Below are positions 1-35,427 of a DNA stretch of 35,427 nucleotides, in pieces; within the stretch, counting starts at the first letter, position 1, and the number at the start of each line of letters is the position of its first letter. The DNA is taken from assembly GCA_903847975.1 (NCBI GenBank), contig CAINFC010000324.1, forward strand, positions 1-35,427, read 5' to 3'. Below the pieces are notes generated by a model, which searched no databases, was not told the origin of the DNA, and saw only the letters and a list, made by a program, of their open reading frames with translations. Source of the stretch: an uncultured Acidobacteriota bacterium. GTDB lineage: Bacteria; Acidobacteriota; UBA6911; CAINFC01. The translations under genes were made by a program, and so were the position numbers.

Positions 1-20
1 AGAAGGAACGCGAAGTAACG

Positions 21-1049
21 ATGGACGTCAAGGGCAAAGTAGTTAATGTGGGCATCGATGTAAATAAAGTATCTTGGGAAGTTACGGCTATGGTGGAAGG
101 AGCAATTGTATTTTCTGGGGCCTGTTGCTCGAACTATGAAACTTTACGCCTGTTGTTAAAGCGTTATGCAGGAGCGACGCTTCGAGTGGCCTATGAAGCG
201 GGCTGCTTTGGATTCTGGTTGCACGATCCGCTGAGTGCGGAAGGCATAGAGTGCCTGGTGGTCCCGCCCTCGTTGATCCCTACGGAGGCGGGCAATAAAG
301 TGAAGACCGACCGGATCGACAGCCAGAAACTGGCCCGGCTGCTGGAAGGAAACCTACTCAAGAAAGTACATGTATTCAGTCCGGAAGAGCGAGCGGATCG
401 GCAATTGGTCAGGACTCGAAGGATCATTAGCAATCACCGTACTGCCGTGATGTGCCAAACCAAGAGTTTACTATTGTTTCCTGGGGTGGACCTAGGCGAA
501 GAAAGCAGCGGGCCCTGGAGCGCTATCTTCGTGCAACGGTTACGGGAATTGGATCTGGGACCTAGCGAACTGAATCGTGCTCTGCGGGCGATGCTGGATC
601 TGTACGATTATCTGACCCAAGAAAAAGTGCGTTTGACCCAAGAAGTAGCCGAACGGGGTCAGCAACCGAGATATGCGCACCGGGTAAATTTATTGACCAG
701 CATTCCGGGGGTAGGGCGGCTGAGTGCGATGGAAATCCTGGTGGAATTGCAGGATGTGGGCCGATTCCGACGAGCGGATGAATTAGCCGCCTACCTGGGA
801 CTGACCCCCTCGCAACACAGCAGTGGGGAAAGGACCCGTATGGGGCATATCACGCATACCGGTAACGGCCGGGTGCGCGCCGTATTGGTGGAAAGCTCGT
901 GGTTTCTAATCGCCAAAGATGCCTCGATGAGGGCCAAATACGAAAAGATCCGCGCCATTGTGGCGGTCGCACGACTGCTGAGTATGCGGATTCGAAGGAT
1001 GCTGTTGGATGGAACGGTGTACCGCATCGAGCAACGCCCCGCGGCGTGA
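21..1049 (+). CDS. IS110-family transposase (DEDD recombinase)
   Basis: This 342-residue protein has the two-domain layout of IS110 transposases. The N-terminal RuvC-like DEDD domain begins with GIDVNKVSWEV (catalytic Asp near residue 13) and contains the conserved KTDRIDSQKLARLL segment near residues 94-107. The C-terminal Transposase_20 domain starts at SIPGVGRLSAMEILVEL and carries the serine-containing segment LTPSQHSSGERTRMGHITHTG, where the family's catalytic Ser lies. These enzymes use an RNA-guided (bridge RNA) mechanism to insert the element. Length is normal and the frame is intact, so it may be active. The start codon follows a purine-rich AGAAGGA. It lies upstream of the phage genes and is not part of their operon. 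Family assignment is firm; IS110 versus IS1111 subgroup is not decided. Confidence 0.95.
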   Translation: MDVKGKVVNVGIDVNKVSWEVTAMVEGAIVFSGACCSNYETLRLLLKRYAGATLRVAYEAGCFGFWLHDPLSAEGIECLVVPPSLIPTEAGNKVKTDRIDSQKLARLLEGNLLKKVHVFSPEERADRQLVRTRRIISNHRTAVMCQTKSLLLFPGVDLGEESSGPWSAIFVQRLRELDLGPSELNRALRAMLDLYDYLTQEKVRLTQEVAERGQQPRYAHRVNLLTSIPGVGRLSAMEILVELQDVGRFRRADELAAYLGLTPSQHSSGERTRMGHITHTGNGRVRAVLVESSWFLIAKDASMRAKYEKIRAIVAVARLLSMRIRRMLLDGTVYRIEQRPAA

Positions 1050-1259
1050 GCCGAGGAACGCTTAGAAGAAAACCTCAAAGGGTACGATGATAGGTAGCGA
1101 ATCGTTTTCGGAAACATGGATTTTGTAAAGTGGGAAACTCGGGATGGTGAGAGGACCGATGTGCGATTGCCTGTGGCGCTTTGTTTTGGAGCCACGTTGG
1201 ATAGAATACGGCCTCTCCCGGACGGAAAGCGGATACATCTCTTGTGGCTTTGGACCACG

Positions 1260-1490
1260 AATAGCAAGTTGGGTTCATCCGACCCAAAGGGATCCAGGAG
1301 GAAGAAACGATTCCGGAGCTCAATAAATCGAACCCCCGAGGGGAGAAAAGCAAATGAATTTCTGACTACATAAAAATGGATAAAAGGAGCGAGAAAAAGA
1401 GGGGCGATCTGATCTGGATGGCAGGGCTGTGGAAATGACGCGGCGGTTGGATCCGCCGCTTGGAACTCCGCCGAAGGAAAGTCATCGTTG
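1260..1490 (+). ncRNA. candidate structured RNA of the IS110 element (possible bridge RNA)
   Basis: The stretch after the transposase gene has no convincing gene but several clean stem-loops. TTGGGT at 1269-1274 pairs with ACCCAA at 1282-1287. GCGGCGG at 1440-1446 pairs with CCGCCGC at 1453-1459. An outer stem, ATGAC at 1435-1439 with GTCAT at 1481-1485, encloses the second hairpin and a further loop. In IS110/IS1111 elements the bridge RNA is encoded in a non-coding end and has a stem plus two internal loops that base-pair with target and donor DNA. The location after the transposase would fit the IS1111 subgroup. Limits are approximate, and no loop-to-target pairing was verified. Confidence 0.35.
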
Positions 1491-1600
1491 AAAAACCAGA
1501 TGTGCGTTGCACGGCGGATTCCCACATTCCCACAACCCTCGACGGCGAATGTCAATCGACGTCAAAAAGAAAGAAAAAGCAGGGGCTGCGAAAAATATAG

Positions 1601-1606
1601 TTGACA
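1601..1606 (+). promoter_or_regulatory. orphan -35 hexamer at the IS right end
   Basis: TTGACA is a perfect sigma-70 -35 box, but nothing like TATAAT stands 16-18 bases downstream. This matches the known IS110 arrangement, where the right end gives the -35 and the left end gives the -10 once the element circularises, which drives transposase and guide RNA. The matching left end is outside the window. Confidence 0.35.
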
Positions 1607-1620
1607 ATCTACATAGCAGT

Positions 1621-2005
1621 CAGTCGCTTTTCCACGTTTTCTTACCGCTTCGCAAGTAAACGGTGTGGTCACAGCGAAATCAAACAACAACGGGTGCGCT
1701 GGGTGTGAACCAGTGGTCTTTCGGGGGGCGGGGGTAGAAAAAGGAGCAACGAAGGGCATGTTTCTGACTTTCCACAAGGGAGAAGGGTAGGTAATCGGTG
1801 TTGGGAAGGCTCTAACTGACGCAGGCGGATGGAGCGTTTCGTTTCGATGGTGTCGACGACGGAGGGGGAGGGGATGTTCTCCTTTCTTTGCACAAAGGAC
1901 GCGGGTTTCAGCACGTCAAGGGTTCTGTCAAATGTATAATTAAGATAATACAGGTACATAGGGAGTTGGGAGTTTGTTCCCCTCCTTCAGGACAAATTCG
2001 TTGCC
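1621..2005. other. non-coding stretch between IS and phage genes
   Basis: About 385 bases between the inferred IS end and the terminator hold no convincing gene; open frames here are short and have no recognisable content. The only possible signal is a perfect TATAAT at 1935-1940, which lacks a good -35 partner. It lies about 125 bases before the first phage gene and could be a weak promoter. Homopurine and homopyrimidine runs (for example around 1724-1735 and 1861-1872) stand out. This may be the remnant of whatever preceded the late operon before the IS arrived. Confidence 0.4.
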
Positions 2006-2042
2006 ACCGGGACGGCTTAAACCATGCTTTCCCGGTTTTTTT
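2006..2042 (+). terminator. intrinsic terminator before the late genes
   Basis: ACCGGGA at 2006-2012 pairs exactly with TCCCGGT at 2030-2036, and a run of seven T follows at 2036-2042. The loop is 17 bases. It ends only 22 bases before the start codon of the first phage gene, so that gene must be transcribed by read-through, by antitermination, or from a start inside this short gap. Confidence 0.7.
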
Positions 2043-2048
2043 GTGCCC

Positions 2049-2061
2049 ATAAAAGCGTTAA
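2049..2061. repeat. 13-base direct repeat, copy 1
   Basis: ATAAAAGCGTTAA occurs here immediately before the start codon at 2065, and again exactly at 4594-4606 before the terminase genes. Both copies sit just upstream of gene starts and could be a shared regulatory or packaging element. Chance is not excluded, though a 13-base exact match within 2.6 kb of the same strand is unusual. Confidence 0.4.
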
Positions 2062-2064
2062 TTT

Positions 2065-3588
2065 ATGTCCAGCAACTTCAATCCCGGGGCTTTCTTCATT
2101 GCCACCTTAAAGGACGGCGAGCGGAAGTACTTTAAGAACCTGTTCCAGAAGGCAAGGGCTGCCGGATACAGCCGATTCGTGGAACCGTGCGCCGGGGCGT
2201 TCGCCATGTCGCATCTGGCTGCCCAAGCCGGGTGGAAGACAACGGAAATCAGCGCAAGCGATGTCACCCTATTCACCTCGGTGATGGGGTACGCGATTAC
2301 CGGGGAATCCCTGGGACCGTTCGGCATTACCGCGGACGGTTACGAAAACGAAGATTTGACCGACCCTGCGACGGTGCTATGGGTTCAGCTCTGCCTGCGG
2401 ACATCCATGAAGGCGGGGCATATGTTTTTCTATGACATGCTGACGGACCTGCATCGCAGGAAAGAGAAGCACATTGAAAAGATCCGCGGGCAATTGGATC
2501 GCGCCCAAAAAGTGCTGGGCGGCATGCAATACCGGCCGCTCTGTCTATGGAAGCATCTGGATGAGTGCCTGGATGACCCTAAAGCAATTGTCGTGATCAA
2601 TCCGCCAACCTATGCCGCCGGGTTCGAGAAATGGTACGACACAGGGAACCGGCTCCGGTGGAAGGAACCGGAATACGCGATATTCGATCCTGTGGAGGGA
2701 ATGCGCCTGTTGGGGGAAAAGGCAAACGCTGCCAAGGCCTTGGTTCTCTGTTACGAACAATCCCGGCCTGGGGAAACTGCATGTGCGCCTGTTTTCGGAA
2801 GGGCAGCCAATCGGGACGGACTGAATGCCTATTTGACCGCCAACCGGGAAGAGGAAGTGAAATCCCTGGCCAACGGCGGCGGCGTTTTGTGGGCGGAGGG
2901 CAACGACCTCCAGCCTCTTGATTATCCAATCTTGCCGCAGGAGCACCCCATTACCGCCGACAGCACCCTAAACCTATTCGTTGTTCCTTCCAAGAATGCT
3001 ACGTATTACCGGAAACTGTTGACCCACGGCTTTGTGGGCTCCAGGTGTTCCTGCAACCTGGTCCTGCTGATCGATGGATACGTAGCCGGTGTTCTGGGGT
3101 ATGACGTGGCTGCTCTGACGATAGGAGCTTTTGGCGGGCAGCAGGAGGATGCCCTATTCATAATGTACGCCATGACGGTACCGAGAAGCGATCTCCGTTT
3201 GGTCCGACTGCTGAAAATGCTGGCATTAAATAAGTGCTATTACCGCCTGGCGGTGAACGATTTGATCCTGGAAAAAGTGAAAATCATCAAGACTGTGGTC
3301 ATGACCCGAAAGCCGGAAGCAAAGGGGATGCGGGGGATCATGAAGCTGGTCGGAAAGAACCCCGACCGAAAGACCGGGGGTTACCGGTTGACCTATGTCG
3401 CCCCGGCCCAGGACCGAACCCCGACGGAAATTCTAAAGGCATGGTTGGAAGATGAAAACAAATTGGCCTTCGCCAGAAAACAGGATGAGCGACGGAATGA
3501 GAAAGAGAGAAAGAAAGAAGAATGGAGAGCCAAGAAAGCCTTGAACCCGACATTCCACAAAAGGGAATCGACGTCGGTAGTGGCCTGA
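2065..3588 (+). CDS. phage DNA adenine-methyltransferase-like protein with long C-terminal extension
   Basis: The 507-residue protein starts with a SAM-dependent N6-adenine methyltransferase-like half. Residues 39-46 (VEPCAGAF) resemble motif I, the SAM-binding loop of D12-class enzymes, and residues 179-182 (NPPT) resemble catalytic motif IV, usually DPPY or NPPY. Phages use such enzymes to modify their DNA against host restriction. The C-terminal half (about residues 300-450) is not a normal part of these methylases. A predicted alternation of strands and helices with the segment NLVLLIDGYVAGVLGYD hints at a GNAT-like fold, as in the Mu Mom DNA-modifying protein, but this is only inference. 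The tail after residue 465 is highly charged. The start codon has no good ribosome binding site. The end overlaps the next gene by 67 bases. Confidence 0.7.
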   Translation: MSSNFNPGAFFIATLKDGERKYFKNLFQKARAAGYSRFVEPCAGAFAMSHLAAQAGWKTTEISASDVTLFTSVMGYAITGESLGPFGITADGYENEDLTDPATVLWVQLCLRTSMKAGHMFFYDMLTDLHRRKEKHIEKIRGQLDRAQKVLGGMQYRPLCLWKHLDECLDDPKAIVVINPPTYAAGFEKWYDTGNRLRWKEPEYAIFDPVEGMRLLGEKANAAKALVLCYEQSRPGETACAPVFGRAANRDGLNAYLTANREEEVKSLANGGGVLWAEGNDLQPLDYPILPQEHPITADSTLNLFVVPSKNATYYRKLLTHGFVGSRCSCNLVLLIDGYVAGVLGYDVAALTIGAFGGQQEDALFIMYAMTVPRSDLRLVRLLKMLALNKCYYRLAVNDLILEKVKIIKTVVMTRKPEAKGMRGIMKLVGKNPDRKTGGYRLTYVAPAQDRTPTEILKAWLEDENKLAFARKQDERRNEKERKKEEWRAKKALNPTFHKRESTSVVA

Positions 3589-4502
3589 AGATCGCGCGGG
3601 TTTCGGTGAACGATTTGCAGGAGCAGGATCTGAATGCCCGATTCATGAAGGACAATATGTTCAAGCAACTTGTCGCCAACATACGGTCCCGGGGATCCCT
3701 GGAGAGTTTGCCGTTTTGCGCGTTGGTGAACGGACGGATCGAAATCGTTTCCGGCCACCACCGGGTTCGCGCGGCGAAGGAGGCCGGGTTGACGGACATC
3801 CACATTTTACTGGACGAATCCGGGCTCACCAGGTCGCAGGTTGCGGCAAAACAGATCGCCCACAACGCCATATCGGGCCAGGACGATCCGGGGATTTTAC
3901 GCGAATTGGCCAAGATCATAACCGACGTGGACGACATGCTCGAAAGTTTTGTCGGGCATGAAATCATGGAAAAGCCCACTGCGGACCTGGACACCCTGAT
4001 CGCTCCCCGGGTGGATTACGACTGGAAGGAGATTTCGTTCATATTCCTGGAATATCAGCTCCGCGACCTGGAAAAACTCATCAAGGAGCTGGAGGGCAAG
4101 GATTTGGTCGGCGCCGTCCCGATGGAGGTCTTTGAAAAGTTTGCCAATGCGCTGAACAAATACAGCAAATTCAAGGACATTAAAAACGTCGGATCGGCTG
4201 TACACGCCATGGCGGAGACCATTTCCAAGGAACTGGCGGTGAGTGGCTTCGAGGAGGATGGCGAACTGCAATGGGTTCCGCTGGCCAAGATATTCGGCAC
4301 GGCGAGTGTCCCGAAAGAATCGGCTGAGATCATTAAGGAAGGGCTGAAGAAAATGAAGCGTGACGGGCACGTGGGACGCAAAAACGGATGGCAGGCCATC
4401 GAATACTGGGCGGCGGATTACCTGGGCTCCCAGGCGCTGAGCGGAACGGGACCGGTGGATTCCGCCGTTGAGCCACAGAAAAACGATGGAATCGACCGGT
4501 AA
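3522..4502 (+). CDS. ParB-like nuclease-domain protein
   Basis: This 326-residue protein has an N-terminal ParB/sulfiredoxin-type domain. Residues 20-110 contain the NGRIEIVSGHHRVRAAKEAG block typical of ParBc domains (the GxxR region), preceded by the usual 'act on these sites' strand. Stand-alone ParB-like proteins are common in phages next to DNA methyltransferases and terminases, where they are thought to bind or nick DNA rather than partition plasmids. The C-terminal two thirds has no recognised domain and looks helical. The ATG follows a purine-rich AGAAAGAAAGAAG inside the end of the methyltransferase gene, so the two are translationally linked. The palindromes directly after it are possible binding sites. 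Function beyond DNA binding is unknown. Confidence 0.75.
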   Translation: MESQESLEPDIPQKGIDVGSGLKIARVSVNDLQEQDLNARFMKDNMFKQLVANIRSRGSLESLPFCALVNGRIEIVSGHHRVRAAKEAGLTDIHILLDESGLTRSQVAAKQIAHNAISGQDDPGILRELAKIITDVDDMLESFVGHEIMEKPTADLDTLIAPRVDYDWKEISFIFLEYQLRDLEKLIKELEGKDLVGAVPMEVFEKFANALNKYSKFKDIKNVGSAVHAMAETISKELAVSGFEEDGELQWVPLAKIFGTASVPKESAEIIKEGLKKMKRDGHVGRKNGWQAIEYWAADYLGSQALSGTGPVDSAVEPQKNDGIDR

Positions 4503-4526
4503 GGAATTAGCGTCGGCAAAGAGACG

Positions 4527-4549
4527 GAAAGTGGCACCCTGCCGCTTTC
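4527..4549. repeat. palindrome IR1 upstream of terminase
   Basis: GAAAGTGGCA at 4527-4536 and TGCCGCTTTC at 4540-4549 form a 10-base inverted repeat with one G-T pair and a three-base centre. It is nearly the same sequence as IR2 99 bases downstream. Possible roles are a packaging initiation (pac/cos) site bound by small terminase, a binding site for the adjacent ParB-like protein, or an operator. Confidence 0.6.
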
Positions 4550-4593
4550 ATAAATACCTCCATGTAAAGGATTTACACAAACAAGGACAACGA

Positions 4594-4606
4594 ATAAAAG
4601 CGTTAA
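4594..4606. repeat. 13-base direct repeat, copy 2
   Basis: This is an exact second copy of ATAAAAGCGTTAA (first copy 2049-2061). It lies between the two palindromes in the non-coding patch before the small terminase gene. Confidence 0.4.
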
Positions 4607-4614
4607 GGGGAGGC

Positions 4615-4649
4615 AAAGTGGCACTGAAAGTGGCACTCCTGCCACTTTC
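4615..4649. repeat. AAAGTGGCACT tandem copy plus palindrome IR2
   Basis: AAAGTGGCACT at 4615-4625 is followed at once by GAAAGTGGCACT, whose first ten bases (4626-4635) pair perfectly with TGCCACTTTC at 4640-4649 around a four-base centre. With IR1 this makes three copies of the AAAGTGGCA half-site in about 120 bases. IR2 ends directly before the AAAAGGAAA ribosome binding region of the terminase gene, so it could also act on translation. Confidence 0.6.
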
Positions 4650-4667
4650 AAAAGGAAACGTTTGTAA

Positions 4668-5342
4668 ATGGCAAACACGATCAAGATCGACTGGGTGGAA
4701 GCCCGGATAAAGTATGAAGCCGGGGAAACCCAAAAGGCAATCGCGGAGATGTTTGGCGTTTCCAGGGCAGCGGTCCAAAAGCATATCGAGGCAGAAGGTT
4801 GGACTCAGGACCTCAGCAAATCCATCCGTCAGCAGGCCCAGGCCAAAGTATTCGGGGTGACCGAACCCCGCGACGCGGAGAAGACCGCCAAGGCGATATC
4901 GGAGTACGGGCAAAAGATAGCCGACCTGATCGAGGGGTTCAAGAAGGAATGGTCCGTTGTCGGCTCGTTCTGGGGTGACGCCCTCAAAACCGCCCAGCAG
5001 GACCCGGACCTGGGGTTCACGAAGCTCAAGGTTACCAAGATATCGGCCGAAATCCTGACGATGAAGCAGGCCGGGGAGCGGAGAGCTTGGCGTATCGACG
5101 AAATGGAAAAGCAGGAATCCGTGGTACAGCAAACCGTCAACAGCACCAACCATATCACCGTGAAGAAGGATGTCCGCAACTGGGCGGAGCTGAGGGAGCT
5201 GAAGCGGATGGCCATGGATGATGCGGTGCGTCGCCAAAACGGCGAGAACCCTTACGCGGAAAGGGAGTCCGATGGGGCTGACCTGATATCGGATGATGTG
5301 GTCGTTGAGGGAGCGGTGAATGGCGAAGAGATATCCATCTAA
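4668..5342 (+). CDS. terS: terminase small subunit
   Basis: The 224-residue protein begins with a helix-turn-helix. Residues 8-45 include KYEAGETQKAIAEMFGVSRA, the DNA-recognition fold of small terminases of the Terminase_2 type. Its place directly before the large subunit supports the call. The small subunit binds the packaging start site on phage DNA and regulates the large subunit's ATPase and nuclease. The middle is helical, which fits oligomerisation into a ring. The ATG is preceded by AAAGGAAA at a long spacing of about 12 bases. The two palindromes just upstream are natural candidates for its DNA target. The gene ends 12 bases before the large-subunit start. Confidence 0.85.
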   Translation: MANTIKIDWVEARIKYEAGETQKAIAEMFGVSRAAVQKHIEAEGWTQDLSKSIRQQAQAKVFGVTEPRDAEKTAKAISEYGQKIADLIEGFKKEWSVVGSFWGDALKTAQQDPDLGFTKLKVTKISAEILTMKQAGERRAWRIDEMEKQESVVQQTVNSTNHITVKKDVRNWAELRELKRMAMDDAVRRQNGENPYAERESDGADLISDDVVVEGAVNGEEISI

Positions 5343-5354
5343 CGGGGCGAGGCA

Positions 5355-7880
5355 GTGACTGCAAAAGGATACCTTTCCTATGAGGAACAGCTTGAAACGC
5401 TTGAGGCCGAGTTCCTGGAAGAAACCGTTTACAGCAACAAGTACATCCCGATTGATCCTTTCCCAAAGCAGGCCCTGTTCCTGTCTCAGGTTGATAAGGA
5501 ATTGCTTTACGGAGGAGCAGGTTCGGGCGGTAAAGAGGCCCAGCTTGATACGCTCATCCCTACGCCAAATGGATGGAAGGAGCTGAGAGACGTCCATCCC
5601 GGTGATTATGTGTTCGGGCGCGATGGTAAGGTTCATGTTGTCCTTTACGAGTCCGAAGTGCACGACGTGCCCGGATGGAGGTTCACGTTTGATGACGGGG
5701 CGACGGTGGTCACGAACGATGAGCACCTATGGCTTACATTCACGGAAGCTGAACGATCCCAGTTGCTAAAAAGAACGGATGCCTATCGAGAGCGCAGGCG
5801 AGCCGGCAGGCCGTCGCGTTCGGCAATTGGATCAAGGAATGGCCTAAACCATACAATCGAGCATAGGCAATTCCTATCCAGAGTAATGACGGAGCGGAAC
5901 AAAGGGAACAGGTCAAGGGTGCTGCCTGTCCCAACTGGAACCGTAAGGACCACAGGAGAAATCGTAGGAACTCTGCTGACGAATAGGGGACAAGCAAACC
6001 ACTCCATCCCGGTCGCGGAGCCAATGGATCTGCCGGAAAAGGAATTGCCGCTCGACCCGTATGTTTTAGGGGCATGGCTTGGAAATGGGTCGAAAGGATC
6101 CAGCCAAATATGTACGATGGATCTGGAGTTGGTTCAAGAGGTTTGTAAGGCAGGGTTTGAGGTAACGTCCTTGGCCCCCACGTGCGATAGTAGGAAGTGT
6201 TGGTCTTACCATTTCAAACGGCTCATCACCGTCTTACGGTCAATGGGTCTATATGACCATAAGCACATCCCGAAAGATTACCTATGGGCGTCTAAGGATC
6301 AGCGCCTAGCGCTCCTCCAGGGGCTAATGGACACAGACGGACATGCGTTATCCAATGGTAAGGTTGAGTTTTGTAATACCAACCGAAACATAGCTGAAGG
6401 GGTGGTTCATTTAATCCGTTCTCTCGGGATGAAAGCAACCATACGGGGAGGGCGTGCTAAGTTGTATGGTGTCGATTACGGTCCTAAGTGGACCGTGAAA
6501 TACACGGCTCATCTGCCGGTATTCAGGATCCCCCGGAGGTTGTCCCGACTGAAAATACCGGCTAGCCCGAAAACATATTTCCGGCGTATTGTGAATGCGG
6601 AAAGAGTCTCGCCGGTCCCGATGAAATGCCTGCGGGTGTCATCCGATGATAGCCTGTTCCTGGTAACGGAGCATTTCATCCCGACGCACAATACGGCAGG
6701 ACTTCTCGCCGCGGCTTTGCAGTTTGTGCACATCCCCGGTTACACCGCGCTGCTGCTTCGCCGCACGTTTTCGGATCTGGAAAAGCCGAAATCGCTCATG
6801 CACCTCTCGCACCTGTGGCTCGACAGCACCAACGCCAGGTGGAACGGCAACCGGCACGCCTGGACCTTTCCTTCGCAAGCCATGGTGTGTTTCGGATATC
6901 TACAAAATGCCGGTGACCGGCTCCAATACCGGTCGGCCGAGTACCAGTTTATCGGCTTCGATGAAGTAACCGAGTTCGAGCGGGACGATTACCTGTATTT
7001 GTTCACCCGGCTGCGCAGAACCAACACCACCCCGGTTCCGCTGCGGATGCGCTGCGGAACAAATCCGGGCGGTCCCGGCCACGAATGGGTGTATCACCGG
7101 TTCATTAATCCCGGCCACCGGGACCGGATGTACATCAAGGCGACGATTGACGATAACCCCCACGTCAGCACGGATGAATACGAGGAATCGCTCTCCGAAG
7201 TGGACCCGGTACTCTACGCGCAGATGCGTAATGGGGACTGGGCGGCCAAACCGTCCGGCGCCTTCTTTGATCGGACCTGGGTGGGGATGATCAACCGGAC
7301 CCAGGTGCCACCGGTTATTCCGCGACTGGTAAGGTTTTGGGATTGCGCGGCCACGAAGGATGCCGGCTGCTACACGGTCGGCACTCTCATGGGGCGGCTT
7401 GACCGGACCATCGAGATTCCGGTACCGGCGGATGCTCCGAAAGGAGCCAAACCAAAGAAGGCGATTCGCTCCACCTACTACGTCCTGGATGTGGTCCGGG
7501 AACAGGTCGGACCGGCCGAGGTTGAGGAACTGATGTATGCCACGGCCAGGAGGGACGGCCCGGGGGTGAAGATCCGCATGGAGGAAGAAGGCGGTTCCAG
7601 CGGGAAGATCGTGGTCAGCACCTATGGCAGCGTGATGCAGGGTTTCGATTTCGACGGCGTCCGGGCGACCGGCCCCAAACCGGCCCGCTGGGCGCCCTTT
7701 CTGAATGCGTGCCGGAAAGGAACCGTGCTTGTGGTGCGGGCCGAGTGGAACGAAAACTGGATTCGGGAACTGGAAGGGCTGCCGACGAGCCGATACAAGG
7801 ACCAGGCCGACAGCGCCGCCGGAGCTTACCAGGACTTGGTGTTCGGTAGATCCATCGGCGACTATGGGATAACGGTTTAA
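5355..7880 (+). CDS. terL: terminase large subunit containing an intein
   Basis: The 841-residue precursor becomes a 455-residue protein after removal of the intein (residues 61-446). The spliced protein has the packaging motor's ATPase. Walker A is GGAGSGGK (residues 53-60) joined to Thr447. Walker B is FIGFDE with Asp536 and Glu537 in precursor numbering. The coupling segment is RCGTNPGGPGHEWV. The C-terminal RNase H-like nuclease starts with RFWDCAATKDAGCY and ends with DQADSAAGAYQDLVFG, the usual acidic-residue positions. It translocates DNA into the prohead through the portal and cuts it. Start is GTG at 5355 with a GGGGCGAGG site. The portal gene begins six bases after the stop. Without splicing the ATP-binding loop is broken, so packaging should depend on the intein. 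Confidence 0.95.
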   Translation: MTAKGYLSYEEQLETLEAEFLEETVYSNKYIPIDPFPKQALFLSQVDKELLYGGAGSGGKEAQLDTLIPTPNGWKELRDVHPGDYVFGRDGKVHVVLYESEVHDVPGWRFTFDDGATVVTNDEHLWLTFTEAERSQLLKRTDAYRERRRAGRPSRSAIGSRNGLNHTIEHRQFLSRVMTERNKGNRSRVLPVPTGTVRTTGEIVGTLLTNRGQANHSIPVAEPMDLPEKELPLDPYVLGAWLGNGSKGSSQICTMDLELVQEVCKAGFEVTSLAPTCDSRKCWSYHFKRLITVLRSMGLYDHKHIPKDYLWASKDQRLALLQGLMDTDGHALSNGKVEFCNTNRNIAEGVVHLIRSLGMKATIRGGRAKLYGVDYGPKWTVKYTAHLPVFRIPRRLSRLKIPASPKTYFRRIVNAERVSPVPMKCLRVSSDDSLFLVTEHFIPTHNTAGLLAAALQFVHIPGYTALLLRRTFSDLEKPKSLMHLSHLWLDSTNARWNGNRHAWTFPSQAMVCFGYLQNAGDRLQYRSAEYQFIGFDEVTEFERDDYLYLFTRLRRTNTTPVPLRMRCGTNPGGPGHEWVYHRFINPGHRDRMYIKATIDDNPHVSTDEYEESLSEVDPVLYAQMRNGDWAAKPSGAFFDRTWVGMINRTQVPPVIPRLVRFWDCAATKDAGCYTVGTLMGRLDRTIEIPVPADAPKGAKPKKAIRSTYYVLDVVREQVGPAEVEELMYATARRDGPGVKIRMEEEGGSSGKIVVSTYGSVMQGFDFDGVRATGPKPARWAPFLNACRKGTVLVVRAEWNENWIRELEGLPTSRYKDQADSAAGAYQDLVFGRSIGDYGITV
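5535..6692 (+). other. intein in terminase, class 3 (Trp-Cys-Thr) signature, degenerate LAGLIDADG endonuclease
   Basis: The inserted 386 residues split Walker A exactly between Lys60 and Thr447. The intein begins with Glu rather than the usual Cys or Ser and ends in His-Asn before Thr. It carries Trp126 in the HLW of block B, Cys425 in block F and Thr447 as the +1 residue. These are the residues known to define class 3 inteins, which splice from the internal Cys. The middle is a LAGLIDADG homing endonuclease: motif 1 is VLGAWLGNG (residues 237-245) and motif 2 is LLQGLMDTDG (320-329). In motif 1 the catalytic Asp appears to be Asn244, so cutting may be lost. Codon use looks less GC-rich than the flanking terminase, with more AGG, ATA and CTA, which suggests late arrival. 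Confidence 0.9.
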
Positions 7881-7885
7881 AAGAA

Positions 7886-9292
7886 ATGTTCGAACGACTA
7901 AAGCATTGGATGACTTTTGCGCGGACCGCGGCACCGGCGACAGACCCGGCAACCGCTCTTATTTTCCCCGGCTGGCGCTCCGCCAATCCGCTCCCCGGCG
8001 GGAAAGACTACATGGCCTTCGCCAACGAGGGTTTCAAGAAGAACGTCATCATTTTCGCTTGTATCCGCGAACGCTTCAACGCCCTTTCCGAACCGGACCT
8101 AATTGTTCGGCAAACCACCCGGACGAACCGCAATGCCGGACCGCTTCCCGACTCCGAGGTAATTCAGAACACGGCACACCCGCTTGTGGCCCTACTGGAT
8201 AAACCGAACCCGAACCTTTCGCAGACCGAGTTGCTGCAAACCATTCTCATGCACCTGGATATCTTCGGGAATACCTACTTGCACAAGGTGAGAAGCTCGG
8301 TGGGGCAAACGATCCAGTTATGGCCCCTGCACCCTTCCCGAATCGAGATCAAGGCCAACACATCCGGCACTGTGGAATCGTTCCGATACAAGATCGATGA
8401 AAAGTACACCGATATTCCCGCGACCGATATTATCCATTTCAAGTACCCTAACCCGTGGGATGATTTCTACGGCCTGTCGCCTATGGAAGTCCTGGCGAGG
8501 TGCGGCGACCTGGATAATAGCGCTGTGGATTACCTGCGGGCCTTCTTTACCAACGCGGCCGTGCCGCAAGGGATATTGAAGGTGAAGGTTGGAAACCCCG
8601 ATAAAGAGGCACGGGAGCGAATCCAGCGGGAGTTTGGGGACAAATACGCCGGGAAGGCCGGGTGGCATCGCCCCGCCGTCCTGACCGATGACGTCGATTA
8701 TCAGCGGATCGGCTCCAGTCTTTCCGATTTGGACCTGACCCGGATATTCGGAGTATCCGAGTCTCGGATATGCAGCACGTACGGCGTACCGCCCATACTG
8801 ATTGCCGCTGCCGTAGGGCTGGCCCGTTCCACGTACAACAATTTCGCCGAATCCCGCAAGGCTTTCTGGCAACAGACCCTGACACCTCTCTACACCTTCA
8901 TTTCCGATAGACTGACGGCAGGACTCGCGGAAGAGTTTGAAACGGACCGGCGGAAAATCTATATCGAGTTCGATTATTCGGACGTGGGGCCTTTGCAGGA
9001 ATCGCAGGATTCGCTTCGCGGCTATGCCCTGAATTGCTGGAACTCCGGGTTGATGACCAAGAACGAAGCCCGGTCCCTGGTGAAGCTGCCTGAAACGGAT
9101 AACGGCGATATCTTCAAACAGGCCCAGAGCGATGTGTTTATAGGCGAAGACGATATGCCGGGTGAGATCCCGCCGCCGGACGAAGAGGGCGACGATACGG
9201 TTGACGGGGAGTTGGTTGATGAGAAGGAGCAAAGAAAAATCCCGGCACGCTCGGAGGTAGCGACGCGGTTTCCCTTTCGAGCGGTCTCTTAA
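7886..9292 (+). CDS. phage portal protein (HK97/Phage_portal family)
   Basis: The 468-residue protein fits the Phage_portal family in length and content. Residues 45-60 (FKKNVIIFACIRERFNALS) are the conserved start of the wing, followed by HPLVALLDKPNPNLSQTELLQ, then IIHFKYPNPWDDFYGLSPMEVL, and later GVPPILIAAAVGLARSTYNNFAESRKAFW near the stem and crown. Twelve copies form the ring through which terminase pumps DNA and to which the tail connectors attach. The C-terminus is acidic and low in complexity (PPPDEEGDDTVDGELVDEKE). ATG follows the terminase stop by five bases. The following minor head gene has an unclear start close to this stop. Confidence 0.93.
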   Translation: MFERLKHWMTFARTAAPATDPATALIFPGWRSANPLPGGKDYMAFANEGFKKNVIIFACIRERFNALSEPDLIVRQTTRTNRNAGPLPDSEVIQNTAHPLVALLDKPNPNLSQTELLQTILMHLDIFGNTYLHKVRSSVGQTIQLWPLHPSRIEIKANTSGTVESFRYKIDEKYTDIPATDIIHFKYPNPWDDFYGLSPMEVLARCGDLDNSAVDYLRAFFTNAAVPQGILKVKVGNPDKEARERIQREFGDKYAGKAGWHRPAVLTDDVDYQRIGSSLSDLDLTRIFGVSESRICSTYGVPPILIAAAVGLARSTYNNFAESRKAFWQQTLTPLYTFISDRLTAGLAEEFETDRRKIYIEFDYSDVGPLQESQDSLRGYALNCWNSGLMTKNEARSLVKLPETDNGDIFKQAQSDVFIGEDDMPGEIPPPDEEGDDTVDGELVDEKEQRKIPARSEVATRFPFRAVS

Positions 9293-9308
9293 ACGTCCCT
9301 CTTTTCGG

Positions 9309-10292
9309 TTGGTACGCTTCGGGATATCCCTGGAAGCCTTCGCGGCGTCCCGGTCGAAGCGGCAAGACTTGGAAGACAAACTCACCCAGGAGTTGTTGCT
9401 GGCGTTGGATAGCGCTCCGACGGAAGAAGAGATTCGGTTCTGGGTGTCGGACCTCTTAGAACATGGCGAATACCACGTCCCGCTTAACAACATACCCGTA
9501 TCCGGCTACGACCGTATAACCGCTGAGGTTTTGACCAAGAGCATCATGGCGGGAATGCTGATTGGCGGACAAGCGGCCGCAGTCGATGCCTACGCCAACA
9601 CAGGGATCAGAACGACGTTTGACGGGTTAAATCCCGCCGCTGCGGATTGGGCGGCAAACTACTCCTCCACCCAGGTCACCGGGATAACGGATGTTACCAA
9701 GCAAGCCATCCAGGATCTGGTGGAAAAAGGATTCCGGGAAGGAATTCACCCCAACCAATTGGCCAAGCAGATCAGACCACTGATTGGGCTGACGACCGGT
9801 CAAGCACAGGCAGTGGAAAGCTACCGGCAAAAGTTGATCGACGAGGACGCCGTGGCTCCGGCGAGGATCGAGAAGGCGGTCGCCAAATATCGGAACAAGC
9901 TCCACAACGAACGGGCACGCACCATCGCCCGGACGGAAACCATTACCTCCTCGGCCATGGGGCAACAGCTTCTCTGGGAGCAAATGGTGGCGGACGGGGA
10001 GCTGGACGAAACCGTCATCCAAAGGGTTTGGATAACGGCTATGGACGAACGGAAATGCCCGGTCTGCGGAGCGCTGAACGGCAGAACGGTCGGCTTGCGG
10101 GATAACTTCTCGCACACCACAGATGGATCGTCCGGAGGCGCGGGAAAAACATACACGGCCCTGACCCCGGCGATCCATCCCAATTGCCGCTGCTCGATTG
10201 CGATGCGGGTGGTGAGCAAGAGAGATGGGCAGGGCTCCAAATTCTACCGCAGAGAAGCAACCAAGACCGCCCGACCTGGGAATCGGGCTTAA
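9309..10292 (+). CDS. SPP1 gp7-like minor head protein
   Basis: This protein belongs to the SPP1 gp7 / Mu gpF minor head family. Near the end it has RTIARTETITSSAMGQQLLWEQ, then DERKCPVCGALNGRTVGL and HPNCRCSIAMRV. The CxxC and HxxCxC cluster is the family's likely zinc site. Such proteins bind portal and stay in the virion, where they help DNA ejection. About 20 helical residues precede the first family block. The start is uncertain. The frame is open from 9261, but the first usual start is TTG at 9309, with no clear ribosome binding site. A good GGAGG stands at 9253-9257 without a standard start codon at proper distance. The next ATG in frame is far inside the protein. Translation may depend on the portal gene. 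Confidence 0.88.
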   Translation: MVRFGISLEAFAASRSKRQDLEDKLTQELLLALDSAPTEEEIRFWVSDLLEHGEYHVPLNNIPVSGYDRITAEVLTKSIMAGMLIGGQAAAVDAYANTGIRTTFDGLNPAAADWAANYSSTQVTGITDVTKQAIQDLVEKGFREGIHPNQLAKQIRPLIGLTTGQAQAVESYRQKLIDEDAVAPARIEKAVAKYRNKLHNERARTIARTETITSSAMGQQLLWEQMVADGELDETVIQRVWITAMDERKCPVCGALNGRTVGLRDNFSHTTDGSSGGAGKTYTALTPAIHPNCRCSIAMRVVSKRDGQGSKFYRREATKTARPGNRA

Positions 10293-10308
10293 TACATGGG
10301 AGTGGCCT

Positions 10309-11751
10309 ATGATGGCAAAAGAAACGAACAACATCGTCCCGGAACAGTTCGACGTCAAGTTCCAACTGGTGACGGCCGACGATCAGACCGGGGTATTCGA
10401 AGGGATCGCATCGGTCTTCGGAAACCCGGTGGCGACTTACCCGCCGACAATTATCGAGCAGGGAGCGTTCACCAAGACCCTTCAGGAGAATGCCGGTCGC
10501 ATCAAATTGCTCTGGCAGCACGATACGAAAACACCCGTGGGGCTTCCCTTGGAACTCCGCGAGGTAGCGGAAGGACTTTACACCAAGGGGAAGGTTTCCC
10601 AAACCACGGTCGGACGGGATGCCATTATCCTGATGAAGGACAAGGTCATCACGGAACTCTCGATAGGGTTTGATGCGATTAAATGGGAAATGAAGACCGA
10701 ACCGAATAAGGAACCGGTCCGGCACATCAAGGAGCTGAAACTTTACGAGGTTTCTCTGGTGACCTTTGCTGCCGATTCCAAGGCGAAGATCCAATCGGTG
10801 CACGCCGCAATTCCCTACCAGGACCTGCCGGTCGCCGATGACAACCAGCCATGGGACGCGGCCTCCGCCAGGAAGAACATTGCCGAATGGGCCGGGGGGA
10901 GCGAATCCCACGCGGATATGAACTGGGCAAGGTACCGGAAAGGGTTCGTCTGGTACGACCCCTCGAAACCCGATAGCGTGGACAGCTACCGGCTGCCTAT
11001 TGCCGACGTAGTGGAAGGGAAACTGCGAGTGGTCCCCCGCGCCGTGTTTGCCGCGGTCGCTTCCCTGCAGGGAGCCAGGGGCGGCACGGAAATCCCGGAA
11101 GGGGAAATGGAAACGGTGCGATCCCACCTGAGTTCCTACTACCGGAAGTGCGGGCGGTGCGCCCCGTGGGACACCCAATCGTACGACCTGACCTGCCGGG
11201 AGCTGTTGGAACCGATCGCTTCCATGGAACTCCATGAGGGGCGGATGTTATCGAAAAAGAACCTGGAAATCGTAAGGGAAGTTATGGCCAAACTCAAAGA
11301 ACTGATCGATGCCGCCAGCGAGGGAGAGGAACCCATCCCAATGGGCCAGGAGATTACCATCGGAGAGATCAAGCAAGAAACGGAGCCACCAACCGAAGTG
11401 CTCGCCCGACCGGAAGCCGAGCCGCCCGCCGAGGCACTCACTCCCGGCTTGAAGGAACTGGAGCAGCTGGTATCCCTGGAAGCCCACGCAGGCCGGATGT
11501 TATCGAAAAAGAATCTGGATTTGGTTAAAGAAGCCATACGAAAACTTACCGAGCTGGTCGATGCCGCCGGTGCGGAACCGGACGGAGACGAAGCGGTATC
11601 CGAGGGGAACGAGATCACCATAGGCGATATTAAGCAATCAGCCGAGCCGCCGCCGGAGGCACTCACTGTTGGCTTGAAGGAGCTGGAGCAGCTCCAACTG
11701 GGGTTTGCCTTGTTGGAGTGTCAGATGAACCTAACCAAACAGGAGATTTAA
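10309..11751 (+). CDS. HK97-type prohead protease with duplicated C-terminal module
   Basis: The first ~190 residues are a peptidase S78 prohead protease. FEGIASVFGNP opens the domain, His71 lies in LLWQHDTKTPVG and Ser118 in TELSIGFDAI; these are the expected catalytic His and Ser. It trims capsid protein inside the prohead. Residues ~195-290 form a second domain (PWDAASARKNIAEWAGG to SSYYRKCGRC) also seen attached to other phage proteases. The rest, 11221-11694, is a tandem duplication of an ~80-residue helical unit that begins GRMLSKKNL. It is followed each time by EITIGxIKQ and GLKELEQL. The extension might serve as scaffold. I chose ATG 10309 over an upstream frame opening because GGGAG lies six bases before it. 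The stop precedes the capsid start by one base. Confidence 0.9.
   Translation: MMAKETNNIVPEQFDVKFQLVTADDQTGVFEGIASVFGNPVATYPPTIIEQGAFTKTLQENAGRIKLLWQHDTKTPVGLPLELREVAEGLYTKGKVSQTTVGRDAIILMKDKVITELSIGFDAIKWEMKTEPNKEPVRHIKELKLYEVSLVTFAADSKAKIQSVHAAIPYQDLPVADDNQPWDAASARKNIAEWAGGSESHADMNWARYRKGFVWYDPSKPDSVDSYRLPIADVVEGKLRVVPRAVFAAVASLQGARGGTEIPEGEMETVRSHLSSYYRKCGRCAPWDTQSYDLTCRELLEPIASMELHEGRMLSKKNLEIVREVMAKLKELIDAASEGEEPIPMGQEITIGEIKQETEPPTEVLARPEAEPPAEALTPGLKELEQLVSLEAHAGRMLSKKNLDLVKEAIRKLTELVDAAGAEPDGDEAVSEGNEITIGDIKQSAEPPPEALTVGLKELEQLQLGFALLECQMNLTKQEI
11221..11694 (+). repeat. tandem duplication inside the prohead protease gene
   Basis: Unit 1 (11221-11469) and unit 2 (11470-11694) encode parallel stretches: GRMLSKKNL, then KLKELIDAA or KLTELVDAA, then EITIGEIKQ or EITIGDIKQ, then GLKELEQL. 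Some DNA blocks are still identical, such as atgttatcgaaaaagaa, so the duplication is fairly recent or kept similar by recombination. Unit 1 is 24 bases longer because of an extra Pro/Glu-rich segment. Confidence 0.9.
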
Positions 11752-11752
11752 G

Positions 11753-12997
11753 ATGAGTTATTTTACCGAACAGATTAAAGCGCTAATGAAGACGGCGGAA
11801 GAGAACCAATCCAAAGCGTGCGCGATTCGAGATGAGTTCAAGGGCGCCGTGCCGGCTGAGAAAATGGACGAAGTCCAGGGGTACATCAAGTTTGCCGCCG
11901 AGGCCTGCAATCAGATTACCCAGTTGAAGGCCATGGAATCCGAAATGGAGAAATCCAGCTCGGTCATGGAACAGATGACCAAGGTGCCGGTCAACAAGCA
12001 GCAGACCGCCGCCATGCTGGAAACCCCGGAAAAACCCACGGGCATTACCCGCGAGATGTTCAGCCGTTTCCTGGCCGGCGGAATCGATGGATTAGGGCCG
12101 ACGGAACAGCATGCCCTGACTACCGCCAAGGACGAGTCCGGAGGATTCTGGGTCCCGGAGGATTTCCGGGTTGAGTACCTGAAAGACCTGGTCGGATACA
12201 CCGTGATCCGCCCCCTGGCCCGGGTAATCAACACCTCCAAACCGTTTGTGGTATTCCCGACCGTGCAGTCGGCTTCCACGAACGGGAACATTTACACCAG
12301 CACCTATTCGGGCGCCTGGCGAGGAGAGGGGTACTCCAGCTACACGGCCCAGTCTAATCCCAAGACCGGCAAGGTGCGGATTCCCGTACACATCTGGCAG
12401 CCGGACCCCATCGAGGTGACTCAGGAAATGCTGGAAGATCCCGACGCGGATTTCCAGGGAATGCTCGCTGACGTGATTGCCGAAACCAAGGGCCTGGACG
12501 AAGACGCCGCTTTCATAAACGGCGACGGTGTCGGGAAACCCCTCGGAATCCTCAATGCCGCGAGCGGCATCACCACGGTCAAATCCGGAGCCGCCGCCAA
12601 CGTGGCCTACAGCGGATTGGTGGACCTGTTCACTTCCCTACCGGCACAGTACCGTCAGAATGCGGTCTGGATTATGAGTTCGACCACCTACGGACAGCTG
12701 CTGCAATTGCAGGTGGGATCGACCGGAACCTACGTAATCACTCCGAATACGACTCCGGGGACCCTCTGGAACCGTCCAATCATGTTCTCCGAGTTCATGC
12801 CTTCGTGCCAGACCGGCAGCAACCTCCCCATTATCTTCGGCGACATGCGGCAGTACGTGATCGTCGACCGCAAGGGATTGACCCTCCAGCGATTGGTGGA
12901 AAAGTATGCACCAAACGTCGGATTGCTTCCCGTGGCCCGGACCGGCGGCCAGGTCGTCCGTCCTGCCGCGTTCCGCATCCAGATCGTCAGCACCTAA
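11753..12997 (+). CDS. major capsid protein (HK97 fold)
   Basis: The 414-residue protein matches HK97-fold capsid proteins. The first ~100 residues are helical and charged, like the scaffolding delta domain that the protease removes. The mature domain follows, with LGPTEQHALTTAKDESGGFWVPEDFRVEYLKDL, then the RVINTSKPFVVFPTV strand, and later DEDAAFINGDGVGKPLGIL, which is the most typical block of the family. It forms the icosahedral shell. The ribosome binding site AGGAG lies in the end of the protease gene, one base of which separates the two genes. The putative cleavage site is somewhere near residues 85-105, where the sequence changes from Lys/Gln-rich to the folded domain; it cannot be fixed by eye. 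Confidence 0.95.
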   Translation: MSYFTEQIKALMKTAEENQSKACAIRDEFKGAVPAEKMDEVQGYIKFAAEACNQITQLKAMESEMEKSSSVMEQMTKVPVNKQQTAAMLETPEKPTGITREMFSRFLAGGIDGLGPTEQHALTTAKDESGGFWVPEDFRVEYLKDLVGYTVIRPLARVINTSKPFVVFPTVQSASTNGNIYTSTYSGAWRGEGYSSYTAQSNPKTGKVRIPVHIWQPDPIEVTQEMLEDPDADFQGMLADVIAETKGLDEDAAFINGDGVGKPLGILNAASGITTVKSGAAANVAYSGLVDLFTSLPAQYRQNAVWIMSSTTYGQLLQLQVGSTGTYVITPNTTPGTLWNRPIMFSEFMPSCQTGSNLPIIFGDMRQYVIVDRKGLTLQRLVEKYAPNVGLLPVARTGGQVVRPAAFRIQIVST

Positions 12998-13023
12998 CCG
13001 GTACGGAAACGTCGAAACCAGCC

Positions 13024-13049
13024 ACCGGGCCGTAGCGATACGACCCGGT
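13024..13049 (+). promoter_or_regulatory. stem-loop between capsid and decoration genes
   Basis: ACCGGG-c-CGT at 13024-13033 pairs with ACG-a-CCCGGT at 13040-13049 around a six-base loop, with one internal mismatch. No T run follows, so it is more likely an RNA processing or attenuating hairpin than a full terminator. It could protect the abundant capsid message. Confidence 0.45.
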
Positions 13050-13081
13050 TATTCCTGAAACCTACGAGAGGAGTTTTGATT

Positions 13082-13471
13082 ATGAAAGACCTTAAGAGTT
13101 CCTTAAAGGCGATGCCCAGCATTAATCCTGGCGCCAAGACGGCTTCCGCAACCGGCACGGCAGTCGCGACTACCGGATACGAAGCGGTTACGTTCCTGGT
13201 GACGATTGGGGCCTACACGGACGGAACCCATACGCTTGCCCTGGAAGTCAGCGATGACAATTCCACCTACGGCGCTGCTGCCGCTGACGATATCATCGGG
13301 ACCTTCCCGGCGATTTCCGGGGCCGGGCAGGCCAATGCGACTCACCTGATCGGATACAAGGGCATTTCCAAATACGTCCGCCCGAAAACCACGGTGGCCG
13401 GCGCTACCACCGGTTGCGTCTATGGCATTGCGGTCCTGCTTGGTCATCCGCGATACATGCCGACTGCTTAG
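13082..13471 (+). CDS. probable head decoration protein
   Basis: This 129-residue protein sits directly after the capsid gene. It is rich in Ala, Thr and Gly, with predicted beta strands (EAVTFLVTIGAYTDGTHTLALEVSDDN, KYVRPKTTVAGATTGCVYGIAVLLG) and no charged clusters. Proteins of this size and place, with a 'data deviation' style beta sandwich, are often surface decoration or capsid-stabilising proteins in siphoviruses. No specific family motif is recognised, so the role rests on position and composition. I chose ATG 13082 rather than TTG 13076 because GAGAGGAG lies nine bases upstream of the ATG. Confidence 0.6.
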   Translation: MKDLKSSLKAMPSINPGAKTASATGTAVATTGYEAVTFLVTIGAYTDGTHTLALEVSDDNSTYGAAAADDIIGTFPAISGAGQANATHLIGYKGISKYVRPKTTVAGATTGCVYGIAVLLGHPRYMPTA

Positions 13472-13659
13472 AGTTCTATCTGTTGTTGGGTTTTTTGTCT
13501 CATTGGAAACTCGGATTTTCTCCATGAACACACCGGAAAAGTGGCGCCTACTCTGACCCGGTGGGCGCCGCACTCTCAGCCAACTTCAACAACAAGGATA
13601 AATAAATGGATAGTGCGCGAAGAAAGCACGGGAAACTGTTTAACGAAAGGAGTACCCAC
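13472..13659 (+). other. non-coding gap with inverted repeat
   Basis: The gap holds an imperfect hairpin: AGTGGCGCC at 13540-13548 against GGCGCC-g-CACT at 13564-13574. A T-rich patch (13488-13500) without a preceding stem lies before it. No promoter was recognised. An ATG at 13606 with a weaker AAGGA would extend the next gene 18 codons upstream. Confidence 0.35.
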
Positions 13660-13914
13660 ATGATCGCTCCTGAAAGCAGGCCACAGATGACCGGACCGGA
13701 AGGCGGGCCACGGGAGCAGCCAAGAATGCTCCTTGCGGAACAGCCAAGGTCCGAGCCTTCCAATATACTGGGCAACTCGTTCCGGTGTCCGCACGAGGGA
13801 TGCTCGGCCTCTTTCTTTATTCAGCAGAATCTGGGCCAGCACATCGCAGACTGTCACGCGCTCGGAGATGTCGTGGAAGAGCCTAAACCGGAGACAGATT
13901 ATGGCGTTACTTAG
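13660..13914 (+). CDS. small C2H2 zinc-finger protein
   Basis: An 84-residue protein whose first 40 residues are Pro, Glu and Gln rich and probably disordered. The second half has one classical zinc finger, with Cys43, Cys48, His61 and His66 in a C-x4-C-x12-H-x4-H arrangement and the aromatic and Leu positions (FRCP, SFF, NLGQH) of the C2H2 fold. C2H2 fingers bind DNA or protein; in a phage head module its partner is unknown. I chose ATG 13660 because of the strong AAAGGAG upstream; ATG 13606 is also possible and would give 102 residues. Its end overlaps the next gene by 14 bases, which supports translation. It sits between capsid and connector genes, where such a protein is not usual. Confidence 0.7.
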   Translation: MIAPESRPQMTGPEGGPREQPRMLLAEQPRSEPSNILGNSFRCPHEGCSASFFIQQNLGQHIADCHALGDVVEEPKPETDYGVT

Positions 13915-14506
13915 CACGGCGCTGGTTTCACTGGACGAAGCGAGTGCTTTCCTCGGCGATTCTTCTATGGATGATGAAGTGCTGGGGATGTATGTAAATG
14001 CCGCCACGCTCCGAATCGAACAGTATTGCCGGCGGAAGTTCGTCAAACGGGAAATCCGCGAACAGGTTTGCAACCCGATAGGAACCGCCAGAACCGGCAA
14101 TATTATCTATCTCGACTTTTTCCCGGCCGATTCGGTTGTTTCGGTTCAGGACCCGGCGGGGAACGTAGTCCCATCCGATGCCTACGTTTTGCATAACGAT
14201 CAAGGATTCATCCGGATTCCCGGTGCCTGGAATGTCCCCGTAAACTCCGACGGCAATGCGGCTTATTACACGATTACCTATAGCGGGGGCATGTTCAACG
14301 GCACCGCGGATGTTCCTGGCGATTTGAAAGCGGCTTGCTTATTCCTTTTGAAGTTCATGACGCATGGAAGGGACACCACGGTGCGATCCAAGACGGTTGG
14401 GGATATGTCGCTCTCTTTCGATTATGGAACCACGGTGACGCCGGGCATGCCGGATACGGTGGCCGGAATGCTGAACGACAGCTCCTACATAAGGCCTAGG
14501 GTTTGA
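13901..14506 (+). CDS. head-tail connector, gp6-like adaptor
   Basis: The 201-residue protein begins with helices typical of the HK97 gp6 / SPP1 gp15 adaptor family: VSLDEASAFLGDSSMDDEVLGMYVNAATLRIEQYCRRKF, where a two-helix bundle is followed by Cys-Arg-Arg-Lys. A beta-rich middle and a C-terminal helix (PGDLKAACLFLLKFM) follow, then DTTVRSKTVGDMSLSFDYG. The ring of adaptors attaches below the portal and forms the first part of the neck. Start is ATG 13901 within the end of the zinc-finger gene. The long frame that opens farther upstream overlaps that gene and is not needed. Confidence 0.8.
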   Translation: MALLSTALVSLDEASAFLGDSSMDDEVLGMYVNAATLRIEQYCRRKFVKREIREQVCNPIGTARTGNIIYLDFFPADSVVSVQDPAGNVVPSDAYVLHNDQGFIRIPGAWNVPVNSDGNAAYYTITYSGGMFNGTADVPGDLKAACLFLLKFMTHGRDTTVRSKTVGDMSLSFDYGTTVTPGMPDTVAGMLNDSSYIRPRV

Positions 14507-14541
14507 TACCCAATGCTTCGTAAGGGAAACAGAAGGAAGCC

Positions 14542-15705
14542 ATGAAGATATTGTGGGTGGGCGATGCGGTTGTCGACACGGGGTTTTCCCGGGTCACGCA
14601 CAACATTTGCGAACGGCTGATCCAAAGGGGCCATGAGGTAAATATCCTGGGAGTGAACTACTACGGCGACCCACACCCGCACCCGTTCCGGATTTATGTT
14701 CCGTCGCTCGGTCAAAAAGAAGATATCTGGGGGTTCGACCGGATATGGCCCCTTACGAAGGCGATCAAGCCGGATGTCGTCTCCCTTTTGAACGATCCTT
14801 ACGTGATCGCGCAATACTTGCAGAACCGCCCAGCCGATCTGGTTTGCCCGGTGGTGGCCTATGTGCCCATTGACGGGAAGAATGTCCGGGAGGATATCGC
14901 GCTTACGCTTTGCCGCCTGGACGGGGTGATATTTTACACGGAGTTCGGCCGCAAGGAAGCGTCGAAAAGCGGCTTCGTTGGGCAGTCCTGGGTGATTCCT
15001 CACGGGGTGGATCCGCTCTATGGTCCAAAAGATCGATTGGAATCCAGGAAACGGATGGGATTGCCGCCAAGTCTTCACGATGCCTTCCTCTTCGGAAACA
15101 TCAACCGCAACCAGCCTCGAAAACGGTTGGATTTGACCGTGGAATACTTCGCGGAGTTCCTGAAGAGGACCGACGCCGGGAACGCTTACCTCTACCTCCA
15201 TTGCACCGAGGAGGACCTGGGGATTCGCCCCGGTCAATTGTGCAAATACTATGGGATCGACCACCGGTTGATTATGCCCAGCATGGAATCCCTGAATCCG
15301 GCCAAAGGGGTGTCGCAGGAGCTGCTTTGTCACATATACAGCTCGCTCGACGTACAGATCACAACCACCTCCGGAGAAGGATTCGGGTTGAGCACCATCG
15401 AGGGGATGGCTTGCGGAATCCCCAACATAATCCCCGACTGGGCCGCGCTTGGGGAATGGCCCCGAGGTCAAGGGTGCCGGGTGATACCCTGCACATCGAC
15501 ATGGTGCTTTCCCGGTGGGGTGAACACGGTCGGAGGATTGCCGGATCGAGACCGGTTCGTTCAGGCCATGATCGAATTGTACGGGGATGCCGAAGTGCGC
15601 GCACAACTCGGCCGAGAAGCGCGAAAGCGCTCAACTGGCCCGGAGTTTGATTGGGACAACATAACCGACCAATTTGTGGAGGTCTTCAAGGAAGTGGTGC
15701 CATGA
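14542..15705 (+). CDS. GT-B glycosyltransferase (GT4-like) within the head-tail module
   Basis: This 387-residue protein is a group 1 glycosyltransferase. The N-terminal Rossmann half opens with MKILWVGDAVVDTGFSRVTH, where a nucleotide-sugar enzyme has its glycine loop. The C-terminal half contains GNINRNQPRKRLDL (donor phosphate contact) and SGEGFGLSTIEGMACGIPNI, where Glu279 and Glu287 form the E-x7-E motif of retaining GT4 enzymes. It transfers a sugar from a nucleotide donor; the acceptor is unknown. The place between two neck genes suggests late expression and modification of a virion protein or host surface glycan. No signal peptide or membrane segment is seen, so it acts in the cytoplasm. 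AGAAGGAAG precedes the ATG. Its TGA overlaps the ATG of the next gene. Confidence 0.9.
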   Translation: MKILWVGDAVVDTGFSRVTHNICERLIQRGHEVNILGVNYYGDPHPHPFRIYVPSLGQKEDIWGFDRIWPLTKAIKPDVVSLLNDPYVIAQYLQNRPADLVCPVVAYVPIDGKNVREDIALTLCRLDGVIFYTEFGRKEASKSGFVGQSWVIPHGVDPLYGPKDRLESRKRMGLPPSLHDAFLFGNINRNQPRKRLDLTVEYFAEFLKRTDAGNAYLYLHCTEEDLGIRPGQLCKYYGIDHRLIMPSMESLNPAKGVSQELLCHIYSSLDVQITTTSGEGFGLSTIEGMACGIPNIIPDWAALGEWPRGQGCRVIPCTSTWCFPGGVNTVGGLPDRDRFVQAMIELYGDAEVRAQLGREARKRSTGPEFDWDNITDQFVEVFKEVVP

Positions 15706-16043
15706 GCATGGACCCGGCGTTCGATGAATTATTGAAGCATATTGTTTTTATCAAGCTGTGTACCGGTACGGACGAATGGGGCAACAAGACCTATGGTCCC
15801 GCTGCTTCTTCACCTTGCCGGATTGGGATGAGAGCAGCCCGAACCATGGCGGTTACCGGACAAACTGTTACCTCGTCGACCGCAATCGACTTGCCGCCGA
15901 CCGCTTCCATTGACGAAGACGCCATCGTTTTGCTGCCGGCCGAATGGAGAAACACCGTTGCCAGCGGCTATTGCCCGGTGGCGGGTATTCAAAGGTACGC
16001 CGATGTGGATGGCACCTTGCATCATATCGTCGTAACGCTCTGA
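15702..16043 (+). CDS. head-tail joining / stopper-like protein
   Basis: A 113-residue protein that starts in an ATGA overlap with the glycosyltransferase stop, after AAGGAAG. Its size, place between adaptor and gp10-like gene, and the beta-strand pattern (HIVFIKLCTGTDEWGNKTYG, CRIGMRAARTMAV, IVLLPAEWRN, RYADVDGTLHHIVVTL) fit the head-closure or stopper family. The turn with ...DVDGTLHHI... resembles the end of many such small beta-barrel proteins. Role is inferred mainly from order. Confidence 0.65.
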   Translation: MSMDPAFDELLKHIVFIKLCTGTDEWGNKTYGPAASSPCRIGMRAARTMAVTGQTVTSSTAIDLPPTASIDEDAIVLLPAEWRNTVASGYCPVAGIQRYADVDGTLHHIVVTL

Positions 16044-16060
16044 CTACCCCGGGGGACGTG

Positions 16061-16474
16061 ATGGCAACCGTTAAAATCACCAAGACCAGCGTGGAAAAAG
16101 CCAGGAAGCGCATCCTGTCGGTTGCCGCTGCGATAACCAACGGATCCAGTCGCGGACTGCGGGAGTGGGGCGAAGAAACGATCCTTTTGGCAAAGGAACG
16201 CTGCCCGGTGGATACCGGCACGTTGAAGAGCACGGGGATGTCAAGGTTGGTCGAAAATTCAGGTTCTTCATCGGGAACCTCCGTTCTGGAACTGTCCTTC
16301 GGCGGACCGGCCGCCAAGTACGCCTTTATCGTCCACGAGGGGGTGAGGAACGGGAGGCCAATCCATTTCCACTATGGGCAGGCGAAGTTCCTGGAATCGG
16401 CCATCGACGAGAAGAAGAGCGTGCTGAAAGAGGCGGTCATGTCTTCCATCGAAAGAGAAATGGGCAGGAAATAG
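16061..16474 (+). CDS. HK97 gp10-like neck/tail completion protein
   Basis: This 137-residue protein has the HK97 gp10 pattern. An N-terminal helix is followed by KERCPVDTGTLKSTG, the most conserved block (usually aPvdTGxLrxS), then a strand segment GGPAAKYAFIVHEG and HFHYGQAKFLESAID, typical for the family ending with a helix. Such proteins join the tail to the connector. I chose ATG 16061, which follows GGGGG within six bases; a longer frame upstream starts inside the previous gene. Its stop is five bases before the next start. Confidence 0.85.
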   Translation: MATVKITKTSVEKARKRILSVAAAITNGSSRGLREWGEETILLAKERCPVDTGTLKSTGMSRLVENSGSSSGTSVLELSFGGPAAKYAFIVHEGVRNGRPIHFHYGQAKFLESAIDEKKSVLKEAVMSSIEREMGRK

Positions 16475-16479
16475 GTTAC

Positions 16480-16887
16480 ATGGCAAGCGCTGCTTACGAT
16501 TTGGCGACCTACCTGCAGGCCAACGGGTTCGGTACCGTCGGCAAGGATATCTTCGTCAACGTTATGGACGACAAACTGGATCCCAGCCTGACGCTTATGG
16601 ATTACACCGGGGAGCCCGCATCCAGAACAATAAACGGCGGGAAAATCCAATCGAGCCCGAAGGTGCAGGCGCTGTTCCGAAGCCAAAATTCCAAGGGATC
16701 TCACGTCGCCTTGGAATCCATTTACAGCTTCCTCGACGGAAAGGCGGAGGTAACGATTAACGGGAGCAGGTACATGCTGATTACCGCCTTGCACGAGCCG
16801 GTTCCGCTGAGCCGTGACGAAAAGGATATGGTGGTTTACGTCGTCAACTTCTCCTGCCGTCGGGTGTCCGGCGAATACCCGAATTAG
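16480..16887 (+). CDS. tail terminator / minor capsid 3-like protein
   Basis: The 135-residue protein has the size and place of a tail terminator. The sequence begins with ASAAYDLATYLQANGFGTVGKDIFVNVM, an N-terminal helix followed by a strand as in the minor capsid 3 / tail terminator family, and continues with SRTINGGKIQSSPKVQALFRS and a beta stretch that ends near the C-terminus. A hexamer of this protein would close the tail tube at the top. The similarity is weak by eye, so the place in the cluster carries weight. ATG 16480 follows the previous stop with only a weak ribosome binding site. Confidence 0.65.
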   Translation: MASAAYDLATYLQANGFGTVGKDIFVNVMDDKLDPSLTLMDYTGEPASRTINGGKIQSSPKVQALFRSQNSKGSHVALESIYSFLDGKAEVTINGSRYMLITALHEPVPLSRDEKDMVVYVVNFSCRRVSGEYPN

Positions 16888-16893
16888 GGTCTT

Positions 16894-17091
16894 ATGACCC
16901 CGATCGTCAAGCTGCAACAGGAATTGATCGTGTTGTCCTACCAGGCGCTGGACCATCTCGCGGATTACGGACAGCGCGAATCGCCGAGCGTCAAGATTCT
17001 CATTGAAGCGATTGTGCGCCTGCTAAAAGGAGTCCTCCGGGCATGGAGAGAGTTCCTTATCCGGCAGGCAACCAACGAAAAAGACCCGTGA
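16894..17091 (+). CDS. small helical protein, unknown
   Basis: A 65-residue predicted protein between tail terminator and tail tube genes. It is highly helical with regular Leu/Ile (QELIVLSYQALDHLADYG, VKILIEAIVRLLKGVLRAW), ending in a charged tail. No family is recognised. Size, tight spacing (six bases after the previous stop) and a clean start support it as a real gene, but the ribosome binding site is weak and short tail modules commonly hold such small proteins of unknown role. Confidence 0.5.
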   Translation: MTPIVKLQQELIVLSYQALDHLADYGQRESPSVKILIEAIVRLLKGVLRAWREFLIRQATNEKDP

Positions 17092-17143
17092 TCGGCTCGT
17101 TCCCTAGGAACCTCCCGCACGTTAAGAAATCGGAGGTGTTTCT

Positions 17144-17560
17144 ATGTCCAGCAGAGCCGGCGTCATGTATGATGCCACCCTGATCGTGAACGGCAAGGAT
17201 TTGTCGGATCACACCAAATCCTTAAAGTTGAATCTTAGCCAGGCCGAACTTCCTTCCAACGCCTTTGGGGACGATTACGCCACCAAGGAGCCGGGGTTGA
17301 AGGACTGGAGCTTTACCGCTCAACTCTACCAGGACTACGCGGCAAGCTCGGTAAACGCAACCCTGTGGCCCATCTTCAAGAATCGATTGAAGGTCCCGGC
17401 GGTCTTCCAACCCAATCCCGGCACGATCAGCGCGAGCTGCCCGGCGTACTCCGGGTTGGTGTTCATCTCCTCCTACCCCATCGGCGGAGAGCACGGAACC
17501 ATGCAGATGGTGGATGTCAACTTCTCCGCAGCCGGAGATATTACCCAGCTCGAAACCTAA
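17144..17560 (+). CDS. major tail (tube) protein
   Basis: A 138-residue protein, short for the family but with the right layout: strand-rich with MYDATLIVNGKDLSDHTKSLKLNLSQ at the start, DWSFTAQLYQDYAASSVNATLW in the middle, and GGEHGTMQMVDVNFSAAGDIT at the end. The 'D(x)n-sFT/ql-qD' and 'a-v-vnF-aaGdi' stretches are frequent in phage tail tube proteins. It would stack in hexameric rings around the tape measure. It has one of the best ribosome binding sites here (CGGAGGTG before ATG), as expected for an abundant structural protein. It is followed by a hairpin and the tail chaperone gene, the usual order. Confidence 0.8.
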   Translation: MSSRAGVMYDATLIVNGKDLSDHTKSLKLNLSQAELPSNAFGDDYATKEPGLKDWSFTAQLYQDYAASSVNATLWPIFKNRLKVPAVFQPNPGTISASCPAYSGLVFISSYPIGGEHGTMQMVDVNFSAAGDITQLET

Positions 17561-17570
17561 CTAATTTTTC

Positions 17571-17605
17571 GGCCGCTCTTGTCCCATTGATGCGGTGGAG
17601 CGGCC
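17571..17605 (+). promoter_or_regulatory. hairpin between tail tube and chaperone genes
   Basis: GGCCGCTC at 17571-17578 pairs exactly with GAGCGGCC at 17598-17605. The T-rich CTTCTTTT that follows is weak as a U run. It may partially stop transcription, which would lower chaperone and tape measure production compared with the tube protein. Confidence 0.5.
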
Positions 17606-17631
17606 CGACTTCTTTTACGGGAGCCTGCTTT

Positions 17632-18429
17632 ATGTCAACCGAAAACGTCCTGGTCGTTGCTGACGGGACCGCCAAGTATGAACTCACGGGAACCCAACTG
17701 ATTGTCTCGGTTCCTGCCCCGGGAAGCGAAAAACACGTGCTTCGCTTCCTATTGTCAACCTACACGGCCCCCGAGGTGGCCCGGTTTTACGGCGACTACA
17801 CCAAGACCATGCGCCGGTGGGGGTCCGAGGAGGTGCTGCACATCAGCCCGAACCCGAAACCGGTCCTGGATTTCATATCCGCCCACCTGCTGGAGCTCAA
17901 AGGGATCGCCCTGGCGGATGGATCGGTGCCATCTCGGGAGGTTGCGGCGGAATGGTTGGACAGCAAGCCGGCTCTGAAGGAAGCGGTCTTCTCGCAGGCG
18001 TTCGATGATTTCCAGTTTTCGGAACCGTCCGACCCGGAGGAAGAGGACAGGGATGCATTGTTGATCATTCCCATTTCCGAGACGATATCCGCTGTAACGG
18101 AACAGAAGCTCTTCTGGGAAGAGGGCGGCAAGGACATGATTATTGCCATCCGGCACACCTTCGGGAAATTCACCGAAACAGAACGGGTGAACTACACCCG
18201 ATCCTTCCGGTCGATCGAACACACGAAACGGCACGAAGTCAGGATCGAGAGCGATTTCAAAACGATGGAAAACCTCTACGATGCCCGAATCAAATCGCTT
18301 GCCAACGCCTTATACCAGGGGCAGGAATGCGTGGAGTCCAATAAGGATCTGTGGGCTCCCCGGGTACCCCTGCTCATGAAGGTGGTGGCCCTGGCGAAGG
18401 CCATGCGAGGGGTCGAACGAAAAAACTAG
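17632..18429 (+). CDS. tail assembly chaperone, short form (gpG-like)
   Basis: A 265-residue protein located between tail tube and tape measure genes, the place of gpG. Content is mixed helix and strand, beginning MSTENVLVVADGTAKYELTG; a very acidic stretch SEPSDPEEEDRDALLI lies near residues 128-143. No strong motif is seen, but the position and the frameshift site at the end make the role likely. The chaperone binds the tape measure and recruits tail tube subunits, then leaves. ATG 17632 was chosen because GGGAG stands eight bases upstream; the open frame before it overlaps the tube gene. The last codons are cga aaa aac tag. Confidence 0.8.
   Translation: MSTENVLVVADGTAKYELTGTQLIVSVPAPGSEKHVLRFLLSTYTAPEVARFYGDYTKTMRRWGSEEVLHISPNPKPVLDFISAHLLELKGIALADGSVPSREVAAEWLDSKPALKEAVFSQAFDDFQFSEPSDPEEEDRDALLIIPISETISAVTEQKLFWEEGGKDMIIAIRHTFGKFTETERVNYTRSFRSIEHTKRHEVRIESDFKTMENLYDARIKSLANALYQGQECVESNKDLWAPRVPLLMKVVALAKAMRGVERKN
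18420..18426 (+). other. -1 ribosomal frameshift site (A AAA AAC)
   Basis: The heptamer A AAA AAC lies in frame just before the stop (tag 18427-18429) of the chaperone gene, in the form X XXY YYZ. After a one-base backward slip the next codon is CTA at 18426 and the reading frame stays open to 18929. This is the classical G/GT arrangement of lambda-like tails, where most ribosomes stop and a few make a longer protein. A short possible stem (GCTCG 18431-18435 with CGAGC farther on) could stimulate it. Confidence 0.85.
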
Positions 18430-18929
18430 CGCTCGCCGAATTGTTCCGTGAGTACACCGAGCTGCGGGACAAGGCGGCGGATCTTTACGGGTGCCTCCGG
18501 GAAGAAAGTTTCGTGAAGATGATTCCCTTTCTTGGAAATGACGAAAAGCTGGATGATATCCGTCTGGGATCACGCGACAAGTCTCATTGCCGCTGGCTTG
18601 CAGCGGATCCGTCGGCTTGCAGCTGCCTTCCTGTGATGGCTTCCATCCCCCGGGAACGTCATGGGGAGTCCTGCCCGAACAATCCTCTGGTGAATAATGC
18701 CGAGAGGATCGCCAAACTGGAATCGGCCAGGAGTTTTTACGACGCCGTGGATCACTGCGCGGCGGTATCGCTGATTGGGATCGCGAACCCCGCCGTCATG
18801 GGAAGCGATGAGTGGGTTCTCACCCAACTCTGCGCCCAGCAGAGAAGAGACAAGGAGTTGTCCTTTATCGCGGAAATCGCTTCGGCCATGCTCGGCGCGG
18901 CCACCGCTTCCAGAGTGTTGGGCGGATAA
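18426..18929 (+). CDS. tail assembly chaperone, frameshift extension (gpGT C-terminal part)
   Basis: The reading frame is entered by the -1 slip, giving a fusion of 265 plus 167 residues. It begins LALAELFREYTELRDKAADLYGC. The middle contains a Cys and His rich patch (SHCRWLAADPSACSCLPVM...GESCPNN) that could bind a metal; this is not usual and its meaning is unknown. The end is helical (DKELSFIAEIASAMLGAATASRVLGG). It ends three bases before the tape measure start, as in lambda. The frame has no ribosome binding site or start codon of its own near its 5' limit, so it should be made only as the fusion. Confidence 0.8.
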   Translation, partial: LALAELFREYTELRDKAADLYGCLREESFVKMIPFLGNDEKLDDIRLGSRDKSHCRWLAADPSACSCLPVMASIPRERHGESCPNNPLVNNAERIAKLESARSFYDAVDHCAAVSLIGIANPAVMGSDEWVLTQLCAQQRRDKELSFIAEIASAMLGAATASRVLGG

Positions 18930-18932
18930 ACC

Positions 18933-21900
18933 ATGACACCCGAAGACATCAAATATACCGTTTTGCTGGATTGCACGGACCACACCAAGGGGACGGAGAT
19001 CGTCCTGGCAAACAATGCCAGGATCGATGCCTCCACGGAAAAGGCTTCCAGATCCATGGAGAAATCCGGAGAGGCGCTGACCGGAGCATCCTCCAAAACG
19101 GTCCAATCGTCGAAGGCGGTTGAGGAACAGGCTAGGAAAACCGCCGATACCGTCGTGGCCGGGGAGGACAGGCAATCGAAAGCCGCCAGGAAGAAGGCGG
19201 ATGAGGTTGTCGACACCAATAAAAAGATCAGCGAATCGAACCGGAACATCAAGCCGCCTGCGGCAATGGAAGCGATGGCCAAATCGCTCGGGATAAAAAC
19301 AACCGCGGAAATTCAGGGAACCATACGGTCCCTGGAGCAGCTCCGGTCGGAAATGCTCAAGGCCAACTCTCCTGCCGCGGACCTCCATGCCGTTGTAACC
19401 AAAATCGCCTCGTCCCAAAAGGAGCTGGCCAATATGACCGCCGCTGCCACGGCCAGGACCGGCATGATGGCCGGCGGCGTGAGATTCCTCTCGGATTCCC
19501 TGTCGGGAGCCAAGGATATGATGTTTGGCATGGTGGCTGCCTCCGGGCTGCTCAACCTGGCAGAGCAACTGCAACAGGCGATTCAGCAGACCATGGCCTT
19601 CGAGCAGTCCTGGGTGAAGATCAACGTCATTATGCGCGATTCCCCGACGGAGAAGGTGGAGGAGATCCGGCAGGGGATATTCGGAATGTCCGCCGCCCTG
19701 GGAACGGCGACGGAACTAACCGAGGGCTTATACCAAACCCTGTCCTCGGGTATCACGGATACGGCAGAGGCCATGCAGTTCATTCAAGAAGCGGCCATGG
19801 CCGCCAAGGGCGGATTCACCTCCACTTTCACGGCAGTGAATGCCGGGACGTCCGTTCTCCAGGCTTATGGCTTGGAAGCAGAAAAGGCCACGGAGGTGTT
19901 CGACGTCATGGCCAAAACCGTGGATTTGGGAAAAATCACCTTTGAGCAGATGGCTTCCAGTTTGGGCAACGTGGTTCCTATTGCCGCAAGCCTTGGGGTG
20001 AACTTCAAGACAATGTCGGCGGCGATTGCCACTCTGACCCTGCAAGGATTACCCGCGGCCCAGGCCATTACCGCCGTGCGGGGCATGCTCACCACGATCC
20101 TGAAACCCAGCCAGGAGTCCGTCCGGATCGCTCAGGAAATCGGCGTTGCCTGGAATGAGGCCGGGCTGAAGGCCCAGGGGTTCGTCGGTTTATTGAAAAG
20201 CCTGCAGGATTCCGGTGCCAAGCGCTCCCAGATCGCCCAGATGGTCGGGGATATCGAGGCGATTAACGGGGTCATGGCTCTGACTTCCAAAACTGGCCTG
20301 GCCACCATGGTGAATTCGGTAAAGGGATTGGACGATGCCATAGGAGCCTCCCGAAAATCGATGGAGGTTTACGCCCAGTCGTTTGCCGGACAATGGGACA
20401 CGCTGAAAAACAGTTTGGTCAACTTTTCGATATCGGTGGGTGAGATTGCCGTTCCGGCGATCAATAAACTGATCGGATTGCTGATCCGTATTCCAACGAG
20501 CGTAAAGCTGACCCTTGAGGTGGCCGGTAACTACTGGGCGGGAATGATTCTGCCAAAGCCGGAGGCCCCGCTACCCGCCAACATGATCGAAGATACGGAA
20601 ACCGGCAACCGCTACAGGAGACCGCTAACTGCAACTCAAAGGCAAAACGAAACCCTGCTGAAACTGCTGAATGACCGTGGGATTTACGAAGGCGATTTGG
20701 AACAAAAGTCCGGAGAAACCCCGGAACAGTATAGGGATTATTTAACGGACCTGCTGAGAAGCCTCCCCGTGAAACGCGCCAGTCAAAACCTGTGGGATGC
20801 CGGGAAGGGTTGGGTGTATCCGGGACCAACATCCGACCCCCTTGCCGAGATGCTGGGAAAGGCAATCACGGATACCGACGCCTGGCGCGGGAAAGAGGAA
20901 GAAGCCGCCGCTGCCGCTAAAAAGGTGACCGAAGAAATCGAAAAACAGATCAAGGCGGCAAAAGAGAAGACGGAATGGACCAAGAGGGATTCGGAAACCC
21001 TGGCGTTGGCCGAAAAGTCCGGAGCGAGTTACGCCACGATCATGGAACTGATCGGCGACAAGCTGAAGTACGCCACCAAAGAAAACGGCCTGCACGTGAT
21101 GGAGTTGCAGGCATCCGTCCAGTTGGAAGAGACGCTTGCGGAAAGGGCAAAGAAGACTTGGGATGAAATGGGAGATACCGCCAAGGAGAACATCAAGCGC
21201 TTGCAGAACGAAATCAGCGAAATGGAAAAGGACAATCGCATCCGCGGTACGAGCGATACCTATGGTGACGAGGAAACCACCGGCGGAATGATGAGTACCT
21301 TCAGAAGTATCACTCCCGGAATTAAAACGCCCACTACGATTCCGGGAGGGGTGTATACCGAATCGTACGACCAGTTTCTTGCCCGCGAGCGCATTGAGGA
21401 TATCGAGCGCGGATTCAACGATTCGGCGCAGTCGCTGGCTGAAACCTCCGTGGCAATTCAGGAGCTGTCCGCCGGCGGGGAGAACGTTCTCCAGATTTAT
21501 GAAGAGTTCGGCGGGCTGCTGGAACGATTCCCGGACAAACTGGACGCGGCAACCAGGAAAATCCTGGAGCAGGGAAAGATTCTTGCCACCATTAAGGACG
21601 GCTGGCGGCAAATCGGCGACACGGTTTCCTCCGGGATTGGCCAGGTATTCGAAAACATGATTACCAGAGCCCGCTCGCTGGGCGATGCGCTGAAAAGTCT
21701 GTTCCAATCGATCAAGCAATCGTTTGCCAATATGCTCGGAAGCATGATGTCGGCCTTTATGGGACAGTTCGTTAATCCGCTCATGCAGAAGATGGGGGGA
21801 ATGATGACCTCGCAAATGGGCTCGGCCCAGGGCGGATTCCTTGGAGGCATAGCGAACGTTCTTGGGAGCGGTGTTGGGTCCATGGTAATGGGCGGAGGGG

Positions 21901-22964
21901 CAACGGGGGGATTCAATCCAAACGTTGGAGTGACCGGCAGCTCAATCGTCGGGAACCTTTTCGGCGGCGGATCGAATGTGGCCAAGGCCGGAACCACGGC
22001 CGGAATGAACTGGGGTGGGATGGCTTCGGCCGGGGCGGCGATGGGCGGATTGGCGCTGCTTTCTCCGGCTTTCGGCAAATACGGAGGATACGGATGGGGC
22101 GGAGCCGCTTCGAATATCGGCGGGGCCTGGCTGGCCGGTGCAGGGATCGGCACCATGATTATGCCTGGAATCGGTACCCTGATCGGGGCCGCAGTCGGAC
22201 AGATTGCTGGAATTACCGCGACCATCGTTAAGGGAATCATGGGAAAACCGGAGGAGCTGAAGGCATCCGGTGCGGCCAGCCGGGACATGGGCGGGGTCAA
22301 GTTTACTCCCCAATCCTACCTTCAGTTCGCAGCCGGCCTTGGAATTCCCGAGAAAAGTTACGAAAAAATTCAAAAAGACATCCTCTTCAGCCCGAAGTTC
22401 CTTATCGAGCAGGCGCTGCCGAACGCAATGAATCAGGGAATGCTGGAAGCTTTTTTGAAATCCCTGGAAAACGTCACGGTAGACCCGGCCATGGGTGGAT
22501 CGGTGAACCTGCGCCCGGCGATGGAAAAGTACATCAAGGACGGAGACGCGGAGGCGCTGAACAAAGCCTACTCGGAGGTGTTCTCGAAGTCGAATGCGCT
22601 GAACCAGTACCTGCCCAACTGGAAAAACCTTCTGCTTGGATCCAGCAGTTCCTCCGGGACAAAGACCTGGGTGCCGGTGAACCGTCCGATAGGGGCATCG
22701 ACCGGGCCGACGGTTACGACTCCGATCGTTACCACACCGACATCGAATCCGACCGCTCCTGCCGGCGACGATGGACAGGACGTTAATTACCGCCCCTATG
22801 GGCCGAACACGATTGTGTTTGCCCCGCAGATTACCACGCTGAACGCCAAGCAGGCCACCACCGTGGTCCGGGAGGAAATCTTTCCGGCCTTTATTGCCAT
22901 GTTACAAAACAACACCGCCAACTCCCGCGTGCAGTTCAATAAAGGGCTGAATGGGGAGTTGTAA
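18933..22964 (+). CDS. tail tape measure protein
   Basis: The 1343-residue protein has the family pattern. A long helical, Ala/Lys/Glu-rich N-terminal part (residues ~30-200) runs into a phage_TMP core with ITDTAEAMQFIQEAAMAAKGGFTSTFTAVN and ASSLGNVVPIAASLGVNFKTMSAAIATLTLQGLPAAQAITAVRG, very typical of phage tape measures. Hydrophobic stretches between about residues 1030 and 1110 (GGLALLSPAF...GTMIMPGIGTLIGAAVGQIAG) could span a membrane. The protein sets tail length; at normal rates of about 1.5 angstrom per residue the tail would be near 200 nm. It may help DNA pass the host membrane during infection. ATG follows the chaperone stop by three bases. Confidence 0.95.
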   Translation: MTPEDIKYTVLLDCTDHTKGTEIVLANNARIDASTEKASRSMEKSGEALTGASSKTVQSSKAVEEQARKTADTVVAGEDRQSKAARKKADEVVDTNKKISESNRNIKPPAAMEAMAKSLGIKTTAEIQGTIRSLEQLRSEMLKANSPAADLHAVVTKIASSQKELANMTAAATARTGMMAGGVRFLSDSLSGAKDMMFGMVAASGLLNLAEQLQQAIQQTMAFEQSWVKINVIMRDSPTEKVEEIRQGIFGMSAALGTATELTEGLYQTLSSGITDTAEAMQFIQEAAMAAKGGFTSTFTAVNAGTSVLQAYGLEAEKATEVFDVMAKTVDLGKITFEQMASSLGNVVPIAASLGVNFKTMSAAIATLTLQGLPAAQAITAVRGMLTTILKPSQESVRIAQEIGVAWNEAGLKAQGFVGLLKSLQDSGAKRSQIAQMVGDIEAINGVMALTSKTGLATMVNSVKGLDDAIGASRKSMEVYAQSFAGQWDTLKNSLVNFSISVGEIAVPAINKLIGLLIRIPTSVKLTLEVAGNYWAGMILPKPEAPLPANMIEDTETGNRYRRPLTATQRQNETLLKLLNDRGIYEGDLEQKSGETPEQYRDYLTDLLRSLPVKRASQNLWDAGKGWVYPGPTSDPLAEMLGKAITDTDAWRGKEEEAAAAAKKVTEEIEKQIKAAKEKTEWTKRDSETLALAEKSGASYATIMELIGDKLKYATKENGLHVMELQASVQLEETLAERAKKTWDEMGDTAKENIKRLQNEISEMEKDNRIRGTSDTYGDEETTGGMMSTFRSITPGIKTPTTIPGGVYTESYDQFLARERIEDIERGFNDSAQSLAETSVAIQELSAGGENVLQIYEEFGGLLERFPDKLDAATRKILEQGKILATIKDGWRQIGDTVSSGIGQVFENMITRARSLGDALKSLFQSIKQSFANMLGSMMSAFMGQFVNPLMQKMGGMMTSQMGSAQGGFLGGIANVLGSGVGSMVMGGGATGGFNPNVGVTGSSIVGNLFGGGSNVAKAGTTAGMNWGGMASAGAAMGGLALLSPAFGKYGGYGWGGAASNIGGAWLAGAGIGTMIMPGIGTLIGAAVGQIAGITATIVKGIMGKPEELKASGAASRDMGGVKFTPQSYLQFAAGLGIPEKSYEKIQKDILFSPKFLIEQALPNAMNQGMLEAFLKSLENVTVDPAMGGSVNLRPAMEKYIKDGDAEALNKAYSEVFSKSNALNQYLPNWKNLLLGSSSSSGTKTWVPVNRPIGASTGPTVTTPIVTTPTSNPTAPAGDDGQDVNYRPYGPNTIVFAPQITTLNAKQATTVVREEIFPAFIAMLQNNTANSRVQFNKGLNGEL

Positions 22965-23683
22965 TGGGAACTTCATCTGCTTACATCTTGGCCAACCTGG
23001 CCAATAGCCAGGGGTCCGGACCGAGTCCGCTATCGGCTTACCCGATTACCAATGCGTGGGATGGGAAGGCCTACCGCCCGGTAAGGTGGAGCAGTTCCAG
23101 CGTCACCATCCGCATCGATGCCGTCGGGGCCTGCGATGGAGTGTCCCTTTGTAACCACAATCTAAAGACCGGGGCCGCTGTTACGATCACGCCAGGCGCA
23201 GGTTCCCCGATATCGATCACACCCAAAACCGGCCTGTCGATATGGTGCAAGTTCCCGTCGGCGGCATCTTCGGCAACGATTGCCATTTCGAACAGCGAAG
23301 GGGTTTCCATCGGTGAGATCGTAATGGGATCCCTGACGGTTCTCGCAAAACAGTTTTCCTACGGGCACGGAGACAATCACGAATACACCAATGAGGTGCG
23401 CATGACGGATGGGGGGGCGGTGCTGGCATTTGAAAAATACAACGGCCGGGTCATCAGCTTACCCTACAACGCGATCAGCGATGCGGTGAGGGACCAGATA
23501 CGGGAACTCTACGCCGCCACCAAGGGCGGACTGACACCCTTCCTTTTTATCCCGGACACATCCGCCAATGACTGTGTTTACGGGAGAATCGGCGGGATAT
23601 TCAAATCGAGTTCGGCATCCTACCGGCTTTGGAACTCGGCGGTTGAAATCCGGGAAGAAGTGACGGCGGCGCTAATCGCCTAG
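22964..23683 (+). CDS. distal tail-like protein
   Basis: The 239-residue protein starts in TAATG overlap with the tape measure stop. It is strand-rich: ANLANSQGSGPSPLSAYPITNAWDGKAYRPVRW, then a beta-sandwich-like middle, with DGGAVLAFEKYNGRVISLPYNAI near residues 150-170 and CVYGRIGGIFKSSSASYRLWNSAVEIREE at the end, which resembles the closing strand of distal tail or minor tail proteins. Such proteins form the ring that joins the tube to the tip. The place between tape measure and the large tip protein supports it. No single motif is decisive. Confidence 0.65.
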   Translation: MGTSSAYILANLANSQGSGPSPLSAYPITNAWDGKAYRPVRWSSSSVTIRIDAVGACDGVSLCNHNLKTGAAVTITPGAGSPISITPKTGLSIWCKFPSAASSATIAISNSEGVSIGEIVMGSLTVLAKQFSYGHGDNHEYTNEVRMTDGGAVLAFEKYNGRVISLPYNAISDAVRDQIRELYAATKGGLTPFLFIPDTSANDCVYGRIGGIFKSSSASYRLWNSAVEIREEVTAALIA

Positions 23684-23692
23684 GAATCGACA

Positions 23693-26600
23693 ATGGCAAG
23701 GTGGATCACATTATTGGACCTGGAAGTGGGCGACGGCCTACACCGATACTATTCCAATATTCCGTCCGGACCGGAATCGGCTTTTTACGAACCCCTGGTG
23801 ACCAGCTTCGGGTCCGTTACCCGGGCGGTCTCCATGGTGCCCGGCACCATCCAGATCGGAGATATCACCGTCGCGCTTTCGAATGCCACGCTGGAATTCT
23901 CCAGGCTCCTTGCCGATTACGTTCTGCAGACCCGACCGGCAACCATCAAGATAGGTCTGGAAGGACGACCCATCGGTGAATTCCAGACGATTTTCACCGG
24001 ACAGGTAAACAGCGCGACCATTTCCGGTGGCGAGTGCCACCTGGAAATCCGGGATCTCCTGGCCAGGAAGCTCAAGCGCAAGGTTGGCGGAGAAATCACT
24101 TCACAGACTTTCCCTGCCCTGGAAACGCCGGCCTCCGTTTCCTCTTCGTCTGCGGTCAACACGCCTTCGATCATCATTCCTCGGGCACCGATCATCTATG
24201 GCGACAATGCGACGGAATTCGGTCGCATTCCCTGCCAATTCGTCGGAGTGGACACGAATGGAAAGTACCAGTTTGTCTTGGCGAGGCACGAATGCTGGGA
24301 TATCCAGGTATTCGTGTATGGCGGAACCGGAACGGAAACCTACGATGCCGTGGTGGACCTTGAACCGCTTTCTCCCACCTATGGTTGGCACTTCCTGTTG
24401 TTCGACCAGGACCCCGGAGTCGGAGACGGATCGAGCCTGGTCGTTTCGGCAAATGCCAAGGGCCTCAAGGATAACGGGGGAACCGTTATCACCTGCGCCG
24501 TGGATGCGCTCAAACATTACCTGCTGATGTGGGCCGGCTACACAGCCGAGGAAATCGACACGGCGAGCTTTGACGCGGTGAATGTGGAATTATCGGCGCT
24601 GGGATACACCGTCGAAGCGTGCATTATTAACCAGGAAACCCACGAAGATGTCGTGGCGATGTTCCAGAAATGCTTCTCCATATCCGTTTATACAACGGTA
24701 GCCGGAAAAATCGGATTTGCCTACAACCATCACCATACGGATGCGAACGCCCCGCAATTGAATCACATCGATCATGTGCTGGAAGGATCGCTGGTTGTTG
24801 GTTACAACGGGGAAGTCTTCAATAAATCGAAGTCCGAGTACAACTACTTCCCGGTGGATAACGAGTTCAAGTCGGACATCACCCTGGAAAACAAGAAGTC
24901 CAGCGAACACCTCGGCGACATATATGACGAAACAAACCAGCTCGAATATCTTACGGTCGATAGTGTCGCGGAGGAGGTGACCGGAATCCGCCTGTTCTGG
25001 TCGGCTGAAGATCGCATGGTTGGGTCTGTGACCGCCATGGCGCCCGTGGTGCCCTCCGGAGTCGATATAACGAAAGTAGTTCGCCTGACTCACTATGCGG
25101 GAATATCGGCGAGCGGCTGGGTGGACAAGCAATTCAAGATTACCGGTATCAGGTACAACCTGGAATCGACACCAACTGTCACCCTGGATTTGGTCGAGGT
25201 TGACCTGGGGACCTATGGCTACAGGTATTACGACACGGTTCCGTCCGTCGAGAACCTGACCTGTTCAGAGGATGCCTCCTCGATTTTCAATCTGGAGTGG
25301 ACCCTTTCCGGGGCGGCGAATGATCCGACATCTGTGTCGATACTCTACAAAGACCCGGCTGCAAAGAACTATTTCTTCGCCGGGAAGGTCGCTGCCGCCG
25401 ATCTGGCTTTCTCATTTACTCCATCGTTTCCTGCCGGAGTGGAGTCGAACTCTATCAAGGTGATCGCGGTTTCGGAGGATGCTCGCGGGATTACCAACGA
25501 GTACGAGCAATCGCCTTTTGTGATCGTTACAGACCGGACACGATTCGGGGCGGTGTCGGGGCTTGCGGCCGATGCCTATGGAACCGCAATCGAACTGGAT
25601 TGGTCGGATATCGCCAACCCGAATTCGAACCTGAAATGTTACTGGGTGAAGCGTGGAACGACCCCTGCGGAGGCGGATGCCGATCTGATTGCCGACAATC
25701 TACAGGAGAGCGCCTACAAGGACGAAGGGCTGACGGTTTACTCCGCCAACGGCGTCCGATACACCTACTATTATTGGGTCTATGCGATTACGAAATCTTC
25801 CTCGAAAGGAACCAAGGCAACGGTATCGGCCCAGCTGCCGGAAGTAGGGACTGGTGGTCCCGGACCTGATCCGACATTGCCCGTTTACGATCAACCGCCG
25901 AAAGTCACCGGCTTTTCGGTGACGGAAGAATCGATGGTGGTGGATGCGAACGGATCGCTGAAATCCAGAGTGGCGGTACTATTCTCCAAGCCGGACGAGA
26001 CGGCCGACCCGGACGGCGTCTGGAAGACGGCCAAAATCTATCGGGGAAAACTCATCCAATCGAGCGGTTACGTTTCCGGCGATCAGGGGGCGACGGCCGG
26101 GGGAACGACGACGATGTTCGATGTCGTTGCCGACCTGACCGAATCGGCTGCTGTTATCCTGGAGCCCTGGGCGGAATCCTCCGTATTCGCAGCCGTATCT
26201 ACCGCGGTCAAAAACAACGTCGCGGTGGAAGGAAGGGTGGATTCCCTTTGGTCGGATGCGGCCAATTACCAGCCGGATAAACTTTGGGCGGAATTAGGAG
26301 CTACGGGGAAATTCGCGCAAAGTTTCCTTCTGGATGAATCCCGGCCCATTGCCCGATGGGATTTGTGGCTCAAGCGGACCGGGAACAGCTTCACGTCCGA
26401 TGCAAAATACCGACTGAAAGTGGTGAACGATTGTGCCCAGGGTCCGGACGAAGCCTCGGTGATTGCCGCCAGCACGGAGGTGCAATGCACCAGTTTGCAA
26501 ATGACGGATACCGGGGGATGGATCAGCTTCCGGTTCCCGACTCCCGCCTCGCTTCTTTCCGGAGTGAAGTACTGGATTGTTCTGGAACCGACGGGGACCT

Positions 26601-29600
26601 ATGCGAGCGAATTCCAGGCAGGAGCTTTGAGCGTATCGCTGGCTTACTGCGATGACGGCACCTTGTACCAAGGCGGTGAAGGGGCCGTAAAGGTCGACGA
26701 CACTTGGGCGGTGGCGCCGGACCTCGATGTTGTTTTTAGGAACTATACCCTCTATTATCCGCGAGTCGTACTGACGATTGCGCCCAGCGGAATGACCTGG
26801 CTGGTTCAGAACCTTTTCGTCACCTCTCTCGCCGCCGGGAGATCCGACGGGTTCCCGACGGATGCCTTTACGATAACTTGGGAAATCCCTGCCGAAATCG
26901 ACCCGGCCGCAATTGCCTGTTTCGATTTGGCGTACAGCTCCGAGCGGGGATTTAACGCGGATGTCCAGGCCATCGGGACACCGGCTGAGGTCACCCGAGT
27001 AAATGGACTTGATGGGAATATGCGTACTTACTACCGGTCCGATCCGGTGAGGACTTGCTTCTTTGCCATGCGCGCCAGGCGAAAAGATGGCGCCTATACC
27101 AACTGGACCTATTTCGGCGAGGCGGGATGCGACGCGAATCCCTCTCTGAGGACCCCGGTTACCACCTATTCGCCTATTGGACAGATCATTGTGGAGCCGT
27201 TCCGGCTCTACTCCTACGGCTTCTGTTCCGGCAAATTGTTCCCAAATCCGGCCTTTCCAGGGGTCACCCCTCGAGGCTTTGAGATCAATTCGGACGGCAG
27301 CGCGGAATTTAACGAGGTTTTTATCCGCACTGCCGCCACGGCCGGAACGGTTGAGGGCGGGATGATTTATTCCGGGCTGGCCAAGGGGGACTACGAGAAG
27401 GAGTGGTATGGCGTTTTCATGAATGCCTCCGGATTGGTCGGACGGCAGAACATCGAAGGGAATTCCTCCCGGAACCCGCCTGTTTTCCTTCTTGGCGCCG
27501 CGGATTACGACCATCGATGCCTGGCCAATGGTGGAGACTGGCCCGGGGATACCGACGATCCGGTTCACCCCTCGATAGGTGGCGGGGATTTCTGCGTTTC
27601 GAGCGACGTCAAACGCGCTTACGAATACGGAGACGTTCCGTTTCTTCTTTTCAGGCCCAGGGGATATCAAAACGACCATGCGACGACCTTGTCCCAAGCG
27701 GTGGATTCGACCTCTGCCGTTTGGCACGTTCACTACGCCGTTGTCTTCGGCAACGGCGATTATGTGATGTGCGGAGCGGAGATTTGCCGGGTCGAGAGCG
27801 TGGATTTCGGTGCAGGGACCATCACCCTTTCCAATACCAACGGGGTTCGGAACCGATATTTCAATACCTTCGCCGCGCCCCATTCTCTCGGAGATATGGT
27901 CGGGACGGTAACGGAAGGCCCGACGCTCAAGATTCGCGGACAGGTGGATATCATCGGCAACAGCACCATATCTGGGGTTTTGGGCATAACGGGCGAAACC
28001 TACGGGCTATGGATCGGTGACACATCGATCGGCACCTGCATCGCCATGAATGGCTTGGGGATCGGTTTGTGGTCCGATTACCCGCACACAACCGAGAATC
28101 TCGGGTTTGCCTTATGGGCAAAGCCCTATTCCGGGACTCTTCCGGGTCCGAACAATACCAACGTGGCCGTTTCCGCTCTTCCGGGGGACGTTTGGATTCG
28201 TCGGGCGTTCGTCGGGCCGGCAATCGATAACGGTGGAAATTCCATCTGCATGGAAATTACTCCGACTTCCATCCAAAGCGCCAACTATGCGGCCGGGCCG
28301 ACCGGGGCCGGATTCAAGCTGTTCACGGACGGGACAGCCGAATTCCAGAGGGTGAAGGTCAGAATGTCGGAAAACCCGTACGACCATCACCTGCTTTACG
28401 CCGGTTCCATGGAAAACGATTACCGGAACGACTGGTACGGCATCTTCATGTCCTCCAGGGCGTTGCTCGGTCGATTTAACAGCGGCGACATAAACAACCC
28501 GACCAACCCAGTGGTTTTCCTTCTCGCCGCGGCTTCCTATGTGAAGTACAAGCAGAATGCCGGAGGGGATTTTGACAACACCTCCCTTTATTCGGAAGAT
28601 CCGGTTCTGCCGAACTTCATCCAGGGCGATTTCTGCATTGCCGACAATGTGAAGACGGCCTACGAAAACCCGTCCTCTTCCTCATGGTATCTGAAGGCAT
28701 CCAGGTCCACCGGGTTGGAGTTGAAGGGCAACTTTACCATCAATTCCTCTCAGCTCGGCGGCAGCGGAACTCCGCATATCCACCTGACAGGGGATGGAAT
28801 CATCGGCCACGACGCCGGCGGCTACACCCGGTTCGTTCTTTCAAACGTGGATATGAACTCCGTTCCCATCGTTCCGGGGGTCAATATCAATATTGCCGCC
28901 GGGACCTTTGGGGCCTGGAATGGCATCATTGGCGGAATCCTTATCGATTTCGACGGATTGCGCGGGAGTTACACCCCGGGGAGCGCGGGCTTTGCCATCA
29001 ACAGCGACGGCACAGCGGAATTCCAATCGGTGAAGGTTCGGGCCGGCGGCGCCCCCAGCGGATCGGACCTGGTTTACGCGGGATCGATGTCCGGGGATTA
29101 CCAGTACGATTGGTACGGGGTGTTCATGTCAAGCGTTGCCCTGGCTGGACGCAGGAACGTAGCTGGGGCCTTCAGCACGAACCCGGTGGTTTTTCTCCTC
29201 GCGGCCGAAAATTGGTCCGGAACAGGAGGGACCGGGGATGCAGTCCTTCCCGCCTTTGCAGCCGGAGATTTCTGTATCGCCACGAACGTCAAGGACGCCT
29301 ATTCGGGGACGGCTGCCGCCTATTTGAAGTTTACCCCTGCCGACGGGATTTTAACCATCAAAGGCAATGTGGTTACCCCGCTTGGCGGGATTCTGAATGG
29401 CGACTCATCCGCCAATTGGGATCTGATCATGTGGGCCGGGTCGAGCTACGCAAACCGCGCCGGCGCCCCCTTCCAGGTGACGGATCAAGGCAACGTGTTT
29501 GCCGGGTATCAGAACATTTACACCTGGGCCGGTGTTGGCACCGTGGACATAAACAGCACCATCAATAACGTCCCGGCATTTTTCGTTCGTGCCCTGGAGG

Positions 29601-30022
29601 TTACCGGGTACAGCCGCGGCGGGAACACCAACTACGATTACTCTATGGGGACCTTCTGGTGCAATGAGTATGTAGCTCTTCATTCGGGGTACGGACGGTG
29701 CGCCTCGAACATCCTGAAATACACCGAGTACGACACCTATTCTTTCGGCTCTTCCATCCTCTCGGAGATGTTTTTCCGGATGCAGCTCGCCAAACCCGAG
29801 GCCACCCCCAAGGCATTCATGCGGCTGGACGCCAGGCTGAGCGGGCCGGTTACGGCAGGGGACGGGGATTGGGGATTTCCTTCCGTTACGACTTACAGGA
29901 AATTCCAGATTAACGATGACGGCAACTTGGCTTGCATCCGGGAGCTGCCGTACGAATGGCCAACCGCGAATGCCGCCGGAGTTTTGACCAATGACGGAAA
30001 CGGGAACCTCTCGTGGGCATAA
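23693..30022 (+). CDS. large tail-tip / receptor-binding protein with hub, Fn3-like and repeat regions
   Basis: The 2109-residue protein is the largest here. Residues 1-510 look like a baseplate hub: LLDLEVGDGLHRYYSNIPSGPESAFYEPLV, then IIIPRAPIIYGDNATEFGRIPCQF and KVVRLTHYAGISASGWVDKQFKITGI. Residues ~516-760 hold two or three fibronectin type III-like domains (LEWTLSG..., ELDWSDIANPNSNLK...). Residues ~860-1030 form a beta-sandwich possibly carbohydrate-binding. From 1195 on three similar ~115-residue units (see repeat entries) carry INSDGTAEFQ and the WYGVFM segment. The C-terminal part ends AAGVLTNDGNGNLSW. It would contact the host receptor and signal DNA release. No frameshift is seen. 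Starts ATG 23693, ten bases after the previous gene's stop, with a weak upstream GGAAT. Confidence 0.9.
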   Translation: MARWITLLDLEVGDGLHRYYSNIPSGPESAFYEPLVTSFGSVTRAVSMVPGTIQIGDITVALSNATLEFSRLLADYVLQTRPATIKIGLEGRPIGEFQTIFTGQVNSATISGGECHLEIRDLLARKLKRKVGGEITSQTFPALETPASVSSSSAVNTPSIIIPRAPIIYGDNATEFGRIPCQFVGVDTNGKYQFVLARHECWDIQVFVYGGTGTETYDAVVDLEPLSPTYGWHFLLFDQDPGVGDGSSLVVSANAKGLKDNGGTVITCAVDALKHYLLMWAGYTAEEIDTASFDAVNVELSALGYTVEACIINQETHEDVVAMFQKCFSISVYTTVAGKIGFAYNHHHTDANAPQLNHIDHVLEGSLVVGYNGEVFNKSKSEYNYFPVDNEFKSDITLENKKSSEHLGDIYDETNQLEYLTVDSVAEEVTGIRLFWSAEDRMVGSVTAMAPVVPSGVDITKVVRLTHYAGISASGWVDKQFKITGIRYNLESTPTVTLDLVEVDLGTYGYRYYDTVPSVENLTCSEDASSIFNLEWTLSGAANDPTSVSILYKDPAAKNYFFAGKVAAADLAFSFTPSFPAGVESNSIKVIAVSEDARGITNEYEQSPFVIVTDRTRFGAVSGLAADAYGTAIELDWSDIANPNSNLKCYWVKRGTTPAEADADLIADNLQESAYKDEGLTVYSANGVRYTYYYWVYAITKSSSKGTKATVSAQLPEVGTGGPGPDPTLPVYDQPPKVTGFSVTEESMVVDANGSLKSRVAVLFSKPDETADPDGVWKTAKIYRGKLIQSSGYVSGDQGATAGGTTTMFDVVADLTESAAVILEPWAESSVFAAVSTAVKNNVAVEGRVDSLWSDAANYQPDKLWAELGATGKFAQSFLLDESRPIARWDLWLKRTGNSFTSDAKYRLKVVNDCAQGPDEASVIAASTEVQCTSLQMTDTGGWISFRFPTPASLLSGVKYWIVLEPTGTYASEFQAGALSVSLAYCDDGTLYQGGEGAVKVDDTWAVAPDLDVVFRNYTLYYPRVVLTIAPSGMTWLVQNLFVTSLAAGRSDGFPTDAFTITWEIPAEIDPAAIACFDLAYSSERGFNADVQAIGTPAEVTRVNGLDGNMRTYYRSDPVRTCFFAMRARRKDGAYTNWTYFGEAGCDANPSLRTPVTTYSPIGQIIVEPFRLYSYGFCSGKLFPNPAFPGVTPRGFEINSDGSAEFNEVFIRTAATAGTVEGGMIYSGLAKGDYEKEWYGVFMNASGLVGRQNIEGNSSRNPPVFLLGAADYDHRCLANGGDWPGDTDDPVHPSIGGGDFCVSSDVKRAYEYGDVPFLLFRPRGYQNDHATTLSQAVDSTSAVWHVHYAVVFGNGDYVMCGAEICRVESVDFGAGTITLSNTNGVRNRYFNTFAAPHSLGDMVGTVTEGPTLKIRGQVDIIGNSTISGVLGITGETYGLWIGDTSIGTCIAMNGLGIGLWSDYPHTTENLGFALWAKPYSGTLPGPNNTNVAVSALPGDVWIRRAFVGPAIDNGGNSICMEITPTSIQSANYAAGPTGAGFKLFTDGTAEFQRVKVRMSENPYDHHLLYAGSMENDYRNDWYGIFMSSRALLGRFNSGDINNPTNPVVFLLAAASYVKYKQNAGGDFDNTSLYSEDPVLPNFIQGDFCIADNVKTAYENPSSSSWYLKASRSTGLELKGNFTINSSQLGGSGTPHIHLTGDGIIGHDAGGYTRFVLSNVDMNSVPIVPGVNINIAAGTFGAWNGIIGGILIDFDGLRGSYTPGSAGFAINSDGTAEFQSVKVRAGGAPSGSDLVYAGSMSGDYQYDWYGVFMSSVALAGRRNVAGAFSTNPVVFLLAAENWSGTGGTGDAVLPAFAAGDFCIATNVKDAYSGTAAAYLKFTPADGILTIKGNVVTPLGGILNGDSSANWDLIMWAGSSYANRAGAPFQVTDQGNVFAGYQNIYTWAGVGTVDINSTINNVPAFFVRALEVTGYSRGGNTNYDYSMGTFWCNEYVALHSGYGRCASNILKYTEYDTYSFGSSILSEMFFRMQLAKPEATPKAFMRLDARLSGPVTAGDGDWGFPSVTTYRKFQINDDGNLACIRELPYEWPTANAAGVLTNDGNGNLSWA
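27275..27640 (+). repeat. fibre repeat unit 1 of 3 in the tail-tip gene
   Basis: Starts at residue 1195 (GFEINSDGSAEFNEV), then MIYSGLAKGDYEKEWYGVFM and PVFLLGAADY, and ends near FCVSSDVKRAYE. It corresponds to the units at 28310 and 28988, with large loops of variable length between VFLLG and FCV. Confidence 0.85.
28310..28670 (+). repeat. fibre repeat unit 2 of 3 in the tail-tip gene
   Basis: Starts at residue 1540 (GFKLFTDGTAEFQRVKVR), then LLYAGSMENDYRNDWYGIFM, NPVVFLLAAASY and FCIADNVKTAYE. It is closest in sequence to unit 3. Confidence 0.85.
28988..29310 (+). repeat. fibre repeat unit 3 of 3 in the tail-tip gene
   Basis: Starts at residue 1766 (GFAINSDGTAEFQSVKVR), then LVYAGSMSGDYQYDWYGVFM, NPVVFLLAAENW and FCIATNVKDAYSG. 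It is the shortest unit because the variable loop after VFLLAA is smaller. Confidence 0.85.
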
Positions 30023-30064
30023 CCCACGGATGATTTAAGCACCTTAATAAGGAAAGGGATTCGA

Positions 30065-30490
30065 ATGAGCAAGAAAGCCGAAAAGACAAACGGCAGCGGA
30101 CTTACCAACCTGGAACTGTTCCAAATCGAAGCGGCCCTGGTAAGGTTGGTGAACCTGGACGAAAAGATGTCTGTGGAATCGTCCTTCAAGATCATCAAAC
30201 TCCATCGGCTGATTGCTGGGGAAACCAAAGCGCTCCGCGATGCGATGAAACGCTACATGGAATACGAGCAGAAGGCTTTCACTGCCTCGCAGCAAAACAA
30301 TCAAACGTTGGTGACCGAGTTAAACGAGCAATACGCGCCTGATATCGCCGAAGCTAGAGAATATCTGTCTCGCCCCTATGCCGGGGAAACGATACCGAAG
30401 CTTAAGCTGGAAATTTTCAAGAAATCGGACGGTACCGGGGTCGATCTGCCGACCGGGTTGCTCAACGTGCTGACGCCCATCCTGGAATAA
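30065..30490 (+). CDS. helical protein of unknown function in tail operon
   Basis: The 141-residue protein is not recognised. It is helical and rich in Leu, Glu and Lys (LTNLELFQIEAALVRLVNLDEKMSV; KALRDAMKRYMEYEQKAFTASQQNN), with a less regular Pro-rich end. It has a good ribosome binding site (AAGGAAAGGG), a clean ATG and tight spacing to both sides, so it is surely a gene. Its place just after the tail-tip gene suggests a fibre chaperone or a small tail protein, but this rests on context only. Confidence 0.6.
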   Translation: MSKKAEKTNGSGLTNLELFQIEAALVRLVNLDEKMSVESSFKIIKLHRLIAGETKALRDAMKRYMEYEQKAFTASQQNNQTLVTELNEQYAPDIAEAREYLSRPYAGETIPKLKLEIFKKSDGTGVDLPTGLLNVLTPILE

Positions 30491-30502
30491 TAGGAAGGAT
30501 CG

Positions 30503-31225
30503 ATGGTCGCCAAGTATCCTGATGAGATCGTGGATTTCGACCCCTGGGTTGACGATAATCCGGCCATTCCCGGTTCTGGAGTGGATATCAAGGCCGCCAA
30601 TTTGAATCCGCGAGACTGGGAAATCCAGGCGATCCAGAATGTGCTCGGCCCTCGCCCGGTGGCGCTGAATACCTTTGCGGAAAAGAAGTCAACCACCTCC
30701 GGGCTTCAATGGGGCTACCACGGCGGACGGGTATGCGGAGGGAATGTGGTCCGTACCGTTGGGGACGGGTATGTCACCGTGCCGGATAACGCGACGAGTT
30801 ATATCTATTACGACTGGGGTGCTGCGGTGGTGGCGTCTTCTACCGTCGGATTCCCGGAGCGCTCCTTCCCGATTGCGGAGGTAACCGCGGAAAATGCCCA
30901 GCTTGCCGGGGACTTTTCCACTCGCGACCGCCGGACCATCGCCATCGTTTCGGCTATTGGGGGATCGGGCGGACTTGAAATAGCCCATGCGGTGATCACG
31001 GCAGACGGCTCAACCGTCTATTTTTCCTGCGGAGTTCCGGCCGTGCACTCTTCGATAATGGTCTTTGTAAATGGCATCCTTCAGGCGCCTAACATCCATT
31101 ACTCGGTAGCGGAGGCAGAAGCCTCCCCTCCGAACTACGTTCCGGAGAATACCGTTGTGGCTTTTAACACCGCGCCGGAAAATGGCGATTCGATCCATCT
31201 TGTTTTTCAAAAACGCAATGTTTAA
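30503..31225 (+). CDS. probable tail accessory protein
   Basis: This 240-residue protein is beta-rich and Gly/Val-rich without a known motif that I can name. It starts MVAKYPDEIVDFDPWVDDNPAIPG. Toward the end it has VFVNGILQAPNIHYSV, then NTVVAFNTAPENGDSIHLVF. That last pattern (GD-I-v-f, 'VNGi.q...dY.v') is common in phage fibre-attached beta sandwich domains that describe a fitted curve. The name therefore reflects similarity of style and position between tail-tip and fibre genes. GGAAGG precedes the ATG. GC-rich and normal for the region. Confidence 0.6.
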   Translation: MVAKYPDEIVDFDPWVDDNPAIPGSGVDIKAANLNPRDWEIQAIQNVLGPRPVALNTFAEKKSTTSGLQWGYHGGRVCGGNVVRTVGDGYVTVPDNATSYIYYDWGAAVVASSTVGFPERSFPIAEVTAENAQLAGDFSTRDRRTIAIVSAIGGSGGLEIAHAVITADGSTVYFSCGVPAVHSSIMVFVNGILQAPNIHYSVAEAEASPPNYVPENTVVAFNTAPENGDSIHLVFQKRNV

Positions 31226-31234
31226 GGAGGTTTC

Positions 31235-31564
31235 ATGCTTTGTAGGTATAGATTCGTCGCTCTATTGATCCTTTCGGCTCTGATATGTATGCCTCTTCTG
31301 GCTCAAGACAAACAGGGCGAGCCGAAACCGGCGAAGAAAATCGACCGGTTGGATCTGCTCGAAATCCGTGACCTCATGCACCAAATGGACACCATGAAAA
31401 TGCAGATTGCTATGGCCGAAAAACGGATCAAGGAACTGGAAACGGAAACCCAGACACGTTTTAAAGCCCTGACAGAAAAGTACAGCCTTTCCAAGGAGGA
31501 CACGGTGAGCATGGAAACCGGGGAAATCGTTCCGAAGAAAAAGGAGGGCGCTAATGAAAAGTAA
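31235..31564 (+). CDS. small exported coiled-coil protein
   Basis: The 109-residue protein begins with a Sec-type signal peptide: CRYR positive start, hydrophobic VALLILSALICMPLLA, then a probable cut before QDKQGE. A lipobox is not convincing because Cys follows Ile. The rest is charged and helical with a coiled-coil pattern (LLEIRDLMHQMDTMKMQIAMAEKRIKELE). The end overlaps the next gene by 11 bases, and the next gene also carries a signal peptide. It has a very good ribosome binding site (AAGGAGG). Possible roles are an exported partner or trimerising chaperone of the following fibre-like protein, or a spanin-like periplasmic helix. None is proven. Confidence 0.65.
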   Translation: MLCRYRFVALLILSALICMPLLAQDKQGEPKPAKKIDRLDLLEIRDLMHQMDTMKMQIAMAEKRIKELETETQTRFKALTEKYSLSKEDTVSMETGEIVPKKKEGANEK

Positions 31565-34040
31565 CTGGATAAGGGCTGCGCTAATCGCCTTTGTTTTCAT
31601 GGCTTCTGCCGGATTCTCCCAGGAGCAGCAGATCAAATGGCGACAAATATCGGTTGGGGATTATTCGGTAAGGTGGCCATCGGTGCAAGGCGGCGAGAAC
31701 ACCTGCCTCGTCAATGACGGCACGGGGTCGATGTCCTGGCAGGTGTGCCAGGCAACCGGAGGAGCCATAACGAAACTTGCTCTTGGCGATGGAAGCCCTT
31801 CGGAACCTTCATTGTCGTTTGTCAATGCGCCAACCGTGGGCTGGTTCCGGAGTATGGACGGCCATTGGGTCCATCAAGCCAAATATGGCGGCCTCTACTA
31901 TAACTATGCGGATCTGAATGGATTCAACGGGCTGGATGGCGGCATCAGGCTGCGCCGTGGGGAGGATGGCGCAGGAACAGGTAAGCAAAACTGGATTCGG
32001 TCCACCGCCTATGACGGAGTGACCGCTGTCGATTTGAGGCTCAGAGCCTCGAAGATCTATGTGGCTGCGGAAGGCGGGGTGGACTGGTATCTGCCGGTAA
32101 CGGCCGGGTCGGCCAACCAATGCCTGATTGCCAACGCTTCCGGCGGATCGGCCTGGGGAGCTTGCGCCAGCGGGGCCGTTCTGCCTGACCCGCTGCGATT
32201 ACAGGATGGAACCTATGCGGCGCCGACCTATTCTTTTGCCAACAACAACAACGCCGGGATGTTTCGCACCGCTTCGGGCGTGGGAATTGCGGCTATGTGG
32301 AACACGGGATACCTTCGGGTCGACGGGTCCGGCTCCTCCTATTCGCCGCGAATTTCTCTGGTGAGTCAAAGCTATGGAGCAGGGGCGACGTATTGGGGGT
32401 GGCTTCGGGTGGAAGAGAGCGATGGCTCCTTATCCGGCCTTTATATCGATGCCACCCAGATCCGATTAAATTCGGATGGCGCCTACTATTCGCCGATACT
32501 GTCCTTTGCTTCGGATCCCTATATCGGCCTATATAAACCGGCAGCAGGAGCCATCGCCCTTACCCCGGGACAGAATAACGGTTTGGTCCAGTTCGACAAC
32601 CAGGCGACCTACGTTCCAAGAATGACCTTCATACGCCACAGCAACGGCGGTACGCCTTTTGCCCATATTCGAGTAACAGACCAGGCGGCCACGCCTGCTA
32701 CCGGCATTCTGGTCTTAGATACGATCCAAAACCGGGCCAATGCCGATGGAACCGTGACGGCACCCGCTTTTTCCTTCTCCAATGACGGCCTAATGGGAAT
32801 GTACCGCGCCGGTGCGGCATCGCTCGGATTGACCACCGGGAACTGGTCCGGGGGCGGTTGGTGGAGATTCGACAATCCGGCATCCTACAACCCGCGTTTG
32901 ACAGGACTTCGGTACAGCAATGGCGGTCTCTGGAGCTTTACGATTCGTGCCGAGGATGGGGCCGGTGCGGCAAGCGGTTACATAACCTTCGACTCCGCAC
33001 AGGTTCGTTCTCTGGGTGATGGCAGCGCCACCACCCCGGCCTACTCCTTTTCCAATGCCGGATCGATGGGCATGTTCCGAATGGGGACGGATAAGTTGGG
33101 ATGGTCGAACAATATCGGCAGCGCGGGAAGCTCGATGCGCCTGGATAATGCCGGCAGCTATCTTCCGCGCCTAACCTTAATCAGCAACACGTACGGCGGT
33201 AGCTATTATTCGACAATCCGCGCCGAAGAATCCACCGGGGGACTCGACCCGCTTGTAATGGACTGCACGTACCTTCAGGCGAACGGCTATATCACCGGAA
33301 CCTATCTTTACATGCCGGACGGAACGACGGCCCTTCCCACGCACTCCTTTTTGAATGACAACGCGATGGGGATGTACCGTCATGCCGCCAACTACCTTGG
33401 GCTCGTGGCTGGCGGATCCAGAACGCTGGTAACCACCGTTTCGACGCGCAACCAAATCAATCTGCACGGAAACTACACCGCCACAGCCGGAACGAATTAC
33501 AACGTGATCCGTTCGGAGGACAATGCCGCCACCCCGGTTTTGCAGGACGTTTACTTCGATGCCAACCAGGTTCTGGTTACGGACGGATTGCAGACCGAGC
33601 CGTCCTATTCCTTCCTGAACGACAAGTTGATGGGTATCTACCGTTCGGCCACCAACACAATGGCCTTTAAGATCGGTACCGGGGCCAACATGCGACTCAC
33701 GGACGGCGGGACCTATAAAGCCCGGTTGAACATGTACTCGTTCAACGCCGTCGCAGGCGGAACGGACTATGCCATTATCGGCTCCTACGACGCAACGGGA
33801 ACACCGGTACAGCAGGGTTTATGGCTGGATGCCAACCTGGTGGATATTCGCAATGCGGCCGGGACCCTTAAGATAAACGGCACCCAGGTGGTTACCGTCC
33901 GGCAGACCGCCGTGGCCGATGTAACCGGGACCGCGGGTGCAACCTACACCGCCACGGAGCAAGCGCTGGTCAACTCGCTTAAAACCCAGCTGAACCTTCT
34001 TCTGGCCAGGATGCGAACTCACGGGTTGATCGCTCCGTAA
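31554..34040 (+). CDS. fibre-like repeat protein with signal peptide
   Basis: The 828-residue protein starts with a clear Sec signal peptide (MKSNWIRAALIAFVFMASAGFS, cut before QEQQ). The mature part contains seven repeats of a ~90-residue unit marked by a motif like PxYSFxNDxxMGMYR. They begin at residues 84, 223, 313, 403, 494, 594 and 682. Between the motifs runs the pattern PRLTLxSxxxGGxxxxIRxEDxxGxxxGxxxDxxQVR. Such repeats are known from phage tail fibres, where each forms a beta module. A C-terminal helix (ATEQALVNSLKTQLNLLLARMRTHGLIAP) could drive trimerisation. A tail fibre does not usually have a signal peptide, so it may be shown on the lysogen's surface or be a decoy. It is the last gene before the terminator. 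Confidence 0.85.
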   Translation: MKSNWIRAALIAFVFMASAGFSQEQQIKWRQISVGDYSVRWPSVQGGENTCLVNDGTGSMSWQVCQATGGAITKLALGDGSPSEPSLSFVNAPTVGWFRSMDGHWVHQAKYGGLYYNYADLNGFNGLDGGIRLRRGEDGAGTGKQNWIRSTAYDGVTAVDLRLRASKIYVAAEGGVDWYLPVTAGSANQCLIANASGGSAWGACASGAVLPDPLRLQDGTYAAPTYSFANNNNAGMFRTASGVGIAAMWNTGYLRVDGSGSSYSPRISLVSQSYGAGATYWGWLRVEESDGSLSGLYIDATQIRLNSDGAYYSPILSFASDPYIGLYKPAAGAIALTPGQNNGLVQFDNQATYVPRMTFIRHSNGGTPFAHIRVTDQAATPATGILVLDTIQNRANADGTVTAPAFSFSNDGLMGMYRAGAASLGLTTGNWSGGGWWRFDNPASYNPRLTGLRYSNGGLWSFTIRAEDGAGAASGYITFDSAQVRSLGDGSATTPAYSFSNAGSMGMFRMGTDKLGWSNNIGSAGSSMRLDNAGSYLPRLTLISNTYGGSYYSTIRAEESTGGLDPLVMDCTYLQANGYITGTYLYMPDGTTALPTHSFLNDNAMGMYRHAANYLGLVAGGSRTLVTTVSTRNQINLHGNYTATAGTNYNVIRSEDNAATPVLQDVYFDANQVLVTDGLQTEPSYSFLNDKLMGIYRSATNTMAFKIGTGANMRLTDGGTYKARLNMYSFNAVAGGTDYAIIGSYDATGTPVQQGLWLDANLVDIRNAAGTLKINGTQVVTVRQTAVADVTGTAGATYTATEQALVNSLKTQLNLLLARMRTHGLIAP

Positions 34041-34073
34041 TTGATTTCACGATTGTTTTTGTCGTTGTCGCTG

Positions 34074-34097
34074 AGCCTCCTTCGGGTGGCTTTTTTT
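34074..34097 (+). terminator. intrinsic terminator after the tail operon
   Basis: AGCC at 34074-34077 pairs with GGCT at 34088-34091, the inner CC closes a stable TTCG tetraloop with GG, and T runs from 34091 to 34097. One T-T mismatch lies inside the stem. It ends the long late operon and separates it from the three genes that follow. Confidence 0.85.
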
Positions 34098-34123
34098 ATG
34101 TCTGCAACCCACCGGAGGGGGAA

Positions 34124-34447
34124 ATGCCAATCACATTATCGGATGCGATGAGGCTTGTTCAGTCGCCGGCTTTTACTGAAAAAGTGCAACTGGCGCTCAC
34201 CATTGTCGGGACGAAAAAGCTGAAAACCAAACCGCCTGCTTCACCCAGCGCAGCCGACGAGGCCACGGCGGCGGAAAGCCATGCCCACGCCAAGCGAATC
34301 CTGCAAGGCGATACGAATGTAAAAACGGTCTCACGGATGGTGTTGACGGACAGCAGAATATCCGTTTTGGAAGGGGAGGAAGCCATCACGGATGCTCTGT
34401 TGGAGGCGGTCGTGCGGGATGTTGTCGGCGACATTTTAAGCCTTTAA
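34124..34447 (+). CDS. unknown small protein, first gene after terminator
   Basis: The 107-residue protein has no recognised domain. The N-terminal part is helical (LSDAMRLVQSPAFTEKVQLALTIVG), a basic/Pro-rich link with Lys-Leu-Lys-Thr-Lys-Pro-Pro follows, and then an Ala-rich acidic middle; the end is helical again (ITDALLEAVVRDVVGDILSL). The ribosome binding site is very good (GGAGGGGG before ATG). It has no signal peptide or membrane segment. Its place at the head of a short cassette with a membrane protein and a caspase-like gene might link it to lysis or cell death, but nothing in its sequence shows this. Confidence 0.55.
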   Translation: MPITLSDAMRLVQSPAFTEKVQLALTIVGTKKLKTKPPASPSAADEATAAESHAHAKRILQGDTNVKTVSRMVLTDSRISVLEGEEAITDALLEAVVRDVVGDILSL

Positions 34448-34463
34448 GAGACAGGAGGCGGGT

Positions 34464-34964
34464 ATGCCTGGAGAACCATGTGCGGTCCACAATCACTTGC
34501 TGCAACAGAGAACGGAAGAGTTCCGGAAAATTAGCGAAGAATTCCAGGAGATCAAAGCCGATGTGAAGAGCGACTTTGACTCCTTACGGGAGGAGCTTCG
34601 GGAGGTGACCAAGGCGATCGTCATGCTGACCTCGGCCCAGAAGCACTACGAGCAGCTCCGGACGGAAATAGACGAAATCTGGAAAAAGATAAACCACCTG
34701 GCGGAAAGCTCTCAGAAATTGCAGGCGGATTTCGACAAAACCTGTGCGATGGTAAAGATCGACGTAAGCAAGACTCAGCAAGATCTGAATGCCGCCCACA
34801 ACTCGAACCGGGAAATCATCAAAATGCTCAAAGATCAGGATACCCAGCTCACGAAAATAACGGCCAAGGCATCCTTTGCGGCCTGGCTTGCCACCGGAAT
34901 CCCGGCGTTCATCCTCGGCCTGCTCTGGGTGTTGGAAAGACTTCTCCACGTGAAACTTTTTTGA
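34464..34964 (+). CDS. coiled-coil tail-anchored membrane protein (holin/XhlA-like)
   Basis: The 166-residue protein has a long coiled coil (about residues 15-130, for example EEFRKISEEFQEIKADVKSDFDSLREEL) and one C-terminal membrane segment (FAAWLATGIPAFILGLLWVLERLLHV, about residues 138-163), followed by only three residues. This layout is like hemolysin XhlA and related phage proteins of lysis modules, where a coiled coil sits in the cytoplasm and the tail in the membrane. There is no signal peptide. It has an excellent ribosome binding site (AGGAGG). It stands directly before the caspase-like gene, and together they may act on the host envelope late in infection. The name is a layout match, not a proven family. 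Confidence 0.7.
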   Translation: MPGEPCAVHNHLLQQRTEEFRKISEEFQEIKADVKSDFDSLREELREVTKAIVMLTSAQKHYEQLRTEIDEIWKKINHLAESSQKLQADFDKTCAMVKIDVSKTQQDLNAAHNSNREIIKMLKDQDTQLTKITAKASFAAWLATGIPAFILGLLWVLERLLHVKLF

Positions 34965-34974
34965 AAGGTGCAAC

Positions 34975-35271
34975 ATGGCCAAATACGCTTTGCTGGTAGG
35001 AATCAATAAATTCAAAGAACCCGGCTCCGATCTGGAAGGGTGTATCAACGACGTCAACGACATGGCGGAAGCCCTCCGTTTGCCGGGACAAAACGTCTTT
35101 TTTCTCAAAGATTCCGTAGCGACAAAGGAAAACATCCTTCATGGCTTGAGCTGGCTGATGGGCATGGCGTCGCCCGGAGACGATATTCTGTTCCACCAGT
35201 CGTCGCACGGATCGCAGGTCAGGGACCGCGATGGGGATAAAGGAGACCGACTAGACCTTGAACAAGCGTAG
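34975..35271 (+). pseudogene. caspase-family peptidase (C14), truncated after the catalytic His
   Basis: The 98-residue frame is the first part of a metacaspase/C14 domain. It starts MAKYALLVGINKF with the first strand, then LEGCINDVNDMAEAL, and ends with ILFHQSSHGSQVRDRDGDKGDRLD, where His78 of 'SSHGSQ' is the catalytic His. In intact relatives this block continues with 'E-L-P-D' type sequence and, some 50 residues later, the catalytic Cys in 'D(x)CHSG'. Here it stops after LDLEQA, so the Cys half is missing and the product should be inactive. The break at about 35255 leads directly to what looks like a mobile element. ATG follows AAAGGTG, ten bases after the previous stop. These enzymes cut proteins after Arg or Lys and often serve in cell death. 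Confidence 0.8.
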
Positions 35272-35297
35272 TTATCTCGTGAAAAAAGGAGAAAAGT

Positions 35298-35372
35298 CTT
35301 GAAACACGCTCCCTTGTTGGAACGTATAGTAATTTGCCAACAACGATACTTTCCACAGGAGCGTATTTCAAG
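35298..35372. repeat. nested inverted repeat that covers the next gene's start
   Basis: Outer arms CTTGAAACACGCTCC (35298-35312) and GGAGCGTATTTCAAG (35358-35372) match in 14 of 15 positions. Inner arms TTGTTGG (35314-35320) and CCAACAA (35337-35343) match fully. The right outer arm contains the likely Shine-Dalgarno GGAG and reaches the base before GTG 35373. In RNA the stem would block translation when transcription enters from outside, as in several insertion sequences. Confidence 0.75.
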
Positions 35373-35427
35373 TGAAAAAAAGCATAGCACGAATTTTGGG
35401 CAAGAAAAAGAATAATGTCGAAACTCG
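35373..35427 (+). CDS. start of a gene, possibly a transposase, cut by window end
   Basis: From GTG 35373 the frame is open to the last base (18 codons, starting V-K-K-S-I-A-R-I-L-G-K-K-K). The strongly basic start resembles the N-termini of DDE transposases, for example the IS1380 type, but it is too short to be sure. A GGAG lies 11 bases upstream. Its position after the truncated caspase-like gene and behind a nested inverted repeat fits the left end of an insertion sequence. Confidence 0.4.

Follow-up and report, generated by a model that had tools for sequence, protein, structure and literature searches.

A phage-type terminase large subunit (TerL) gene is interrupted in its Walker A loop by a 386-residue insert, and we regard it as highly probable that this insert is a class 3 intein at the TerL1-a site, which would splice by a route that starts at Cys425, has probably lost its endonuclease activity and gives no sign of regulation. 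That a class 3 intein splits the TerL Walker A loop had been proposed in an earlier note on this DNA, and motif, alignment, predicted fold and relatives with an empty site all agree with the proposal. The window, meaning the whole stretch of DNA analysed (35,427 nucleotides), carries the features listed in Table 1.

Table 1. Features of the terminase gene, its intein and its immediate neighbours in the window
Feature	Coordinates	Strand	Supporting match or comparison
Terminase small subunit, directly 5' of the TerL gene	4668..5342	+	PHROG 1206, 1.8e-10
TerL precursor, 841 aa (exteins 1-60 and 447-841 plus intein)	5355..7880	+	PHROG 979, Terminase_6N, Terminase_6C, TIGR01630
N-extein, residues 1-60, ending in Walker A Lys60 (GGAGSGGK)	5355..5534	+	Uninterrupted GGAAAGGKT in L095/L096
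Class 3 intein, 386 aa (Glu61-Asn446), Hint splicing domain interrupted by a LAGLIDADG endonuclease domain	5535..6692	+	
N-terminal half of the intein splicing domain (blocks A and B), lacking Cys/Ser at its first residue; His124 B:10, Trp126 B:12 (NDEHLW)	5535..5735	+	
LAGLIDADG homing endonuclease domain, about residues 227-406	6033..6572	+	PF14528 1.4e-7, PF05204 5.5e-5, I-Tsp061I (2dch)
Codon 244, AAT (Asn), block C	6084..6086	+	Asp in 64/67 aligned inteins
Intein C-terminal blocks F and G; Cys425 F:4 (PMKC), Thr444 G:5, His445 G:6, Asn446 G:7	6618..6692	+	Numbering of PMC5222942
C-extein, residues 447-841, starting with +1 Thr447 of Walker A; remaining ATPase and nuclease	6693..7880	+	
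Portal protein, directly 3' of the TerL gene	7886..9292	+	PHROG 12, 9e-71

The interrupted terminase gene

The TerL gene starts with GTG and is a single open frame with no internal stop. Residues 447-841 match the terminase large subunit family PHROG 979 (7e-75) as well as TIGR01630 psiM2_ORF9, Terminase_6N and Terminase_6C. Judging from sequence, the gene belongs to a phage or prophage; its contig is part of a genome assembly and carries no evidence of phage activity.

The window is one complete contig (C324) of a genome of 8.13 Mb in 326 contigs. At its start lies an IS110-family transposase gene (21-1049), and this insertion sequence may have broken the assembly here. Further along, a phage DAM-like domain (PF22555) is fused to a phage GNAT-like domain (PF22559) in a gene at 2065-3588, possibly encoding a phage DNA-modification protein, that overlaps a ParB_N gene at 3522-4502.

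Within the Walker A motif GGAGSGGK/T of TerL (slashes mark splice junctions), Lys60 and Thr447 are parted by the 386 residues Glu61-Asn446 at 5535-6692, and the earlier note had both the coordinates and the residues right. The precursor reads LLYGGAGSGGK60 / E61AQLDTLIPTP...FIPTHN446 / T447AGLLAAALQFV. Among C-extein relatives in viral contigs the P-loop is mostly uninterrupted, with the Lys adjoining a Thr or Ser. The two closest by C-extein, L095 and L096 (45% identity), are intein-free and read FYGGAAAGGK/TEAILMAALQYVH, compared with LYGGAGSGGK/.../TAGLLAAALQFVH across the junctions of the window, and their empty site, GGAAAGGK/T, fixes both splice junctions of the window intein. Residues 60 and 446 (Lys and Asn) differ from each other, as do residues 61 and 447 (Glu and Thr), so that a shift of the junctions is impossible. 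As previously claimed, the insert begins with a Glu (Glu61) and has no N-terminal Cys or Ser nucleophile.

We reject an assembly artefact as the source of the insert, because the reading frame stays open and the arrangement recurs in independent contigs.

Assignment to class 3

Compared by sequence with the Protein Data Bank, the insert finds the class 3 DnaB inteins 6rix, 6bs8 and 6riy as its top matches (2e-11 to 1e-10), with a weaker match to gp41-1 (1e-5). Together with the alignment below and the intein-free relatives, these matches put the arrangement far beyond chance. Trp126, in NDEHLW, aligns with Trp B:12 of 6rix and 6bs8, and Cys425, in PMKCLRV, with Cys124 and Cys118 of these two, respectively.

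Together with 66 inteins found on other contigs (65 viral contigs and one of a MAG), the window intein forms an alignment of 67 sequences that runs over its full length. His124, Trp126, Cys425, Thr444, His445 and Asn446 (His64, Trp66, Cys365, Thr384, His385 and Asn386 in intein numbering) are invariant throughout. The Trp count of 67/67 is partly built in, as H-x-W was present in one of the two search patterns, whereas Cys F:4 was absent from every pattern and its 67/67 count is independent of them. Ala, Leu and Met predominate at position 1, which is Glu in the window. In a wider set of 97 loci nearly every +1 residue is Ser or Thr; the window has Thr447. A DxxH arrangement is usual at B:7-B:10 in class 3 inteins; B:7 is Asn in the window, which speaks against the assignment, but this position varies in the set of 67, being Asp in 31, Cys in 14, Asn in 6 and His in 6. 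The window intein thus combines the absence of Cys or Ser at residue 1 with Trp B:12, Cys F:4, THN at G:5-G:7 and a Ser/Thr +1 residue, the features by which class 3 inteins are recognised.

The class 3 WCT signature consists of Trp B:12, Cys F:4 and Thr G:5, followed by His G:6, Asn G:7 and the +1 residue G:8 (PMC5222942), and in the structure of the M. chimaera intein the signature Thr completes a Cys-His-Thr triad (PMC7664689). The earlier note had named Trp126 (HLW), Cys425 (block F) and +1 Thr447, all of which are confirmed in the reading frame, and had suggested alignment with class 3 inteins at Trp B:12, Cys F:4 and Thr G:5, where all three match and position 1 is neither Cys nor Ser. 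It had also counted Thr447 in the Trp-Cys-Thr set; the set is indeed complete, but the signature Thr is Thr444 (G:5, in THN) and Thr447 is G:8.

The predicted fold points the same way. In an AlphaFold2 model with a mean pLDDT of 94.5, the splicing domain superimposes with 124 of 125 residues on that of the class 3 Msm DnaB1 intein (6bs8_C; 1.4 A, Z 20.6), and this is the closest splicing-domain structure among the Foldseek matches listed, ahead of class 1 splicing domains. The assignment by fold compares the splicing-domain matches in that list; in the overall ranking PI-SceI and archaeal full-length inteins come out on top because they have the endonuclease in common with the model. Between them, sequence and model give good support to class 3.

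A probably inactive homing endonuclease

I-Tsp061I (2dch) aligns with intein residues 167-346 of the model. Block C of the endonuclease reads LGAWLGNG, with Asn244 in the place of the first catalytic Asp, while block E reads GLMDTDG and keeps Asp328. An active LAGLIDADG endonuclease has two catalytic acids, one in each motif, and in this domain the one of block C is missing. In PI-SceI, I-CreI and similar enzymes both acids are needed, and losing one abolishes or strongly impairs double-strand cleavage. A literature search for D218N, a change of the block C acid of PI-SceI, found nothing. Homing cleavage, by which the endonuclease would have spread the intein, has probably been lost through D244N, a change that the earlier note does not mention, nor does it mention the endonuclease; owing to this probable loss the window intein is now likely to be inherited vertically.

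Asn occupies the block C position in 3 of the 67 aligned inteins, namely the window, L080 and L063, and the same Asp to Asn change in the latter two suggests repeated inactivation of the endonuclease by this substitution. Elsewhere in the same genome, C92:10154-10582 (L164) weakly matches the endonuclease part of the intein alignment (E 2e-6).

Proposed splicing and its consequence

By analogy with class 3 inteins that have the same residues, splicing of the window intein would begin with an attack on the Lys60-Glu61 peptide bond by Cys425 (F:4), held by His124 (B:10) and Thr444 (G:5). The N-extein would be taken onto Cys425 as a thioester, forming a first branched intermediate, and then be taken over by the +1 residue Thr447 in a second. 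Cyclisation of Asn446 would release the intein and an acyl shift would join Lys60 to Thr447, giving a predicted TerL of 455 residues whose Walker A loop reads GGAGSGGKT. DNA packaging very likely requires this splicing, as the precursor keeps the Lys and Thr of Walker A 386 residues apart.

It is conceivable that the D244N change marks an intein in more general decay, in which splicing too is gone and terminase and phage are defective; endonuclease decay often precedes loss of the entire element. We consider this very unlikely, as every residue needed for class 3 splicing is intact, the 841-codon frame is open with an extein recognisable from end to end, and the splicing and endonuclease active sites are separate.

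A switch, by which packaging would wait until Cys425 is reduced or metal-free and TerL activity would become redox-dependent, has a precedent within class 3: in Msm DnaBi1 the catalytic Cys118 forms a disulfide with Cys48 that acts as a redox switch, and H2O2 reversibly inhibits splicing (PMC6195587). The P-loop position would likewise mean that the ATPase is gated by splicing. The partner of the catalytic Cys is, however, missing from the window intein, where the position of Msm Cys48 is Gly107 (intein residue 47), and Cys occurs there in just 27 of the 67 aligned inteins; the window intein thus lacks the second Cys of a switch of the Msm DnaBi1 type. The earlier note had argued for redox control through a single Cys, for which nothing in the sequence speaks, and its picture of one Cys at stake does not hold, as the intein has six; the five besides Cys425 sit in the endonuclease region and are mostly unconserved in the alignment. 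Moreover, others tested five TerL-type inteins from different or neighbouring sites, TerL1-b among them, and these spliced readily (PMC5050341). Cys425 could possibly form a disulfide with another intein Cys or bind a metal; a switch of this kind is nevertheless highly improbable, and no evidence points to regulated splicing of the window intein. Exceedingly improbable, in our estimate, is that an intein without endonuclease mobility (D244N) has been retained in this phage for a role in which splicing sets the time or the conditions at which the packaging ATPase is activated.

We see next to no prospect for membership of class 1 or class 2, with an odd start and the nucleophile elsewhere, even though Thr447 could attack the N-junction directly in the manner of class 2 and the class 1 intein gp41-1 likewise ends in THN (PMC12245125). 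Position 1 is Glu between junctions that cannot be moved (residue 60 is not Asn, nor 61 Thr). Trp B:12 and Cys F:4, both found in the window intein, occur in every aligned intein, and the nearest solved splicing domains, by fold and by sequence, are class 3.

Origin and distribution

The class 3 intein of the window is 55% identical to the intein of the viral contig locus L060, while the C-extein of L060 is only 39% identical to that of the window. Third codon positions have a GC fraction of 0.58 in the intein versus 0.75 in the C-extein, and inteins are scattered over the TerL tree, requiring no fewer than 6 changes on the best tree, of which well-supported branches force 3. The identity mismatch, the GC gap and the scattered distribution together suggest that this TerL lineage acquired its intein horizontally. 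In the C-extein tree the window is sister to the intein-free L095/L096 (support 98/93), and it is possible that the intein was lost in these rather than gained in the window lineage.

A scan of genome contigs for the intein yielded a single relative (L005), in a Thermomicrobiales MAG, which lies in another terminase and not at the K/T point of the P-loop. No close TerL was found across 100 relative genomes, which thus offered no empty allele from the same genus, and a whole-genome search of the window's own genome returned one class 3 intein, that of the window.

With the window, the class 3 inteins of the TerL P-loop gain a well-bounded example from a psiM2-like terminase lineage; knowledge of class 3 splicing stays unchanged. 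The intein-free sister lineage and the probably dead endonuclease allow this example to serve in studies of intein persistence once mobility is lost.

Comparison with known systems

Class 3 inteins at the K/T point of the TerL P-loop are already known from many other phages. Site TerL1-a lies between the invariant Lys and Thr of this loop and holds published TerL inteins; of the TerL inteins tested in the same study, two had endonuclease activity (PMC5050341). The window insert occupies this site (GGAGSGGK60/T447), which is empty in L095.

Mycobacteriophage Eureka gp8 (L008) shares with the window the TerL P-loop K/T site and the arrangement GK/A...H-W, Cys F:4 and THN/T, and its intein is about 33% identical to the window intein over the full length (tblastn). 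Its TerL belongs to another lineage, however, as the window C-extein gives no match to L008 and resembles psiM2 TerL, and its endonuclease acid is intact (Asp) where the window has Asn. The inteins of IMG/VR loci L060, L015, L017/L001, L016, L018 and L020 agree with the window in insertion point and residues and are 50-55% identical to its intein, but their C-exteins are about 37-42% identical, their +1 residue is Ser and their block C Asp is intact.

Further inserts occur among terminases. L019 and L057, TerL ORFs of 1170 aa, apparently contain two inteins, a class 3 intein at the P-loop and a second near C-extein residue 81 (RYKG/PLAPDTEV...VVWTGN/SEFQF), which has a Trp after HT in block B, a Cys in VYCLTV and a TGN end rather than THN. 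In the terminase of Brevibacterium phage Cantare (L012) the P-loop is intact and a different insert sits at about this downstream point (YKLQ/CYTDDHD...HVSGN/SAEYQF); it starts with Cys, yet HTMW and MVYC are also present.

The mycobacterial class 3 DnaB1 inteins (Msm 6bs8, M. chimaera 6rix/6riy) have the same Hint domain and His-Trp-Cys-Thr-His-Asn residues as the window intein (rmsd 1.4-1.9 A, 34% identity). They differ from it in being mini-inteins without an endonuclease, and Msm DnaBi1 has Cys48 for its redox disulfide where the window has Gly. On the extein side, the TerL of Methanobacterium phage psiM2 is 38% identical to the window over the C-extein, and the window matches TIGR01630 psiM2_ORF9; psiM2 TerL is intein-free and its GGAAGGGKS is uninterrupted.
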